Below, piece after piece: positions 1 to 64,000 of a DNA stretch of 64,000 nt. Under the pieces are notes generated by a model that saw only the letters and a program-made list of their open reading frames with translations, was not told the origin of the DNA and searched no databases. A program made the translations under genes and the position numbers. This DNA is from Acetobacter garciniae (GTDB lineage Bacteria; Pseudomonadota; Alphaproteobacteria; Acetobacterales; Acetobacteraceae): assembly GCF_017377735.1 (NCBI RefSeq), contig NZ_JAFVMH010000002.1, forward strand, positions 620,001 through 684,000, given 5' to 3'. Positions within the stretch are counted from its first letter, which is position 1, and every line of letters starts with the position of its first letter.

Positions 1-133
1 TACCCAGGAAAATTCCCCGTTGTTTCGTATGGTCAAATGTCTACGCCACACCTTATGGGAAAGGCAAATGAGGGTTCAGGGCGAGGCCTATACTAAAGAA
101 GTATTTTTATCAGTCTCCCTCTAAGAGCCTGAA

Positions 134-408
134 TCAGAAAGCGGCCTGATTTATTTTCCGTAGAATTCTGCGGATATGGGCGATTATCAGCCATGCGTGG
201 GATGACGAGAGTGTTGCCTCGACATCCTTGGTGAGGCGGCGGCAGCGTCCGAGCCATGCAACGCTGCGTTCGACGATCCAGCGTTTCGGCACGACGACGA
301 AGCCTTCGGCCTAGTCGCTGCGTTTGATGATCTCGATCGTCCATCGGCCGAGTTCAGCAGCGCAACACGCAACTTCTCGCCAGCATACCTTCTGTCACCG
401 ATTAGATG
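134..408 (-). pseudogene. IS5-family (IS1031-like) transposase relic, C-terminal part
   Basis: The minus strand encodes a degraded C-terminal IS5-type transposase. It contains [19 protein letters not shown] followed by [16 protein letters not shown], the usual end of the DDE domain around the catalytic Glu (WIVERS). An in-frame TAG sits just before AEGFVV where a Gln or Asp codon is expected (KRSD-stop-AEGF). A frameshift separates an upstream piece (YAGEKLRVA) from AELGRWTIEIIKRSD. Most of the N-terminal half is missing. The sequence just beyond the 3' end, GAGCCTGAATCAGAAAG at about 125, preceded by TAA, looks like the element's terminal inverted repeat and target site. Confidence 0.85.
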
Positions 409-414
409 GCGAAA

Positions 415-756
415 CTAGGGGAACAATGAGCGTATCCTGATGGCGACCAGCGGCGCGCCGTCACGATCCTGAATGTCGGTAGGATGCACGACAGCCGCCA
501 CGATATGATCTAGCGTGTCGGTCGCGATATGCGAGGCCTGTTCGGACCAGAACGCGTCTTCCTTTTCGCCCATCACCTGATTCGTAACGGTTTTCAGCAT
601 CGTCGATAGTTCAAGTGGGGTCATGCCGGCGACGAGATTGACGCCGAATTGGCCAATGCCTGTGCCGAGGACGCGGATGTCGCCACGGGCCTGCACCTCG
701 GGAAGTGCCAGGACGTCTTTATACAGGATGCCCTTGCCGTCAGTAATGTAAGAGGC
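415..756 (-). pseudogene. relic of a conjugal-transfer-type protein
   Basis: An open minus-strand segment of about 110 codons has no plausible start (it begins after the lysR stop codon) and runs into the IS5 relic. It reads ITDGKGILYKDVLALPEVQ, then GIGQFGVNLVAGMTP and VMGEKEDAFWSEQASHIATD. The GEKEDAFW...AS pattern resembles coupling-protein/TraG-DotL type ATPases of conjugation systems, in the region after the nucleotide-binding site. The family call is tentative. It is clearly a fragment: neither end matches a gene boundary. Confidence 0.4.
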
Positions 757-759
757 AAT

Positions 760-1710
760 TCAGTTCTTTGATTCTTCCAGTTTATCCGGCATGATACCGG
801 GCAATTTTTTAGCGTCAACAGCTTCGTGGCAGTGATCAATAAATGCCCGGATCGTACGCGAAATATGGGCGGTACGTGACAGAACTATACCAAGCTTTAG
901 CGGCTGGATATTGCTATGCAATGGAACAAACTTCAGTTCCCTGCCATCAAGCGAAATGCCCGATACCGTACGAATATTCGTAATGCCGAACCCATAGCCG
1001 TTAGTGATAAGAGCGCGTTGTATGTTAATCTCGGATGTGCGTTCCGCAACAGGGGGGCGGCGGTTGAGATGGCGGAAGAAAGACAGGAAATAATCGGAAC
1101 TGTGAGGAAGGTCCAAAAGCACCATGGGTTCATCGAGCAGGTCTTCGGGAGTAAGAAAAGAGCGTTGTGTGAGAGGGTGATCCGCAGCCAGCATGACGTA
1201 AGGAGCAAGAATGGCCAGGGGCTCGAACCTGATATCTCCCGGAACGGATAGATCATAGGTCAAGGCAATATCGATACGTGAGGAACCAAGTTCGTTGAAT
1301 ATCTGTGCCTGATCCAACTCTACTTGAGTAAAATCGACATGAGGATATTTATTTTCAAAACTCCGGCGTAAGCTGGGAACCATGAGCTGGACAAATGTTC
1401 GCATTGCTCCAACGCGCAAGGATCCCCGGACGGCGTTGGTCATGATGTTGGCGAGGTCATTTAATTGCTCTGCTTCGGCAAGAACGGCTCGCGCCTGTTC
1501 CATGAAGCGTTCCCCCGCAGGTGTCAGCGTCGATCCCTGAGCATGTCGGCGGGTGAAAAGCTGCAATCCAAACCCGGCTTCAAGCTGCGAGATGGCCGAA
1601 GACATCGATGGAGCAGTAACATTGACCTTTTCCGCGGCAAGGGCAATGCTTCCAGCTTCTCCTGCGGCGACAAAATATTCCAGTTGTCGCAAGGTAAATC
1701 TCAGCGGCAT
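760..1710 (-). CDS. LysR-family transcriptional regulator
   Basis: 316 residues, normal LysR length. The N-terminal winged helix-turn-helix covers about residues 5-65 (LRQLEYFVAAGEAGSIALAA, then SMSSAISQLEAGFGLQLFTR). The effector-binding domain covers about 95-300. It is the last gene of the leftward catabolic operon, 66 bp after the DUF1028 gene, and is the only regulator in the island. It probably controls both the leftward operon and the divergent transport operon; that is inference from position. Its stop codon abuts the conjugation relic, so it marks the edge of the functional cargo. Confidence 0.9.
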   Translation of the reverse strand: MPLRFTLRQLEYFVAAGEAGSIALAAEKVNVTAPSMSSAISQLEAGFGLQLFTRRHAQGSTLTPAGERFMEQARAVLAEAEQLNDLANIMTNAVRGSLRVGAMRTFVQLMVPSLRRSFENKYPHVDFTQVELDQAQIFNELGSSRIDIALTYDLSVPGDIRFEPLAILAPYVMLAADHPLTQRSFLTPEDLLDEPMVLLDLPHSSDYFLSFFRHLNRRPPVAERTSEINIQRALITNGYGFGITNIRTVSGISLDGRELKFVPLHSNIQPLKLGIVLSRTAHISRTIRAFIDHCHEAVDAKKLPGIMPDKLEESKN

Positions 1711-1775
1711 ATCAGCCCTATCCTGTTATCTTAGATCAATGGCGCACATTATCATCTATCATGCATGGCGTTCTT

Positions 1776-2450
1776 TTACATCTCTTCTGCTACTTCGCAG
1801 GAGGGAGCCATGCCGGGTGCGAGCGCGCGAGTCACATAATCTTCTATCTGTGGCTTGTAGATGTCCCAGGCTTCCTCCAGAGCTGCGATGGGGCAATGTT
1901 TTGTCCAGTCTATCCGAAGATCGACCAACGGCCATGACTGTTTATCCACAATCAGCAGGCCGGCGGAATGCAAGGGGTCTTTTTCGCCCCCGGCATCCAA
2001 GCCCGCCCGTAGGGCACGAACAAGTCTGTCCCCGATATGGCCACTGGCATTCCGGAATTGCAGAATCATAGTTTCCGGGACATTCACGTCTGCCAGAAGG
2101 TCACCCGCTGCTGCTGCGTCTTCACATTGTGCTTCGCTCCAGCAGCCAAGAACCTTCGTCCCGGAATAGATAGCGCTTTCGCCCGACGCCCCCAGGGCGA
2201 GTAATTGGCGAAACTCCATGTGAGAGCCCACGCGCTCCAGGATTGCTAGTGTCTCGCTTGCTGTCGCTCCGGATGCCATAATATCCAGCGCATGAGGTCC
2301 TAAGCGTGGGTCGGTAATGTTCTGGGTTGCCACAACGCCAACACCGGCGCGCGCAAAGGCGCAGCGCGCGGCAACAGCAGGCGATGACGAGGAAATGGCA
2401 AGACCGAACATGCCTGTCTGGGGACAATGGCCAAGAATGGAAAAAGTCAT
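1776..2450 (-). CDS. DUF1028 family protein (Ntn-hydrolase-like)
   Basis: About 224 residues. The N-terminus (MTFSILGHCPQTGMFGLAIS), followed by SSSPAVAARCAFARAGVGVV and ATQNITDPRLGP, is the typical DUF1028 core, a family placed in the Ntn-hydrolase superfamily. DUF1028 genes often sit in catabolic operons for nitrogen compounds, but no reaction is established. A GTG lies 6 bp upstream; the ATG at 2450 is preferred because it has an AGG at suitable spacing. It follows the Rid-family gene by about 50 bp in the same operon. The exact substrate is unknown. Confidence 0.85.
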   Translation of the reverse strand: MTFSILGHCPQTGMFGLAISSSSPAVAARCAFARAGVGVVATQNITDPRLGPHALDIMASGATASETLAILERVGSHMEFRQLLALGASGESAIYSGTKVLGCWSEAQCEDAAAAGDLLADVNVPETMILQFRNASGHIGDRLVRALRAGLDAGGEKDPLHSAGLLIVDKQSWPLVDLRIDWTKHCPIAALEEAWDIYKPQIEDYVTRALAPGMAPSCEVAEEM

Positions 2451-2501
2451 TGGCACCTATCATGAATATCAAGAACTATTCTGTAGTGCGGTCACGCTTC
2501 A

Positions 2502-2918
2502 TCAATCAGGAATTACGGCGGTCGCGTCGATCTCGACCAGCCATTCCGGACGTGCCAGAGCAACAACAGTTAAACCGGTACAAACCGGATGCACATTTTT
2601 GATGTAGCTCCCCATTGTGCGATAAACTGCCTCGCGATGGCGAATATCGGTCAGATAGACCACGAGCTTGGTAACATGCTCCATTTTGCCGCCGCATTCT
2701 TCCACGAGCGTCTTGATATTCTGCATGACCAGGTGGGTCTGTTCAGTCGGATCGTGACTATCGATATTCCTGGCCGTGTCCAGATTCTGCGGACACTGTC
2801 CCCGCAGAAAAATTGTCGTACCTTTTTGCGCGACAACCGCCTGGGCAAGATCGTTATCCAGGTTCTGCTCCGGATAAGTTTCCCTGGTATTGAATTTGCG
2901 ATGCCGGTAATGGGCCAT
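2502..2918 (-). CDS. Rid (YjgF/YER057c/UK114) family protein, divergent subgroup
   Basis: About 138 residues, the single-domain Rid fold. Recognisable segments are FLRGQCPQNLDT, the ECGGKMEHVTKLVVYLTDIR helix-strand and the C-terminal RPEWLVEIDATAV. The loop that carries Arg105 in classical RidA imine deaminases (PARS in E. coli) reads PVCTGLTV here, so the deaminase Arg seems to be absent. It may therefore not be a 2-aminoacrylate deaminase and may act on a pathway intermediate instead. GTG at 2927 is an alternative start. It sits between the GST and DUF1028 genes in the operon. Confidence 0.85.
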   Translation of the reverse strand: MAHYRHRKFNTRETYPEQNLDNDLAQAVVAQKGTTIFLRGQCPQNLDTARNIDSHDPTEQTHLVMQNIKTLVEECGGKMEHVTKLVVYLTDIRHREAVYRTMGSYIKNVHPVCTGLTVVALARPEWLVEIDATAVIPD

Positions 2919-2978
2919 GGCATTCACTTTCCTTGTCTTGAATTTTTAAAAATATGGTTAAAAAAAAGCGCAACAGGC

Positions 2979-3590
2979 TTATGACCTTGGGCGTGTTACG
3001 ACCATTGCTGGCCGTGTTTCATAGGTAGCGTGCCAATCCGCCAATCCGCGGCGCTCTTTGGTCCAGTCAAGGTCCGGGAACCGAAAGCTCAGCCACCCCA
3101 AGGCGCACGCGTAGGCGATCGTTCCAATATCGACCTGCGTGTCCGCGGGCACGTCTTGCTGCATGGCATTGAGCGCGTCGTTGACTTTTTCGGCCTGTTT
3201 GTCGGTCCACGTCTCCCAGCGAAATTCCGCGGGACGAATCAGGTTTTCGTAGCGGATCAACAGCAACGCATCCAGAAGGCCATCGGCAAGCGCCTGACGC
3301 CGCAGTGCCTGCCATCGGCTGGGCCCGGGGGCGGGGAACAGGTTGCCATCTGCATGAGTGTCCAAATATTCACAGATAACCCGGCTATCATAAAGACACA
3401 GGCCATCGTCAAGTTTGGCAGCGGGCACCTTGCAGAGCGGATTGAAATCCCCGATACGATAATCACGCAGGACAGGGTTGGCCGCACTGTCGATGATTTC
3501 GATCCTGTCTTCCAACCCAAGTTCATGTGCAGTGGCCATGACCTTCCGCACAAAAGGGGAGGCCGATCCCCAGTAGAGGAACATCTTCAT
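2979..3590 (-). CDS. glutathione S-transferase family protein
   Basis: 203 residues. The N-terminal thioredoxin-like domain reads MKMFLYWGSASPFVRKVMAT with the Ser of the SPFVRKV motif in the usual activation position. KVPAA and YDSRVICEYLD form the glutathione gamma-glutamyl site at about residues 52-75. The helical C-terminal domain follows. It overlaps the quinone oxidoreductase gene by 4 bp, so the two are translationally coupled. GSTs in catabolic operons often open rings, isomerise or detoxify reactive intermediates. The substrate here is unknown. Confidence 0.9.
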   Translation of the reverse strand: MKMFLYWGSASPFVRKVMATAHELGLEDRIEIIDSAANPVLRDYRIGDFNPLCKVPAAKLDDGLCLYDSRVICEYLDTHADGNLFPAPGPSRWQALRRQALADGLLDALLLIRYENLIRPAEFRWETWTDKQAEKVNDALNAMQQDVPADTQVDIGTIAYACALGWLSFRFPDLDWTKERRGLADWHATYETRPAMVVTRPRS

Positions 3591-4594
3591 TTCCCTACCT
3601 CCTCCTGCACGACAAGCGCTATTTTTCCGAAATTGTTCCCGCTTTCCAGGAATTCATGCGCCTGACAGGCCTGTTCCAGTGGGAACGTCCGGCACAACAC
3701 GCCCTGCGCTTTCTTTCGCGCAATCAGCGGTAAAAGCCGATGTTTTACCTGCGTGCAGATAAGGGCTTTTTCCTCATCGGATTTGGGGCGCATGGTCGAA
3801 GAGGACAGCCACAGCCCTTTGCGCATGACTAGACCGAGATCCACAGAGGCCATTGCGCCCTGCATGAAGGACAGGCCTATATGACGCCCCTCTGGCGCCA
3901 TGCAAAACAGGTGCTGATTGACGGCGTCACCGCCCAGAATGTCCAGAACGACGTTGACACCCTGCCCCGCGGTTATGTCCATGACACGTGCGGCAATATC
4001 TTCCTGACGGTAATTCAGCGCGATGGCGCCCATTTGGGTCAGGCGCTTGCATTTTTCCGGTCCGCCCGCTGTCACGATGACACGGGCGCCAACGGCCTGC
4101 CCAAGCTGAAGGCCCAATGTGCCAATGCCGCTTGCGCCACCTTCGATCAGCACCCAGTCACCGCTGGCCAGACCGCCTCGGTCAAAAAGATTATGCCATA
4201 GCGTGAACAGTCCTTCGGGCAGAATGGCCGCCTGCGTCAGCGAAAGCCCATCGGGGACCGGCAGGCATTGCCCAGCCTTGGCGACAACGTATTGCGCATA
4301 GCCACCAGATTTCACCAACGCCATGATATCCTGGCCGATCAGATCGGGACTGACACCTTCTCCAACGTCGACAACACGCCCGGCAACTTCCAGCCCCAGA
4401 ACGGGAGATGCATCGGCGGGAACCGGCAAAGCCCCTGTGCGCTGGCCGATATCAGGGCGGTTCACGCCTGAGGCGGCAACCTGGATCAGGACTTCCTGCG
4501 CGGCCGGACGAGGGATGTCGCATGTGATCGTACGAAGAACCTCGGGGCCACCTTTACCTTCGGCTATAACGGCCTGCATTTTTCCAGTTGTCAT
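3587..4594 (-). CDS. NAD(P)H:quinone oxidoreductase, zinc-free MDR family
   Basis: 335 residues, full length for the medium-chain reductase family (PIG3/QorA-like). The N-terminal GroES-like domain contains ASGVNRPDIGQRTG and PVLGLEVAGRV. The Rossmann domain starts near residue 135 (LIEGGASGIGTLGLQLGQAVGA, with the nucleotide-binding Gly/Ala-rich turn). The zinc ligands of alcohol dehydrogenases are absent. It probably reduces an enone or quinone intermediate using NADPH. It sits between the flavin monooxygenase and the GST gene and overlaps the latter by 4 bp. Confidence 0.9.
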   Translation of the reverse strand: MTTGKMQAVIAEGKGGPEVLRTITCDIPRPAAQEVLIQVAASGVNRPDIGQRTGALPVPADASPVLGLEVAGRVVDVGEGVSPDLIGQDIMALVKSGGYAQYVVAKAGQCLPVPDGLSLTQAAILPEGLFTLWHNLFDRGGLASGDWVLIEGGASGIGTLGLQLGQAVGARVIVTAGGPEKCKRLTQMGAIALNYRQEDIAARVMDITAGQGVNVVLDILGGDAVNQHLFCMAPEGRHIGLSFMQGAMASVDLGLVMRKGLWLSSSTMRPKSDEEKALICTQVKHRLLPLIARKKAQGVLCRTFPLEQACQAHEFLESGNNFGKIALVVQEEVGK

Positions 4595-4724
4595 TAAAAA
4601 ATTCTCGCATCCAGGCCGATCGGGGCGACCAATGTCTTATGTTGGTCCAGCCTTTTCCATAAGAGAGCCCGTGTGAAGCAAGCCTGCGGTCTATGGATAC
4701 GACAGCTTCAAACGGGCTTGTGCC

Positions 4725-5972
4725 TTACGATTTTTTGTAGGCCATATAGTCGCGCTGGACGGAAATATGATCGGCAATGAACTTGGCGTCGTGCCAGGCG
4801 CCCCATATGAACGAGGATGAACGGTTCGTCAGATTGGGCAATCCGAGAAAATATATCCCGCTCTCTGGTGTTATACCGCGCTTGTGGAGCGGGGCTCCTT
4901 TTTCGTCGAAAGCGTTGACGTTCAGCCAACTGAAGTCGAACTTGAAACCCGTGGCCCAGATAATGGTTTTAATCCCTGCTTCGGCCAGATTCAGGCTGGA
5001 GAGGGGATTTTTCAGGCAGTCGGGGTCCTCAAGAAGATTCCAGGCTTCCGGTTCGGGGGGCAGGTCAAGGCCGTTACGGTCGATATAGGCATCTGCTTCG
5101 CGCAGGACTTCAAAATAGTCCGCATCGCCCTGGGCAATGTTTTTTGCCAGATCACCGGCGAAGTGCACAGCGCCATTGTCATAGCGTTCCGTGACACCGA
5201 CAAGCGTAATACCGGCTTTTGCCAGGCGGCGAAAATCCATGGTCTTGCCGCCGTCGAACCCACTTACCGCGAATGCGACATGCTTTTTCTTCTCCTTGCC
5301 CACTTCGTCCCACATGCCGAGGGCGCCAAGCCACCAGCAATAGTCACGGTCGCGATACGCCCGTGGGGGGCGATAGTGCTCACCCACTGAAAGATAGACT
5401 GTCTTGCCCGCCCTGTTCAGCTCTTCTGCTATCTGTGCGCCAGACGAACCGGCGCCAACCACCAGCACCGCGCCATCCGTAAGCTGCTGCGGATTTTTAT
5501 ATGCGGATGAATGAAGTTGCTGAACACCTGTATCAGCCGGCACGATATCGGGAAAACTCGGAACCTGGAAAGGCCCGGTCGCCACGACGACATTGATGGC
5601 CTCGATATCGCCGTCAGATGTCTTGACGGTAAAACCCGGCCGCCCGTCGTTGCGTGTCACATGCTTGACAGTCACGCCCGTTCGCACGGGGGCGTCGATC
5701 ATCCTGGCGTAATCCTCAAAGTATTTCGCCATGCGCTCCTTGGGCGGAAACGCCTCGGGGCTGATATCGTCAAATTTCAGGTTGGGGAAACGGTCATGCC
5801 ATGCGGGGCCGTTTGCAACCAGCGCGTCCCAGCGTTCGGAACGCCAGCGTTCGGCAATCCGTTTACGCTCCAGAACGACATGTGGAATCTTCATGCTGCT
5901 GAGGTGTTCACTCATGGCGATGCCAGCCTGCCCAGCCCCCACGACCACTGTATCGACTACTTCAACTGACAC
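4725..5972 (-). CDS. flavin-containing monooxygenase (YUCCA-like)
   Basis: 415 residues. The FAD-binding Rossmann motif is at the N-terminus (VVVGAGQAGIAMSEHL) and a second dinucleotide motif lies near residue 165 (VLVVGAGSSGAQIAEEL). Between and after them are KYFEDYARM, VVVATGPFQVPSFP and IIWATGFKFDFSWLN, all typical of group B flavoprotein monooxygenases. Such enzymes oxygenate N or S atoms or carry out Baeyer-Villiger reactions with NADPH and O2. It starts at GTG. A gap of about 290 bp separates it from the hydroxyacid dehydrogenase gene, so it may have its own promoter. Confidence 0.9.
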   Translation of the reverse strand: MSVEVVDTVVVGAGQAGIAMSEHLSSMKIPHVVLERKRIAERWRSERWDALVANGPAWHDRFPNLKFDDISPEAFPPKERMAKYFEDYARMIDAPVRTGVTVKHVTRNDGRPGFTVKTSDGDIEAINVVVATGPFQVPSFPDIVPADTGVQQLHSSAYKNPQQLTDGAVLVVGAGSSGAQIAEELNRAGKTVYLSVGEHYRPPRAYRDRDYCWWLGALGMWDEVGKEKKKHVAFAVSGFDGGKTMDFRRLAKAGITLVGVTERYDNGAVHFAGDLAKNIAQGDADYFEVLREADAYIDRNGLDLPPEPEAWNLLEDPDCLKNPLSSLNLAEAGIKTIIWATGFKFDFSWLNVNAFDEKGAPLHKRGITPESGIYFLGLPNLTNRSSSFIWGAWHDAKFIADHISVQRDYMAYKKS

Positions 5973-6263
5973 TTGCTTACCCTTATTCAGGCCCGTTTCA
6001 GGACTTCAGCACGGAAATGCTGACAGAGCGGACTTTACTGAAGAATCGCATAATCGGCGACGCCGGTTGTGCGCAATGTAGGAATTATGGGTAATTCCGA
6101 GGTAATTAAAAAATTCAATTTTCAGATGCCGTGCTTAGGAAAAAACATTTAACAGCAATGGTGATTGACGAGAAGCATAAGTTCCCGCAATGTGGGTGAG
6201 CATCAAATTTTTGAACCGATCATGATGCTTATCAATAACGGCTTTTTCTGGAGCGTATAAAAG

Positions 6264-7196
6264 TCAATATCCCAGGTCTCTTCTTACATAATTATTTAAT
6301 GGCGTTTCCGCTTGTACTGCGCGTATCGCGGCCGCTATTTCCGGAGCGGCTGAACGGGGCAGTGCTACTGACGCCAGGTGCGGCGTAATAAGGACATTCG
6401 GCAATTCCCAGAGCGGACTTTGGGGGGCGAGTGGTTCCTGTTCGAAGACATCGAGCGTAGCACCCGACAGATAGCCTGATCGCAGGGCTGCAATCAGGGC
6501 GGGTTCGTCAACCACCTCCCCACGGGAAAGGTTGATGAAGGCAGCACCCTGTTTCATGCTTTTAAAGGCGGACGCATCCAGCAAATGATACGTGTCGGGT
6601 GTCAGAGGTAGCATCGAGACCACAATATCGGCCTTTGCCAGCAGCTTGTGCAACTCGTTCTGCCCAGTCACTATATTGACCCCGGGCAGGTCTTTGGGCC
6701 GTGTCGCCCAGCCGTGCGTAACATAGCCTTGCCGTGCTATTTCCGTGGCTACGAGACCGCCCAACTGGCCCAGCCCTAGGACGGCCACATGAACTTCAGA
6801 GGCAGGGCGGGGGTGAATATAGGACCACTCGCGTCGGATCTTGGCATTTTCGAAGTGGGGGATGTCCCGCGCGTGACGGATGACCGCAAAAAGGGCGTAG
6901 CTTGCCATCATGCGCGCCATTTCCCGGTCCTGGAGCCGAACGATCGGGATATCGGGCAGGTCGTCCCGTTTGAGCAGTTTGTCGACCCCCGCACCGAGAT
7001 TCACGACCAGTTGAAGGGATGGAAAATCCGTGAAAAACCCCGAAGGCGGGTTCCAGACCAGTGCGAAACGCACATGCTCTGGCTGCACGATGTCTTCTGC
7101 GCGTTTGATGTCGAGATCGGGCAGCAGCGGCTTCAGGGCGTCCGCCCAAGGCTCAAACGGGTCCGGCTTGGAATAAAAGACAAGCGTGGCTGTCAT
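6264..7196 (-). CDS. D-2-hydroxyacid dehydrogenase, GhrA-like
   Basis: 310 residues, as in glyoxylate/hydroxypyruvate reductase A. The NAD(P)-binding turn appears as VAVLGLGQLGGLVATEIARQ at about 135. The later motifs NLSRGEVVDEPALI and GATLDVFEQEPL carry the substrate Arg and the Glu, and ITPHLAS carries the catalytic His. It interconverts a 2-oxoacid and a 2-hydroxyacid in the cytosol. Its start overlaps the dehydroquinase-like gene by 4 bp. Together with the FMN hydroxyacid oxidase upstream it suggests that the pathway ends in or passes through an alpha-hydroxy acid. Confidence 0.9.
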   Translation of the reverse strand: MTATLVFYSKPDPFEPWADALKPLLPDLDIKRAEDIVQPEHVRFALVWNPPSGFFTDFPSLQLVVNLGAGVDKLLKRDDLPDIPIVRLQDREMARMMASYALFAVIRHARDIPHFENAKIRREWSYIHPRPASEVHVAVLGLGQLGGLVATEIARQGYVTHGWATRPKDLPGVNIVTGQNELHKLLAKADIVVSMLPLTPDTYHLLDASAFKSMKQGAAFINLSRGEVVDEPALIAALRSGYLSGATLDVFEQEPLAPQSPLWELPNVLITPHLASVALPRSAAPEIAAAIRAVQAETPLNNYVRRDLGY

Positions 7197-7630
7197 TTCA
7201 CGGGCTTTGATAGAATCGTGTTGATCGCGCTTATGGCGAGTAGGTAACCATCGACCCCGAGCCCCGCGACCACGCCGGTTGCCGCCTTGGAGATATAGGA
7301 TGTGTGCCGGAAGGGCTCACGTTTCCATATATTGCTCATATGGCATTCAATAATGGGACCATCGAATGCCAAAAGCGCGTCCAGAATGGCGATGGAGGTA
7401 TAGGTCAGGCCTGCGGCATTTATCAGCAGGCCCTGGTGCATCAGCCGCGCTTCCTGGATCCAATCAATGATGATTCCTTCATGATTGGACTGCCTGAAAT
7501 CAAGCTGCACGTTCAACTGCGTGGCGTGAGCCAGGCAGGCTTCTTTAATGGCAGGGAAGCCCTGATCGCCATAAACGCCTCCCGGAGCAAGTCCATAGAG
7601 GTTTGCATTCGGCCCATTAATGAACATCAC
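7193..7630 (-). CDS. type II 3-dehydroquinate dehydratase-like protein with altered active site
   Basis: 145 residues, the size and fold of AroQ. The fold hallmarks are present: FINGPNANL, DFRQSNHEGIIIDWIQEA, IECHMSN and KREPFRHTSYIS, which keep the conserved His and Arg. The lid loop reads LYGLAPGGVYG, so the essential lid Arg of AroQ is missing although the Tyr remains. The usual NPGAYTHTS segment is NAAGLTYTS, with His replaced by Tyr. It may therefore catalyse a different elimination or ring reaction. It starts at GTG (7630) or the adjacent ATG (7627) and is coupled to the hydroxyacid dehydrogenase gene. Confidence 0.8.
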   Translation of the reverse strand: MMFINGPNANLYGLAPGGVYGDQGFPAIKEACLAHATQLNVQLDFRQSNHEGIIIDWIQEARLMHQGLLINAAGLTYTSIAILDALLAFDGPIIECHMSNIWKREPFRHTSYISKAATGVVAGLGVDGYLLAISAINTILSKPVK

Positions 7631-7735
7631 ATGTGAGATGGTACTGCTCCTGACTGATGCTTCTTGCGGAGTTTAGAATCCACAAGATGGGTGTAATATA
7701 AGATTTTCGCTAACCTGCGATAAGGTTTCGTTTAC

Positions 7736-8932
7736 TCAGTGAAATGCGCCGGGGTTTCCGCCGTTTTTCAACACGTTGCGGAACCGGATATAACTCTGGT
7801 CGATGTCTGTGCAGTTGGTCAGCCCCAGCATGGCCATGTTCCTATCCACTTCGGCTTTCAGCAGGGCGATGGCGCGGGCAACGCCTGGCTGGCCGGCGAT
7901 TACCGCGGCATAATTGAACGGCCGCCCGACAAAAACGAAGCACGCCCCTAGAGCAAGCGCCTTGAGGATATGGCTCCCGCGCCGGAAGCCGCTGTCGATC
8001 ATGACCGGCAATGTTGTCGCCGCGATGACTTCGGGCAAAATACGCAGGGGCGCAATGGCGCCGTCAAGCTGGCGCCCCCCGTGATTGGAAAGGATGAGAC
8101 CGTCAACGCCCACATCCTGCGCGATGCGCGCATCGGCCGGGTGCATGATCCCCTTGATGACGAGGGGGCCTTTCCAGGCCCGCCGGAGATGTCTGATATG
8201 GTCCCACGTGAAATGATCGTGGTCCGCGAAATCACGCAGGGTCTCGGGGGCCAGGATCGGCAGGCCGCGCTCGGCAAATGCGTTCTCGAAATGCGGCATA
8301 CCGTAACGCCAGAGTGTCCTGAGAAAAGTCTTTAGCAGCCATTTGGGCCGGGTAAGCCCATCCATCGCCAGACGGACGCTGGGACGCAGCGGAAGGGAGA
8401 AACCATTGCGGATGTTATTTTCGCGATTGGCGCCCACAGGCAGGTCGACAGTCACCACTAGCGTTTCAAAACCTGCTGTTTTTGCACGACTTATGAGCGC
8501 ATCGATATGCTGCATGTCCCGTGGCAGATAAGCCTGGAACCACGTATGGGGTGCTATGGCGCGCACATCTTCCATACGAATTAGCGACGCTCCGCTGAGA
8601 ATCATGGGGATCGAGGCCTCTGCCGCCGCCCGAGCCTGCACAATATCGCCGCGATAAGCCGTCATGGCCGATATTCCCATAGGGGCGATACCGAACGGGG
8701 CGGAATAGGTGCGCCCAAAGAGGGTCACATTCTGGCTACGGGCCGATACATCGACCAGAACCCGGGGCACGAGATCGACATCGTTGAACGCATCGGCATT
8801 GGCATTGAGGGTCGTATTGTCTTCAGCCGCACCGCTGACATAACCGAAGAGCGGGCGCGGAAGGCGCTTTCGGGCCGGTTGTTCGAAATCCTTCAGGGCA
8901 AGAAATGTGTCCAGGTTGCGTGAAGACTGCAT
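7736..8932 (-). CDS. FMN-dependent alpha-hydroxy acid oxidase/dehydrogenase (LldD-like)
   Basis: 398 residues, a complete TIM-barrel member of the lactate/glycolate/mandelate oxidase family. Diagnostic motifs are FGIAPMGISAMTAYRGDI (FMN site), WFQAYLPRD, VVTVDLPVGANRE and LSNHGGRQLD with the catalytic His. IDSGFRRGSHILKALALGA forms the phosphate-binding end. It is the first gene of the leftward operon and diverges from the TonB receptor across about 390 bp. It oxidises an L-2-hydroxy acid to the 2-oxo acid; the natural substrate cannot be told from the sequence. Confidence 0.9.
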   Translation of the reverse strand: MQSSRNLDTFLALKDFEQPARKRLPRPLFGYVSGAAEDNTTLNANADAFNDVDLVPRVLVDVSARSQNVTLFGRTYSAPFGIAPMGISAMTAYRGDIVQARAAAEASIPMILSGASLIRMEDVRAIAPHTWFQAYLPRDMQHIDALISRAKTAGFETLVVTVDLPVGANRENNIRNGFSLPLRPSVRLAMDGLTRPKWLLKTFLRTLWRYGMPHFENAFAERGLPILAPETLRDFADHDHFTWDHIRHLRRAWKGPLVIKGIMHPADARIAQDVGVDGLILSNHGGRQLDGAIAPLRILPEVIAATTLPVMIDSGFRRGSHILKALALGACFVFVGRPFNYAAVIAGQPGVARAIALLKAEVDRNMAMLGLTNCTDIDQSYIRFRNVLKNGGNPGAFH

Positions 8933-9320
8933 GATGGCGCTCCAGACGCAGGGTATTCGGCCGTCCTTGCCGCCTGCTGCTCTGCTTTATAAATGGTGAC
9001 GAATCTTCGTGAAAACGGGCCGAGAAATAACGGTTTCTTTCGAGTGTCCTCTCTCGGTGCCGGAGAAGCGTATTGGAGCTCTTATAATCATAAATCCCAG
9101 ATATTTCTATATATGACGAATTTGGAAAGATTGAATTTTCCGATGCAAAGGTATGGAAATATATTATTGCGACCTAGGAATTATTTTGTTTCTGTCCTCG
9201 CTGTAACACGCCCTGATGTCGTGCCAACTAACCGTGCCCTGAACCCCAGATAGCATAGGTTTTTCTGGAAGAGCTGGCCAGTAAAGCGCAACTGCCCGCC
9301 CCAATAGGAAGATTGTAAGC
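8933..9320. promoter_or_regulatory. divergent intergenic region between the two island operons
   Basis: These 388 bp separate the oppositely transcribed hydroxyacid oxidase and TonB-receptor genes and must hold both promoters. The right half (about 9060-9190) is strongly AT-rich, with runs such as ATATTTCTATATATGACG and GAAATATATTATTGC, unlike the coding DNA on either side. No gene is seen. The LysR regulator of the island is a likely ligand, but I could not single out a convincing T-N11-A operator. Confidence 0.5.
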
Positions 9321-11774
9321 ATGTTGACGCCCTTCATCCCCCGCTATCGTAATTTCTATAAGGTCCGATTCCCTACACGCCGCCAGGCTGGCGGAAAAAG
9401 CCTGCTGTTGACGACGGCCCTTGCGGGACTTGTGCTGCCGAATATCGCATCTGCCGAATCCACTGCCAGCGCCCCCCATCGTCACGCCGATGCAACGGTG
9501 GGGCATGTCGAGGCGAAGCCGAGCAGGAAAGCTGAGGCTCTGCGCCCCGTGAAGGCAGCAGCGGGCGAGGATATCCTGGTGTCGGTCGCGCGGCGGGCGC
9601 ACGGCACGATGATTTCAGTGGGCGAGGCGCAGATCCAGCGCGCAGTCCCCGGCACCAACCCCCTGAAGGTTCTTGGTCAGGCTCCCGGCGTCATGTTTCA
9701 GTCGGCGGACCCACAGGGGCTCGATGTCTGGTCGACGCAAATCTACATGCATGGGTTCATGCAAAACCAGATCAGCACCACCTTGGATGACGTGCCGTTG
9801 GGTGAGTTGACCTATCGTAACTATAACGGCCTGAACCCCATCCAGGCGATCTCTTCGGAGAACGTCCAGCGTGTTGACGTCTCGACCGGCGCAGGCGCTG
9901 AGTCTGTAGCCAGCACGAACAATCTCGGCGGATCGCTGGAATATCAATCGTCCTCGCCCAAGGATAAAGTCGGCGGTCAGGTTGTCCAGACGTTCGGAAG
10001 CTACGACCTGTTCCATACCTTCATTCGCGCCGATTCGGGGAAGCTGAACGAAAGCGGCACGAAGTTCTTTGTGTCCTACATGCGAAACGATACCCAGAAA
10101 TGGAAGGGTGGCGGCAACCAGTTCTCGCAGCAGGTCAATGCCAAGCTCGTTCAGCCAGTCGGGGAAGAGAGCAAGATCACGGCCTATTTTGACTGGTCCG
10201 ATCTGCATGAATATCTGTACCAGGACTATTCGCTCGATATCATGAATAATGGCGGATATAATATCGACAATTACTATAATGGCCGCTATAGTGGGTATGT
10301 AAACGCCTATAATGCAGCGCTTGGCCACTATCCAGCGAATTTTTCAGGTATTTCAGATAAGGCAGACGCCGCCTATTACGATGGTGCCGCCAATATCAAC
10401 GACTATCTTGGTTACCTGCAGGGTGACTTCAAGATCACCGATCGGCTGCGCTGGAAGACGACGGTCTACGGCCACGGCCAGACAAATGCGCTGACATGGA
10501 CAAATCCGTTCTATGCATCACCAACCGGTTCGCCCATGTTCGAACAGGTGAAGCAGCCTTCGATTCAGCGCTTTGGTATCCTGTCCGCAGCTCATTACGA
10601 TATTGCGCATAACCATATCGAAGCCGGGGTGTGGTACGAGAATAACCAGTTCAATTCGACAATGTACGGCTATGCGGAGCCTGCTCTGGGGCAGGGCGCG
10701 CCCCTGAACGCCGTAGACAGCTTCCATACGCGCGATGCCTTCATGCAGCTTTTCGGCCAGCATATCAGCACGAATACGTTTACGGCCTATGCGCAGGACA
10801 CCTACAATATCATGCCGAACCTGGCATTGCATTTCGGGTTCAAATCGCTTCTGAACACGTCCAATGCCGGTAATGGCTATTATAACAACGCGTATTATGG
10901 CGATGGGGAGATGATGCACGGGTCGCTGACCACGTTCCGCGCCTTTCTGCCGCATATCAGCGGGGACTGGCACTTCCTGAAGCATCACGAGCTTTATTTT
11001 GATATCGCGGAAAACGTTCACGCCTATCCGCAGGCGCAGTTCAAGACGGCGGCGTCCCCTTATGCCCAGACGGAGGCTTCTTATCTTGCCTCATCCGCAA
11101 GCCTGAAGCCGGAGAGCGACTGGGCCTATGCGATCGGGTATCGTTACAGTTCTCGTATTTTTGATGCATCAGTTCATGCTTATCGCATAAACTTCTTTAA
11201 TCGCCTGCAGCAGATTACGACCGGCAATATTGTAAACCCGGTTGCGACAGTGATGAATGTTGGAAACATCACGACCAACGGTGTCGATGCGGCCATCACC
11301 CTGCGCCCCGTCAATGGTTTGTCCTGGACAAACAGCATCAGTTACAACCACAGTACATATGACAATAATCTGAACAGCCAGGGCGTGACCTATCACACCA
11401 AAGGGCAGCAGGTCGTAGCGTATCCCCGTATCATGTACAAAACCAGCGCCATATATGATTACGGCCCGATGGAAGCGACGATTGACGCGTCATGGACGTC
11501 CCAGCGTAATCTCAGCTACACAGGGGATGCGAAAGTGCCGTCCTACTGGATGAGCAATTTTGGCCTACGGTATCGCTTCGGCAATCTGGGCAAGTATGCG
11601 CACGCTCTCAATCGTGTGGAGAATCTTGATCTTTCCTTTAATATTTACAACCTGAATGGCGCCAAATATGTATCGACCATGGGGGAAAATGGTTTCCCCT
11701 TAAGCGGAGATTTCCAGTCCTTTCTGGTGGGTGCCCCTCGTATGTTCTTCGGGTCGATCAAGGTCAGTTTCTGA
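9321..11774 (+). CDS. TonB-dependent outer-membrane receptor
   Basis: 817 residues. A signal peptide occupies about residues 25-45 (SLLLTTALAGLVLPNIASA). A TonB-box-like EDILVSVA follows at about 85, then the plug domain (VLGQAPGVMFQSADPQG, TTLDDVPLGELTYRNYNGL, STGAGAESVASTNNLGGSL) and a long Tyr/Asn-rich beta-barrel that ends in Phe (FFGSIKVSF). It imports a ligand across the outer membrane using TonB energy. It leads the rightward operon that continues with a PotDBCA-type importer, so it probably feeds the same substrate to the periplasm. No exbB/exbD/tonB genes are nearby. Confidence 0.92.
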   Translation: MLTPFIPRYRNFYKVRFPTRRQAGGKSLLLTTALAGLVLPNIASAESTASAPHRHADATVGHVEAKPSRKAEALRPVKAAAGEDILVSVARRAHGTMISVGEAQIQRAVPGTNPLKVLGQAPGVMFQSADPQGLDVWSTQIYMHGFMQNQISTTLDDVPLGELTYRNYNGLNPIQAISSENVQRVDVSTGAGAESVASTNNLGGSLEYQSSSPKDKVGGQVVQTFGSYDLFHTFIRADSGKLNESGTKFFVSYMRNDTQKWKGGGNQFSQQVNAKLVQPVGEESKITAYFDWSDLHEYLYQDYSLDIMNNGGYNIDNYYNGRYSGYVNAYNAALGHYPANFSGISDKADAAYYDGAANINDYLGYLQGDFKITDRLRWKTTVYGHGQTNALTWTNPFYASPTGSPMFEQVKQPSIQRFGILSAAHYDIAHNHIEAGVWYENNQFNSTMYGYAEPALGQGAPLNAVDSFHTRDAFMQLFGQHISTNTFTAYAQDTYNIMPNLALHFGFKSLLNTSNAGNGYYNNAYYGDGEMMHGSLTTFRAFLPHISGDWHFLKHHELYFDIAENVHAYPQAQFKTAASPYAQTEASYLASSASLKPESDWAYAIGYRYSSRIFDASVHAYRINFFNRLQQITTGNIVNPVATVMNVGNITTNGVDAAITLRPVNGLSWTNSISYNHSTYDNNLNSQGVTYHTKGQQVVAYPRIMYKTSAIYDYGPMEATIDASWTSQRNLSYTGDAKVPSYWMSNFGLRYRFGNLGKYAHALNRVENLDLSFNIYNLNGAKYVSTMGENGFPLSGDFQSFLVGAPRMFFGSIKVSF

Positions 11775-11789
11775 ATTGACAGCCCACAT

Positions 11790-11815
11790 CCTTGCGGTCA
11801 CTCCATGCCGCAAGG
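11790..11815 (+). terminator. hairpin after the TonB-receptor gene
   Basis: A perfect 8-bp stem (CCTTGCGG and CCGCAAGG) with a 10-nt loop lies 15 bp after the receptor stop codon. It has no T-run, so it is more likely a processing or attenuation hairpin than a full terminator. It could lower expression of the importer genes relative to the receptor. It also makes an apparent TTG start at 11792, inside the stem, unlikely for the next gene. Confidence 0.5.
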
Positions 11816-11848
11816 GGCACAATCTCCATCGTGTGGAAACAAAGACTT

Positions 11849-12979
11849 ATGGCATTGTCCTGTAAACGAGGCCGACAGCACAATCGGAGGCAAGACAAAA
11901 AAATATCTGGCATAACGTCTTGTTTCCCGGAGAAAATTTCTGCCAGCAGGACGGTGCACAGGATTGCGTTCGTCCTTGCGGGGGTAGTGAGCCTGTCCGT
12001 CACGCAGGCTTCGGCAGAAACACTTGCCGTAAGTACGTGGGGAGGGAGCTTCCGTGATCTTATCGATCAGACCATTGCGAAAAAGTTCACGGAGGAAACC
12101 GGCGTAAAAGTTGAATATGTGACAGGTGGGACGATTGATCGTCTCAATGACGCACGACTGGACGAAGGTGAGCCATCGAGCGATGTTACTTTCACCACAT
12201 CGCATATTGGCTGGCTTTATGCCGATAATGGCCTGTTCGAAAAGCTGGATTTCTCAAAAATCCCCAATGCCCAACATCTGGTCGCGCAGGCCAGGATCAG
12301 TCCTTATCATATAGGGGTATGGGCCTATGTTTATTCCATAGCCTATCGGCCCTCCATGATTCCTCCCGGCTTTCATTTCGAGAGTTGGAACGATCTCTGG
12401 TCGCCAAAACTCAAGGGGCTGGTCTCAGCCCCTGATTTTGATCCGTCACATTTAATCGCCGTGGCCTGCAAGCTTGAAGGAGTCAATATTGCGGACTGGA
12501 CGCGGGCAACGCCCAAATTGTTGGCCTTACTGCCCAATTTCAAGGCCTTTTATACCAACGATGCTAACGGAGAGCAGATGCTTTCAACCGGCGAAAGCCC
12601 GGTTGCAATCATGCTCTCCATGAACGCCTATCACATGAAGGCGGAAGGAGCGTCGATCGAGTTCGTGATCCCCAAAGAGGGGGCTGTACTGGGCGTTGAT
12701 ACCATTGCCATCAATAAAGGATCCCGGAAGGTCGATCTCGCGTACAAGTTTATCAATATAGCACTCGATGTTTTGGTGCAGACAAAAATTACGGAAATAA
12801 AAAAGAGCAGCCCTGTTGTCGAAGGCGTTGTCTTGCCGGAAGAACTGAAATCCGTACCCGGTATCTTTACCTCTCCACAAGAATGGCTGCAGCAAACCAT
12901 CATCGTTCCAGACAGATTACGTGCTCGTGATCTCGCCGAATGGCGGGCGTGGTTTGCCGAGAATATGATCTCCCGATGA
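11849..12979 (+). CDS. periplasmic solute-binding protein, PotD-like
   Basis: About 376 residues from this ATG. A clean secretion signal (IAFVLAGVVSLSVTQASA, then ETLAV) begins at residue 36. A GTG at 11954 just before it may be the true start. The mature protein begins LAVSTWGGSFRDLIDQTIAK, with SSDVTFTTSHIGW and NDLWSPKLKGLV, as in the polyamine/opine/phosphonate binding-protein family. No lipobox is seen. It is the first gene of the ABC importer set and 75 bp after the TonB receptor. Ligand identity is not deducible by eye. Confidence 0.88.
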   Translation: MALSCKRGRQHNRRQDKKISGITSCFPEKISASRTVHRIAFVLAGVVSLSVTQASAETLAVSTWGGSFRDLIDQTIAKKFTEETGVKVEYVTGGTIDRLNDARLDEGEPSSDVTFTTSHIGWLYADNGLFEKLDFSKIPNAQHLVAQARISPYHIGVWAYVYSIAYRPSMIPPGFHFESWNDLWSPKLKGLVSAPDFDPSHLIAVACKLEGVNIADWTRATPKLLALLPNFKAFYTNDANGEQMLSTGESPVAIMLSMNAYHMKAEGASIEFVIPKEGAVLGVDTIAINKGSRKVDLAYKFINIALDVLVQTKITEIKKSSPVVEGVVLPEELKSVPGIFTSPQEWLQQTIIVPDRLRARDLAEWRAWFAENMISR

Positions 12980-13046
12980 GTTCCGCTGGCCCGTCCTGTC
13001 CGGCCGCCTCATGTGGTGGTCTGTCGATCTTTTTGTGGTGAAAACT

Positions 13047-13898
13047 ATGTCAAAGCGCCCTTTTCTCGGATTGTTCGCCAGTCCGGCCACCCTTGTCGCA
13101 ATTAGTATTGTCGCTGCGCTGCTGGCAATTTTTCAATACAGTCTGCGCGCGTATGTTCCCGGTTCCCTGCGGCCTGGCGGTTTTACGATCGAAAATTTTG
13201 CGGTTCTGTGGAAACCCATGTTCCGCAAGGCCTTCCTGACAACGTTTCTCCTGTGCTTCTGGACCGCACTTCTAACCCTCCTTGCGGGTTTCCCGCTTGC
13301 CTATGCCATGGTTCGGAGCAAATCCTCGCTTGTGCGCGGGGGCATTCTTATTACATCCTTGACCCCGATGTTTCTGGGCGAGGTTATCAGAACTTATTCA
13401 TGGATGATCGTCCTTGGTAAGCAGGGCATCATCAATGTATGTCTCTTGCGGCTGGGGGTGATTTCAGAACCGATCAGCCTCATGTTTACAACAACGGGGG
13501 TGGTGATCGCGCTCGTTCATTTTACCCTGCCCATAGTGATTATCATGATCGCCGCTGCTCTTTCCCACATTGACTGGAATCTTGAAAAAGCGGCTGCCTC
13601 TTTGGGTGCTGGACGTGTCAGGATCTTTTTTACCGTCACGCTGCCGCTTGCGACACCGGGTCTGGTTGCGGCGACGTCCACGGCTTTTTCCTGGACTTTT
13701 TCTGCGTTTGCAACGCCACAGATGATTGGCGGGGGCAAAGTTCAGACAATCTCCACTCTTGTTTACCAAGTCGGGTTTAGCTCCTTCAACATGCCGTTGG
13801 CTGCGTCATTATCGTTGGCGGGTTTGCTGTTCACAATTGCAGTTTTGACTCTTTTCAACGTGGGGATGCGTAAAATCGAAAAGCTTGGAGACTGCTGA
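13047..13898 (+). CDS. ABC transporter permease, PotB-like
   Basis: 283 residues from MSKRPFLG; an upstream ATG at 13011 would add 12 residues. Six predicted membrane helices start with ATLVAISIVAALLAIFQYSL and end near FTIAVLTLFNVGM. The EAA loop is present at about residues 175-200 (EKAAASLGAGRVRIFFTVTLPLATPG), the contact site for the ATPase. It forms the inner-membrane channel together with the PotC-like permease, whose gene follows directly. Confidence 0.92.
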   Translation: MSKRPFLGLFASPATLVAISIVAALLAIFQYSLRAYVPGSLRPGGFTIENFAVLWKPMFRKAFLTTFLLCFWTALLTLLAGFPLAYAMVRSKSSLVRGGILITSLTPMFLGEVIRTYSWMIVLGKQGIINVCLLRLGVISEPISLMFTTTGVVIALVHFTLPIVIIMIAAALSHIDWNLEKAAASLGAGRVRIFFTVTLPLATPGLVAATSTAFSWTFSAFATPQMIGGGKVQTISTLVYQVGFSSFNMPLAASLSLAGLLFTIAVLTLFNVGMRKIEKLGDC

Positions 13899-13899
13899 A

Positions 13900-14709
13900 A
13901 TGAAGAAAGCTTTTTCAGATCACCTTCTGGACTGGAGCGGACGGCTGCTGGTTCTGCTTATTCTGATCTTTATTGCTCTGCCGTTTATTGTGGTTTTCAT
14001 CGTTTCGTTCAATGACAGTTCAGTTGTAGAATTCCCGCCCAAACACTGGTCGCTTCGATGGTATTTTAACGCCTTCTCTTATGAGGATTTCGTAAAAGGG
14101 CTCAGGAACTCGCTTATGGTCGCGGCTGTGGGGTCGGCAATTTCGCTTATTGTGGGAGCAATGTTCGCTTTTGTCTTTAATCGCTACGAATTTTCCATAC
14201 GCAGGCCTCTCCATGCCATTCTCATGTCTCCCCTGATTGTACCGAATTTTACAATCGGCCTCGGAGCACTTCTTTTGGCCAAAGGAATATTTGTACCACG
14301 CTCCTTCGGGTTGCTGGTCCTTGTTCATGTAATGGTGACACTTCCTTTTGTCGTGCGGGGTGTGTCCGTATCGCTGCAGAACTTCAATCAGGCTTATGAG
14401 CGCGCCGCAGAAAGCCTGGGGGCGTCACCGTGGTATATTCTGATAACTTTAACCATGCCTCTCCTGCTGCCTGGCCTTATTTCCGGCTGGCTGTTTGCCG
14501 CAGTGTTGTCCTTTAACGAATTTTCAGCGTCTCTCTTTGTTGCCAATCTGCGGAATCAGACCCTCCCAATTGCAATGTATAACTATGTTCGGGAATATGC
14601 AGACCCGACATTAGCTGCGCTGGCTGTTCTTTACGTCGTCACGAGTGCGGCAGTCTTGACTGTGCTCCATGTCTTCTTTCGTCTCGAAAAGGTGCTAAAT
14701 GTCGAGTGA
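13900..14709 (+). CDS. ABC transporter permease, PotC-like
   Basis: 269 residues from MKKAFSDH; a start at 13885 overlapping the previous gene is also possible. It has six membrane helices, starting LLVLLILIFIALPFIVVFIV. The EAA loop is AAESLGASPWYILITLTMPLLLPG at about residue 170. FNDSSVVEFPPKHWSLRWY after the first helix is typical of PotC proteins. It pairs with the PotB-like permease and overlaps the ATPase gene by 11 bp, so translation is coupled. Confidence 0.92.
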   Translation: MKKAFSDHLLDWSGRLLVLLILIFIALPFIVVFIVSFNDSSVVEFPPKHWSLRWYFNAFSYEDFVKGLRNSLMVAAVGSAISLIVGAMFAFVFNRYEFSIRRPLHAILMSPLIVPNFTIGLGALLLAKGIFVPRSFGLLVLVHVMVTLPFVVRGVSVSLQNFNQAYERAAESLGASPWYILITLTMPLLLPGLISGWLFAAVLSFNEFSASLFVANLRNQTLPIAMYNYVREYADPTLAALAVLYVVTSAAVLTVLHVFFRLEKVLNVE

Positions 14710-15817
14710 CCATCAATCTTCAGAAAATGTCAGTGCGCGTCCGGCGGTCCAGATTGATGGTGTCACCAAATCATTTGGAAACACCCCCGCCCTTGAACCA
14801 TGCTGGATGAAGATCAAACGGGGAGAATTCCTGACTCTCCTCGGACCATCGGGGTGCGGTAAGACGACCCTGCTCAATCTTATCGCTGGGTTTCTGGAGG
14901 CCGATAACGGTGAGCTTTTCCTTGGGGAGGATCTCGTTACCCAGGTGCCCCCGCATAAACGCGAAATCGGGATTGTTTTTCAGAATTATGCGTTATTCCC
15001 GCATAAGACTGTCGCACAGAATGTGGAATATGGACTGCGTACACGCGGCGTTCCCAAAGAAGAATCCCGCGCACGGGTAAAAGAGGCGCTTTCTCTTGTA
15101 AAGCTTGAGAATTTCGCGGACAGAAAGCCCCGGCAAATGTCGGGAGGACAGCAGCAGCGGGTCGCTCTTGCGCGCGCGCTTGTCATACGTCCCCGCGTCT
15201 TGCTGCTTGATGAGCCCTTTTCCGCCCTGGATCGCAACCTGAGAGTCTCGATGCAAATCGAGCTCAAGGAAATCCAGACGAAACTGGGCCTGACGACAAT
15301 ATTTGTCACGCATGATCAGAATGAAGCCCTTTCAATGTCTGATCGAATTGCGGTAATGTCGCGCGGCCGCGTCCGCCATGTTGGCTCACCCCAGGAAATT
15401 TATGAGCATCCGAAAGACCTCTTTGTCGCGACATTTGTCGGGGATACAAATCTTTTCCGTGCACGAATTGAGTCTTCTGAAGGTCGAACACGGCTTGATA
15501 TAGGTGGTCGGAAAGTCGAGATTTCCTCGGAACAGAAAGAACCCCGGGATTTGCCCTCCGCCGTGATTGTTGCTGCCCGTCCCGAACAGTGCAGCCTGAC
15601 ATCCGTCGAAAGCCCGGATGCCATTCCAGCGACGGTTGCTGTAGTTGTTTACCAAGGCAGCTATGTCGAACTATATCTGGAGTGCGAAGCCGCAGTGCAT
15701 GGAAGGATCATGATGCGCGACGTCTCTAAGTCATTCTTTCATATTGGGGATAAAGTAGGCATCCGCCTTGCTACGAAAGGTCTTAATATTTTTGGTTCTG
15801 AGCAGGAGATCGGCTAG
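14699..15817 (+). CDS. ABC transporter ATP-binding protein, PotA-like
   Basis: 372 residues. All nucleotide-binding motifs are intact: Walker A GPSGCGKTTLL, Q-loop FQNYALFPH, signature MSGGQQQRVALARAL, Walker B LLLDEPFSALD and switch His in FVTHDQNEAL. A TOBE-type C-terminal domain spans about residues 240-370. It powers the PotBC-like channel. It ends the rightward operon; IS debris begins about 90 bp later. Compare the catalytically dead paralogue at 20395-21513. Confidence 0.93.
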   Translation: MSSDHQSSENVSARPAVQIDGVTKSFGNTPALEPCWMKIKRGEFLTLLGPSGCGKTTLLNLIAGFLEADNGELFLGEDLVTQVPPHKREIGIVFQNYALFPHKTVAQNVEYGLRTRGVPKEESRARVKEALSLVKLENFADRKPRQMSGGQQQRVALARALVIRPRVLLLDEPFSALDRNLRVSMQIELKEIQTKLGLTTIFVTHDQNEALSMSDRIAVMSRGRVRHVGSPQEIYEHPKDLFVATFVGDTNLFRARIESSEGRTRLDIGGRKVEISSEQKEPRDLPSAVIVAARPEQCSLTSVESPDAIPATVAVVVYQGSYVELYLECEAAVHGRIMMRDVSKSFFHIGDKVGIRLATKGLNIFGSEQEIG

Positions 15818-15904
15818 CACTACTTTGACAGAATATATTGGGAGGAGCTTCCCCTGGGGGCTAATCGCTGATTCATAGGAGACCGGTTGTGACGAGGGCT
15901 GGTG

Positions 15905-16063
15905 ATGGACAGCGATTGGCGAACGGATCTGGAGGGGTGGCTTGGGCCGTTTGTTGCGACGGTCGGGTACAGGGCGCGGATGTGTCCAGCCTATACCGCG
16001 GGACTGACCGGTCCGGGAGATCGCAAGAGCATTCAGCCGATGGCAACGCGCGCTGATGAGATA
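15905..16063 (+). pseudogene. IS701-family transposase relic, N-terminal 53 codons
   Basis: From ATG at 15905 the frame reads MDSDWRTDLEGWLGPFVATV, then a segment ending LTGPGDRKSIQPMATR. The GPG-RKSIQPMA motif is the hallmark of IS701 transposases near the N-terminus, so the identification is good despite the short length. The frame is broken where the terminus of an IS3-type element (TGAATAGCCCC) begins; the TGA stop at 16064 comes from that insertion. The rest of the transposase is missing. Confidence 0.8.
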
Positions 16064-16119
16064 TGAATAGCCCCTAGATTTCTGGACGCCCTGGCTCCTA
16101 AAAATGCGGACAGGAGGCG

Positions 16120-16390
16120 TTGATGGGGAAGCCCAATTTCAGTGATGAGTTCAAGCGTGATGCGGTGGCGCAGATTACCGAGCAGGGATATCCGGTAGCG
16201 GAAGTTTCGCTGCGGCTCGGGGTCAGCACACATTCGCTGTATGCGTGGAAGCGGCAATTCGCGAAGGTGGCATCAGGCGATACCGGCAAGGATGCCGAGA
16301 TCCGGCAACTGAAGCGCGAACTGGTCCGGGTGACCGAGGAGCGCGACATCCTAAAAAAGTCACCGCGTATTTCGCCAGGGATGCAAAGTG
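16120..16390 (+). pseudogene. IS3-family transposase OrfA
   Basis: Helix-turn-helix OrfA: MGKPNFSDEFKRDAVAQITE, then SLRLGVSTHSLYAWKRQF and a leucine-zipper-like RQLKRELVRVTEERDILKK. After ILKK the frame from the ATG leaves the family sequence and runs to a stop at 16563. One frame over, the expected ending VTAYFARDAK plus stop is present (about 16352-16390). The change happens at a run of six A (CTAAAAAAG). It is either an indel in this relic or a slippage site. Confidence 0.8.
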
Positions 16391-16876
16391 AGATACGCCT
16401 TCATTGCCGAGCATCGCGATCATTTTGGAATTCGGGCGATATGCCGCTGTCTGGCTGTGCAGCCCAGTGGCTATTATGCCTGGCGGAAGGAGCCGCTGAG
16501 CCGACGGGCTTGCGAGGATGCCCGACAGACCACGTTGATCTGTCAGGCCTGGAACGACAGTAGCAGGTTTTATGGCTACCGTAAGCTGCACGATGATCTG
16601 CTCGATCAGGGCGAGACCTGCTGTCCGAACCGCGTGGCACGGCTGACAAAACTGGCGGGTATCAAGGCACAGATTGGCTACAGGCGGCGGCCAGGCAGCC
16701 ATAGTGGCAGGCCATCCCTCGTAATCGACAACACGCTGGCCCGGCAGTTTGATGTCGAGGCGCCCGACAGGGTATGGGTCACAGACATCACCTACATCCG
16801 CACCATGGAAGGGTTTGCCTACCTTGCAGTCGTGCTCGACCTCAATTCGCGTCGTGTGGTGGGCTGGTCGATGCAG
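16388..16876 (+). pseudogene. IS3-family transposase OrfB, C-terminally truncated
   Basis: It starts at GTG overlapping the orfA end: VRYAFIAEHRDHFGIRAICR, then YYAWRKEPLSRR, RFYGYRKLHDDLL and the first catalytic Asp in VWVTDITYI. About 163 residues remain. The segment with the second Asp and the catalytic Glu of the DDE core is lost at the junction with the integrase fragment near 16876. Any longer ORF in this frame (to 17095) is antisense read-through of the integrase gene. Confidence 0.85.
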
Positions 16877-17334
16877 TTCTCTTCGAGGGTGACGGGTAGC
16901 TTGTCGATGCCATTCATGAGCCTGGCCATGCCAGCGTTAATGGTCGCCAGAAAATCCGTCAGGCGCTTGGCCTGCTCATATTTATCAAACAGGAACTCGG
17001 CACGCTCGGAGGCACGCTCGGAGGCATGCTCCGCTTTCTCGCGCTCTGTATCAAGCTCCATGACCCTGTCGGTGCCCTTGATGATGTCCTCGTAGACAGT
17101 GATCAACTTTTTGAGGTCATCAGGGGAGGCGTCGTCATACATGGCGCTGGCTTTGCTGAAGAACTGTCCGGTTCTGGCATAAAGCGCCGCCGCCCGTTCT
17201 CGTGCAACCCGTTTGCTGTCGGTTTGCAGGGAGAGTGAAATTTCCGTGCGTCCAAACAAAGGGCGAAGCGCGTGGGGAATGGTGCGTCGGAAGTGGTAGT
17301 GTGAGCCGAGAAGGCGGAGCATGTCTTTTCCCAT
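16877..17334 (-). pseudogene. tyrosine integrase, N-terminal fragment
   Basis: About 152 residues remain. The N-terminus MLRLLGSHYHFRRTIPHALR, followed by PLFGRTEISLSLQTDSKRVA, is the SHYHFRR-type N-terminal arm (DUF6538-like) of Acetobacteraceae/alphaproteobacterial phage-type integrases. A coiled-coil stretch (DTEREKAEHASERASERAEF) follows. The core-binding and catalytic (R...HxxR...Y) domains are absent, replaced by the IS3 fragment. The gene begins about 75 bp from the tRNA-Leu 3' end on the same strand, which fits an integrase that used this tRNA as its attachment site. Confidence 0.85.
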
Positions 17335-17408
17335 TATGGGAAGGTGAACGGGACACGGTCCTTTTCCCCATCATTTTGGGAAATTTCTTTGCAATTTCAA
17401 TAGGTTAG

Positions 17409-17494
17409 TGGTGCGAACTGCGGGACTCGAACCCGCACGCCCGTACGGGCTGGAGATTTTAAGTCTCCTGCGTCTACCATTCCGCCAAGTTCGC
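17409..17494 (-). tRNA. tRNA-Leu (anticodon UAA)
   Basis: The minus strand folds as a class II tRNA: acceptor GCGAACT paired with AGTTCGC, D-arm GGCGGAATGGTAGACGC, anticodon stem-loop GGAGA-CTTAAAA-TCTCC (anticodon TAA), a variable arm AGCCCGTACGGGCGT, and T-arm GCGGG-TTCGAGT-CCCGC. The A discriminator and CCA are encoded. It sits at the boundary between the low-GC island and the core-like DNA, and its 3' end faces the island, consistent with an integration site. Confidence 0.97.
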
Positions 17495-17586
17495 GCAGGC
17501 TGGTGGCGTGTGTGCCGGGCCGCGTGGATGACGCGCTTTTAGCAATGCTTTGGGGGCGGGGCAACTCCTGCTTTGCGGACGGTTCG

Positions 17587-18282
17587 TTATCCGGCGCGTA
17601 GCAGAAGCGGGCCGTGGTAACGCAGCCAGGCTTCGGCCTGCTGCCTGTAGGGTGTCAGGCTGGCGACCTGTTTCCAGAATTGTGGGCCGTGGTTCATGTG
17701 CACCAGGTGGCTCAGCTCGTGCGCGATCAGGTAATGGCGCACCGGGTGGGGGGCCATGACCAGACGCCAGGACAGCATGATGCGGCCCGTGCTGGAGCAG
17801 CTTCCCCAACGGCTGCTCGTGTCGCGGATATCCAGCCGGGTGGGGCGCAGCTTTGCTGCCTGCGCCATCTCCCGCACTTCCTCCCCCAGCACGCGGGCTG
17901 CATGGGCGCGCAGGAAATCCGTTACGCGGCGGCTGATGAAACTGGCATCTCCGCTGACGACAAGCTGGTCTTTTTCAATCCATGCACCGCCGCGGCGTGT
18001 CGGGTCGTGGGTGATGCGGTGGGGCGTGCCTTCAATGGGGATGATACTGCCATCGGTAAAGGACGGGGTTTTTTCAAGACGTTGCAGGCGCGATGCGATC
18101 CATCCGCCATGCTGGCGCACAAAGGCATGGGCATGGGCGGGCGGGCATTTGGGGGGCAGGGTGACGGTAACGGAATTTGCCCGTGGGGCAATGCGCAGGG
18201 CCAGCCGCCGCGCGCGGGGTGAAACACGCCATTCGACGTGAACCTTGCCGAAACCTTCTACAGTTATTTCATCGGGTAACAC
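17587..18282 (-). CDS. YgjP/SprT-like metallopeptidase (DUF45)
   Basis: 231 residues. The M48-like zinc motif HELSHLVHMNHGPQFW (HExxH with a downstream His) lies at about 190-205. SSRWGSCSSTGRIMLSWRL in front is the typical DUF45/YgjP signature. No signal peptide or membrane helix is seen, so it is probably cytosolic. It starts at GTG overlapping the YcgN-like gene by 14 bp, and is the last gene of a five-gene leftward operon. The substrate is unknown. Confidence 0.9.
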   Translation of the reverse strand: MLPDEITVEGFGKVHVEWRVSPRARRLALRIAPRANSVTVTLPPKCPPAHAHAFVRQHGGWIASRLQRLEKTPSFTDGSIIPIEGTPHRITHDPTRRGGAWIEKDQLVVSGDASFISRRVTDFLRAHAARVLGEEVREMAQAAKLRPTRLDIRDTSSRWGSCSSTGRIMLSWRLVMAPHPVRHYLIAHELSHLVHMNHGPQFWKQVASLTPYRQQAEAWLRYHGPLLLRAG

Positions 18283-18799
18283 CTGCGCGCACTCCCGCTG
18301 GGGTGGGCCCGGGCCTGGCGGCTTCGGGCGTTGTGTCCGGCGTTGCGGGTTCGCCAGGCCAGGTGACGATGTAATCTTCCAAAGCGCCTGCGCGGCGTTC
18401 GCTGATACAGCGACCGGCGGCCGATGCGCCAGAGGTGATGACGGTCTCGGGCGTTCCGCTCAGCAACGGGTGCCAGTCGGGCAGGGACTGCCCGTTGGCC
18501 AGCCGACGATAGGCGCAGTCAGGTGGCAGCCAGTCCAGTTCGGGGATCATTTCCGCGGTCAGGGTCACGCAGTCCTGCACCTTGCGCAGCCGGTTCGGAT
18601 AATCCGTGCATTGGCAGGTCCGCACGTCCAGCAACCGGCACGCCACGGACGTATAGTGCAGTTCCTCCGTGTCGTCATCGCGGAGCTTGTGCAGGCAGCA
18701 CCGTCCGCAGCCATCGCACAGCGATTCCCACTGCGTGCGTGTCATGTCCGCCAGGGGCGTGGTTTCCCAGAAGGGGCGGGGGGCTGGGGGAGGATTCAT
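18269..18799 (-). CDS. YcgN/UPF0260 cysteine-cluster protein
   Basis: 176 residues. The Cys-rich pattern begins WESLCDGCGRCCLHKLRDDD, continues VACRLLDVRTCQCTDYPNRL and later DCVTLTAEMIPELDWLPPDC, all typical of the UPF0260 (YcgN) family, a YkgJ-type zinc- or iron-binding cluster. Function is unknown. The start codon overlaps the permease-like gene by 4 bp and the stop overlaps the metallopeptidase gene. The last 30 residues (PEAARPGPTPAGVRAG) look like an extra tail. Confidence 0.9.
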   Translation of the reverse strand: MNPPPAPRPFWETTPLADMTRTQWESLCDGCGRCCLHKLRDDDTEELHYTSVACRLLDVRTCQCTDYPNRLRKVQDCVTLTAEMIPELDWLPPDCAYRRLANGQSLPDWHPLLSGTPETVITSGASAAGRCISERRAGALEDYIVTWPGEPATPDTTPEAARPGPTPAGVRAGVTR

Positions 18800-19221
18800 T
18801 GCAGGGCTCCGCAGGCCAGGGCCAGGACAAGGCTGGTCAGAAAAGGTTTTTTAAGCAGCGGCCACCATAGCAAGCGCAGGCGCATGGGGCGCGACGTGGC
18901 GCCAAGTTCCCGCGCAGTCGCGGTCCAGTTGTCCTGCACGCTGCGCAAGGGTAGCACAAGGGGCAGGCTCAGCAGCGGGGCCAGCATCATACCTTGCAGC
19001 ACGGGAACGCCAGGACCACGCACGCCCAGCGGTAGCAGGACTGCGCCTGCCGTTGCGGGAATGACCGTCAGCAACGCTAGCGTATAGGCAGCCCCACTCA
19101 GGCGTGTTGCAATGACCAGGGCCGTAACAAGACACGCCACCCCAAGTCCGATCGCGGCCATGACCAGTCCCGAGGCCAGAAGCGGGTAAGGGGGTGGGAC
19201 AGCGCCCATCAGCGGGATCAC
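18796..19221 (-). CDS. half-length ABC-permease-like membrane protein
   Basis: 141 residues with about four predicted helices: LASGLVMAAIGLGVACLVTA, LALLTVIPATAGAVLLPLGV, VLQGMMLAPLLSLPLVLPL and PFLTSLVLALACGAL. An EAA-like loop, ARELGATSRPMRLRLLWWPL, precedes the last helix as in PotB/PotC permeases. A normal permease has six helices and about 270 residues; the C-terminal part is absent here without any frameshift. It overlaps by 4 bp both the binding-protein gene and ycgN, so it is co-translated. It may form a reduced or repurposed complex with the neighbouring ABC-like proteins. Confidence 0.7.
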   Translation of the reverse strand: MIPLMGAVPPPYPLLASGLVMAAIGLGVACLVTALVIATRLSGAAYTLALLTVIPATAGAVLLPLGVRGPGVPVLQGMMLAPLLSLPLVLPLRSVQDNWTATARELGATSRPMRLRLLWWPLLKKPFLTSLVLALACGALQ

Positions 19222-20297
19222 GCGTGGTCGATCCAGTGGGCGAAACGTTCCGCGATGGGGGCCAGGTTGCGGCTCCAGAACAGGTCGTCAACCGGGATGG
19301 CGGGCGGCAGGCGCGCCAGCCTGCCGCCGGAAGCATCGATATCCTGCATGGATGGCAATGACGGCCACGCATTGGCGAAGGCCTGCTGCTGGGCGGGTTG
19401 TTCCAGCCAGGATGCAAGGGCCAGGTTGGCGCTATCGCCTGCGGCACTTCGGGGCACGCCCCAGCCGTATTGAACAAGCAGGCGTTGGTTCCAGTTCAGG
19501 CTGAAGCGCTGGCGGTCCGCCTCCTTCGCGCCCAGAATTTCGCCCGTGGGCACGAAGCCGGTCAGCGCGCCGCCGGAGGTGAGGATACGCGCAGCCTCCT
19601 CCGGGGTGGACCACCAGATAAGGTACGGGCGGATCTGCTCCAGTTTCAAGAAGGCGCGGTTCTGGCCATCGGGCGTGGCCAGAACGCGGTACACCACATC
19701 GGCGGGAACACCGTCTGCCAGCAGGGCGATTTCAAGCGTCGTGCGTGGGTCGCGCCGTAAGCTGCGGCGGCCGGGATGGCGCGCGACATCCCAGAAATCC
19801 GTCCAGCTCGGGGGGGCATCAAAACGGGCGCGGTCCCAGGCCATGGCATAGTCGATCGCAGCGGACATGGGGCCGCATGCATTGGCGGAGGTATCGCCCT
19901 CGTCCCGGGCAAGCAGGCCCAGCCCGCAGCAGATCTGGAGCATGCTGCCTTCCATCATCACGGCGGCCCAGTGGCCGGCCGCGTGCTGTTCCTGCTGTTG
20001 CAGGCTTTCGGTCGTGCCGTCCCAGCCATGGGGGGTGACCGTGCGATGTGTCAGGCGTTCATAGGGGGTGAACAGCACCCGGCGCTGGATGTCCGTGATC
20101 TTGCCCGCAAAGGTCAGGACATTCAGGCGGGGTGGGGTGGGGGCATGGCCGCGCTTGCGGGGGGCGGCTTGTGGCTTTCCCGCTTCCGCCACCGCAGGCA
20201 GCAGCGCACCCAGCCCGGCCAGCAGGAGCGTGCGGCGCGCCAGCGGGGAAACGACCGGGGGTGAAAGGGAGGACGCGCGGTGTAATCCGGCAGGCAC
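19218..20297 (-). CDS. PotD-like extracellular solute-binding protein
   Basis: 359 residues. The N-terminus has a twin-arginine-like signal (SPLARRTLLLAGLGALLPA, then VAEAGK). The body resembles the PotD family: NVLTFAGKITDIQRRVLFTP, later WTDFWDVARHPGRRSLRRDP, YLIWWSTPEEAARIL and VPRSAAGDSANLALASWLEQ. It probably binds a small ligand in the periplasm. The start is a GTG and may lie a little further in. It is followed with a 4-bp overlap by the half-length permease and preceded by the dead ATPase-like gene. Confidence 0.8.
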   Translation of the reverse strand: MPAGLHRASSLSPPVVSPLARRTLLLAGLGALLPAVAEAGKPQAAPRKRGHAPTPPRLNVLTFAGKITDIQRRVLFTPYERLTHRTVTPHGWDGTTESLQQQEQHAAGHWAAVMMEGSMLQICCGLGLLARDEGDTSANACGPMSAAIDYAMAWDRARFDAPPSWTDFWDVARHPGRRSLRRDPRTTLEIALLADGVPADVVYRVLATPDGQNRAFLKLEQIRPYLIWWSTPEEAARILTSGGALTGFVPTGEILGAKEADRQRFSLNWNQRLLVQYGWGVPRSAAGDSANLALASWLEQPAQQQAFANAWPSLPSMQDIDASGGRLARLPPAIPVDDLFWSRNLAPIAERFAHWIDHA

Positions 20298-20394
20298 AGG
20301 CGCTGCTTTTGGGCGAGCCTTACGAAGAAAAGGAAGGGGAAGCAGGGGAAACCTCGCGCGCGTCTGTCTATGGCCTGGGATGCCGGGCGGCAGT

Positions 20395-21513
20395 TTAGCC
20401 TATTTTTTGATCCATCGGAAAGGCAATGGCGTTCTGGGCCTGCCACGCCAGTAATCCCTCCCGCCCGGGTGCCAGATCCCGCCCGGCATGAACCGGCGGG
20501 CGGCGGGCGATTATTTCGGTTCCATCACGCGCGCGCAGCCGCATGAGAACGCTCTGGCCAAGATGGTGGGCGCTGACAAGCGTGCAGGCAATGTCGCCGG
20601 GTTCCGGGGGTTCGCCCCCGCCCTGGCGCATGAACATTACGGAAAGCCGGTCAGGCGGAATGCAGATGCTGGCCAGGTCATCGGCATGCAGGCCCGGTGC
20701 CGCCTGCGCCTGCACCGTCTCGCCCGAAGGCAGGCGCAGGGTGGCGAGATCGTCTTCGCAGTCCAGCACCTTGCCGGTCAGCACATTGGCATCCCCCATA
20801 GCTACGGCCACACCGCGGCTGGCGGGGCGGTTCAGCAGGATGGGGGCCTGGGCGAGTTGCAGCAGCACGCCGTTTTCCATGATACCGATCCGGTCCGCGG
20901 CCATCAGGGCTTCGGGGCGCTGGCGTGTCAGCAGCAGAAGGCTCAGCCCCATGGCGTGGCGCAGCCGGTCAAGCATGGCGAGCATGCGGTCCTTTGCCGT
21001 CTGCTTCATGGTATCGAAAGGCTGCATCAGCACAACGACCGCCGGCATGCCCACAAGGGCGCGGGCGAGCCCTGCGCGAAAAACCTGTTCTGCCGACAGG
21101 TCGCGCGGGTATCGGGCGCGCACGCCGTCCAGCCCGGTCAGGGCTAGGACCTCGCTCGCCCTGCGCTGCATTTCATTCGCACCCAGGGTGCGTGCGGCCC
21201 GCAGGGGAAAGAGAATATTGTCCATAACCGACAGATGCGCGAAGAGCGGCGCATGCGCCCCCACGGAGGCCACGCCCCGCTGGCCCGGCCTGTGCGCGCT
21301 GACATCCATCCCGTCGATGCGCATGGCGCCCTGGCATGTCGCCCGCCCGGTCAGGGCGGCTGTCAGGCTGGGCATGTCGTCTTCGTCCGGGCCGATTCCC
21401 AGCAGGGCCACGCAGTCCTGCCTGCGCAAAATCAGGTCCAGCGGCGGTGTTCCCGCCCGGAAAACGAAATTGTGCAGTGCCAGGGCAGGGGGCGAGCCAT
21501 GCGTAAGCTGCAT
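20395..21513 (-). CDS. ABC ATPase-like protein lacking all catalytic motifs (PotA-like pseudo-ATPase)
   Basis: 372 residues, the length and layout of PotA with an NBD and a C-terminal TOBE domain (VLTGKVLDCEDDLATLRLPS onward). Every nucleotide motif is changed. Walker A is LLGIGPDEDDMPSLTAAL with no GKT/S. The Q-loop Gln is absent (VGAHAPLFAHL). The signature reads LSAEQVFRAGLARAL. Walker B is VVVLMQPFDTM in place of LLLDEP. The switch His is Arg (LLLTRQRPEAL). The frame is intact with core-like GC, so it is unlikely to be a recent pseudogene. It leads the operon with the binding protein and half permease. Confidence 0.8.
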   Translation of the reverse strand: MQLTHGSPPALALHNFVFRAGTPPLDLILRRQDCVALLGIGPDEDDMPSLTAALTGRATCQGAMRIDGMDVSAHRPGQRGVASVGAHAPLFAHLSVMDNILFPLRAARTLGANEMQRRASEVLALTGLDGVRARYPRDLSAEQVFRAGLARALVGMPAVVVLMQPFDTMKQTAKDRMLAMLDRLRHAMGLSLLLLTRQRPEALMAADRIGIMENGVLLQLAQAPILLNRPASRGVAVAMGDANVLTGKVLDCEDDLATLRLPSGETVQAQAAPGLHADDLASICIPPDRLSVMFMRQGGGEPPEPGDIACTLVSAHHLGQSVLMRLRARDGTEIIARRPPVHAGRDLAPGREGLLAWQAQNAIAFPMDQKIG

Positions 21514-21587
21514 GCAACCGGACTCCTTGTCTGCGGGTTTAATGGAAGGTGTGCATCCCAGTACACGATATAGACGAGGTTTGGTGC

Positions 21588-21890
21588 ATGTCTTACGACA
21601 AAATCAAGGAAGTCAAAGCCGCTGGCGAAGCGGCGACCGATACGGCGCGTGAAGAGCTGGAGGCCGTCAAGGCCCATCTCGAACGCCTGATCACCCAGCA
21701 CATGGTGCCTGCCCTGGGCAGGGCGGGGGACAAAGCCGGCAGCCTGACCGAGCAGGCAGTTGCCAATGCGCGCGAACTGGCGGATCATACGCGCCAAGAT
21801 CTCGCAAAGCGAACGCGGGGCCAGACGTCCTGGCTGTCTATTGCCATTTCCGGGGTGGTGGGCTTTATCCTGGGGCGGTTGTCTCGCTGA
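21588..21890 (+). CDS. YqjD/ElaB-like membrane-anchored protein (DUF883)
   Basis: 100 residues starting MSYDKIKEVKAAGEAATDTA. A long amphipathic helical region (REELEAVKAHLERLI, then TEQAVANARELADHTRQDL) is followed by a single C-terminal helix (WLSIAISGVVGFILGRLSR) with the GxxxG-like end of ElaB/YqjD proteins. In E. coli these tail-anchored proteins associate with ribosomes in stationary phase. It is the first gene of a pair with the YqjE-like gene 40 bp downstream, divergent from the ABC-like operon. Confidence 0.85.
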   Translation: MSYDKIKEVKAAGEAATDTAREELEAVKAHLERLITQHMVPALGRAGDKAGSLTEQAVANARELADHTRQDLAKRTRGQTSWLSIAISGVVGFILGRLSR

Positions 21891-21930
21891 CGCCTATGCG
21901 TCACCCGAACGTAAGGTAGCCGCAAAGCCC

Positions 21931-22356
21931 ATGCATATTTTTGACCTTGGTAAATCCGCCCTGAACGCCCAGTCCAGCGTGATGCAGCAGATGGCCATAC
22001 GATATGGCCGTCAGGTCGCGTTCCTGATCATGGCGGCCCTCTTCGGTTTTTTCGCCCTTATCACGGGGCATGGGCTTGTGTGGATCCTGCTGGTTTTTGC
22101 CGCTCACATGGGGCCGGTCGGCGCGTCGTTCACGGTTTTCGGCCTTGACGTGCTGGCGGCCCTTGTCTGCATCCTGTTCGGTCGGCGCACCTACCTGACC
22201 GTGGCCGAAGTGGATGCCCGCATCGCGCGGGACCGCTACCTGAACCAGATGCGCGACTCCATGACCATGGCCGCCGTGACCGCGACCGTCGCTTCGGCCA
22301 TGGGGCGTGGCAGCGCTGGCAAGGTGTGGGATATCGTACGGCGCAAAAAGGGCTGA
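21931..22356 (+). CDS. YqjE/holin-X-like membrane protein
   Basis: 141 residues from MHIFDLGKSALNAQSSVMQQ. Two membrane helices lie in the middle (VAFLIMAALFGFFALITGHG, VFGLDVLAALVCILFG). A basic tail ends WDIVRRKKG. The size, topology and position next to a YqjD-like gene match the YqjE (phage-holin-3_6, Actinobacterial Holin-X-like) family. Function is unknown; likely an inner-membrane stress-related protein. The long upstream extension of this frame overlaps the YqjD-like gene and is not used. Confidence 0.75.
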   Translation: MHIFDLGKSALNAQSSVMQQMAIRYGRQVAFLIMAALFGFFALITGHGLVWILLVFAAHMGPVGASFTVFGLDVLAALVCILFGRRTYLTVAEVDARIARDRYLNQMRDSMTMAAVTATVASAMGRGSAGKVWDIVRRKKG

Positions 22357-22502
22357 AAAAGCGTTCAAAGCGCTTGCACGGAGCCAGCCCATAGGTTCCA
22401 TTCCAAATTTGCATTGGCGTGCGCCATTGTTTCTGTAAATGATGGCGCAGTCATTTAATGAGCGTGTAAATTGTTTGCATGCTTTCAGGCGTTGTGCAGT
22501 GA

Positions 22503-23054
22503 ATGGACTTTGAACATAACTTTGTTATGGCAAGTGAGACGCGCCGGTTTTTCGGGTACCGGCTGGCTCGGCTTGCAGCGGTATGGCGGCGCGAGATTGA
22601 TGCCGACCTGCGCGCTTTCGGTCTGACCGACGCAACATGGCGCCCTATCTATTATCTCAATTTCTCATCCACCCCCATGCGGCAGACGGATCTGGCGCGC
22701 TCCCTCCTGCTGGAAGCGCCGTCCCTGGTCCGCTTGCTGGATGTACTCGAAAAGCGTGGCTATGTCGTACGCGAAACGGATGAGGAAGACCGCCGTTCCA
22801 AGCTGGTCAGCATTACGGATGAAGGGCGCCAGGTGGCGGCCCTGGTCAACCGGGTGGCCGATACCGTGACCGCACGGCTGACCGATACGGTCACGGATCA
22901 CGAGCTTGAGGAGTGCTGCGGCGTGCTGGACCGGGTGGAGCAGGCTGCACTGACGCACCGCGACACGCCGCGCCCGCCTTCAAGGGATGCGGCCAGCCCG
23001 ACCGGGACGGCATCTGCCAAAAAGAGCACACAAAAAAAAGGCGAGCGGCCATGA
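22503..23054 (+). CDS. MarR-family transcriptional regulator
   Basis: 183 residues. The winged-helix core covers about residues 25-135: ATWRPIYYLNFSSTPMRQTD, then LARSLLLEAPSLVRLLDVLE and the wing DEEDRRSKLVSITDEGRQ. A basic, low-complexity tail ends the protein. An alternative start is ATG at 22527. It heads an efflux operon (DUF1656, HlyD, NodT follow at short spacing) and probably represses it, releasing on binding an aromatic or toxic ligand. A palindrome over its start is a candidate operator. Confidence 0.92.
   Translation: MDFEHNFVMASETRRFFGYRLARLAAVWRREIDADLRAFGLTDATWRPIYYLNFSSTPMRQTDLARSLLLEAPSLVRLLDVLEKRGYVVRETDEEDRRSKLVSITDEGRQVAALVNRVADTVTARLTDTVTDHELEECCGVLDRVEQAALTHRDTPRPPSRDAASPTGTASAKKSTQKKGERP
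22515..22529. promoter_or_regulatory. palindrome CATAAC-TTT-GTTATG, possible MarR operator
   Basis: A perfect 6-bp inverted repeat with a 3-bp spacer overlaps the start region of the marR gene. MarR-family regulators commonly bind short palindromes at their own promoters. If translation starts at 22527, the site would cover the start codon. It may also be chance within coding sequence. Confidence 0.35.
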
Positions 23055-23085
23055 AGGGCCCGGCACTCGTTACCAGGACCGTGCA

Positions 23086-23280
23086 ATGCTGACGGAATTC
23101 AATCTCTTTGGCGTCTTCATGGCGCCGATTGTCGTCTACGCGCTGGCGGCCCTGCCGCTGACCATGTGCGTACGCTTCGTGCTGTGGTGGAGCGGCCTGC
23201 TGGGCTGGTTCTGGCACATCGCGCTGTTCGAAGTATCCCTTTACGTTTGTATTCTTTGCCTGCTGATTCTCTATATCTGA
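23086..23280 (+). CDS. DUF1656 (AaeX-like) small membrane protein
   Basis: 64 residues: MLTEFNLFGVFMAPIVVYAL, then LAALPLTMCVRFVLWW and a C-terminal hydrophobic helix SLYVCILCLLILYI. This is the usual DUF1656 pattern of two to three helices found between FUSC and HlyD genes in AaeAB-type efflux operons. An AGGA lies 8 bp before the ATG. Here it follows marR directly by 31 bp, with no FUSC pump gene between or after. Confidence 0.88.
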   Translation: MLTEFNLFGVFMAPIVVYALAALPLTMCVRFVLWWSGLLGWFWHIALFEVSLYVCILCLLILYI

Positions 23281-23306
23281 CCTGAAAAGGCTTTTGAGTC
23301 GTCGCG

Positions 23307-24218
23307 ATGCCCCTCCTGCGCACCCTGATACGAATTGTCCTGACCCTGGCGGTCGTGTCCCTGGCGATTATCCTGGGGATCACCTTGTGGAACGTCTATA
23401 TGATCGCACCCTGGACCCGTGACGGGCGCGTGCGCGTGTACGTTGTGGATGTCGCCCCCGAAGTCTCGGGCACCGTGGTGCAGATCCCCGTCGTGGACAA
23501 CCAGTTCGTCCATAAGGGCGACCCGCTGTTCGTTCTCGACCCGGTCCGCTTCCGCCTGGCGATCCGCGAGGCACAGGCCCGCCTGGACGGCGCGATGGAA
23601 GACCTTAAGCTCAAGCAGAACGACGCCAAGCGCCGTATGGGCCTGGGCGGGATCGTCTCGGCCGAAGAACAGGAAGTGTTCAACTCGAACGTGGCGACCC
23701 AGATCGCCTCGGTCGATGCGGCACGTGCGGCCCTTGATGTCGCCAAGCTGAACCTCCAGCGTTCGGTTCTGTATTCGCCGGTCAACGGATATGTGACCAA
23801 CCTCAACCTGCGGGTGGGGGACTATGCCTCGGCCGGACAGGCGCGCATGGCCGTGATCGACTCCGATTCCTACTGGGTCTACGGCTACTTTGAAGAAACC
23901 AAGATGTGGGGCGTGCATGTGGGTGATGAAGCCCGCGTGAAGCTCATGGGCTACAAGCCCATCCTGCTGGGCCATGTCATCAGCATCGCCCGTGGTATCG
24001 ACGATACCAACGGCTCCCCCGACAAGCTGGGGCTGCAGGCGGTCAATCCGATCTTTACCTGGGTGCGTCTGGCCCAGCGTATTCCCGTGCGCATTCATCT
24101 CGACCATGTGCCCGACAGCGTGACCCTGGCCGCGGGCATGACCGCTACCGTCAGCGTCGGCCCCGAGCCGACGGGGCGCAGGGGCAAGCTGACGACCTGG
24201 TTGCAAGACCATCTCTGA
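23307..24218 (+). CDS. HlyD-family periplasmic adaptor, AaeA/EmrA-like
   Basis: 303 residues. It has one N-terminal membrane anchor (IVLTLAVVSLAIILGITLWN), a lipoyl-like half motif (VAPEVSGTVVQIPVVDNQFV, then HKGDPLFVLDP), a helical hairpin (about 75-145) and the second half (LYSPVNGYVTNLNLRVGDYA). It links an inner-membrane pump to an outer-membrane channel. It lies between the DUF1656 gene and the NodT gene. The partner pump is not in this operon. Confidence 0.92.
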   Translation: MPLLRTLIRIVLTLAVVSLAIILGITLWNVYMIAPWTRDGRVRVYVVDVAPEVSGTVVQIPVVDNQFVHKGDPLFVLDPVRFRLAIREAQARLDGAMEDLKLKQNDAKRRMGLGGIVSAEEQEVFNSNVATQIASVDAARAALDVAKLNLQRSVLYSPVNGYVTNLNLRVGDYASAGQARMAVIDSDSYWVYGYFEETKMWGVHVGDEARVKLMGYKPILLGHVISIARGIDDTNGSPDKLGLQAVNPIFTWVRLAQRIPVRIHLDHVPDSVTLAAGMTATVSVGPEPTGRRGKLTTWLQDHL

Positions 24219-24240
24219 GCGTGGGCAGAGGATGAAAGTC

Positions 24241-25755
24241 ATGAAGGTTCATCGCCGCCTCGCGCTTGGCCTGGCAACGTCATTGTTGCTGTCGGCCTGC
24301 ACTGTCGGGCCGAATTACCAGCCCGACCGGATGAAGCTGCCCGCGCAGTTCAAGGAAGCCGCGGAGGAACACACCGCAACGCCCGAGGAAATCGAGCGTA
24401 CCAACAAGGAAATGACGGAATGGTGGGCCCTTTTCAAGGATCCCATCCTGTCACGCCTGGTTGAGCAGGCCATCAAGGGCAATTACGACCTGCAGATCGC
24501 AGGGGAGCGTATCCTGGCCGAACGCGCGGTCCGTGACCGTTCGGCGGCGCAGTGGTACCCGCAGGTTGACGCCAATATGGGCGGGGGCGATGTCCGCTAT
24601 TCGCTGAATATCGACAACTGGCCGCTCCGCCCCGGCAACCCCGCCAACCGCCCCGAAGCCTCCATGCTGACCTACGGGGCCACCGCGTCGTGGGAGCTGG
24701 ACATGTTCGGGCGCATCCGGCGTGATGTGCAGGCGCATGAACACCAGGTGGAAGCCACGATCGAGGCGCGGCGGGCCGTGCTGATGGGGCTTTTGTCGGA
24801 ACTGGCATCCGACTACATGCTGCTGCGTGTCACGCAGTTGCAGATCAAGATCGCGACCGACAACATCCGCGTAGCCCAGGACGCGCTGAACCTGACCAAC
24901 CAGCTTTACCTTGAAGGCGTGGGCAACAGCTTGCAGATCGCCCAGGCGCAGGCGGAACTGGATGCCCAGGTCGCTGCGCGCGAGCCGCTCAGAACCCGTG
25001 TCTCGCAGGTCACGCACGCCATTGCGGTTCTGTTGGGCCAGATGCCCGGCACGCTGGAAGACGAGCTCAAGCAGCCCAAGCCCCTGCCGGTGGTGCCGGA
25101 ATTCCCCGCGACGCTGCCCTCCATCGTGATCGCCAACCGGCCCGATATCCGCATGGCGGAGCGGCAATATGCCGTGGCCACGGCCCAGATCGGTGTGGCG
25201 GTGGCCAATCTTTACCCGCATTTCGTGGTACCGCTGACCTTCAACCCCAATGCGTCGGCCATGTACCAGGCCTTTCAGGTCAATGGCATGAGCTGGCAGT
25301 TCTTGCTGATGGCCAGCCTGCCGCTGATGCATGGCGGCAAGATGACGGCGGAAATCCGCGCCGCCCAGGCCTCGGCCGAGGCCGCACGGCTGAGCTACCG
25401 CCAGACCGTGCTGACAGCGTTCAAGGAAGTTGAAGATTCCATGGCCGCCTGGCATGACGATATCGAATATGCCGAGCAATTGCACAAGGCTGCCGAAGAC
25501 AGTGCGACCGCCAGCGAGCGGGCCCGCAAGTTGTACAGCGCCGGTCTGGTCGGCTTTCTGGAAGTGCTGACAACCGAACGCACGACCCTGAACGCCCAGA
25601 ACATGGAAGCACTGGCAAGGCTCGAGCGCCTGCGTGACGCAGTGAACCTCTACACCGCCCTTGGTGCGGGGTGGAAGGGTGTTGCCCTTACCAATTCCAC
25701 GCTGCCGGTCTCGCTGGAAACGCAGAATATTCTGGCCCGCGCGTTCAAGCAGTAA
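24241..25755 (+). CDS. RND/FUSC-type efflux outer-membrane lipoprotein, NodT family
   Basis: 504 residues from MKVHRRLALGLATSLLLSAC; the LSAC lipobox predicts a lipid-anchored Cys. An ATG 9 bp upstream is less likely because the GAGG is then too close. It contains two OEP (TolC-like) domains with GNYDLQIAGERILAERAVRD, TYGATASWELDMFGRIRRDV, ANRPDIRMAERQYAVATAQI and SAGLVGFLEVLTTERTTL. It forms the outer-membrane exit duct and is the last gene of the efflux operon. A structured repeat lies about 120 bp downstream. Confidence 0.93.
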   Translation: MKVHRRLALGLATSLLLSACTVGPNYQPDRMKLPAQFKEAAEEHTATPEEIERTNKEMTEWWALFKDPILSRLVEQAIKGNYDLQIAGERILAERAVRDRSAAQWYPQVDANMGGGDVRYSLNIDNWPLRPGNPANRPEASMLTYGATASWELDMFGRIRRDVQAHEHQVEATIEARRAVLMGLLSELASDYMLLRVTQLQIKIATDNIRVAQDALNLTNQLYLEGVGNSLQIAQAQAELDAQVAAREPLRTRVSQVTHAIAVLLGQMPGTLEDELKQPKPLPVVPEFPATLPSIVIANRPDIRMAERQYAVATAQIGVAVANLYPHFVVPLTFNPNASAMYQAFQVNGMSWQFLLMASLPLMHGGKMTAEIRAAQASAEAARLSYRQTVLTAFKEVEDSMAAWHDDIEYAEQLHKAAEDSATASERARKLYSAGLVGFLEVLTTERTTLNAQNMEALARLERLRDAVNLYTALGAGWKGVALTNSTLPVSLETQNILARAFKQ

Positions 25756-25878
25756 TGGCGTAGCCCCGTGGCAGGGTAGCGCCTGTCGGGCGCTGTCGCA
25801 GGCCGTGACGGTGTGCGTGGGAACGGGCATACCGTCCGGTCTGAAGCCGGACTGGTCGACTTTTCTATAAAAAGAATA

Positions 25879-25956
25879 GAAGTTTTTGGGTGCCGCCTTT
25901 TTTCAAAAAGGCGGTATTCTTTGAGGCTTTTTGCAAAAAGCTTCACCAAAAACTTC
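25879..25956 (+). repeat. cruciform-forming dispersed repeat, copy 1
   Basis: An outer inverted repeat (GAAGTTTTTGG with CCAAAAACTTC) encloses two hairpins: CCGCC-T6-CAAAAAGGCGG at 25893-25914 and GAGGCTTTTTGCAAAAAGCTTC at 25923-25944. The layout gives a three-way junction, and T-runs after each stem arm could stop transcription. It lies between the convergent nodT and hpnG genes. A second copy with the same architecture and partly compensated base changes lies at 40561-40637. Confidence 0.75.
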
Positions 25957-26019
25957 CTTCATGGTCGATACGATGGCGCGTGGGCAGGTGTTGAAGCTGC
26001 CTTTCGGGCAGTCAGTCTC

Positions 26020-26727
26020 TCACGCGGCCAGGCGCTGAAAGGCAGGCCGGTCTTTCTGGGCGCGCAGGAAGTTCAGCATGGCCTTGCGCGCCATGCCCGC
26101 ATCCTGGCCGAGGCGGATCAGACCACCAATCTGGCCCGGGTGGCGCAGCAGGGAGCGCAGCAGCGTTCCAACCTGTAGCCCGCCATCGGGCGAGAGCACG
26201 CTTGCCGCCACCGGGGGCAGGGACCGGCTGGCCGGGTCACAGATCACGCGCAGCACTGCAAAGGGCAGCCCTGCCTCCTCCGCCGCACGGGCGAGAAACG
26301 CGCTTTCCATATCCAAGGCCGCGCAGTGCGAAGCCGCGAACAGTTCCGCCTTGTGCGCGGCGTCCAGCACGACATCGTCGCTATGCAGAAGGGCCCCCCC
26401 AATCGTGCCCGGCTGCTCACCCCCCAGAATGTGGCGCAGTGTCGCATCGCATGTCCAGGTGGATTGCCAGCCCTTGACCGTTGCGGGCACGACAATGGTT
26501 CCGGCGGGCAAACTGGGGTCCAGTCCCGCCGCAAGCCCGAAGGAGAGCAGGCAGTTCACCCCGCAGGCAGCCAGGCGTGCCGCCTCGCGCTGCGCACCGG
26601 TCCGCGTGGCCCCGCTTGCGGCAATGGCCGCGTGCGGGAAGACCGAACGGATCAGGCCTGCCTCGGCCTTCAACCCGACCAGAATGCCAGGTCGGGACAG
26701 GGAGAACGGAACAGCGGCCAGCGCCAT
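26020..26727 (-). CDS. hpnG: hopanoid-associated phosphorylase HpnG
   Basis: 235 residues of the nucleoside phosphorylase/MTAN fold. Motifs: GLKAEAGLIRSVFPHA (N-terminal catalytic Glu region), LSFGLAAGLDPSLPAGTIVV, and CAALDMESAFLARAAEEAGL with the ribose-binding Met-Glu. In hopanoid pathways HpnG releases adenine from adenosylhopane to give ribosylhopane. It follows shc by 5 bp, so it is the last gene of the hpn operon. Confidence 0.93.
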   Translation of the reverse strand: MALAAVPFSLSRPGILVGLKAEAGLIRSVFPHAAIAASGATRTGAQREAARLAACGVNCLLSFGLAAGLDPSLPAGTIVVPATVKGWQSTWTCDATLRHILGGEQPGTIGGALLHSDDVVLDAAHKAELFAASHCAALDMESAFLARAAEEAGLPFAVLRVICDPASRSLPPVAASVLSPDGGLQVGTLLRSLLRHPGQIGGLIRLGQDAGMARKAMLNFLRAQKDRPAFQRLAA

Positions 26728-26732
26728 GGCGC

Positions 26733-28703
26733 CTAGAACCCGAACGCCACGCGGCGCGTGTTGCTGCTTTCGAGATTGCGGTAACGCGCAAGCGCCATAA
26801 GCGGGAAGAACTGCTTGTAGCCATGGTAGCGCAGGTAGAACACCTTGGGGAACCCTACGGCGTTGTAGGGGTCTTCATGCCATTCGCCGTTTTCGTCCTG
26901 CTGGCTGGCCAGCCAGGACATGGCGCGCGCCACGGCCGGGTCGTCCCGCCGTCCGGCGGCCATCAGGGCCAGCGCACCCCACGCGGTCTGCGACGGCAGG
27001 CTTTCCTTGTAGGTGCCATGCGGCCCACCTTCGTAGGACTCGCAGCCTTCACCCCAGCCCCCGTCGGGGCGCTGCACGGAGCGCAGCCATTCCACAGCGC
27101 GGACAACGGCCGGATCGTCATGCGACACCCCGGCGGCGTTGAACGCGCACAGAACCGACCATGTGCCATACACATAATTGGTGCCCCAGCGGCCGAACCA
27201 CGACCCGTCGGCTTCCTGGTCGCGGCGCAGGTATTCCAGGCCGCGCTGGATGACGGGTTCATCCGCCGGATTGCCAAGCTGTGCCAGGAAGGAAATGCAG
27301 CGTGCGGTCACGTCGGCGGTCGGCGGGTCCAGCAGCGCGCCATGATCGGCGAAGGGAATGTGGTTGAGAATCTCCTTGTTGTTGTCGATATCGAACGCAC
27401 CCCAGCCGCCATTGCTGCTTTGCATGCCGACAATCCATACGCGTGCGCGCTCGATGGCTTCGGCATTGGCGGGGTCGCCTTCGCGGTGGAGCAGCATGCC
27501 CACCACGGCGGTATCGTCCACGTCGGGGTAATAGTCATTGCCGTACTGGAACGCCCAGCCGCCGGGGGCCAGGCCGGGGTTGCGCACGGCCCAGTCACCC
27601 TTGACGTCCAGGATCTGCTTGCTGCGCAGCCAGGCACTGGTTTTCTTCAGCGCTGCCAATGTGGCTTCGGGGGCGATCCCGTTCGGGCCGGACGCGGCTT
27701 CGATCATGGCATGGCCCGACAGCCCCGTATCCCAGATGGGGGAAACGCAGGGCTGGCAGTAGGCTTCGTCATCCTTGGTGACGACCAGCCTCTGCACAGC
27801 CTCCCATGCGGTGGCGGCACGCGGGTCGGTGTCCGGCACGCCCAGCGTGCGGTACATCATGACCGTATTGGCCATGGCGGGGTAAATGGCGCCGATCCCG
27901 TCCTTGCCGTTCAGGCGCGGTTCAATGAAGTCGATCGCGGCCTTGATGGCTTTCTGGTGCGTCCTGGCGGGAACCAGCGGCAGCAGGGGGCGCATGGCCA
28001 TGTCCAGCCCCTTGAACACATAACCCCAGGCTGAGCGGTACGGGCCGCGAATCCAGTCCTTGACCTTTTCGGGCGGGGTCACGAACAGTTCGCGCACATG
28101 CACGCGTCGCGGGTTGACGGCAACCGGGCGCAGGGCCGCCAGCACCAGCAGTGGTGCAATTACCGTGCGCGACCAGTAGGACATGTTCCATACGGAAAAG
28201 AAGGCCGAAGGCGGCAGCAGCATGATCTCGACCGGCATGACCGGCGTGGCGCGCCAGGGCACATCGCCGAACAGGGCAAGCTGGAAGCGGGTGAACACGT
28301 TGGTGCGCTCCGCCCCGCCATGGTCCAGAATGGCCTCGCGCGCGCGCTTCATGTGCGGGGCGTTGATGTCGTCGCCTGCCGCCTTGAGCGCGAAATACGC
28401 CTTGACCGAGGCCGAGATATTGAAATCCCCATCATGGTAAAGCGGCCAGCCGCCGTGATCCTCGCTCTGGATCCGGCGCAGATACACGGCCATTTTCTGT
28501 TCCAGTTCATCATCGATCCGGTCCAGGAAATGTTCGAGAAGGATATATTCGGCCGGAATGGTCGCGTCGGCTTCAAGCTCGTACACCCAATGCCCGTCAT
28601 CGCGCTGGGCACCCCCAAGCGCTGTATGGGCAGCGGTGACCACGCGGTCCAGTTCAGCCCCGGAAAGTTGGGTATCGGAAAGAGCGCTGCCGTCGGCGGC
28701 CAT
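26733..28703 (-). CDS. shc: squalene-hopene cyclase
   Basis: 656 residues from MAADGSALSDTQLSGAELDR, which has AGGAA at good spacing; an upstream ATG at 28760 is less likely. The catalytic DxDDTA motif reads DVDDTAVV near residue 375. Several QW repeats are visible (QSSNGGWGAFDID, QEADGSWFGRWGTNYVYGTW, QRPDGGWGEGCESYEGGPHG). The enzyme cyclises squalene to hopene/hopanol on the inner membrane. It lies in hpn order between hpnE and hpnG. Confidence 0.97.
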   Translation of the reverse strand: MAADGSALSDTQLSGAELDRVVTAAHTALGGAQRDDGHWVYELEADATIPAEYILLEHFLDRIDDELEQKMAVYLRRIQSEDHGGWPLYHDGDFNISASVKAYFALKAAGDDINAPHMKRAREAILDHGGAERTNVFTRFQLALFGDVPWRATPVMPVEIMLLPPSAFFSVWNMSYWSRTVIAPLLVLAALRPVAVNPRRVHVRELFVTPPEKVKDWIRGPYRSAWGYVFKGLDMAMRPLLPLVPARTHQKAIKAAIDFIEPRLNGKDGIGAIYPAMANTVMMYRTLGVPDTDPRAATAWEAVQRLVVTKDDEAYCQPCVSPIWDTGLSGHAMIEAASGPNGIAPEATLAALKKTSAWLRSKQILDVKGDWAVRNPGLAPGGWAFQYGNDYYPDVDDTAVVGMLLHREGDPANAEAIERARVWIVGMQSSNGGWGAFDIDNNKEILNHIPFADHGALLDPPTADVTARCISFLAQLGNPADEPVIQRGLEYLRRDQEADGSWFGRWGTNYVYGTWSVLCAFNAAGVSHDDPAVVRAVEWLRSVQRPDGGWGEGCESYEGGPHGTYKESLPSQTAWGALALMAAGRRDDPAVARAMSWLASQQDENGEWHEDPYNAVGFPKVFYLRYHGYKQFFPLMALARYRNLESSNTRRVAFGF

Positions 28704-28783
28704 GTCGAGTGTTCCTCTATGCTTGGCTGGCGTGGGGGTGCGGGTAGGCCCGCCACGCATCAGGATGGGTGTCAGGTCGGTAT

Positions 28784-30082
28784 TCAGCCGGGTGTCTTCA
28801 GGCCAAGTGCATGCACGGCGCTGACACCCGATCTCATTGCTCCTTCAAGCGTAGCGGGCAAACCTGTGTTGGTCCAGTCTCCGGCCATGGCCAGGTTGAC
28901 CAGGGCGGTGGCGGGACCGGGGCGCAGGCGGTTCTGTGCAGGTGTTGCCGCGAAGGTCGCGCGTTTTTCCCACACGATACGCTGGGCCGCCGGGGCTTCG
29001 GGCAGCGGGCGGGTCAGGGTTGCATCGCATGCGCGGCGCACGTCCAGCCATATGGCGCGGGCCAGGTCTTCGGGGTCGTGCTTGGCCAGGCGGTTGGCGG
29101 CACTCACCGTGACGGAAAGGATGTTCCCGCGCAGAAACACCCATTCCGCAACGCCGCCGATAACCCCCATGAACCCGCAGTGCGCGAAGGACCCCACGGG
29201 CACGGGTGCCTCGTCCAGGCGGAAATGCAGGTTGAGAATGCTCTCGAATTCCGTGGGCGTGCTCAGCCCCGCCAGCTTGTCGCCCAGCAGGTCGCGCGCC
29301 ACGGGGGCGGGGGCTGCCAGAATGACGCGGTCCTGCTCGCCCAGGGGAATGACGCCATCGGCCGTATTCAGGGCGGCCACGCGGTTATGGGCCACATCCA
29401 GGCCTGTCACGCGGCTCTGGGTCCTGACTTCGGCGGTCATGGCGCGCAGATGGGCGACGGCCGGATCGACCAGGGATTCGGATAATCCCTCCCGCGCGAA
29501 CCAGGGAATGCAGGCCTCCCCCCCAAGGGAGAGGGATTCGCGAATGACAGCCCCCAGCAGGGCGGCACTGCCGCTTTCGCAGTCGGTATTCAGCGCGGAG
29601 ATGGAAAAAGGCGCCAGCAGCCGGCGCGAAAACGCACCCGGTGCAAGACATTGCGCAACCGTGGTCGCACCCTTTGCCTGCATGAGGCTGTACAGGCTGC
29701 GCAGTTCGGGCAGGCGCATGTCGGGCACGCGGCGGTGGGGCTGGAACACCCACCACGGTGCGCGCCCGCGCGAGAGGTCGAGCGTCCAGCGATTGTCCTC
29801 GGCCAGGTCCACGAACGGGAAAAGCGGGGCCTTCGGGCCGGTCAGCGTATCGAGCGCGCCCGTCAGGCCCAGATAGCGGAATACCGTCTTGTTGGCCGAA
29901 AGCAGAAGGTGGTTGCCATTGTCGATCCGGCAGCCAAGCTGGCGGTCCTCGTAGGAGCGCGCGCGCCCCCCGCAGGCCCGGCCCGCTTCATGCACGATCA
30001 CATGCGTGCCGGACCCGGCCACTTCCACCGCTGCGGCAAGACCTGCCATGCCGCCGCCGATAATGTGCAATACACCCGCCAT
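28784..30082 (-). CDS. hpnE: hydroxysqualene dehydroxylase HpnE
   Basis: 432 residues from MAGVLHIIGGGMAGLAAAVE, the FAD-binding Rossmann motif at the N-terminus. GRARSYEDRQLGCRIDNGNH and LVNLAMAGDWTNTGLPATLE near the C-terminus are amine-oxidase-like FAD sites, as in HpnE. It reduces hydroxysqualene to squalene, the third step of the HpnD-HpnC-HpnE route. A longer frame start at 30196 would overlap hpnD and is not used. It lies 17 bp after hpnD. Confidence 0.95.
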   Translation of the reverse strand: MAGVLHIIGGGMAGLAAAVEVAGSGTHVIVHEAGRACGGRARSYEDRQLGCRIDNGNHLLLSANKTVFRYLGLTGALDTLTGPKAPLFPFVDLAEDNRWTLDLSRGRAPWWVFQPHRRVPDMRLPELRSLYSLMQAKGATTVAQCLAPGAFSRRLLAPFSISALNTDCESGSAALLGAVIRESLSLGGEACIPWFAREGLSESLVDPAVAHLRAMTAEVRTQSRVTGLDVAHNRVAALNTADGVIPLGEQDRVILAAPAPVARDLLGDKLAGLSTPTEFESILNLHFRLDEAPVPVGSFAHCGFMGVIGGVAEWVFLRGNILSVTVSAANRLAKHDPEDLARAIWLDVRRACDATLTRPLPEAPAAQRIVWEKRATFAATPAQNRLRPGPATALVNLAMAGDWTNTGLPATLEGAMRSGVSAVHALGLKTPG

Positions 30083-30099
30083 AGGCCTGATCTTCCGGC

Positions 30100-30999
30100 T
30101 TATGGGAGGTAGGAGCAGGCAAGTCCCGCGACTTTGCCCAGCAGGGTGGAACGCGGGCGGTCGCGCAGGACGGCGGGTGCCCAGCCGCGCTTGCACAGCT
30201 TGAGCAGGATCGCGCGATAGCCCGCCCCCATGATGCGCGCTGGCATGATGGTGCGGCCCCGGCAGGCTTTCATGATGGTGAAGGCCGCACGGAAATGATC
30301 CTCCGCCCGGGTGGCCAGGACACGGCAGACCCCTTCCAGCCCGGGTGCGTCCATCGCCTTGATCGGGTCGTGCGGCACCTTGAAGCGGGTCAGCAGGTCC
30401 GCGGGCAGGTAAAGGCGGCCGCGTGCCGCATCCTCGGGGATGTCGCGCAGGATGTTGGTCAGTTGCAGGGCGCGGCCCAGATGGTAGGCGATGTCATCGC
30501 CGTTTTTCGAGCTTTCCCCGAAAATCCGCACCGAAAGGCGGCCCACGGCGGAGGCGACACGGTCGCAGTACTGATCGAGGGTTTTTTCGTCCGGCGCGAC
30601 AATGACGGTCTGCGTGTCCATGATCATGCCATCGATCACGGCGGTAAAATCTTCCTGCCTGAGCGAGAAGAAATGCACCGCGGCCAGCAGCACGCGGTCC
30701 AGCGGTTCATGCAGCGGGGCGGACTGGTCACCGTAGAGCGCTGCAATCCGCCCATGCCAGTCTTCCAGGGCCTGCGTGCGTTCGGCCAGGGGGGCATGGC
30801 CGTCGGCTATGTCGTCCACCACGCGGCAGAAGGCGTAGATGGCATACATGCCGTAGCGGCGCATGGGGGGCAGAATGCGCATGCCCGCCGCAAAAGAAGT
30901 GCCCGCCTGTTTTACGGTGCTTTCCACCCATGCAAGATCGGCGGGGTCGCACCCCAGGGGGGTCGGCTCGTCATGCGTTTGGATGCTGTCAGATGTCAC
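30100..30999 (-). CDS. hpnD: presqualene diphosphate synthase HpnD
   Basis: 299 residues, all-helical trans-isoprenyl condensing enzyme. The first Asp-rich motif is RVVDDIADG (about 63) and the second region has LTNILRDIPEDAARGRLYLP. FAAGMRILPPMRRYGMYAIY is the usual N-terminal helix. It condenses two farnesyl diphosphates to presqualene diphosphate. It starts at GTG and is followed by hpnE. Confidence 0.95.
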   Translation of the reverse strand: MTSDSIQTHDEPTPLGCDPADLAWVESTVKQAGTSFAAGMRILPPMRRYGMYAIYAFCRVVDDIADGHAPLAERTQALEDWHGRIAALYGDQSAPLHEPLDRVLLAAVHFFSLRQEDFTAVIDGMIMDTQTVIVAPDEKTLDQYCDRVASAVGRLSVRIFGESSKNGDDIAYHLGRALQLTNILRDIPEDAARGRLYLPADLLTRFKVPHDPIKAMDAPGLEGVCRVLATRAEDHFRAAFTIMKACRGRTIMPARIMGAGYRAILLKLCKRGWAPAVLRDRPRSTLLGKVAGLACSYLP

Positions 31000-31118
31000 G
31001 CGCGTTTACCTGTTCGTTCAGTCACAAGGGTACCAAGCCATGGTAGGGGCCATGCAGGGGGGCCGTGCAGGCACCCCGGACCGGCCTCTTTTTACAGAAG
31101 TTTCATGGTTCGGGAAGG

Positions 31119-31979
31119 TCAGCGCCATGTGCGCAGGGCCGCAAAGGCCGCATGCATGGCGTCTGTCCGGCGCAGGGCAACCCGGCCGGCCAGGGGGTCT
31201 TCACGCCGCAGGCGCAGGGTCAGGCGTTCGGCCAGGGTGACGATGGCCGCGCATTCCATGCGAAAACGGCGGTCATGCACATGGGCGGGCAGGGCGGCGG
31301 CCTGCCGGTTCAGCGCGTCTACCCCATCAAGCATGGTGTTGAACACGCGGCGCATGGCGGGGGAGAGGCGGCCAGCCAGCAGGTCGTCCTGCGTGGCGCC
31401 TGCCGCGCGCATCAGCCCTGCGGGAATATAGCACCGGTGCAACTGCGCCAGATCGCCGGCGCAATCCTGCATGTGGTTGAGAATTTGCAGGGAGGTGCAC
31501 AGCGCATCCGACGGGCCGAAGGCGGTCGGGCTTTCGCCGTGCAGGCAGATCAGGTAGCGCCCCACCGGGTTGGCGGAATAGCGGCAGTAATGCAGCAGGT
31601 CTTCCCAGCTTTCGTAGACGTGCCCGCGGGAATCGTCACGAAAGGCGATCAGCAGGTCGGTCGCGGTCTCGAACGGCACGCCGGTTTGCAGCAGGGAGGT
31701 ACGCAGGCGTGCGGCACTGAGCGCATCGGCCCGGTCTATGGGCTGGCGCTGGCCGTGCAGCACCTCTTCCATCGCGTCCAGGCGGGCGATCTTGTCGGTG
31801 GGGGACAGTGCGGTGCTGTCCGCTATGTCATCGATGACGCGGGCATAGGCGTAATAGGCATGCACATGCGGCCGCAACTGCTTGCTGATCAGCACGGAGC
31901 CGACCGGAAAATTCTCGTCGGACTTGCCCTTGCCGGAGGAAACGTCGGCAATACCCCATACGCTTGTGTCTTCAGTCAT
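31119..31979 (-). CDS. hpnC: hydroxysqualene synthase HpnC
   Basis: 286 residues from MTEDTSVWGIADVSSGKGKS; an upstream ATG at 32003 is possible. The prenyl-synthase motifs are ENFPVGSVLISKQLRPHVHA, RVIDDIAD and LQILNHMQDCAGDLAQLHRC. It turns presqualene diphosphate into hydroxysqualene for HpnE. It is separated from hpnB by about 200 bp and from hpnD by about 120 bp. Confidence 0.95.
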   Translation of the reverse strand: MTEDTSVWGIADVSSGKGKSDENFPVGSVLISKQLRPHVHAYYAYARVIDDIADSTALSPTDKIARLDAMEEVLHGQRQPIDRADALSAARLRTSLLQTGVPFETATDLLIAFRDDSRGHVYESWEDLLHYCRYSANPVGRYLICLHGESPTAFGPSDALCTSLQILNHMQDCAGDLAQLHRCYIPAGLMRAAGATQDDLLAGRLSPAMRRVFNTMLDGVDALNRQAAALPAHVHDRRFRMECAAIVTLAERLTLRLRREDPLAGRVALRRTDAMHAAFAALRTWR

Positions 31980-32183
31980 GCCCTGGCTCAATATAATACG
32001 CACCCTAACGGCAGCCAGTGGTTTACACGACGCCGCCGTAACTGCCTACCCTTCGTGCCGGAGAACGGGGCCGCGTTGCGCTGGCCGGAACCCCGGGCCA
32101 GGGCCCGGTTGAGCCCGGATTGCGCATCGCCCGCTTTGGGGGGCGCGCCCCGCGACTTGATAGCCCCGGCTTTGGGTCCGGCT

Positions 32184-33446
32184 TTAGGCGCGTTCGCGCG
32201 TCTGCGATCCGGCGGGGGGTGCTGGCTGAGCCAGTCCGGCCGGGTTCGCGCGGCCGTCATGGGGGATGGCGTCGGTATAGGCGCGGTTTTTCCACACCAC
32301 GCCACGACCGAGATGGTGGTTGACGGCCGAACCGATGGTGGCGGCGGTATAGAACACCGCGATCAGCGGCAGGGCGAGCGCCCAGAGCGGGGAAAGCCGG
32401 AAACGCCGCAAGGTCGGCAGGAACGAGCAGATGGAGGCAAGCCACGTCGCCGCCCCGATCCACTGCGCGGGACCATGGGCGAACACCGCCAGCAGGGCCG
32501 GCGCCAGCCAGACCAGCACCATGCCCAGCACGGTCAGGACCAGCAGGGCGGGTGAGAAACGCAGTTGCACATAGGCCGTGCGGGCGATCATGCGCCAGAT
32601 ATCGCCAGGGCCGGGATAGGGGCGGATGGACGTGGCCAGGCAGGAATGGCCCAGATACAGCAGCCCGCCCGCCTGCTTGACGCAGCTTGCCAAGGTGCAG
32701 TCATCGATCAGCGCACCCTTGAGGGCGGCTATCCCGCCAATCTTGCGCAGCATGTCGCGGCGCAGCAGGATCGTGCCGCCAGCCGCCCCGGCCGTGCTGC
32801 TTTTGGGGTCGTTGACCCGGGCAAAGGGGTAAAGCAGCGTAAAGAAGAACACGAAGGCGGGCACCAGGGCGCGTTCGGCCAGGCTTTTGCACTGAAGCTC
32901 CACCATTTCGGAGACCATGTGCAGCCGGTCGGTCTGCGCCTTGGCGACCAGTGTCGCCACATGGGCCGGTGCGTGAATGATGTCCGCATCCGTGAGCAGG
33001 ATATAGCCGCTGCCTTCGGGGTTTTGCCGTTCCGCTTCCGCCACCCCCTGCGATACCGCCCAGAGCTTGCCGCTCCAGCCCGGTTCGGGGTTGACCCCGT
33101 CCAGCACGCTCAGGCGGTGCTGGGGGTCGGGCAGGGCGCGGGCCAGGCATGCCGTATCGTCGGTGCTGCGATCATTGATCAGGATGACCGAGAGCTTGCC
33201 CGGATAGGCCTGTTCCAGCAGCGATGCCAGCGCTGCCTGGATCGATTCGGCCTCGTCCCGGGCGGGGACCACAACCGTGACATCGGGGGCGATTTCGGCC
33301 GGTCGCATGTCTGCTGTACCAGCAAGGCTGTCCTGCATCTGGGGCAGGGGCCGCAGAATCGGGCCAGCCTGCCAGAACCTGCCATGGCAGAAAATCAGGC
33401 CTATCCAGATCAGGGCGCACAGAACGGCCAAGGCCAGAGCCATCAT
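32184..33446 (-). CDS. hpnB: hopanoid-associated glycosyltransferase HpnB
   Basis: 420 residues. A GT2 domain begins after an N-terminal helix (MMALALAVLCALIWIGLIFC): VTVVVPARDEAESIQAALAS, VILINDRSTDDT and the DxD-like LLTDADIIHA. C-terminal hydrophobic segments (LRFSPALLVLTVLGMVLVWL, ALWALALPLIAVFYTAATIG) anchor it in the membrane. HpnB is a conserved hopanoid-cluster protein whose exact acceptor is not settled. The C-terminal tail (NPAGLAQPAPPAGSQTRERA) looks unstructured. Confidence 0.93.
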   Translation of the reverse strand: MMALALAVLCALIWIGLIFCHGRFWQAGPILRPLPQMQDSLAGTADMRPAEIAPDVTVVVPARDEAESIQAALASLLEQAYPGKLSVILINDRSTDDTACLARALPDPQHRLSVLDGVNPEPGWSGKLWAVSQGVAEAERQNPEGSGYILLTDADIIHAPAHVATLVAKAQTDRLHMVSEMVELQCKSLAERALVPAFVFFFTLLYPFARVNDPKSSTAGAAGGTILLRRDMLRKIGGIAALKGALIDDCTLASCVKQAGGLLYLGHSCLATSIRPYPGPGDIWRMIARTAYVQLRFSPALLVLTVLGMVLVWLAPALLAVFAHGPAQWIGAATWLASICSFLPTLRRFRLSPLWALALPLIAVFYTAATIGSAVNHHLGRGVVWKNRAYTDAIPHDGRANPAGLAQPAPPAGSQTRERA

Positions 33447-33463
33447 GACGTCTTATCCCTTGC

Positions 33464-34459
33464 TTATTTCAGCATGCCGCTGGCCCGGAACCAGGCAATG
33501 GCGTCTTCCACCGCCTGGCTTGCGGGACGCGGAGCATAGCCCAGTTCCTGCGTGGCCTTGTCCGAGGAAAAAAACATTTTCTTGCGCGACATCGCGAGCA
33601 TTTCGCGTGTGACGCGCGGAGAAAACCCAAAAGAGCGTGACAGCCATTCCGAGACGACGGCAACCGGCCAGATCACTTCCTGCGGCAGGCTGATCCTGGG
33701 CGGGGGGACCTGGGCCATGTCCGACACCATGGCGAACAGGTCGCGCAGGAGGAAATTCTGTCCGCCAAGAATGTATTTTTCCCCGATCGTCCCGCGTTCG
33801 AGAGCCAGAACATGGCCTTCGGCCACATCGTCCACATGCACGATGTTCACGCCCGTATCCACATAGGCGGGCATGCGCCCGGCCGCGCAGTCCAGGATCA
33901 TCTGCCCGGTGGGCGTGGGCTTGATGTCGCGCGGCCCCACGGGGGTCGACGGGTTGACGATCACGGCGGGCAGGCCGCGTTCGCGCACCAGTTGCAGCAC
34001 TTCCTGTTCAGCGCGGTATTTCGAACGCTTGTAGATGCCGATCACGGCGTGTTCCTCGATCGGCGTGGTTTCATCGGCGGTGGTGCCATCGCCGATCAGC
34101 CCCAGCGCCGCAACCGACGAACAATAGACGATCCGTTCCACCCCGGCGGCCTGGGCCGCCAGCATCAGCAGGCGCGTGCCTTCGACATTGGCTGTCATCA
34201 TGGGCGCGGGGTCCGGCACCCAGAGCCGGTAATCCGCTGCGACATGAAAGACATAGCGGCAGCCTTCCACCGCGCGGGCGAATGTGTCGGGGCGTGACAG
34301 GTCGCCTTCGACCAGTTCGGCGGGGATATCGGCAATATTGCTCCGGTCACTGCCTTCACGCACCATGAGCCGGAGTGAATGGCCCCGTTCGAGCAATGTG
34401 CGGGCTACGGCGGAACCGACAAAACCTGTGGCGCCGGTCACAAGCGTATGACCTGTCAT
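33464..34459 (-). CDS. hpnA: hopanoid-associated sugar epimerase HpnA
   Basis: 331 residues from MTGHTLVTGATGFVGSAVAR, the NAD(P) Rossmann motif of extended SDRs. The catalytic Tyr-Lys pair is in GIYKRSKYRAEQ at about 147. VNPSTPVGPRDIKPTPTGQM follows. It is the first gene of the leftward hpn operon; its start is 190 bp from the divergent hpnL. The longer frame to 34606 overlaps the hpnL promoter region and is not used. Confidence 0.93.
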   Translation of the reverse strand: MTGHTLVTGATGFVGSAVARTLLERGHSLRLMVREGSDRSNIADIPAELVEGDLSRPDTFARAVEGCRYVFHVAADYRLWVPDPAPMMTANVEGTRLLMLAAQAAGVERIVYCSSVAALGLIGDGTTADETTPIEEHAVIGIYKRSKYRAEQEVLQLVRERGLPAVIVNPSTPVGPRDIKPTPTGQMILDCAAGRMPAYVDTGVNIVHVDDVAEGHVLALERGTIGEKYILGGQNFLLRDLFAMVSDMAQVPPPRISLPQEVIWPVAVVSEWLSRSFGFSPRVTREMLAMSRKKMFFSSDKATQELGYAPRPASQAVEDAIAWFRASGMLK

Positions 34460-34648
34460 AATGGCGAGCTCTCCCGGAAGAAGGCTGAAGGGAAAGGAAA
34501 GGGCGCATGCCCCAAAGGAGGTGGTCTGCTTCTTTATCCTGCCCCCCGAGGTGGCGCCAGACCCCGTGGTGGTGTAAGGGGGCGGTTCATTCACACGCGC
34601 GCCCATATGGGCCCTCTGTCGTGCCCTGGCACGGCAGGGCTATCCCGC

Positions 34649-35779
34649 GTGCGGGCAGACAGAGCTTTGGTTTTGAAGAAATTTACGGTTTTTCTCACCT
34701 TTTTAGGGCTTGTTGCCATCACCGGGGCCATGGCCTGGAGCGGGTTCGATTCCGTTCTGCGGGCCGTCATGCGCATAGGTATGGGCGGCTTCCTGGCTGT
34801 GGTATGCGCTCAGCTTGCCGTGAACGGGGTGCTGGCGCTGGCCTGGAAGGCCGCTTTTCCTGAAATCGGGTATCTGCGTCTGCTGGGCGCGCGCATGATA
34901 AGGGATGCCGCGGCCACATGCCTGCCTTTCTCGCAGGTCGGGGGTATGGTGGCGGGTATCCGGGCCACCTGTTCGGGCCACGGGCTGGATATCGGCGACA
35001 GGCGCGAGGTGGGCCTGCCCGAGGCGACCTGCGCCAATCTCGTGGATATCACTACCGAGGTGATGGGCCAGGTGGGGTTTGTCCTGCTGGGTGTTGTCTG
35101 CCTGGTGGCGCATACCCGTTCCAGCCCGCTGGTGGTGCCGGTCATCTGCGGCGTCGGGTTCCTGGTGGTGGGCGTTGCGGGGTTCATCTGGACCCAGCGC
35201 AGGGGCGGCTCGCTGTTTCGCAGGTTCGGCGGCGCGATCACCCGCAACATTGCCGGGCAATGGAGCGACAGCCTGCAGCAGGGTGCCGACAATATGCAGG
35301 AACTGCTGGAGGCCGCATGGAGTCGCCCCTGGAATATCGTGCGTTCGGCCCTGTACCACCTGCTGGCCTGGCTGGGCAGCGCGGGGCTGCTGTGGCTGAC
35401 GGCATGGTTCCTGGGCGCGCGGCTGACCCTGCCCGACGCGGTGGCGGTCGAGGGCGTGACCTGTGCGATCATGTCGGTCGGCTTTCTGGTGCCCGGCAGC
35501 CTGGGTGTGCAGGAAGGGGCCTACATGGCGCTGGGGCATGCCTTCGGGATCGAACCTTCCGTCGCGCTGGGCCTGTCGCTGCTGCGGCGCGGGCGTGAGA
35601 TCACGATCGGTATTCCCGTTCTGCTGGCGTGGCAGCTTACGGAAATGCGCGCCCTGCGCCAGCGCGGCGCCCGCAGCCAGGACGTGCGCGCCAATGCGGT
35701 TGGCGTGGGAGAGAGTAGTAAAACACGCGACGGCCGGGTGCCCCCCGCCCCGATGGTGAAGGATGGGCAGGTTGGCTGA
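34649..35779 (+). CDS. hpnL: hopanoid-associated membrane protein HpnL (LPG-synthase TM-like)
   Basis: About 376 residues if it starts at GTG 34649; TTG at 34667 is an alternative. No ATG fits before VLKKFTVFLTFLGLVAITGA. Seven to eight membrane helices are present, with CLPFSQVGGMVAGIRATC, GLPEATCANLVDITTEVMGQ and GFLVPGSLGVQEGAYMALGH, typical of the HpnL/UPF0104 (flippase-like) family. It is probably involved in hopanoid transport or modification. It is divergent from hpnA and overlaps tyrA by 17 bp. Confidence 0.85.
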   Translation: MRADRALVLKKFTVFLTFLGLVAITGAMAWSGFDSVLRAVMRIGMGGFLAVVCAQLAVNGVLALAWKAAFPEIGYLRLLGARMIRDAAATCLPFSQVGGMVAGIRATCSGHGLDIGDRREVGLPEATCANLVDITTEVMGQVGFVLLGVVCLVAHTRSSPLVVPVICGVGFLVVGVAGFIWTQRRGGSLFRRFGGAITRNIAGQWSDSLQQGADNMQELLEAAWSRPWNIVRSALYHLLAWLGSAGLLWLTAWFLGARLTLPDAVAVEGVTCAIMSVGFLVPGSLGVQEGAYMALGHAFGIEPSVALGLSLLRRGREITIGIPVLLAWQLTEMRALRQRGARSQDVRANAVGVGESSKTRDGRVPPAPMVKDGQVG

Positions 35780-36689
35780 AGATCTCCCTTCCTCCGTGGG
35801 CGCGGATATGCCGGTCTTCGGCACGCTCGTCGTGGTGGGGCCGGGGCTGATCGGCTCGTCCGTGCTGCGGCGCGCGAAGGCCCGCGGCGATCTGGCGCAA
35901 AGGCTGATCGCCGTGGACAGCAGCGAACAGGTCTGCGCGCGCGTGCGCGAGCTTGGCATTGCCGATGAAGCCACGACCGATATCACGACGGCGGTGGCCC
36001 AGGCGGATTGCGTCATGCTGTGCGTGCCGGTGGGGGCGATGGGGGCCGTGGCCGCAACGGTCGTGCCCGCCATGAAAAGCGGCGCAGTGCTGACGGATGT
36101 GGGCTCGACCAAGGTATCCGTGATCGAGGCCATAACCCCCAGCCTGCGGGCGGACATTGCCTATGTCCCGGCCCACCCCATGGCAGGCACGGAATTTTCC
36201 GGCCCCGATGCGGGGCTTGCCAACCTGTTCGAGGACAGGTGGTGCCTGCTGACCCCGCTGGCCTGCACGACCGCGCAAAGCCTGCACGACATTCGCAGCC
36301 TGTGGGAACGATGCGGCGCACGCCTGCGGGAAATGACGCCCTCGCACCATGACCGCGTCTGCGCCATTGTCAGCCACCTGCCGCATCTGCTGGCCTTCAC
36401 CATCTGCGGGACGGCCGATCACCTGGCGGCGGAAACCCGGTCCGAAGTGCTGGATTTCGCGGCCTCCGGCTTCCGCGATTTTACCCGAATCGCTGCGTCC
36501 GATCCGATCATGTGGCGCGATATCTTCCTGGCCAACAAGACAGCCCTGCTGGAAATGCTGGGGCGCTTCATGGAAGACGCCAAGGCCATGGGTCGTGCGA
36601 TCGAAGAAGACGATACGGCCTATATCGTCAGCCGTATCGAAGAAGGGCGGGCCATTCGCAAGAGCCTGCAGGAAAACCGCCAGGCCTGA
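35763..36689 (+). CDS. tyrA: prephenate/arogenate dehydrogenase
   Basis: 308 residues. NAD(P) motif LVVVGPGLIGSSVLRRAKAR near residue 20, VLTDVGSTKVSVIEAI, and the catalytic-His region YVPAHPMAGTEFSGPDAG. The C-terminal helical domain follows (LRDI-type contacts: FRDFTRIAASDPIMWRDIFL). It performs the oxidative decarboxylation step of tyrosine biosynthesis. No ACT domain. It overlaps the hpnL stop codon; an internal ATG at 35808 is an alternative start. Confidence 0.93.
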   Translation: MGRLAEDLPSSVGADMPVFGTLVVVGPGLIGSSVLRRAKARGDLAQRLIAVDSSEQVCARVRELGIADEATTDITTAVAQADCVMLCVPVGAMGAVAATVVPAMKSGAVLTDVGSTKVSVIEAITPSLRADIAYVPAHPMAGTEFSGPDAGLANLFEDRWCLLTPLACTTAQSLHDIRSLWERCGARLREMTPSHHDRVCAIVSHLPHLLAFTICGTADHLAAETRSEVLDFAASGFRDFTRIAASDPIMWRDIFLANKTALLEMLGRFMEDAKAMGRAIEEDDTAYIVSRIEEGRAIRKSLQENRQA

Positions 36690-36827
36690 GCGGCGTAACG
36701 CTTCCCTTCCGCGTGGATGCAATCACGCCCCGTTCCGTTGTGGCGCGGGCAGAACTCATGGTGAAGAACCGGGCGGCCTGACGGTGGATTTGCGGGCACG
36801 CTCCCCCCTGCAGGGTTGGGCGGGGCC

Positions 36828-37634
36828 TTATGTAGGCTGGCCGAACGCCTTGATCTTGAGCTGGTCCAGCCGCTTGTGGGTCGGGTCCAGCATGGGGTTC
36901 AGCCCCAGGGCCTTCTGCCAGGCCTGAAGGGCTGCCGCACCGTCGTTGCGGCGTTCCTCAACACTGCTCAGTAAAGACCAGCTCTGGGCGTCGAGCGGAT
37001 CACGGGCGAGGGCCTGGCCCAGATCGGTCACGGCACCATACAGGTTGCCCGCGACAAAGCGCATCTGCCCCCGCCCACGCCACAGTACCGCCTGGTCGGG
37101 CTGGAGGGCGAGCGCGTCGCCCATGTCTTCCACCGCATCATCGGGTTTTTGTGCCGCCAGGTCGCTTTCGGCCCGGTGCATCAGCAACCGCGTGGTGGGG
37201 GAGAGATGCTGCGTGCGCAGGGCCTCGAGCTTGTCCTCGATCGTATGCGCGTCCTGCGGAGTCTTGGCATGGGCAAGCTGGTCCGCCAGCATTGCCAGCA
37301 GCGCAGCCTGGGCGGCGGAACGGGACTGGGGGGCAGAAGCTGCGTGGGATTGCGGCGCTGGATCGGGTTTGGGGCCGGGCTTGGGTGCGGCTGGGGTGGC
37401 GGTTCCCTGCCCGTAGGGGGTCCAGGCCCCCCGGGGTGCCAGGGGTGACGCTGGCGCGTTCTGCGGCGTTGCCGCCGGCATATCCTGCGCACAGGCGGGG
37501 GTGTGGAGCGTGGCTACCCCCACCCAGGCTGCCAGCAGGGGTACAAACAAAAACCCGTTTCCCCGGCATGCGGGAAAACGGGTCATGTACATGGCAGGCA
37601 TGCGGAGCCAGCCATTCAGGGCTGGTTCGGCCAT
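36828..37634 (-). CDS. TPR-repeat periplasmic protein
   Basis: 268 residues. A signal-like hydrophobic stretch (GFLFVPLLAAWVGVATL, then HTPACAQ) is followed by a Pro/Ala-rich linker to about residue 105. TPR-type repeats come next (MGDALALQPDQAVLWRGRGQ, LGQALARDPLDAQSWSLLSS, WQKALGLNPMLDPTHKRLDQ). It is probably an exported scaffold protein. The start could also be M12 or M17. It is convergent with tyrA and just downstream of rpmJ on the same strand. Confidence 0.75.
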   Translation of the reverse strand: MAEPALNGWLRMPAMYMTRFPACRGNGFLFVPLLAAWVGVATLHTPACAQDMPAATPQNAPASPLAPRGAWTPYGQGTATPAAPKPGPKPDPAPQSHAASAPQSRSAAQAALLAMLADQLAHAKTPQDAHTIEDKLEALRTQHLSPTTRLLMHRAESDLAAQKPDDAVEDMGDALALQPDQAVLWRGRGQMRFVAGNLYGAVTDLGQALARDPLDAQSWSLLSSVEERRNDGAAALQAWQKALGLNPMLDPTHKRLDQLKIKAFGQPT

Positions 37635-37638
37635 AGGC

Positions 37639-37764
37639 TCAGCCCTGGCGTGCCTTCATGCGGGGGTTCTTTTTGTTGATGACGTAAACCCGGCCACGAC
37701 GGCGAACCACACGGCAGTCCTTATCGCGTACCTTGGCTGACTTCAGGCTGTTTCTGATCTTCAT
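37639..37764 (-). CDS. rpmJ: 50S ribosomal protein L36
   Basis: 41 residues reading [20 protein letters not shown], then [21 protein letters not shown]. This is the alphaproteobacterial type of L36 that has a single Cys and therefore lacks the zinc-ribbon CxxC...CxxxH ligands. The gene is too short for most ORF lists. It stands alone, 5 bp upstream of the TPR gene on the same strand. Confidence 0.96.
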
Positions 37765-38007
37765 GGCCCGTATTCTCCGCCGGAACTGGTTACTCTTTAA
37801 ACAAGTTGGTTCGGCACATACCCACCCTGCGAGGGTGAGTCAATATTTCCCCGGCTTTGAAGGCATTTTTATTGCCCGCCCGCATGCTTTGCGAAGGCGC
37901 CCGCGCCGGTCCCGCAGGTATAAAGGCCGCTGTGCAGGCCAGCCGGTCCTGTCTGGCCGATTGCTCAGCCATCCGGGAGCCGGTTATTGCGATTGTCGCA
38001 GACGGTC

Positions 38008-38976
38008 TCAGCTATGGGCAATCGCGTCCTGGCGGTTGCGGTCGGCGGGGTGTGGGGGCGGGGCCAGGGTGGCCAGCGTGCTGGTCAGGGTCTGGAAATC
38101 CGTCGTCCGGGGCGAGCGGGGGCGCCATGCCAGGCCAATGGTGCGCCATGCGGGCCCACCCGTCAGCGGGCGCGCCACGATCCGCCGGCCGTCCAGGACG
38201 CCGCCATCGATGGCCAGGGCCGGCATGATGGCGATGCCAAGCCCAAGTTCCACCATTTCCGCCATGCTGTGCAGGGACATGGCGGTGAAGGTTGCGTCAC
38301 TTTCCCCTTCCGAGCCGTTGCGGTTCGGCCCCTGGCGGCAGATGGCCAGGGTCTGTTCGCGCAGGCAATGGCCGTCTTCCATCATCACCAGTCTCTGTTC
38401 CGACAGCCGGTCGACCGGCACGGTCTTCATGGCCGCGAAAGGATGGTCCTGCGGCATGATGACGCGGAACGGGTCCTGCCAGAGCGGGCGGGTTTCCGTG
38501 CCGTCGCACAGGCAGGGCATGGCCAGGATGAGCATGTCCAACTGGCCGAGTGCCAGTTTTTCCAAAAGATGTTCGGTCGTGTCCTCGGTAATGGAGAGCA
38601 GGAGCCGCGGAAAATGCTCGCGCAGGGTGCCGACGGCCTGCGGAATGAAAAACGGGCCGATGGTGGGAATAATGCCGAGTCGCATCGGCCCGGTCAGGGG
38701 CGCGCGGGCGGCGGCGGCCATTTGCGGCACGGCTTCAAGTGCGGCCAGCGCCTGCCGGGCCTTGAGGGCGATTTCATGCCCCAGCGGGGTGAACACTACT
38801 TTCTTGCCCACGGTGCGATCGAGCAGGGTGGCGTCCAACTGGCGTTCAAGCGCCATGATCCCGGCCGAAAGGGTGGATTGCGTGACCGCACAGGCCGCCG
38901 CCGCCCGCCCGAAATGCCGCAGTTCCGAAAGGGCGATCAGGTAGCGCAGTTGTTGGGCGGAAGGCAGCGGCAGCAT
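38008..38976 (-). CDS. oxyR: hydrogen-peroxide sensor OxyR
   Basis: 322 residues from MLPLPSAQQLRYLIALSELR, with AGGGA upstream; starts up to 39036 are possible. LysR helix-turn-helix: HFGRAAAACAVTQSTLSAGI. The sensing region MMEDGHCLREQTLAIC has two Cys nine positions apart, exactly as Cys199/Cys208 of E. coli OxyR. It activates peroxide-defence genes on disulfide formation. It is transcribed divergently from ahpC, its likely target. Confidence 0.93.
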   Translation of the reverse strand: MLPLPSAQQLRYLIALSELRHFGRAAAACAVTQSTLSAGIMALERQLDATLLDRTVGKKVVFTPLGHEIALKARQALAALEAVPQMAAAARAPLTGPMRLGIIPTIGPFFIPQAVGTLREHFPRLLLSITEDTTEHLLEKLALGQLDMLILAMPCLCDGTETRPLWQDPFRVIMPQDHPFAAMKTVPVDRLSEQRLVMMEDGHCLREQTLAICRQGPNRNGSEGESDATFTAMSLHSMAEMVELGLGIAIMPALAIDGGVLDGRRIVARPLTGGPAWRTIGLAWRPRSPRTTDFQTLTSTLATLAPPPHPADRNRQDAIAHS

Positions 38977-39166
38977 GGCGGAGTCCCTGATCGAAAGGCG
39001 AGAACGCATAGGCGGGCGTTCAATCGACGCGTTCAATCATTCTTATATAAAATATTCATTGGCTTAAATGAAAAAGCCGCGCCATACATAAACCCGCAGC
39101 CGACACTGCCGGGTTATTCCAGCCGGGCGCTGACGGCACGAAGCCTTTGATGCAAGGAGCAAGATA
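38977..39166. promoter_or_regulatory. oxyR-ahpC divergent promoter region
   Basis: This short divergent region contains an AT-rich core (about 39040-39065: CATTCTTATATAAAATATTC) in an otherwise GC-rich setting. That is where a LysR-type regulator would be expected to bind. A good ribosome binding site (CAAGGAGCAAGATA) precedes ahpC. The exact OxyR operator was not resolved. Confidence 0.5.
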
Positions 39167-39709
39167 ATGCTGACTGTTGGCGATAAGTTCCCAAGTTTCG
39201 ACCTGACCGCAGTACCGGGCGGCCCCGAAGGGCTGAAGGGTGAGTTCGTCCAGATTTCCGACAAGACGGATGCTGGCAAGTGGAAGATCGTGTTCTTCTG
39301 GCCCAAGGACTTCACCTTTGTCTGCCCGACCGAAATCGTGGCTTTCGGCAAGCTGGCGAAGGACTTTGCCGACCGTGACGCCGTTGTGTACGGTGTGTCG
39401 ATCGACAGCGAATTCGTGCATCTGAACTGGCGTCTTCACCATGACGACCTGAAGGACCTGCCGATTCCGATGCTGGCCGACATCAAGCGCGAGCTGACCG
39501 AAGGCACCGGTGTCATGGCCAAGGACGCGGGCGTTGCCCTGCGCGCCACCTTCGTTGTCGACCCCCATGGCGTGATCCGTCATGTGTCCGTCAACGACCT
39601 GTCGGTTGGCCGTAACCCGCAGGAAGTCCTGCGTATCCTCGACGGCCTGCAGAGCGACGAGCTGTGCCCGTGCAACTGGAAGAAGGGCGAAGCCTTCCTC
39701 AAGCCCTGA
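39167..39709 (+). CDS. ahpC: alkyl hydroperoxide reductase AhpC (peroxiredoxin)
   Basis: 180 residues. The peroxidatic Cys motif is [18 protein letters not shown] (Cys about 48). The resolving Cys lies in the C-terminal [17 protein letters not shown]. It resembles the AhpC type paired with AhpD rather than AhpF. It reduces peroxides in the cytosol. The neighbouring oxyR and ahpD support the role. Confidence 0.96.
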
Positions 39710-39720
39710 GCCGGGTTTTT

Positions 39721-39748
39721 CACCCTGGTCCGATATCGGACCAGGGTG
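39721..39748 (+). terminator. hairpin between ahpC and ahpD
   Basis: A perfect palindrome, CACCCTGGTCCGAT continuing to ATCGGACCAGGGTG, lies 11 bp after the ahpC stop. It lacks a T-run on the 3' side, so it may be an attenuator or mRNA-stabilising hairpin that sets the ahpC to ahpD ratio. The following 250 bp up to ahpD contain no gene. Confidence 0.55.
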
Positions 39749-39999
39749 CCGCAGGGGTGGTCCAGTCACCCCCTGTGGCCCTCTCCCGCATGCCAGGCGG
39801 CCTGCACGCACCTGCAAGCCGCCGACGGGCCGCCCGGCATGCGGGATACGGTTTGCCCGCCCCCAGCCTTCTGCCCCGCTATGCCGCCTGTGGCGGGCAT
39901 GGTGCATCGCCCCGGTGGTTTACCCGGTGTGGTTTTTTGGCCCGCAGTCGACCTCGCTGGTCCTGCCGCCCGAACATTACTCAGCTACGGAAAAAACCT

Positions 40000-40527
40000 A
40001 TGTCCCTCGATATCCTTAAAGATCGTATTCCCGATTACGCCAAGGACCTGCGGCTCAATCTGGGCACGCTGTCCAACGACATCACCCTTACACCCCAGCA
40101 GCTTGCAGGCACGTTCGTGGCCTGTGCCATTGCCTCGCGCAATGATGCCGTCACGCGCGAGACCGTGGCTCATTTCAAGAGTGTTCTCTCGGCCCCGGCC
40201 CTGGCGGCCGCGCAGTCTGCTGCTGCCATCATGGGCATGAACAACATCTATTACCGCTTCGTGCATATGGCAGGTGGCGAATATTCCAAGATGCCGGCCC
40301 AACTGCGCATGAGCGTGATTGGCAACCCGGGTGTGGACAAGGTCGATTTCGAACTGTGGTGCCTGGCCGTATCGGCCATCAATGGGTGCGACCTGTGTGT
40401 GACCAGCCACGAGAAAATCGTGCGCGAAGCCCTGGGCACGGCGGCCGTGCAGACGGCGGCCCGTATCGCGGCCGTAATCCACGCGGTTGCGGTAACCTTG
40501 CAGTCCGCCACCGCGCTGGAAGGCTGA
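40000..40527 (+). CDS. ahpD: alkyl hydroperoxidase AhpD
   Basis: 175 residues from [20 protein letters not shown]. The AhpD active-site motif is [18 protein letters not shown] (CxxC plus His at about 131-138), with [13 protein letters not shown] in front, as in mycobacterial AhpD. It recycles oxidised AhpC. It lies about 290 bp after ahpC on the same strand, separated by a strong hairpin. Confidence 0.93.
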
Positions 40528-40560
40528 AGAGCGTTTCAAAACAACGCTTTGGTAAAGAAT

Positions 40561-40637
40561 GAAGGTTTTTGGGCGTCGCCTTTTTTTTAAAAGGTGACGT
40601 TCCCTGAAGCTTTTTGAAAAACGCTTCACTAAAAACT
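40561..40637 (+). repeat. cruciform-forming dispersed repeat, copy 2
   Basis: It has the same architecture as 25879-25956: an outer arm GAAGGTTTTTGG with CTAAAAACTTT, hairpin one CGTCGCC-T8-AAAAGGTGACG (40574-40599) and hairpin two GAAGC...GCTTC (40606-40627). Several changes between the copies keep the stems paired. It lies 34 bp after ahpD and may end its transcription. Confidence 0.75.
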
Positions 40638-40784
40638 TTTATCAGGACATGTCCCGGGCAGCTTGAGCGATCAAGGCGTATCTGCGCAAGGGCAGGGACG
40701 GCGTGTTGCTGATGCGAAGGCACGGTAACTCAAGCGCTGCGTGCTGCATGCGCTGCCTGATCCGCTGAAATTTTCAAGGGAAAG

Positions 40785-40861
<77 letters not shown>

Positions 40862-41059
40862 AATCTTGACGCTCACTCTCGTGTGCGTCGGTATGTGCCG
40901 CTTTATACTGATGTTTTTTTGTTTGGCAACAGGGTTCTGAGAAAAAAATGAGCCATCGGGTTTTTCCGGCAGGCAGGGGCCATAAACCCGCCATGGCCGG
41001 GGGGTGCGACCGGGCGGCGGGGGCCGGAACTGGCCCGCCTGCCGCCCTGCCGTAGCCGT

Positions 41060-41587
41060 TTACTTGCCTTTGGCGGCTTCAAGCGCCTTGAGAATGAAGG
41101 CGCCCGCTTCTTCCTTGGTGCCCCAGCCCGTCACCTTCACCCATTTGCCGGCTTCAAGATCCTTGTAGCGGGTAAAGAAGTGCTCGATCGCCTTGACGGT
41201 GATCTCGGGCAGGTCGGCCACCGTCTGCACCTTGGTGTATTCGGGGTGGACCTTGTCATGCGGCACGCAGATGATCTTTTCGTCCTGGCCGGATTCGTCT
41301 TCCATCTTCAGCACGCCGATGGGCCGCGCGCGGATCACGCAGCCGGGCACCACGTTGGTGGGGGTCAGCACCAGGGCATCCGTCGGGTCGCCATCGGCGG
41401 CCAGCGTGTTGGGAATGAAGCCATACGCGGTCGGGTAGGCCATGGGCGTGAACAGGAAACGGTCCACGACCAGCGCGCCGCTCTCCTTGTCGATTTCATA
41501 TTTGACCGAAGAACCCTGCGGAATTTCAATCACGACATTGATGTCAGAGGGCACATCCTTGCCGGGGGAGATTTTCGAGACGTCCAT
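41060..41587 (-). CDS. ppa: inorganic pyrophosphatase
   Basis: 175 residues from MDVSKISPGKDVPSDINVVI. Family-I soluble PPase: EIPQGSSVKYEIDKESGALV, the metal-binding region AADGDPTDALVL and KMEDESGQDEKIICVPHDKV. It hydrolyses pyrophosphate. Upstream in-frame starts (41605, 41674) are less likely because the family begins near this Met. It is flanked by tRNA genes on both sides. Confidence 0.96.
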   Translation of the reverse strand: MDVSKISPGKDVPSDINVVIEIPQGSSVKYEIDKESGALVVDRFLFTPMAYPTAYGFIPNTLAADGDPTDALVLTPTNVVPGCVIRARPIGVLKMEDESGQDEKIICVPHDKVHPEYTKVQTVADLPEITVKAIEHFFTRYKDLEAGKWVKVTGWGTKEEAGAFILKALEAAKGK

Positions 41588-41765
41588 GAATGCGGTTCCG
41601 TGCATGAGAATTGCAATGCAGCCGACCCTATCGGGCTGTCCGCCACTTGCCAAGAGCGAGAGCAGGGGCCACATTCAGGCAACTGCGCAAAGCGGGCCAA
41701 GGCGGATTTTCCTGCTCAAGGCCCTTGCCAAACGGCGCTGGTTGCGTAATCAGGAAACCGCCTGC

Positions 41766-41839
41766 GCGCCCGTAGCTCAATTGGTTAGAGCGGGCCGCTC
41801 ATAACGGCTTGGTTGCGGGTTCAAGTCCTGCCGGGCGCA
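41766..41839 (+). tRNA. tRNA with anticodon CAU, probably tRNA-Ile2 (or elongator Met)
   Basis: Acceptor GCGCCCG with CGGGCGC and A discriminator. D-arm TAGCTCAATTGGTTAGAGC. Anticodon stem-loop GGCCG-CTCATAA-CGGCT. T-arm GCGGG-TTCAAGT-CCTGC. The anticodon arm and the variable TGGTT resemble E. coli tRNA-Ile2, whose C34 is modified to lysidine, more than elongator tRNA-Met. CCA is not encoded (GGC follows). Confidence 0.93.
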
Positions 41840-41899
41840 GGCGCTCCTGTCGCATCGCGCGGCGGTTCTCATGTTCATCTGCATACGGGGCTCATCATC

Positions 41900-43579
41900 A
41901 TGGCATCCTATCAATACGTCTATGTGATGAAGGACGTGACCAAGTCCTATCCCGGCGGGCGCGAACTCTTCAAAGGCATTACGCTGTCCTTCCTGCCCGG
42001 GGCCAAGATCGGCATCCTGGGTGTGAACGGTGCGGGTAAATCCACCCTGCTCAAGATCATGGCGGGGCTGGACAAGGAATACGGGGGCGAAGCCTGGGCC
42101 GCGGAAGGCGTGCGTGTGGGCTACCTGGAGCAGGAACCCAAGCTCGACCCCAAGCTGACCGTGGGCGAGAACGTCGCCCTGGGCTTTGGCGAACTGAAGA
42201 AGGCCGTGGATCGTTTCAACGAAATTTCCGCGCGTTTCGCTGAACCCATGGACGATGACGAAATGAACGCCCTGCTGGCCGAACAGGCCGAATTGCAGGA
42301 AAAGATCGACGCGGGCGACGGCTGGGAACTGGACCGCAAGCTCGAGATCGCGCTGGACGCCCTGCGCTGCCCGCCGGCCGACAGCCCCGTGGACAAGCTT
42401 TCGGGCGGGGAACGCCGCCGGGTGGCCCTGTGCCGCCTGCTGCTGGAAAAGCCCGACCTGCTGCTGCTTGACGAACCGACCAACCATCTCGATGCGGAAA
42501 GTGTCGCCTGGCTGGAAAAGACTCTGCACGACTACAATGGCACCGTCATGGTCATTACCCATGACCGCTACTTCCTCGACAACGTGACCAACTGGATTCT
42601 TGAAATCGAGCGCGGGCGCGGTATTCCGTTCGAAGGCAATTATTCCGCCTGGCTGGAACAGAAGCGCAAGCGTCTTGCCCAGGAGGAAAAGGAAGAGAGC
42701 GCACGCCAGCGCGCCCTTGCCGCCGAGCAGGAATGGATCCAGGCCAGCCCCAAGGCCCGCCAGACCAAGAGCAAGGCCCGTATCGCCAAATACGAGGAAA
42801 TGCTGGCCGCCAGTGCCGACAGGGCGGGCGGTGTGGCCGATATCGTCATTCCGCCCGGCCCACGCCTGGGTGGCACCGTGATCGAGGCCGATCATCTGAC
42901 CAAGGGTTTTGGCGACCACCTGCTGATCGACAACCTGAACTTCAAGCTGCCGCCGGGCGGCATCGTGGGTGTGATCGGGCCGAATGGTGCCGGTAAATCC
43001 ACGCTGTTCAAGATGATCATCGGCCAGGAAAAGCCCGATGCCGGTGAACTCAAGATCGGCGAGACCGTCAAGCTTGGCTATGTCGATCAGTCGCGTGACG
43101 ATCTGGACCCCGACAAGACCGTGTGGGAAGAAATTTCCGGCGGCACGGATGTCATCTATCTGGGCAAGCGGGCCGTGCCCTCACGCGCCTATGTGGGGGC
43201 GTTCAACTTCAAGGGGTCCGACCAGCAGAAAAAGGTCGGACTGTTGTCGGGCGGTGAGCGCAACCGCGTGCACCTGGCCAAGATGCTGCGCCAGGAAAGC
43301 AATGTGATCCTGCTTGACGAACCGACCAACGACCTGGACGTGGACACGCTGCGCGCCCTTGAAGACGCCTTGGCCGAATTCGCGGGCTGCGCTGTCGTGA
43401 TCTCGCATGACCGCTGGTTCCTCGACCGTCTGGCAACGCATATCCTTGCCTTTGAAGGTGATTCCCACGTCGAGTGGTTTGAGGGTAACTTCCAGGCCTA
43501 TGAGGAAGACAAGCGCCGCCGCCTTGGCCCCGACGCCACGGAGCCCAGCCGCATCCACTACAAGCCGCTCGCCCGCTAA
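41900..43579 (+). CDS. ettA: ABC-F translation factor EttA
   Basis: 559 residues from [20 protein letters not shown]. Two ABC domains: Walker [10 protein letters not shown] and GPNGAGKST, signatures [12 protein letters not shown] and [12 protein letters not shown], Walker [12 protein letters not shown] and [10 protein letters not shown]. The arm insertion is present in domain 1, and a basic linker ([20 protein letters not shown]) separates the domains, as in EttA. No membrane partner. It acts on ribosomes to gate the first elongation step. It follows the CAU tRNA by 60 bp. Confidence 0.95.
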
Positions 43580-43627
43580 CACGCGCAAGGCCGGGGCTGC
43601 ATCTGCCGCCCTTGGTCCCGGGGGCTG

Positions 43628-44128
43628 ATGGTGGACCTGCGTTCCCTGCGAACCCCGCGGCTTGTGCTCCAGCCCGTCACCTGGCGGGATATGGAGGACA
43701 TGGTCCGGCTCAAGGCCGATAGCGGGGCCTTCGGGCGCATGCTGGGCGGGGTCTGCACCCGCCAGCAGGCCGAACGCGACATGGCCGATGACATCGCTTT
43801 CTGGGCGTGCCACCGGGTGGGTATTTTTACCATCCGGGAAAATGGCCGGTTCGTCGGCATGACCGGCATTCATGACCGGCCGGACGGGCGGGGCTTTGCG
43901 CTACGCTTCGCGCTGTTCCCCTGGGCCAGCGGGCGTGGCCTGGCGCGCGAGGCGGCCAGTGCGGCACTCAATTTCGCGCATGATGCGGGGCTGCGCAAGG
44001 TGCTGGCGGTGGCGGCGGAAAACAACATGGCTTCGCGCACCATTCTGGGTGGCATTGGCATGCATGTCAGCGACACCTTCATACGCAACGGCCAGACCAT
44101 GATGGTCTATGAAAGCGACCGCCCCTAG
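43628..44128 (+). CDS. GNAT-family N-acetyltransferase (RimJ/RimL-like)
   Basis: 166 residues: LRTPRLVLQPVTWRDMEDMV, a strand-turn FTIRENGRFVGMTGIH, then LFPWASGRGLAREAASAALN and the C-terminal ENNMASRTILGGIGMHVSDT, which form the acetyl-CoA fold of the RimJ/RimL subgroup. The target is unknown. It lies 48 bp after ettA and may be cotranscribed. Confidence 0.9.
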   Translation: MVDLRSLRTPRLVLQPVTWRDMEDMVRLKADSGAFGRMLGGVCTRQQAERDMADDIAFWACHRVGIFTIRENGRFVGMTGIHDRPDGRGFALRFALFPWASGRGLAREAASAALNFAHDAGLRKVLAVAAENNMASRTILGGIGMHVSDTFIRNGQTMMVYESDRP

Positions 44129-44160
44129 CCTGCACTCTGCCCGTCCAGCGCGGGGGCGCG

Positions 44161-44856
44161 TCACACCCCGAACACGCGGCCGATCCCGCTTGTGACAAGC
44201 ATGGCGATGACACCCCAGAACGTCACCCGCACCGCGGGCCGTAAAGGTGGCGCACCACCGGCAATGGCCCCCACGACGCCCAGAATGCAAAGGGCTGCGA
44301 CGGATGTCAGGGAAACAGCCCACGAAACCCAGGCCTCGGGCGTGAGAACCGCCGCCATCACGGGCAGCAGCGCGCCGGATGAAAAGGCCGTGGCCGAGGC
44401 AAACGCCGCCTGAAGGGGCCTTGCCTCCATCGCCTCGGACAGGCCCAGTTCGTCACGGGCATGCGCACCCAGGGCGTCATGGTTCATGAGTTCGATCGCG
44501 ACCTTGTGGGCCAGATCTTCGCTCAACCCTCTCTGGCGGTAAATTCCCGCCAGTTCGGCTACCTCGCCATCCCAATGCGTGGCCAGTTCCTGTTTTTCGC
44601 GGGCAAGATCGGCCTTTTCTGAATCGGCCTGGGAACTGACGGAAACATATTCGCCCGCCGCCATCGACAGGGCCCCGGCCACCAAGGCCGACAGACCCGC
44701 GATCAGGATACTGCCACGCGTCGCATGTGAACTGGCGACCCCGACAATAAGACTGCCGGTGGACAGCGTGCCGTCATTGGCACCCAGAACAGCCGCGCGC
44801 AGCCACCCCAGTTTTTCGACGACATGGCGTTCGGCCAGAGGGTGAAGGCGTGACAT
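44161..44856 (-). CDS. VIT1/CCC1-family iron/manganese transporter
   Basis: 231 residues: GWLRAAVLGANDGTLSTGSL, then SALVAGALSMAAGEYVSVSS, a cytosolic metal-binding loop rich in Glu (about 70-135) and three C-terminal helices. This matches bacterial VIT family proteins that export or sequester Fe2+/Mn2+. A Fur-type 7-1-7 box lies 84 bp upstream, which fits iron-dependent control. Confidence 0.9.
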   Translation of the reverse strand: MSRLHPLAERHVVEKLGWLRAAVLGANDGTLSTGSLIVGVASSHATRGSILIAGLSALVAGALSMAAGEYVSVSSQADSEKADLAREKQELATHWDGEVAELAGIYRQRGLSEDLAHKVAIELMNHDALGAHARDELGLSEAMEARPLQAAFASATAFSSGALLPVMAAVLTPEAWVSWAVSLTSVAALCILGVVGAIAGGAPPLRPAVRVTFWGVIAMLVTSGIGRVFGV

Positions 44857-45584
44857 AAATAACCCATTCCTTTCGATAACTATACCGCAGGACTAGGGGC
44901 TGGCGCATTCTGCTACAATAGATATTTTTATTTCGAAATTGAGAATTATTTTCATTATTACTACTGCTATCATACCTTCTGTTCTGTTCAGCTTCGTGTC
45001 AGGAAAGCATGATACGCAATCAGATTGCCCTGCTGCGTTTTGGCCCAAGCAGGCAGGCCCGCCCACCAACGCGCACGACCGGCAGCCCCACCCCGACAGG
45101 GCAGTTCTTCATCCGCTCCGGGGTAACGGGCATGCTTGCGGCAGTCCCGCCAGCTACGGCTGCGTAGCGGAGAAAAGACATTCATTATCATAGGGTTGTT
45201 GGACCTCTGCCAGCCGGAAGTCCGCACGCCGCAGTCAGGATATGTCCTGATATCCGCCGCCCGGCCAACAGCCGGGGATTTCGCATTTCCTGTTTTTATG
45301 GTCCGCAGGTGTCGCAGAGGGCGGCGCTATGGTGATCCCGTCGTTACGTGGCCAGAACGCATGGCTGGCACCCGCAAGCACGACGGCTCATGCCGCCGCC
45401 GCTGACTTTGCAAGCGGCGGCCAGGCCGATTCGGAATGTCGGGATAAAATGCCGCACGGATTATTCCCTGCACGCCGCCACGGGCAGGCCGGATTACATG
45501 CCCGGGATCACAGGGCGGGGAAAGGCACCCGGACGAACCCTGCTCCTGTTTTTGTTGCTGCCTGGCTGTCGTCGTCTGGGGCGT
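44857..45584. other. 728-bp gap without a recognisable gene
   Basis: The stretch between the VIT gene and mlaC begins with an AT-rich part holding a Fur-like box and then turns GC-rich. Short ORFs exist in several frames but none has family-like sequence, a good start or consistent codon use. A small inverted repeat GGATAT...ATATCC sits near 45240-45257. It could hold an RNA gene or a decayed gene. Confidence 0.5.
44940..44954. promoter_or_regulatory. Fur-like 7-1-7 box upstream of the VIT transporter gene
   Basis: TGAGAATTATTTTCA is an inverted repeat with one central base. It matches the Fur 7-1-7 consensus (TGATAAT-n-ATTATCA) at 12 of 14 defined bases. It is 84 bp before the start of the VIT gene on the minus strand, in an AT-rich promoter-like stretch. 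Mur or another Fur-family protein may be the actual binder. Confidence 0.55.
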
Positions 45585-46217
45585 TCAGTCAGTGGAGGTA
45601 GCGGCTGCCGTATGGGCTGCGACCTGCTTTTTCAGCGCCTTGATCAGGCTTGCCACATCGCCCCCATTGCGCCCCACATAGGCTTCGTAATCGCCGCGCT
45701 GGGTCATGCGCAGGCTGGCACCTTCCCCGACCATGTCCACCACCTTGGGCGCGCCGCTTTCATAGCTGACGATCCATTTCACGTCGGCGGGGGGCTGCTG
45801 CGGCAGCACAAGTGTCGTCTGCACCGCGTCCAGATCCCCTGACTTGCTGACATCGCCGATCGTGAAGGTGACGCCGCGATAGGCACCCAGCTTGTCGATG
45901 ATGGTGTTGACCAGCACGTCATGGAACAGGGAAAGATAGGTCTGGCGCTGTTCGGGGGTGGCCAGTTTCCAGTAACGGCCCATGCAGAAGCGACCGATGG
46001 CGTCGATATCCACGTTCTGCTGCACCAAAGGCAGGATTTTCACCTTTTTCTCACCCAGGGGAATGGGGCTGTTCACGATGCTGACCAGCGTGTTCCCGAA
46101 GGTCTGGATAAAGGTCCTGGGGTCTTGTGCGGCGCGCGCCGGCATGGAAACCAGCAAGCCCGCGCATGCCAGGGCCAGGGAACCCAGAACGATACGTCGG
46201 CCAGCTTGAAAAATCAT
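45585..46217 (-). CDS. mlaC: phospholipid-binding protein MlaC (HpnM/Ttg2D-like)
   Basis: 210 residues. Signal peptide: RIVLGSLALACAGLLVSMPA, then RAAQ. The Tol_Tol_Ttg2 domain shows DIDAIGRFCMGRYWKLATPE, YRGVTFTIGDVSKSGD and KVVDMVGEGASLRMTQRGDY. It carries phospholipids (or hopanoids, in the HpnM subgroup) through the periplasm. It sits 25 bp after mlaA. HpnM annotation is plausible given the hopanoid locus elsewhere in the window. Confidence 0.88.
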   Translation of the reverse strand: MIFQAGRRIVLGSLALACAGLLVSMPARAAQDPRTFIQTFGNTLVSIVNSPIPLGEKKVKILPLVQQNVDIDAIGRFCMGRYWKLATPEQRQTYLSLFHDVLVNTIIDKLGAYRGVTFTIGDVSKSGDLDAVQTTLVLPQQPPADVKWIVSYESGAPKVVDMVGEGASLRMTQRGDYEAYVGRNGGDVASLIKALKKQVAAHTAAATSTD

Positions 46218-46242
46218 GGTGCGCTACCTTGTCTTGTTGTTG

Positions 46243-47109
46243 TTACTGGTACCAGGCGGGCACGGTGGCGCGATGGTCGTTCTTCAGGGCTTCGGCCTGT
46301 GCCTTGCGCTGCTGCTGGTACGCACTGCGGATGGTGGCATAAGGATCAAGGGCGTCGCGCTCCAGCGCGTCCAGGTCGTCAAGGTGTTCGGACCGGCCAT
46401 GCACGACGCCGAACATGTTATACGCCCAGTTGAAGCTGATCAAACCATAGCCGCGTGGCACATAGTTCCACGGCGACAATCCCTGATCAATCCCGTAGCC
46501 GATTCCATCCCGGAAGGAAGACGGCCCCATGGGCAGGAACAGGTACGGGCCGGAGGAAATGCCCCAGTTGGCCAGGGTCAGCCCCGCATCGTTGTCGTGG
46601 TGCGGGTAGCCCGCCATCTTGGCTACATCGATCAGCCCGCCAATGCCCACGGTCATGTTCAGGCACCAGCGCACGAACGCATCCCCCGCGCGGCGCGGCT
46701 TACCGGCCCCCACGTCGTTAAAGAACACGGAAGGTTCGTTCATGGTGGTGATCATGTTGCCCAGCGAATTGCGCACAGGGCGCGGCACGGTCCACACATA
46801 GGCCTTGGCCACGGGGCGCAGCGCCCATTTGTCGAACTTCATGGTCAGGTTGAAGGTCTTGCGGTTCAGCGGCTCATACGGATCGTTCGCGGCCTTGTAT
46901 TCAGCCAGCGAGTCCGGGTCCGTGGGAACAGGGGCCTTGATCCCGCTGCATCCCGCGACGCTGAGAAAGACCAGGGCGAGGCCCGCTTTGCCCATACGGA
47001 AGCGGCATGATGCCGAGGAACCCTCCCGCGTCTGACCGCGAGGGCGGAGCCGCGAGCCGTTCCGTCCTGAAATCATAGTCACCGTCGCCTTTGTTCTGTG
47101 CGCTTGCAT
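46243..47109 (-). CDS. mlaA: outer-membrane lipoprotein MlaA (VacJ)
   Basis: Up to 288 residues; AGGAA precedes the ATG at 47109, while the lipoprotein signal (MGKAGLALVFLSVAGC) begins at residue 39, so ATG 46995 is an alternative start. MlaA hallmarks: ANDPYEPLNRKTFNLTMKFD, VPRPVRNSLGNMITTMNEPS, LTLANWGISSGPYLFLPMGP. It removes misplaced phospholipids from the outer leaflet together with MlaC. mlaC follows in the operon. Confidence 0.92.
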   Translation of the reverse strand: MQAHRTKATVTMISGRNGSRLRPRGQTREGSSASCRFRMGKAGLALVFLSVAGCSGIKAPVPTDPDSLAEYKAANDPYEPLNRKTFNLTMKFDKWALRPVAKAYVWTVPRPVRNSLGNMITTMNEPSVFFNDVGAGKPRRAGDAFVRWCLNMTVGIGGLIDVAKMAGYPHHDNDAGLTLANWGISSGPYLFLPMGPSSFRDGIGYGIDQGLSPWNYVPRGYGLISFNWAYNMFGVVHGRSEHLDDLDALERDALDPYATIRSAYQQQRKAQAEALKNDHRATVPAWYQ

Positions 47110-47419
47110 GGTCCGTTCCTGCCGGACGGGCCTGTTTCAACTTTCTTGTGTAGCATGAGACGCGTGGCACGCAATGGCAGGGCTTCCCTGCATGAAAGGC
47201 AACGGCGGAAAACCGGGGCTGCAAGGGTGGTTTCATGCGCCCGGGGCAGGATTTTTGTCAGTCCTGTTGCCTGAAAGTCGCTTTTGGTGGCGGCGTGGGC
47301 CGGGTGCGCGAGACTCCACAAGCCGCCTGCGCGCCATCCGGCCCTGGGCGGGGCTGCACTAAAACCCGCAAGGCAGGAGGGGTTCAGCCCTTCGTCCCCA
47401 CGCTCCCGTGTAAGGGCCG
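47110..47419. other. 310-bp intergenic region, no gene seen
   Basis: It lies between the mlaA start and the 3' end of the djlA-like gene, both on the minus strand, so it should hold the mlaA promoter and the djlA terminator. No coding pattern, tRNA or repeat was recognised. Confidence 0.5.
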
Positions 47420-48247
47420 CTACAGGCCGCGATCGCGCTTGATGATATCCCACGCGGCGTTGATGCGGGAGATGCGGATGGAAGCGGTGCGGATTTCCTC
47501 CGCACTGGCCGCGCGGGCGGCCATGACATCGGGGTGGTACTGGCGCACGAGCTTTTTCCAGTGCGTGCGCAGTTCCTCGTTGGTGAGCGTGGCGCTCACG
47601 CCCAGGATGGAATAGGCGTCTTCTTCCCCCATGGCGGGGCGGGCGCGGCCCTGTTCCACCCGTTCCCACGCCCCGCGCCCCAGCCCGAACAGCGCATGCA
47701 CGCGTTTGAGAAAACGCAGCTCTTCCGGGGCAAGGGGTTCATCCCCCGCCAGGTCGGCGCGGGCGATGGCGAAAAGAATACCCATCAGTTCTTCAAGCGG
47801 CTGCTTGTCATCGCCATAGGCCTTGCCCAGTTCGCGGGCGAAGGCTTCGTAATCGTCCGTGCGCTGGCGGGCCATGTCGAACAGGCGGCCGATATCGCGC
47901 ATGTTCTCCTGCGGAACCTGCACACGCGCCTTGAACACGTTGATTTCGCGCCGGTTGACCGGGGCGTCGCACTTGGCCAGCTTCGCACTCAGGATCACGC
48001 AGCTCAGCCCGTAGAGCTGCTCTTTCTTCCCGAAGGCCGCCGCCAGCTTGGCTGCCACGAACGTGGCCGCGCCGTTGGGGTCGGGCCTTGCACGGGCCGA
48101 CCACCGGTCGCTCCACCCGCCGGTAGGGGGCTGGAGCAGCTTGCCCGTATCGGCCGCGTGCCCCAGTGCGGTGCCCATGACAGCGCCGATCGGGCCGCCC
48201 ATGGCAAAACCGCTTACCCCGCCAAAAATCTTGCCCCAGATCGCCAT
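47420..48247 (-). CDS. djlA: DjlA-like J-domain protein
   Basis: 275 residues. A Gly-rich N-terminus (KIFGGVSGFAMGGPIGAVMG), a TerB-like helical domain (about 65-185, LSCVILSAKLAKCDAPVNRR) and a C-terminal J-domain (DAYSILGVSATLTNEELRTH, with the HPD in VRQYHPDV). It stimulates DnaK. In DjlA the N-terminus anchors the protein to the membrane; here it is weakly hydrophobic. Confidence 0.88.
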   Translation of the reverse strand: MAIWGKIFGGVSGFAMGGPIGAVMGTALGHAADTGKLLQPPTGGWSDRWSARARPDPNGAATFVAAKLAAAFGKKEQLYGLSCVILSAKLAKCDAPVNRREINVFKARVQVPQENMRDIGRLFDMARQRTDDYEAFARELGKAYGDDKQPLEELMGILFAIARADLAGDEPLAPEELRFLKRVHALFGLGRGAWERVEQGRARPAMGEEDAYSILGVSATLTNEELRTHWKKLVRQYHPDVMAARAASAEEIRTASIRISRINAAWDIIKRDRGL

Positions 48248-48295
48248 ACGATCCTTCTACCATGTTCCGCCCGCCACCCCCAAGAGGGCAGTGCG

Positions 48296-48622
48296 TCAGG
48301 CCAGGGTATCGGTGCGGGTCTGCTCCGCTTTCCGGCCCGTATTCTGCGCATGCGCCGGGCTGCCATCCGGGCCTGCTGGCCGGGGGGCCGTCGCCTGTTC
48401 CCCGATCTGGGCGCGCAGCCATTCCAGCGCATGCACCCGCAGGGCCGAAGCCAGGGATTGTTCAGGCGCGCGCCGTGCATCGACCTGCGTGACAATCTGC
48501 GCCAGGGGCAGGGCGCTGCGGGCCGCCAGCAGTTCCAGCACGGACCAGAACTCCCGCTCCAGGGCGACACTGGTGTCATGCCCGGCCAGGACAAGGCTGC
48601 GTTTTTTCAGATGCGCGCTCAC
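48296..48622 (-). CDS. ribbon-helix-helix domain protein (RHH_4-like)
   Basis: 108 residues. KKRSLVLAGHDTSVALEREF, then WSVLELLAARSALPLAQIVT is the ribbon-helix-helix pattern of small alphaproteobacterial proteins of this type. A Pro/Thr-rich tail follows. It starts at GTG. It may bind DNA, but no target is apparent; it is 48 bp upstream of djlA on the same strand. Confidence 0.7.
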   Translation of the reverse strand: MSAHLKKRSLVLAGHDTSVALEREFWSVLELLAARSALPLAQIVTQVDARRAPEQSLASALRVHALEWLRAQIGEQATAPRPAGPDGSPAHAQNTGRKAEQTRTDTLA

Positions 48623-48694
48623 GCGTTGTGTCCCATGCCTTTGGCGTTATTCCCGCTCATGCCCATTCGGGCCCCAAACATGTCAGGGGGCTGT

Positions 48695-49819
48695 TCATGG
48701 GGGCAAGTATGGCGGCGTTTGGCGCAGGCGTGCAACGGCCCAGCGCGCGGCGTCGGCCACCACCGCGTCCGGGTCGGCCAGCAGGGGGATGGCATGGGGC
48801 AGGAGATGGGGCAGGCCGGAATTGCCCATGGCGATCAGCACATTGCGCACGAAGCGGTTGCGCCCGATCCGCTTGATGGGAGAGCCCGAGAACAGGGTAC
48901 GAAACCCTGCGTCATCAAGGGCTGCCAGCATGGCAAGGTCGGGGGCGACCAGTTCCGGCCGGGGCTGGAGCTTAACTTCGCGCGCGCTGTGTGCGAATCG
49001 GTTCCACGGGCAGACGGCCAGGCAGTCGTCGCACCCGTAGATACGCGTGCCAATGGCCGGGCGCAGGTCTTCGGGAATGGGGCCTGCATGCTCGATGGTC
49101 AGGTAGGAAATGCAGCGCCGCGCATCCATGCGGTAGGGGGCGGGGAAGGCCCCCGTGGGGCAGGCCTCCAGGCAGCGGGTGCAACTGCCGCACCCCCCGC
49201 CTGACGGGGGTGATGGAGCAAGGTCGAGCGTGGTATAGATCTCGCCCAGGAACAGCCAGCTTCCCTGCTGGCGTGACACCAGGTTGGTGTGCTTGCCCTG
49301 CCAGCCAAGCCCCGCCTGGGCCGCCAAAGGTTTTTCCGCCACCGGGGCGGTATCCACGAACACCTTGACATCGGGCGGGGTGTCCCCGGCAGCACCTGCG
49401 CGCGGGCGGCCTTCGCGCACCATGAACTGGGCCAGATGCTTGAGCATGCCCTTGAGCACATCGTGGTAGTCCCGGTTGCGGGCATAGACCGAGATATTGC
49501 CGCAATCGGGGCGCGCAAGCGTTGCCAGCGCATCGCCTTGCGGGGCGTAGGACAGGCCGAGTGCCACCACGCTGCGTGCCTGTGGCCACAGGGCCGTAGG
49601 CTGGCTGCGTTGATCTGCGCGTTCAGCCAGCCAGCCCATATCGCCGTGATAGCCGCGGGCCAGGAAATCGGCCAGGCGCATGCGGGTATCCGGTCCCAGA
49701 TGGGCCGCGCAGAAGCCCACCGCGTCAAACCCGAGTGCCAAGGCCTTGTCGCGGATTTTCTGCGTCAGCCGGGCCGCGGGGTGGGGTGTTACGCCTGCCG
49801 CTGGCGCAAGACCGGTCAC
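48695..49819 (-). CDS. queG: epoxyqueuosine reductase
   Basis: 374 residues. Two 4Fe-4S clusters: [16 protein letters not shown] and [15 protein letters not shown]. The cobalamin-binding N-terminal part includes [13 protein letters not shown] and [10 protein letters not shown]. The C-terminal HEAT-like repeat ([20 protein letters not shown]) is kept. It catalyses the last step of queuosine synthesis on tRNA. It starts at GTG and is the third gene of the queA-tgt-queG order. Confidence 0.95.
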
Positions 49820-49966
49820 GGCCGGAGGCCCGATGGGAGAGCGCGGCGCCCGGTGCCGGAAAGTCCAGTCGCTCCTGGCCCCGTGCCGGCCGAACTGGCG
49901 GCAGGTGAGCGCGTAACGGCAGGCCCGCCAGCCCCGCCAGCCCCGTGAACAGGCTGGTGGTCCAGG

Positions 49967-51127
49967 TCAGGCAACGGGGGGAATGGCGGGTTGCTCCATT
50001 TCATCTTCTGTCCAGTCACTGGCCTGCCATTGCGCGCGCAGCGTGTCGGCCAGCGCGTTCAACCGGCCCTGGCCGATGGCGTCGCGGATCTGGCGCATGA
50101 GGCGTTGGTAATAGGCAATATTATGCCATGTCAGCAGCATGGGGCCGAGAATTTCATTGGCCCGGAACAGATGGTGCAGATAAGCGCGGCTGTGGCGCGT
50201 GCAGGCCAGGCAGTCGCAATGGGGGGAAATGGGGCGCGCATCGGTCGCGTGGCGGGCGTTGCGCAGGTTCAGCGTGCCGCGTTCGGTATAGGCACGGGCG
50301 GTGCGGCCCGCGCGCGTGGGCATGACGCAGTCGAACATGTCCACCCCGCGCTGCACGCTGCCCAGCAGGTCGTCTGGCGTGCCGACACCCATCAGGTAAC
50401 GGGGGCTGTCCTGGGGCATCAGCGGGGTTGTAGCGTCCAGGGTCGCGAACATCAGTTCCTGCCCTTCGCCCACCGCCAGACCGCCTATGGCATAGCCCTC
50501 GAAACCGATTTCGGTCAGGGCGCGCACGCTTTCGGCCCGCAATTCGGGCTCCGTCCCGCCCTGCACGATGCCGAACTGGCCATAGCCTTCGCGCGCAACG
50601 TAAGCCTGGCGCGACCGCGCGGCCCAGCGCATGGACAGGCGCATGGACGCGGCAATGGCCTCGGGCGGGGCGGGCAGGGCCGGGCATTCGTCGAAACACA
50701 TGGTGATGGTGGCATCGAGCATGTGCTGGATTTCGGTCGAGCTTTCGGGTGTGAGCCGATGTTCCGACCCGTCGATATGCGAGCGGAAGGTGACGCCATC
50801 CTGGTCCAGCCGGCGCAAAGCCCCCAGCGACATGACCTGGAACCCGCCCGAATCGGTCAGGATCGGGCCCGGCCAGTCCATGAAGCGGTGCAGCCCGCCC
50901 AGGGCGCGCACCCGTTCCGCGCCGGGGCGCAGCATCAGGTGGTAGGTATTGCCCAGCACAATGCCCGCCCCCGTGGCGCGCACCGCGTCCATGGTCATGG
51001 CCTTGACGGTGCCAACCGTGCCCACGGGCATGAAGGTGGGGGTGGGCACGGGGCCGTGGGCGGTATGCAGCATGCCCGCGCGGGCCGCGCCATCCGTGCT
51101 TTCGCAGGTCCAGGCAAAACGGGTCAT
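49967..51127 (-). CDS. tgt: queuine tRNA-guanine transglycosylase
   Basis: 386 residues. Catalytic Asp region [20 protein letters not shown], second Asp in [20 protein letters not shown] and the zinc site [18 protein letters not shown]. It swaps guanine 34 for preQ1 in GUN-anticodon tRNAs, which include the tRNA-Asp(GUC) at 40.8 kb. It overlaps queA by 4 bp. Confidence 0.97.
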
Positions 51128-52200
51128 GGGGTGGCTTTCGCGTGGGGGACAAGGGGGGCGGCGCAGCGCAGCAGGCAGGCATCCCCGTAGGAATAGAAAC
51201 GGTAGCCATGCGTTACGGCATGGGCATAGACCGCGCGCGCGCGCTCCACCCCGGCAAAGGCCGAAACCAGCATGAACAGGGTGGAGCGGGGCAGGTGGAA
51301 GTTGGTCATGAGCAGGTCCACCGCCCGGAACCGGTAGCCCGGGCGGATGAAAATGGCGGTGCTGCCATCGAACGGGTGAACGATGCCGTGCTCGTCCGCC
51401 GCACTTTCCAAAAGCCGCAACGTGGTGGTGCCAATGGCGATGATACGCCCCCCCGCCCGGCGCACAGCATTGATGCGCTCAGCCGTTTCGGCGGTGATGA
51501 TACCGCGTTCGGAATGCATGCGGTGGCGGCTGATATCCTCTTCCCGTACGGGCAGGAACGTGCCTGCCCCTACATGCAGGGTCAGCGTGCAGCGCGCAGT
51601 CCCCGTAGCGTCTATGGCCTCAAGCAGCGCGGGGGTGAAATGCAGCCCGGCGGTGGGGGCTGCCACAGCGCCCTTGGTGTGTTCGAAAATGGTCGCGTAA
51701 TCGCGGCTGTCCTGCGCCGTGGGGCCTTGCGGGCGATGAATGTAAGGGGGCAGGGCCAGCACGCCCGCATCCTGCAGGAACGTATCGAAGGCATCGCCCT
51801 CGGCACTGAAGCAGAGCACGCCAGCCCCCCCTTCTTCCAGCGCCTGTACCTGTGCGGTCTGGGCGGTGTTGAGGAAGGTCAGCGTATCTCCCACCTTCAG
51901 CCGGCGGGCGTTGCGGATGAGCACATGCCACGATCCGTCGGGGCGGATCTGGTCCAGCGTGATCCCTATTCTGGCCTCGCCCCGCATGGCGTGAAGCTGC
52001 GCGCGCAGGACGGCGGTGTTGTTGGCCACCAGCAGGTCCCCCTTGCCCAGCAGGGCGGGCAGGTCGCCCACATGGCGGTCCGTCAGGCGGGCGGGATCTG
52101 TCGCATCGAGCAGGCGGGCGGATTCGCGCGGGCGGGCCGGTTCCTGGGCGATCAGGTTTTCGGGCAGGTGAAAATCGAAATCTTCTGTGCGGTCGCTCAT
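51124..52200 (-). CDS. queA: S-adenosylmethionine:tRNA ribosyltransferase-isomerase
   Basis: 358 residues from [20 protein letters not shown]; the frame extends to 52251 but the family starts here. Hallmarks: [43 protein letters not shown] and [20 protein letters not shown]. It builds the epoxycyclopentane ring of queuosine. It is first in the que operon, with tgt overlapping by 4 bp. Confidence 0.97.
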
Positions 52201-52485
52201 GATGGGGCCGGGTTTACGCAATCGCCCGCGCGAACGCCAGAGGAAAGCCAAGGCGCGAGGCCCATGCGCCCCAAGGTGCTACCGTGCGATTTCAAACGGG
52301 TAGCCCGATGCGGGCATAGGGAGCACAGGACAGGGGCCCCCTGACAGGCCCCCCAAAAAGGGAATGCAGGACAGGGCACGCAAGACAGGGGTTGAAGAGT
52401 GCGGCCGCCCGCGCCAGTCTGCCCCGGAACAGGCCGCGTTATTGCGTGGTGCAAAGATAATGACTGACCAGCAAGGAGATCATCC

Positions 52486-52698
52486 ATGTCCTACGCCCTG
52501 CTTGATGCGGCCCGTGTGGCCAAAGCCGCCGGTGTTTCCCTGAGTGTGCTTAAAACATCGGGTGAAACGTCTGAAGCGCATGTGCGTAAGGTTGTCATGA
52601 TCGAACGGATCGAAGCCCTGGCCAAGGCAGCCGCTGATTCCACCCAGGGTGTGACCCTGACATCGGAGGAATTCTGGCTGATAAGCCGCAACTGGTAA
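52486..52698 (+). CDS. small hypothetical protein
   Basis: 70 residues, MSYALLDAARVAKAAGVSLS onward, with an AGGAGAT ribosome binding site 8 bp upstream. Predicted mostly helical, with a Lys/Arg/Glu-rich middle (HVRKVVMIERIEALAKA) and an aromatic end (EEFWLISRNW). I do not recognise the family. It is followed 13 bp later by the PEBP gene and is probably cotranscribed. Confidence 0.65.
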   Translation: MSYALLDAARVAKAAGVSLSVLKTSGETSEAHVRKVVMIERIEALAKAAADSTQGVTLTSEEFWLISRNW

Positions 52699-52711
52699 GG
52701 AACCACGCGTC

Positions 52712-53206
52712 ATGGCGTTTACGCTGACAAGCCCCGCTTTCATCACGGGCGATGTCCTGCCCCAGGCCCAGGTCTATAACGGCATGGGCCAGAGCGGGCA
52801 GAACCTTTCACCCGCCCTGACGTGGAAAGGTGCGCCCGAGGGCACCAAAAGCTTTGTCGTGACTGTATACGACCCCGACGCGCCCACGGGGTCGGGCTGG
52901 TGGCACTGGGTGGTGGTGAATATTCCCCCCAACGTTACCACCCTGCCAGAAGGAGCGGGCTCGGGCCGGGGCGGAATGCCCGAAGGGGCCTTGCAGATCC
53001 GCACCGATTTCGGCGTGCCGGGCTATGGCGGGGCTGCACCTCCACCGGGCCGGGTGCATCGCTATGTGTTCACGGTCTATGCGCTGGATGTGCCCAAGCT
53101 TGAAGCGAGTGCGGATTCCAGCCCGGCTCTGGTCGGTTTCATGGTGCATCACCACCAACTGGCCGCAGCCAGCCTGACAGCACTTTATGGTGGCCCCGCG
53201 AAGTAA
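52712..53206 (+). CDS. YbhB/YbcL family PEBP-like protein
   Basis: 164 residues. The phosphatidylethanolamine-binding-protein signature is complete: NLSPALTWKGAPEGTKSFVV, TVYDPDAPTGSGWWHWVVVN and later GYGGAAPPPGRVHRYVFTVY. Cytosolic; the ligand in bacteria is unknown. It forms a small unit with the preceding 70-residue protein. Confidence 0.93.
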   Translation: MAFTLTSPAFITGDVLPQAQVYNGMGQSGQNLSPALTWKGAPEGTKSFVVTVYDPDAPTGSGWWHWVVVNIPPNVTTLPEGAGSGRGGMPEGALQIRTDFGVPGYGGAAPPPGRVHRYVFTVYALDVPKLEASADSSPALVGFMVHHHQLAAASLTALYGGPAK

Positions 53207-53288
53207 GTGATATAAATCAGGGGGGCGGCAGGCCGGTTTTTCCAGTCCCCGAATCCCGCCCGCCCTGATTGAATAACGAACGGTTTTC

Positions 53289-53332
53289 CAAAGGGCGACC
53301 GCCCTTTGATGGGTCAAGGGCAAAGCCCTTGA
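53289..53332. terminator. two tandem hairpins between convergent genes
   Basis: CAAAGGGC with GCCCTTTG (53289-53308) is followed by TCAAGGGC-AAA-GCCCTTGA (53314-53332). Both stems are perfect and lie between the convergent PEBP and metF genes. The two stems share the GGGC/GCCC core, so alternative pairing is possible. Probably a bidirectional terminator or a small dispersed repeat. Confidence 0.55.
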
Positions 53333-53363
53333 TAGCCCCTTCTCCCCTGCCCGATGCGGCCGA

Positions 53364-54113
53364 TCAGCCCAGAAGTTCAGCCAGGGCCGGCAGGTAGTGT
53401 TCAAGCTTGATGCGCACGGGCATGAGATACGCACTGCCCCCATCCTTGCCGAGTTCGCGCAGGACGGTTGCGGCAAAGGTGATGTTGGCTGCAAGCGTGG
53501 GCGAGAAATCGCGCGGGAAGACGACATGGTTCGTCGTTTCCCAATAGGAGCGTGAACGTGGGCCGATCACGGGGGAAAGTCCCCAGAACACGGTTTCCCC
53601 CGCCAGCCATTCGCGGCACAGGTCGAACAGCTTGAGATCGAAGACCGGCTGGGTGAAAAACCCTGTGGCTCCGGCCTCCTTTTTACGGGCGACGTCTTCA
53701 AGCTCCTGCCAGGGGGCGCGGCGATAGGGGTCGAAGGCCGCGTAAATGCGCAGATGCGGTGCTTCCCGCCGGTAGCGGCGGATAATGCTTTCCGTGCTGT
53801 TGGGGTAGGTGCGGCGCGACAGATCGGCCGGGGGGTCCCCATGCACGATCAGGATTTCGCTCAGCCCCGGCTGCTCGGCGCCGGGCAGCGGCGCATCGGG
53901 GGCGATGTCGATTGCGCGGATATGGGGAATGACCTGGCCGAACAGCGGTCGGGTCAGGGCTGCCGCATCCCAACTGCGCAGGGGAAAGCGCATGAGATCG
54001 GGAATGTTGAGCGTATCGGCAAGGGGGAAATGCGCTTTGACAAGGGCGACATCCTCCACCAGCGCTTCGGCCGAGCGGGGGATAAGCTCGACGGAAAGGC
54101 GTGCGATGCTCAC
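53364..54113 (-). CDS. metF: methylenetetrahydrofolate reductase-like protein, short
   Basis: 249 residues, shorter than the usual 280-300. TIM-barrel features of MetF are kept: N-terminal LSVELIPRS with the conserved Glu, [40 protein letters not shown] and the Arg-rich [17 protein letters not shown]. The start (GTG) overlaps folD by 4 bp, so the pair works on the same one-carbon folate pool. The sequence is divergent; a related flavin reductase role is possible. Confidence 0.8.
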
Positions 54114-55033
54114 GCGCCTGCGCCTTCCACCTGCATGCGGGCGGCGGCCAGGGTGTTGTTGAGCAGGCAGGCAATGGTCATGGGCCCGACACCGCCGGGC
54201 ACGGGGGTAATGCGGCCGGCCACCTTCACGGCCTCGTCGAACGCCACGTCGCCCACCAGCCGGCTCTTGCCCTCCGGCGTCTGCATGCGGGTAATGCCGA
54301 CATCGATCACCGTGGCCCCGGGTTTGATCCAGTCGCCCCGCACCAGTTCGCGGCTGCCTGTCGCCACTACAAGAATATCCGCCTCCCGCGCCAGGGCGGC
54401 GGTGTCGCGCGTGTGGATATGGGCGATGGAGACCGTGCAGCCTTCGGCCAGCAGCAGCAGGGCCAGCGGCTTGCCCACAAGGTTGGAACAGCCGATGACC
54501 ACCGCGTGCAGGCCGGTCATGTCGCCAAGCTGGTCGCGCAGCAGCATCAGGCAGCCCAGCGGCGTGCAGGGCACGATTCCGGGCTGGTTCACGGCCAGCC
54601 GCCCGGCATTGACCACGCCCAGCCCGTCCACGTCCTTTTCGGGCAGGATAGCGTTGGTCACGCGGCCCGCATCCAGCCCGCCGGGCAGGGGAAGCTGCAC
54701 AAGGATGCCGTGAATTTCGGGGTCCTTGTTCAGGCGTTCGACCAGGTTCAGCAGTTCCTGTTCCGACGTGCTTTCAGGCAGCATGTGCATGAAGGAGCGC
54801 ATGCCCGCATGGTGGGTCTGGATGGCCTTGTTGCGCACATAGACCTCGCTCGCCGGATCGTTGCCGACCAGAACCACCGCAAGCCCCGGGGTTATGCCGT
54901 GCCGGGCGCGGAAATCCTGCACGTCCTGGCGGATTGTCTGGCGCAGGGCGGTGGCGAAGGCCTTGCCGTCGATCAGGCTGGCCCTGTGGTCGGATGGGAG
55001 GGGGGAGGGGGTGCTGCTCATCGGTCCTGTCAT
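54110..55033 (-). CDS. folD: methylenetetrahydrofolate dehydrogenase/cyclohydrolase
   Basis: 307 residues. The catalytic Lys region is [20 protein letters not shown]; the FolD signatures [13 protein letters not shown] and [20 protein letters not shown] follow, and the C-terminal [20 protein letters not shown] is intact. It interconverts methylene- and formyl-tetrahydrofolate. The first 15 residues look like a variable extension. Confidence 0.96.
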
Positions 55034-55144
55034 GCGTCGCGTATGGGGTTACGCCGTAATGGGGTGGGGCATACGCAAAAAAACGGCATACGGCAATGAC
55101 AGGTGCGGCTTGCCGCCATTTTTCGGCCCCAGGCGGGGGTAGGG

Positions 55145-56305
55145 TCAGCCCTTATCATCGTCCTGGGCATGTCGGTAAGGAGAAAGTTCGGCCAGGGCCT
55201 GGGCTTCGGCCATGATCGCGGTGCGTTCGGCGTTCAGGAAGTCCGCCACGGCGCTGCGCAGGCCGGGGTTTTCCAGCCAGTGGGCGGAATGGGTCAGCAC
55301 CGGCAGGTAGCCGCGCTGGATCTTGTGCTCGCCCTGGGCCCCGGCCTCCACCCGCTTGAGGCCACGGGCAATGGCGAAGTCGATGGCGCGGTAGTAGCAC
55401 AGTTCAAAATGCAGGAAGGGCCAGTCGCCGCGGCAGCCCCAGTTCCGGCCGAAAAGCGTGTCGCGGCCCAGAAAGTTCAGCGCGGCGGCCACGGGGGTTT
55501 CGCCGTCGCGGGCCAGCATCAGCACCACCTTGTCCCCCAGCCGTTCGGACAGCAGGGGAAAGAAGTCCGGGCTCAGATAGGCGCTGCCCCATTTGCGGTC
55601 GATCGTATCCTGGTAGAAGCTGTAGAACGCCTGCCAGTCCGCCGGGGTGATCTCTGCCCCGCAGAGCGTGTGAAAGGTCAGGCCCTGGGCGTTGGCGTCG
55701 CGCCGTTCGCGCCGCACGCTCTTGCGCTTGCGCGAAGACAGGGCGGCCAGGAAGTCGTCGAACGTGGCGTAGCCCTGGTTTTCCCAATGATATTGCAGGC
55801 CAAGGCGGGGCAGCCAGCCCTGTTCGGCCAGCAAGGTGCTCTCGCTTTCGGGGCAGAAGGTCACATGGGCCGATGAAAGCCCCGTATCGGCACAGATCTG
55901 GCGCAGCCCCTGGGCCAGGACCGCACCGGCTTCAGGCGGGGCGTTGGGGTGGACCAGCAGGCGCGGCCCCGTGGCGGGGGTGAACGGGACAGCAACCTGG
56001 AGCTTGGGGTAATACCGCCCGCCCGCTGCCTCGTAAGCGCGGGCCCAGCCATGGTCGAACACATATTCGCCCCAGGAATGGCCCTTGATATAGGCCGGGC
56101 AGACGGCGGCCAGGCTGCCATCGGGGGCTTGCAGGCGCACATGCCGGGGCAGCCAGCCGGTTTTCTGGCTGACCGACTGGCTGTCTTCCAGCGCGCTGAG
56201 GAAATCATGGCTGACGAAGGGGTTGTCATCTCCCGCACAGGCCGCCCATTCCGCCGCGGGAATGGCGTGGATCGTGTCGTGGAGCGTTACGGACCAGTCA
56301 GCCAT
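55145..56305 (-). CDS. FemAB-like/GNAT-fold protein (COG3146, DUF482)
   Basis: 386 residues: NPFVSHDFLSALEDSQSVSQ, then AVCPAYIKGHSWGEYVFDHG, LSSRKRKSVRRERRDANAQG, DRKWGSAYLSPDFFPLLSER and LCYYRAIDFAIARGLKRVEA. This is the DUF482 pattern, a family of unknown function with a FemAB/GNAT acyltransferase fold. Probably cytosolic. It sits next to a RidA gene on the same strand. Confidence 0.9.
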   Translation of the reverse strand: MADWSVTLHDTIHAIPAAEWAACAGDDNPFVSHDFLSALEDSQSVSQKTGWLPRHVRLQAPDGSLAAVCPAYIKGHSWGEYVFDHGWARAYEAAGGRYYPKLQVAVPFTPATGPRLLVHPNAPPEAGAVLAQGLRQICADTGLSSAHVTFCPESESTLLAEQGWLPRLGLQYHWENQGYATFDDFLAALSSRKRKSVRRERRDANAQGLTFHTLCGAEITPADWQAFYSFYQDTIDRKWGSAYLSPDFFPLLSERLGDKVVLMLARDGETPVAAALNFLGRDTLFGRNWGCRGDWPFLHFELCYYRAIDFAIARGLKRVEAGAQGEHKIQRGYLPVLTHSAHWLENPGLRSAVADFLNAERTAIMAEAQALAELSPYRHAQDDDKG

Positions 56306-56362
56306 GCGGGTTTTCTCCCCAGGTCAGGAGTCTGGGTCAGGACTCTGGCGGGATTGCGGTGT

Positions 56363-56824
56363 TCAGGCGATTTCGAAAAGCCCTTCCACTTCCACAGGCG
56401 CGTCCAGCGGCAGGGACGGCACGCCCACGGTCGAGCGCGCGTGGCGTCCCGCATCACCGAATATGGCCACCGACAGGTCCGAGGCCCCGTTCATGACCGC
56501 GGCATGGGCGGTAAAGTCGGGCGTGCAGGCAATGAACCCGCCCAGACGCACGACGCGCCTGACCCGGGACAGGTCACCCACGGCGGCTTTGACCTGGGCC
56601 ACGAGGTTGATCATGCTGTAGCGCGCGGCCTCCGTCGCCACATCGACCGCGACATCGGCCCCCAGCTTGCCGGTGGCGAACAGCTTGCCCGCCACAAGCG
56701 GCAACTGGCCGGACACGACCAGCGTGTTGCCGGTCTGCACGCAGGCCACGTAATTGGCCACGGGCGATGCGGGCGTGGGCAGTTCGATACCAAGGGCCGC
56801 CAGGCGGGATTCAGGGGTGCTCAT
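56363..56824 (-). CDS. RidA-family protein (archetypal deaminase site)
   Basis: 153 residues: LVVSGQLPLVAGKLFATGKL, then MINLVAQVKAAVGDLSRVRR and VEVEGLFEIA at the end. The loop HARSTVGV keeps the Arg that corresponds to Arg105 of classical RidA, unlike the island Rid protein at 2502-2918. It may therefore hydrolyse reactive imines from PLP enzymes. Confidence 0.9.
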   Translation of the reverse strand: MSTPESRLAALGIELPTPASPVANYVACVQTGNTLVVSGQLPLVAGKLFATGKLGADVAVDVATEAARYSMINLVAQVKAAVGDLSRVRRVVRLGGFIACTPDFTAHAAVMNGASDLSVAIFGDAGRHARSTVGVPSLPLDAPVEVEGLFEIA

Positions 56825-56890
56825 CAGGCTGTCTTTCCTTTTTGCTCATGCGCCCCATGCGGCGGGCCGCAACCCCCGGTGTCCCTGGTA

Positions 56891-58432
56891 CTAGCTGACA
56901 AGCCGCAGGGCGCGTCTCTTGCGTTCCGAAGGGGTATCATCCTCACCGGGCAGGTCAAGCGGCAGAAGCGGGTCCGGGTCGGTCTGCGGGTCCTGGCTGG
57001 GGCCGTCGGGCAGGCGCTTGCCCAGATACGCATCCGACAGGGCGCGAAACGCGTAATCCAGCATGGACGTGGCGTAGGAGGCCACGGGGTCGCCCTCTAC
57101 CGTGCCGGCGGGGCCGAAGCAGGAATAGGCGAAGTTTTCCACAAAGGCATCCAGGGGTGCCCCGTATTGCAGGCCGATGCTTACCGCCTCGCCCAGGCTT
57201 TCCATCAGCCCGCGTACCATGGGGCTTTCACGCGTGGGGGTCAGGGACAGTTCACCCAGCGTGCCATCTTCATATTCACCCGTGCGCATGAACAGCCGGT
57301 GGCCGCCGATGGTGGTTTTCTGGGTAAAGCCGCCATGCCGCGCGGGCAGGGTGCGGCGCATGCCGCGTTCCAGCCTGTGGCGCGCCGGGGCTGCCATGGT
57401 TTCGGGCCGGGCGGGCATGCGATCCACAAAGCCGGTCAGCGCCCGGTACATGGCCAGATGCGCGCCCGGTCCGGGCTGGGGCAGCACATCTTCGCCCGCC
57501 AGGGCTGCCGCCAGGGCCGCATCCACCGTAAAGCCGCGTATTTCCAGCCGCTGGCGGGTGCTGGCGGCCAGACGGCCATCGGGGCGCAGCAGGGAAAATA
57601 CCGGAGCCAGGCCGCAGGCTTCCACGCCCAGCAGCCCATCGACCGGGTTGGGGGTTGAAAAACCGGTCTCGATCGGGGCCACGGGAGTTTCGGTTTCCAC
57701 CGCCGCTTCGTTCCAGACGGCGCGCAGGGTCTCCCCCAGGCCGGGCAGGACGGTGCGCACGGGCGGCAAAGGCAGGGCTTCGGGCCCGCGTCCAGCATGG
57801 GCGCTCAGCGTGGCCAGGGCCGCTATGGCGCAGGCGGCGGCGCGCCCGTCTTCGCTGTCGTAATCCAGCCCTACGCCAGCCAGGCAAGCGTCCAGATTGG
57901 TCAGCAGGATATGGCCCGCTACGGCCTGCGCTGGCATGGTGCCCTCAGCACCCGGGGCATTGTCCGCGGGGGCGAACAGGTCGGGCAAAGGCAGTTCACC
58001 ATTGCGCTGGCTGGCCATGGTCAGGGCGGCTTCACGCAGGACCGAGCAGATCAGCTTGAGTGCCGCAACAAAAGTGCGCGCGGCGAACCCTTCCCCCGGC
58101 GAGACAAAGGCCGCAAGGTTGAGGACAAAGCCCGGCGGGCGGTCATACGCACCATGCCACACGGCCTCTGTCGGGGCGGCCTGGCTGCTCAGCAGCAGCC
58201 AGACGAGCGAGCGCGCGGTCGCGTTGTCGGGGGCGAGGGTCGCGATCCATTCGCCTGCCAGGGTGGGCAGGTCTATGGGGCCCTCTCCCGGCACGAGCTG
58301 GGCAAGGGCGGAGGCCGCCCCCGCGTCCCATTCCGCAGGCAGGGTGACGGCGCGCGCAGGCGCGTCGGGGTCGGCCGTGGTGTCCAGTGTGCTCATCAGC
58401 ACACCGTCCCAATGGTGTCTGGCTGTTGTCAT
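56891..58432 (-). CDS. TSCPD-domain protein, orphan NrdJ C-terminal-like
   Basis: 513 residues. The last 160 match the TSCPD domain at the end of class II ribonucleotide reductase NrdJ: GFTQKTTIGGHRLFMRTGEY, EDGTLGELSLTPTRESPMVR, SIGLQYGAPLDAFVENFAYS and ATSMLDYAFRALSDAYLGKR. The catalytic barrel (thiyl Cys, finger loop) is not present upstream; the N-terminal 330 residues are Ala-rich and unlike NrdJ. It could regulate or accompany the reductase. Function unknown. Confidence 0.75.
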   Translation of the reverse strand: MTTARHHWDGVLMSTLDTTADPDAPARAVTLPAEWDAGAASALAQLVPGEGPIDLPTLAGEWIATLAPDNATARSLVWLLLSSQAAPTEAVWHGAYDRPPGFVLNLAAFVSPGEGFAARTFVAALKLICSVLREAALTMASQRNGELPLPDLFAPADNAPGAEGTMPAQAVAGHILLTNLDACLAGVGLDYDSEDGRAAACAIAALATLSAHAGRGPEALPLPPVRTVLPGLGETLRAVWNEAAVETETPVAPIETGFSTPNPVDGLLGVEACGLAPVFSLLRPDGRLAASTRQRLEIRGFTVDAALAAALAGEDVLPQPGPGAHLAMYRALTGFVDRMPARPETMAAPARHRLERGMRRTLPARHGGFTQKTTIGGHRLFMRTGEYEDGTLGELSLTPTRESPMVRGLMESLGEAVSIGLQYGAPLDAFVENFAYSCFGPAGTVEGDPVASYATSMLDYAFRALSDAYLGKRLPDGPSQDPQTDPDPLLPLDLPGEDDTPSERKRRALRLVS

Positions 58433-58618
58433 AAAGGCATGTTACCGCGCCGCTTCGGGCTGGCGGAACCCGTTTTCAGGCCCCGCAAGCCCGGTTATCA
58501 CCCTGCATAATGAGGATATGGGGGATAACTTTTCCAACCCCCCTCTCGCGCACAGGTGATAGGGGCGCGCGCCATAAAACAATCGACGCCGGGCAGTGCG
58601 GAGTCCTATCATGAAGCC

Positions 58619-58987
58619 ATGGCAAATTTCGGAACATGGCTGCATACGCGCCGCAAGGGACGGCTGATCGGCAAGGACGCCGATGGTCGCTGCTATTACG
58701 AGTCGACCGGCCCGGCCCGCCTTGGCGGCGGGGTGAAGCGGGCCGAGCGCTGGGTGATCTACCACAAGGGGGAAGATGCCTCCGCCGTGCCGCCGGAATG
58801 GTGGGGCTGGCTGCACCACACGCTGGATGCCCCGATCCCCGCCGAGGAACGCAAGCCCTGGCAGATCGCGCACCAGCCGAACATGACCGGAACGCCCCAG
58901 GCCTATCGCCCGCAGGGCAGCCTGTATGAAAAGGGCGAACACCCGCCCGCAACCGGGGATTACGAAGCCTGGACGCCGCAGACGTGA
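58619..58987 (+). CDS. NADH:ubiquinone oxidoreductase subunit NDUFA12-like
   Basis: 122 residues from MANFGTWLHTRRKGRLIGKD. The NDUFA12 pattern RCYYESTGPARLGGGVKRAE, RWVIYHKGEDASAVPPEWWG and WLHHTLDAPI is clear. It is an accessory complex I subunit of alphaproteobacteria and mitochondria. mlaD follows after about 55 bp, a conserved neighbourhood. Confidence 0.93.
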   Translation: MANFGTWLHTRRKGRLIGKDADGRCYYESTGPARLGGGVKRAERWVIYHKGEDASAVPPEWWGWLHHTLDAPIPAEERKPWQIAHQPNMTGTPQAYRPQGSLYEKGEHPPATGDYEAWTPQT

Positions 58988-59042
58988 TTTAGCGCGCATT
59001 CCCTGCTAGAAGACCTTATCTGACAGGGAGTACACGCAGCCC

Positions 59043-59591
59043 ATGGCTTCAGCAATGGCGGAAAAATCACGGCGCAGTCTGGCGGAACTCCTGACCGGGG
59101 GTGCCGTCCTGTGCGGCCTGGCTGCCATGCTGGCCGCAACCGTTCTGAACGAAGGCCGCAAAAGCGATTCGGCTGGGTATCAGCTCAATGCCGATTTCGC
59201 GCATATAGACGGGCTCGATATCGGCTCCGATGTCCGGCTGGCCGGTGTGACTGTGGGCACGGTGGTGGCCGAGACCGTCAACCCCACGACATACAAGGCC
59301 CATGTCACCTTCACGGTCCGGCCCGATATCAAGCTGACGACGGATACGGCTGCGATCATTACCAGCGACAGCCTGCTGGGCGGCAAATATATCGCCCTCT
59401 CCCCCGGCGGGGATGACAAGATGCTCTCGCCCGGGGCCACGGTCACGCAGACCCAGGGTGCGATCAGCCTGGAACAGTTGCTGAGCAAGTTCATCTTCTC
59501 CGTAACGGATACGCTGACCCGCGCCAACAAATCCGCCCCGGATGGCAAGGCGGCTCCCGGTGGGGCTCCCGGCGGGGCGGACCTGCCCTGA
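59043..59591 (+). CDS. mlaD: outer-membrane lipid asymmetry protein MlaD (MCE domain)
   Basis: 182 residues. One N-terminal helix (LLTGGAVLCGLAAMLAATVL) then the MCE domain (YQLNADFAHIDGLDIGSDVR, LAGVTVGTVVAETV, DSLLGGKYIALSPGGDDKML). It forms the hexameric substrate-binding ring of the Mla ABC transporter. mlaE/mlaF are not next to it, and mlaC/mlaA are 12 kb away. Confidence 0.92.
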   Translation: MASAMAEKSRRSLAELLTGGAVLCGLAAMLAATVLNEGRKSDSAGYQLNADFAHIDGLDIGSDVRLAGVTVGTVVAETVNPTTYKAHVTFTVRPDIKLTTDTAAIITSDSLLGGKYIALSPGGDDKMLSPGATVTQTQGAISLEQLLSKFIFSVTDTLTRANKSAPDGKAAPGGAPGGADLP

Positions 59592-59670
59592 AACAGACAT
59601 AAACCTGCAACATCAGGTGTAGTCGGGTTGGATCAGTGTGGCGGGTTGGGCTATTTTGGTAAGGCAGAAG

Positions 59671-59883
59671 ATGGAAACAGTGCGTATCTGGCCGCAGGAC
59701 GATGGGCAGCCTGTCGCGTGCCAGGAAAAACTCCGTGTCCTGGAAGAAAACTGGCAGGAGTTGTCCGAGGTGCTGACAGACGCGTTCGACGACGCGATTC
59801 TGATGGGGGTGAACGAACAGGCCATGCGTGAACGGCTTGTGGCCCTTGTCCATTCCCTCCGTTCCCCGAAAGCCGACGCATGA
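59671..59883 (+). CDS. small hypothetical protein
   Basis: 70 residues starting METVRIWPQDDGQPVACQEK, acidic and helical (VLEENWQELSEVLTDAFDDA, then MRERLVALVHSLRSP). I do not recognise the family. It overlaps the DUF2155 gene by 4 bp (GCATGA), so it is translated with it, which supports it as a real gene. Confidence 0.65.
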   Translation: METVRIWPQDDGQPVACQEKLRVLEENWQELSEVLTDAFDDAILMGVNEQAMRERLVALVHSLRSPKADA

Positions 59884-60806
59884 AGGCCGGGCTGTTGCTG
59901 TCCCGGGGGTGCCGGGTTGGGGCGGTACTGGTCGGGCTGGGTGCCTCTGCCGGGGTATGGGCTGCCGACCTGCCGGGCGGGGTTCCCCCCGCGCCAAGTG
60001 GCGCTGCCCCTTCGGGGCCGGTCCTTGCCCCGCCGGCCAGCGTGGCACCCGGCAGCGCGCCCTATGCCGCGCCGGACAGCGCGGCCAGCATGTCGGGCTC
60101 CGTTTCCACCGGGGCTTCGGGCGGCACGCCGGTCGCACCCCCCGCCGCCTATCCCGCGCAGACATGGCAGGGCAAGACCGTGGCGGTGGTGCGCGTGCTC
60201 GACAAGCTGGACGCGCACGTGGATGTGCTGTCCGTCCCCCTCGGCACGCCGCTGCATTACAAGGCGCTCGATATTACCGCGCGCCGCTGCCTGCTGCGCC
60301 CGCCCACCCTGTCGCCCGACGCCGCCGCCTGGCTGGAGGTGCAGGACACCCACCCCAACGGCGTGGTGTTCAAGGGCTGGATGCTGGCTGCCGAACCCAG
60401 CTTGGGCGTATTCGAAAGCCCGGTTTACGACGTACGCATGGTGCGGTGCGAAGGGGCTGACACAGCCCCCGCCCTGCCGGAACTGCCCAAGCCGGTCGTC
60501 CCTGTTCTGGCACCGAGTTCGGCGCAGCCTATGCCGGGGGGCGGGCAGACCCTTCCCGCTCAGGCATTGCCCCTGCAGCCCCCTGTGCAGCCCTCTTCGG
60601 GGCAGGCCCCTTTCACCCAGCCGCCATCCACGCAGCTTCCCCCGGCGCAGGCACGCCCCCCGCAGGCACCTCCCTCGCAGGTGCTTTCCCCGCCGGGTTC
60701 GGCGCGCGGCGTTCCCGCCTTGCCGCCGCCTGTTCCCTATTCATCCCCCGGCCGCGCGCCCGCACAGGATGGTTCCAGCACGCCCGAAGCGGGGGGAGAT
60801 TACTAA
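59880..60806 (+). CDS. DUF2155-domain secreted protein with Pro/Gln-rich tail
   Basis: 308 residues. A signal-like N-terminus (GLLLSRGCRVGAVLVGLGAS) is followed by a Pro/Ala linker. The DUF2155 domain covers about 98-200: KTVAVVRVLDKLDAHVDVLS, VPLGTPLHYKALDITARRCL, FKGWMLAAEPSLGVFESPVY and DVRMVRCEG. The last 100 residues are Pro/Gln-rich low complexity. Function unknown; in alphaproteobacteria it is a neighbour of NDUFA12 and MlaD genes, as here. Confidence 0.85.
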   Translation: MKAGLLLSRGCRVGAVLVGLGASAGVWAADLPGGVPPAPSGAAPSGPVLAPPASVAPGSAPYAAPDSAASMSGSVSTGASGGTPVAPPAAYPAQTWQGKTVAVVRVLDKLDAHVDVLSVPLGTPLHYKALDITARRCLLRPPTLSPDAAAWLEVQDTHPNGVVFKGWMLAAEPSLGVFESPVYDVRMVRCEGADTAPALPELPKPVVPVLAPSSAQPMPGGGQTLPAQALPLQPPVQPSSGQAPFTQPPSTQLPPAQARPPQAPPSQVLSPPGSARGVPALPPPVPYSSPGRAPAQDGSSTPEAGGDY

Positions 60807-61120
60807 CCCGCTCATGCCGTCTGTCAGGCGGGTGTCGTGGGGGGCTTGTGCGCGTGGCGTTACAGGCACTGACTTTGCGGGGAGCACGGTTTGCGCGGCC
60901 TCCACCCCTATCCGGGAGGGGGCCGGGGCCTGTGTGGGCCGGTAGCGGCCCGGTGCGCGATTGCACTTGTCGCGCCGGGGGGATAGGCGCATCGTCCCTG
61001 TATTGGAGAGGGCGCAGGCGACCGGGTTTTTCAGGCGTGGCGGCACATGCACAAGCCCGCGCTGCGGTCGCGAATGGCGCATGGCCATGGCAGGCCAGTA
61101 TAAAGGCAGGAGAGTAAGGC
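60807..61120. other. 314-bp intergenic region, no gene seen
   Basis: It lies between the DUF2155 gene and otsB on the same strand. GC-rich, without a recognisable gene, tRNA or strong repeat. An AGGAGAG precedes the GTG start of otsB at its right end; an otsB promoter is expected here. Confidence 0.5.
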
Positions 61121-61861
61121 GTGTTCGGTTTCCTTGAGGCAGAGAATTCCCGGTTTCAGAGCCCGCCGCTTAGCGAAGCGGCCTTTTTGCTGGATTTTGA
61201 CGGCACTCTGGTCGATGCCACGCCCCTTTCGGATTCGGTAAGCGTTCCGCCCGACCTGCCGGGTGTTCTCACCCGCCTGCGCGCCGCCTGCGGGGATGCG
61301 CTGGCCGTGATCTCGCGCCGCCCCATCGCGCAGATCGACCAGTTTCTGGGCGATGCCCCTTTTGCCGTCGCGGGGGAGCACGGTGTGACCATCCGCCACA
61401 GGCCCGGCGGACCGGTGGAACACGCGGCCCTGCCGGTTCTGCCGCAGGTCTGGCTGACTCAGGCGCGCGATCTGGTGGCGACATTGCCCGGCACCCGCCT
61501 TGAACATGTGGCGGGTGGGCTGGTCCTGCATTACCGCGCCGCCCCTGAGGCCGCGCAGGCCCTGCATGCGGTGGCGTCGGGCTGGGTCAAGGATTCGAAA
61601 GGCGCTTTCCGTCTGGTGGCCGATAAAATGGCGTGGGAAATCCGCCCCAATGGCGTGGACAAGGGCTACGCCGTTGCCCTGCTGATGGAAAACGCGCCGT
61701 TTCTGGGCCGCAAGCCGGTCTATGTGGGGGATGACGCCACGGATGAAGACGGTGTGGAGGCCGCGCGCCGGCTGGGCGGCATGGGGCTTCGGATCGGGGC
61801 CGATTTCCCCACCCCGGCAGTTTTTCGGGCCTGGCTGGCTTACCTGGCCGACGGGCACTGA
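61121..61861 (+). CDS. otsB: trehalose-6-phosphate phosphatase
   Basis: 246 residues from a GTG with AGGAGAG in front. HAD motifs: LLDFDGTLVDATP (nucleophile Asp), VISRRPIAQIDQFLGD, GEHGVTIRHRPGGPVEHAAL and YVGDDATDEDGVEAARRLGG. It dephosphorylates trehalose-6-phosphate. The synthase otsA is not in the window. dsbB starts 3 bp after the stop. Confidence 0.95.
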   Translation: MFGFLEAENSRFQSPPLSEAAFLLDFDGTLVDATPLSDSVSVPPDLPGVLTRLRAACGDALAVISRRPIAQIDQFLGDAPFAVAGEHGVTIRHRPGGPVEHAALPVLPQVWLTQARDLVATLPGTRLEHVAGGLVLHYRAAPEAAQALHAVASGWVKDSKGAFRLVADKMAWEIRPNGVDKGYAVALLMENAPFLGRKPVYVGDDATDEDGVEAARRLGGMGLRIGADFPTPAVFRAWLAYLADGH

Positions 61862-61864
61862 ACC

Positions 61865-62362
61865 ATGCGGCAACTGGCTGTTTTCATGGTTCTGGCGGCA
61901 TGTGCCGCACTGGGTGTCGCCTGGTGGACGGAGCATGAACTGGGTATCATGCCGTGCGAACTCTGCCTGTGGGAACGCTGGCCCTGGCGCGGTGTGCTGG
62001 CCGTAGGGGCGGTGGCCGCCTTCCTGCCCGTGCGGTGGGGCAGGCGCGCGCTGTGGCTGTGTGCGCCCCTGCTGGTAGCCGGGATCGGCCTGTCCATCTG
62101 CCATGGCGGGGTGGAATGGGGGTGGTGGCCCAGCCCGCTGCCTGCCTGCCATGCCCCGCATATTTCCGGGCAGACCCTGGCCGAACGCCTGGCGTCCATG
62201 CCGCTCCTGCCGTCCAAGCCTTGTGACGCGCCAACCTATCTTATCCCCGGCCTGCCGGTTTCCATGACGGTCATGGGCGGTGTCTACGCCCTGTTCGTGC
62301 TGGTGATGCTAATACTCTCCCTTTACCGGCAGCAAAAGGAAAAGCGGCGTATTTTTCATTAG
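61865..62362 (+). CDS. dsbB: disulfide bond formation protein DsbB
   Basis: 165 residues with four helices. First redox pair in GIMPCELCLWERWPW; second pair from PLPACHAPHIS and LLPSKPCDAP. It reoxidises DsbA using quinones in the inner membrane. It directly follows otsB, so the two are probably cotranscribed, although functionally unrelated. Confidence 0.9.
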   Translation: MRQLAVFMVLAACAALGVAWWTEHELGIMPCELCLWERWPWRGVLAVGAVAAFLPVRWGRRALWLCAPLLVAGIGLSICHGGVEWGWWPSPLPACHAPHISGQTLAERLASMPLLPSKPCDAPTYLIPGLPVSMTVMGGVYALFVLVMLILSLYRQQKEKRRIFH

Positions 62363-62376
62363 ATCGTCGCGGATTG

Positions 62377-62480
62377 TTAGAGCCTGTTTCGAAAGCCACC
62401 AGCGGAGGGTTGGCGATGGATTTTCTGGTCTGAAAAGACCCGCTCAGACCGACCCGGCTGACTTTCGAAACAGTCTCTTA
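62377..62480. mobile_element. 98-bp MITE-like element with TTA target duplication
   Basis: Imperfect terminal inverted repeats GAGCCTGTTTCGAAAG (left, from 62380) and the complement of CTTTCGAAACAGTCTC (right, to 62477) differ at one position. Both ends are flanked by TTA (62377-62379 and 62478-62480). The inside is non-coding with a small hairpin (GGTCT-GAAA-AGACC). The GAGCCTG end and TNA target match the IS5 relic end at about 125, so an IS5/IS1031-type transposase could mobilise it. Confidence 0.85.
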
Positions 62481-62612
62481 AGAGTCTTGTGCCATTTTCC
62501 ATCCTTGAAAACACTGCGTGGCAGTACGGCCCGGCGGTAGCGCATCCCGCGCGCAGGGCCGAAGCCTTCGGGCATGACCGCCGCGGTCGGGGTGGTCTTT
62601 CAGGGTCTTGGC

Positions 62613-64000
62613 ATGTCTGGTGGGATGACGAACGAAACAAGGGACTGGGCGGCGTTCGACCGGGACTGGTACGGTGCCAGGTATGGGGAAATACTGCGCC
62701 GCCTGGGTGTTGACGACCCTGCGGCGTATCACGGTTTTTATAAAGACCATGGTGTTGCGCTGCGGCATTCTCCCAACCCGTATTTTGACGAAGCCTGGTA
62801 CCTGAGCCGCTACCCCGCCGTGGCCCGCGCGGTGGAGGACGGAAAATTCTGCTCCGGCTTCGATCATTACTGCCGCGCGGGGCTGGCCACCCATAACCCG
62901 CACTGGCTGTACAATGAAAATTTCTACCGCGCACGCCTGCGCGCCGCCACCGCGTCGGGGGCCACCAGCGCGGATGCCGACGGGTTCAGGAACGGCTACG
63001 ATCATTATCTGCGGGTGGGCGATGCACAGTTTCTGAGCGGGTCATGGTTTTTCGACCCCATGGCCTATCTGGCAGGTGCGGGTGTGGCGCAGCGCGGCAG
63101 CACCCCATACGATCAGGCCCTGCGGACCGCCCCCGTGCCCGGTGCCAGCCAGCACCGGTTATCATGGTATTTCGACCCGGAATGGTACCTGCAAACCTAC
63201 CCGGACGTGAAAGCCGCACTCCTGGCCGGGGAATGGCGTTCGGCGCTGCACCATTACCAGACCAATGACAATCCCGGCCAGTACAACCCCAATCCCTTTT
63301 TTTCCGAAGAATTCTACAGCCGCGTCAACCATGACGTGGTCGATGCGGTGGAGGACGGACGATTTCGGAATTTCTATGAACATTTCCTGATATTTGGCAT
63401 GCATGAATTGCGCAGGCCCTGTGCCGACATCGACCTGGAGGTATATTACCGCAACGCCCATGTGCAGCACGAGGTCGAACGGGGGGACTACCATGATGCC
63501 TTCGCGCATTTTATCGCCCATGCGCGCAAGCCGGGGGCAGAGGTCTCGTTCCTGAAGGATAGCGAGCCCCTGGCCAAGAAAATCCATCTGGACATGTGCC
63601 GGATCAGGCTGCCGCTCCTGCTGGGGGGGGAGATCGATTTTTCCTGCGACAGTCCGGATCTGAGCGTGATCATGGTCGTGCATAATCTCTTTGCCATGAC
63701 GCTGAACGCCCTGGCCTCGCTGCGGGCCAATTATAACGGTCCGTTGCAGGTCATTGTGGTGGATTCCGGCTCCACCGACAGTATCCGCCAGATCGAGCGG
63801 CATGTGCGCGGGCTGGACGTGGTGCGTTTTCCCGCCAATGTCGGCTTTCTTCTGGGGGCCAATGCGGGGCTTGAGAAAGTGCGCGCGGCTTTCACGCTTT
63901 ATCTGAACAACGATACGGAGCTGATGCCCGGCGCCATAGGCCACGCGCTGGCCCGGCTGCGTAACGCCTGCACAACAGGTGCTGTAGGCGCAAAGCTTGT
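62613..64000 (+). CDS. large glycosyltransferase with N-terminal WY repeats (partial, runs off window)
   Basis: An uninterrupted frame from ATG 62613 (or 62574) to the window end, at least 462 residues. The first 350 residues contain five or six diverged repeats of about 60 residues with the core FDxxWYLxxYPDV and HYxxxGxxE: NPYFDEAWYLSRYPAVARAV, SWYFDPEWYLQTYPDVKAAL, NPFFSEEFYSRVNHDVVDAV, DIDLEVYYRNAHVQHEVERG. A GT2 domain follows (LSVIMVVHNLFAMTLNALAS, VIVVDSGSTDS, FTLYLNNDTELMPGAI with the NDD-type metal site). It probably builds a surface polysaccharide. The 3' end is missing. Confidence 0.88.
   Translation, partial: MSGGMTNETRDWAAFDRDWYGARYGEILRRLGVDDPAAYHGFYKDHGVALRHSPNPYFDEAWYLSRYPAVARAVEDGKFCSGFDHYCRAGLATHNPHWLYNENFYRARLRAATASGATSADADGFRNGYDHYLRVGDAQFLSGSWFFDPMAYLAGAGVAQRGSTPYDQALRTAPVPGASQHRLSWYFDPEWYLQTYPDVKAALLAGEWRSALHHYQTNDNPGQYNPNPFFSEEFYSRVNHDVVDAVEDGRFRNFYEHFLIFGMHELRRPCADIDLEVYYRNAHVQHEVERGDYHDAFAHFIAHARKPGAEVSFLKDSEPLAKKIHLDMCRIRLPLLLGGEIDFSCDSPDLSVIMVVHNLFAMTLNALASLRANYNGPLQVIVVDSGSTDSIRQIERHVRGLDVVRFPANVGFLLGANAGLEKVRAAFTLYLNNDTELMPGAIGHALARLRNACTTGAVGAKL

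What the first reader, a model, noticed from the sequence alone, without database searches (positions are those of the whole stretch)
18796..21513. Intact Pot-like ABC operon with a catalytically dead ATPase and a half-length permease
The 372-residue ATPase-like protein keeps the PotA layout and TOBE domain but has lost Walker A, the Q-loop Gln, the LSGGQ signature, the Walker B Asp-Glu and the switch His. Its partner permease has only about four helices, yet keeps an EAA-like loop, and the PotD-like binding protein keeps a signal. There are no stops or frameshifts, GC is core-like, and 4-bp overlaps couple three genes of the operon (including ycgN, then a YgjP peptidase). This looks like a repurposed complex, perhaps a ligand-sensing or assembly module.
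Basis: partly seen in the sequence, partly recalled or inferred. Interest (0 to 1): 0.75.

Follow-up and report, generated by a model that had tools for sequence, protein, structure and literature searches.

The report
Conserved ABC importer without its motor
Vinegar bacteria and their relatives keep, intact and under purifying selection, an importer operon whose motor protein lacks the ATP-splitting residues and whose channel protein is half-length, so it most likely no longer pumps and would instead serve as a membrane dock for its predicted-exported binding protein, the one part of the three that was found in Bombella and three other small-genome genera.

Summary
In this Acetobacter window, 18796-21513 (-) encodes a PotA-like ATPase without catalytic residues, a PotD-like binding protein (SBP) and a 141-aa permease. 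The dead ATPase is found in 35 of 37 sampled genomes of the genus, was read in 18 genera of Acetobacteraceae, and forms one clade (100/100). Walker A Lys and Walker B Glu are each present in 0 of 55 dead-clade sequences and in 12 of 12 active relatives. The permease stays short; its model matches PotC 48-199 and MetI 6-160, with no counterpart for the last helix. dN/dS medians are 0.08-0.13. Nearest active relatives have intact motifs; one operon read in full has ATPase-SBP-PotB-PotC. A partly dead group keeps Walker A and B but has lost signature and H-loop. In Bombella and three other ~2-Mb genera, 12 of 12 genomes keep the SBP before ycgN-ygjP, with no such ATPase or half-permease found. 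Best reading: an engine-less importer whose half-permease and dead ATPase likely form a static membrane dock for the SBP. The mechanism is inferred; ligand and output are unknown.

The parts
20395..21513 (-). Catalytically dead PotA-like ATPase (NBD + TOBE), 372 aa
   Evidence: ORF; Pfam ABC_tran and TOBE_2; motif loss; AF2 pLDDT 90.5; best fold match E. coli PotA 8y5f_A, TM 0.81
19218..20297 (-). PotD-like solute-binding protein (SBP_bac_8) with an N-terminal signal-like stretch, 359 aa
   Evidence: ORF; Pfam; PDB relatives 4i1d, 3rpw and others; signal-like stretch read by eye
18796..19221 (-). Half-length ABC permease, 141 aa, about four membrane helices and an EAA-like coupling loop; no counterpart of the first ~47 residues of PotC or of anything after its residue 199
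   Evidence: ORF; conserved family; AF2; VIA alignment to PotC 48-199 and MetI 6-160
18269..18799 (-). YcgN family cysteine-cluster protein, 4-bp overlap with the half-permease gene; near-constant downstream neighbour
   Evidence: NCBIfam NF003501; synteny
17587..18282 (-). YgjP-like (PF01863) putative metallopeptidase, 14-bp overlap with ycgN
   Evidence: Pfam; synteny
21588..21890 (+). Small protein called DUF883-like here (name recalled); divergent upstream neighbour, found next to the dead ATPase in 20 of 21 other-genus loci (not in L191)
11792..15817 (+). Contrast in the same window: complete canonical Pot-type operon (SBP, PotB-like, PotC-like, PotA-like with intact motifs)
   Evidence: GC 0.511

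Best explanation
This is a conserved importer operon without a motor: its ATPase lacks the Walker A lysine and Walker B glutamate and its permease is half-length, so it is predicted not to pump, and the two proteins likely form a static inner-membrane dock for the predicted-exported binding protein. Shown here: motif loss, conserved short permease, retained EAA loop, retained groove sequence after the Q-loop, purifying selection, and retention of the SBP without this ATPase or a half-permease in four small-genome genera; the NBD/TOBE fold is retained in the predicted model. Inferred: the EAA helices of two half-permeases still dock on a TOBE-held dimer of dead ATPases, and this platform holds or positions the SBP at the membrane. 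The likely order is permease truncation together with loss of the signature and H-loop, then loss of Walker A and B, then in small genomes loss of everything but the SBP. That would make the SBP the working part and the rest an accessory dock. The ligand and the output are unknown; ycgN-ygjP are the most constant partners.
For: Catalytic residues: Walker A Lys 0/55 dead, 12/12 active; Walker B Glu 0/55, 12/12; H-loop His 2/55, 12/12; Q-loop Gln 3/55, 12/12. The groove after the Q-loop stays conserved in the dead set (Leu 98%, Phe 91%, His 89%, Asn 98%), and TOBE conservation equals that of active relatives (0.59 against 0.57) while the NBD drops (0.53 against 0.74). Dead sequences form one branch, 100/100. 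The permease EAA loop TAxELGA....R..LLWxPLL is kept although the protein is short; no counterpart of the last core helix. dN/dS medians ATPase 0.113, SBP 0.084, permease 0.133, YcgN 0.057, YgjP 0.096 on 16 shared pairs. Partly dead group L201/L204/L205: Lys 3/3, Glu 3/3, signature second Gly 0/3, His 0/3. SBP-only state: 12 of 12 genomes of g56, g125, g85 and g94 keep the SBP, followed by ycgN-ygjP; no ATPase match better than 9e-34, all of those NBD only; half-permease profile gives nothing in 9 of 12 and only E 0.002-0.006 inside 321-aa frames in 3, against 1e-25 to 1e-34 in 4 control genomes.
Against: No complex was modelled or measured, so docking of half-permease on dead ATPase is inferred from single-chain models and conservation. 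Foldseek itself found no match at E <= 0.001 for the permease model (best 0.095, PotC, probability 1.00). The SBP is eroded too: 11 of 37 dead-clade rows, none of them from the Acetobacter group, lack 7-17 positions in the N-lobe, and Glu stands for the Asn-Gly-Arg arginine in 26 of 37 (2 keep Arg), so ligand binding is doubtful. SBP-only genera show the dock is dispensable there. G237 keeps an ATPase of the partly dead group beside the DUF883-like gene with no SBP or permease hit, which an SBP-centred reading does not explain. Conservation values are unweighted and Acetobacter-rich. The rooting that makes the L201 group an intermediate is not proven, and its short permease was read by eye only (no profile hit).
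Confidence: 0.45

Rival explanations
1. Transmembrane ligand sensor: the SBP binds a solute, the half-permease passes the change through the EAA helix to the ATP-free NBD/TOBE dimer, which acts on a cytoplasmic partner, possibly YcgN or YgjP.
For: EAA loop, coupling groove and TOBE are conserved; operon overlap with ycgN-ygjP. PotD-like SBPs used for signalling exist (NspS-MbaA; PMC9993111, abstract seen).
Against: Four genera keep the SBP without this ATPase or half-permease; SBP N-lobe shortened in 11 of 37 rows; no sensor-type gene was seen by eye in the operon.
Confidence: 0.2
2. The SBP alone has a new periplasmic job (carrier, chaperone or enzyme-like), and ATPase and permease no longer form any complex with it but persist for separate, lesser reasons.
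For: SBP-only state in 12 of 12 genomes of four genera; the SBP has the lowest dN/dS of the three.
Against: ATPase and permease dN/dS of 0.11-0.13 and conserved EAA loop and groove suggest they still meet.
Confidence: 0.17
3. It still imports, with ATP energy lent by an intact PotA-type ATPase encoded elsewhere (for example 14699-15817 in this window).
For: An intact PotA-type ATPase is encoded in the same window; other ABC ATPases score in the relatives too (motifs not read).
Against: The dead ATPase lacks Walker A and, mostly, signature residues, so a mixed dimer would have no complete site; the permease lacks its last core helix; the window's PotA finds no second ATPase beside the trio in the 35 fetched Acetobacter-group loci of 6-8.5 kb, and in the window its operon differs in GC (0.51 against 0.65-0.68).
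Confidence: 0.05
4. A part of a YcgN-YgjP pathway: the trio anchors or delivers these cytoplasmic proteins, for example in maturation or repair at the membrane.
For: ycgN and ygjP follow the trio in 20 of 20 other-genus loci that reach that far (one ygjP match partial, L187), and ycgN does in 33 of 35 Acetobacter-group loci, one of them 3.4 kb away; both follow the SBP in all 12 SBP-only loci.
Against: ycgN-ygjP also stand together without the trio beside them in g54, g90, g92 and g124; G019 and G030 have them on other contigs than the trio.
Confidence: 0.1
5. A slowly decaying relic or pseudogene set.
For: Progressive loss from active to dead to SBP-only; two draft loci with broken ATPase frames (L051, L062).
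Against: One dead branch, intact frames in 33 of 35 Acetobacter-group loci, dN/dS 0.08-0.13.
Confidence: 0.03

Closest known systems
PotABCD spermidine/putrescine importer (E. coli PotABC, PDB 8y5f)
   Same: ATPase fold (TM 0.81), TOBE, permease region matching PotC 48-199, PotD-like SBP
   Different: No catalytic residues in the ATPase, one permease gene instead of two, permease without counterparts of the start and the end of PotC
Active ATPase-SBP-PotB-PotC operons of other Acetobacteraceae (L200 and kin)
   Same: Same gene order ATPase-SBP-permease, closest active ATPase and SBP sequences
   Different: Motifs intact, two full permeases (415 and 268 aa in L200), no ycgN or ygjP hit in the loci read
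NspS-MbaA (PotD-like SBP used for signalling)
   Same: A PotD-type SBP serving a sensory role (PMC9993111 abstract; that NspS is PotD-like is recalled)
   Different: NspS partners a c-di-GMP modulating protein, MbaA; here partners are a dead ATPase and half-permease, or none known
ABC exporters with a degenerate nucleotide site (review PMC7756269, passages seen)
   Same: Conserved loss of catalytic residues under selection
   Different: Those keep one working site; here no complete site can form and the permease is cut down

Membership tests
Active type I ABC importer (Pot type) | Walker A Lys and Walker B Glu | tested here: not met
   0 of 55 dead-clade sequences, 12 of 12 active
Active type I ABC importer (Pot type) | LSGGQ signature, Q-loop Gln, H-loop His | tested here: not met
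   Window lacks all three; in the dead set signature second Gly 2/55, Gln 3/55, His 2/55
Active type I ABC importer (Pot type) | Two full permease subunits, or domains, with complete core | tested here: not met
   One 141-aa permease gene; model covers PotC 48-199 and MetI 6-160 only
Active type I ABC importer (Pot type) | NBD plus TOBE fold | tested here: met
   Pfam, AF2 and Foldseek
Active type I ABC importer (Pot type) | EAA coupling loop in the permease | tested here: met
   Conserved; short helix 99-105 in the model
Active type I ABC importer (Pot type) | PotD-type binding protein | tested here: met
   SBP_bac_8; PDB relatives
NspS-MbaA type sensor | Adjacent GGDEF/EAL-type partner (partner type recalled) | tested here: inconclusive
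   None seen by eye among neighbours; no domain scan of the loci was run
Pseudogene | Stops, frameshifts or relaxed selection | tested here: not met
   33 of 35 intact ATPase frames in the Acetobacter group, dN/dS 0.08-0.13
Degenerate-site ABC transporter | At least one complete catalytic site in the dimer | tested here: not met
   The operon encodes a single ATPase, and it lacks both Walker A and signature residues; a partner in trans was not tested

The most novel reading that the evidence does not exclude
A whole ABC importer has been converted, once, in the ancestors of the acetic acid bacteria into an ATP-free membrane platform for a periplasmic protein, and has then been stripped in bee-associated Bombella and its small-genome kin to the binding protein alone: a conserved pseudo-importer with its transitional stages still alive.
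Probability: 0.5. Interest if true: 0.8.

Novelty: new variant of a known kind. Interest (0 to 1): 0.68.

Why it matters
Several of these genes are annotated as a spermidine/putrescine transporter in a family of industrial and insect-associated bacteria (names); that function is unlikely. If the reading holds, it is a natural series in which an importer loses channel, then motor, then everything but its binding protein, while selection continues. That makes testable which part of an ABC importer can take on a new job without ATP.

Tried and rejected
Rejected: recent decay (dN/dS, intact frames). Rejected: a recent duplicate of the nearby canonical operon (GC 0.51 against 0.65-0.68, its PotA on the active side of the tree). 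Not favoured: repeated independent loss of motifs (one branch 100/100). Unsettled: whether the half-permease derives from PotB or PotC. 36 of 52 half-permeases score higher with the PotB profile and 16 with PotC, many of them near or below zero bits; the clearest cases favour PotB (L178 27.6 against 6.0 bits; L173 38.5 against 31.4), but the PotC set holds a 46-aa fragment (L199). Tried without result: Pfam and NCBIfam on the permease; a protein search with the window's permease found only two proteins, one of them itself. A single-sequence permease search found 21 of 249 family genomes only, so that search misses diverged copies. In the class-wide search 1 of 289 genomes, the window's own, had a match at E <= 1e-85. 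Paper searches for a described dead importer in these bacteria gave nothing relevant (listings only; in PMC5112900 two passages were read, which list a polyamine ATPase without comment). Listings on YcgN/YgjP, NspS and GABA-binding SBPs gave no function for the trio.
Full report
What is there. The window lies in an Acetobacter genome (names). On the minus strand five genes follow each other: an ATPase-like gene (20395-21513), an SBP gene (19218-20297), a 141-aa permease gene (18796-19221), ycgN (18269-18799) and ygjP (17587-18282). SBP/permease and permease/ycgN overlap by 4 bp. About 1.8 kb beyond ygjP, on the plus strand, the same window carries a complete canonical Pot-type operon with an intact PotA-like ATPase (11792-15817), which served as the yardstick.

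Loss of catalysis. Aligned with that PotA, the ATPase lacks Walker A, the Q-loop Gln, the signature, the Walker B Asp-Glu and the H-loop His. In a set of 55 dead-clade sequences (window, 33 of 35 Acetobacter-group loci with the two broken frames left out, and 21 from other genera) the Walker A Lys is present in 0 and the Walker B Glu in 0; 12 of 12 active relatives have both. Of the 55, 51 lack all four of Lys, Glu, His and Gln; four rows keep Gln and/or His. The Walker B Asp remains in 23 of 55. The fold is nonetheless complete in the model (pLDDT 90.5), nearest to E. coli PotA (TM 0.81). The stretch after the Q-loop that, from recalled knowledge of MalK and PotA, receives the permease's coupling helix stays conserved, as does TOBE, while the rest of the NBD has drifted. 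These percentages are unweighted.

Distribution. The dead ATPase was found in 35 of 37 genomes of the window's genus (misses: G015 and G025). In the family search 51 of 299 genomes scored E <= 7.1e-96, in 17 of 102 genera, followed by a gap to 2.4e-82; at least one member of each of these genera, plus G061 (g26), was read and is dead. Not every genome of these genera has it (G185 of g70 does not reach 1e-85). In the order search 84 of 200 genomes matched at E <= 1e-85; in the class search only the window's own, 1 of 289. Named members include Lichenicoccus and Novacetimonas by ATPase and, by SBP similarity, Gluconobacter, Kozakia, Komagataeibacter and Gluconacetobacter.

One origin, with stages. 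In a tree of 51 ATPases the 36 dead rows are one side of a branch (100/100), the 12 active rows another, and three rows from g73 and g104 form a third group. Those three keep Walker A and Walker B but have lost signature and H-loop. One of them (L201) stands beside the DUF883-like gene as the dead ones do, with an SBP hit and, read by eye without a profile hit, a short permease that ends about one helix beyond an EAA-like loop. Another (L204, G237) has only the ATPase, followed by what looks like trpG. The tree is unrooted, so calling them intermediate is an inference. The active operon read in full, L200, has ATPase, SBP, PotB-like (415 aa) and PotC-like (268 aa) genes; ten active loci have intact motifs.

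Selection. On 16 species pairs usable for all genes, median dN/dS is ATPase 0.113, SBP 0.084, permease 0.133, YcgN 0.057 and YgjP 0.096 (simple Nei-Gojobori counts, pairs not independent). The three genes are about as constrained as YgjP and somewhat less than YcgN.

The end of the series. Four genera with genomes of about 2 Mb (g56, which is Bombella by contig match; g85, which holds Acetobacteraceae bacterium ESL0709; g125; g94) have no dead ATPase: the best hits of their 12 genomes, E 9e-34 to 1e-30, cover only the NBD. Yet 12 of 12 keep the SBP, directly followed by ycgN and ygjP. A genome-wide search with the half-permease profile gave nothing in 9 of the 12 and only E 0.002-0.006 matches inside 321-aa frames in 3, while four control genomes gave 1e-25 to 1e-34. 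Six other genomes without the dead ATPase (G015, G025, G089, G091, G126, G176) had no SBP match either. g54, g90, g92 and g124 have ycgN-ygjP without the trio beside them. The SBP thus outlives its transporter in these four genera. Its dN/dS there is 0.14-0.31 for the pairs within a genus with dS below 1.5, with upstream letters included. It has changed as well: 11 of 37 dead-clade rows, all outside the Acetobacter group, lack 7-17 positions in the N-lobe, and the arginine of Asn-Gly-Arg, present in 5 of 8 active rows, is Glu in 26 of 37 and Arg in 2. That this Arg binds ligand was not checked.

Interpretation. Pumping is unlikely: no catalytic site, a shortened channel, one permease gene. Strong constraint together with the preserved EAA loop, groove and TOBE suggests that permease and ATPase still meet. 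Survival of the SBP alone suggests that the SBP is the working part. The simplest joint reading is a static dock for the SBP, energy-free, expendable in reduced genomes. A ligand sensor through the ATPase is possible in Acetobacter but would have to be dispensable in Bombella. Precedent for a PotD-like SBP in sensing is NspS-MbaA (PMC9993111, abstract); nearby SBP and sensor genes are not always linked (PMC11113362, abstract). What it binds and what it does for the cell remain open.

Noticed in passing
window 9321-15817 (+): A gene that looks like a TonB-dependent receptor followed by a complete Pot-type ABC operon; the operon's GC is 0.511 against 0.618 for the window, so possibly acquired.
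   Followed up: partly
window 16120-17334: IS3-like transposase ORFs and a piece of an integrase-like ORF lie between the canonical Pot operon and ygjP (names from reading the translations).
   Followed up: no
L185 5296-6501: In genome G116 a 401-aa ORF that reads like 5-aminolevulinate synthase lies on the opposite strand between SBP and half-permease, yet all parts are kept.
   Followed up: no
L204 5137-6577: In genome G237 an ATPase of the partly dead group stands alone beside the DUF883-like gene, with what looks like trpG directly downstream and no SBP or permease hit.
   Followed up: partly
P0051-P0056: Proteins of 648-652 aa that carry ABC_tran, TOBE_2 and PF00528 in one chain: ATPase-permease fusions of Pot type.
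   Followed up: no
L051 and L062: ATPase frames broken in two draft assemblies (A. papayae JCM 25143, A. okinawensis JCM 25146); an intact copy exists in another A. okinawensis assembly.
   Followed up: partly
L041 and L065: One metagenome-assembled genome (G036) carries two different copies of the whole operon on two contigs; possibly a mixed bin.
   Followed up: no
L053: In this Acetobacter locus about 3.4 kb separates the half-permease from ycgN; L063 and L064 show no ycgN nearby.
   Followed up: no
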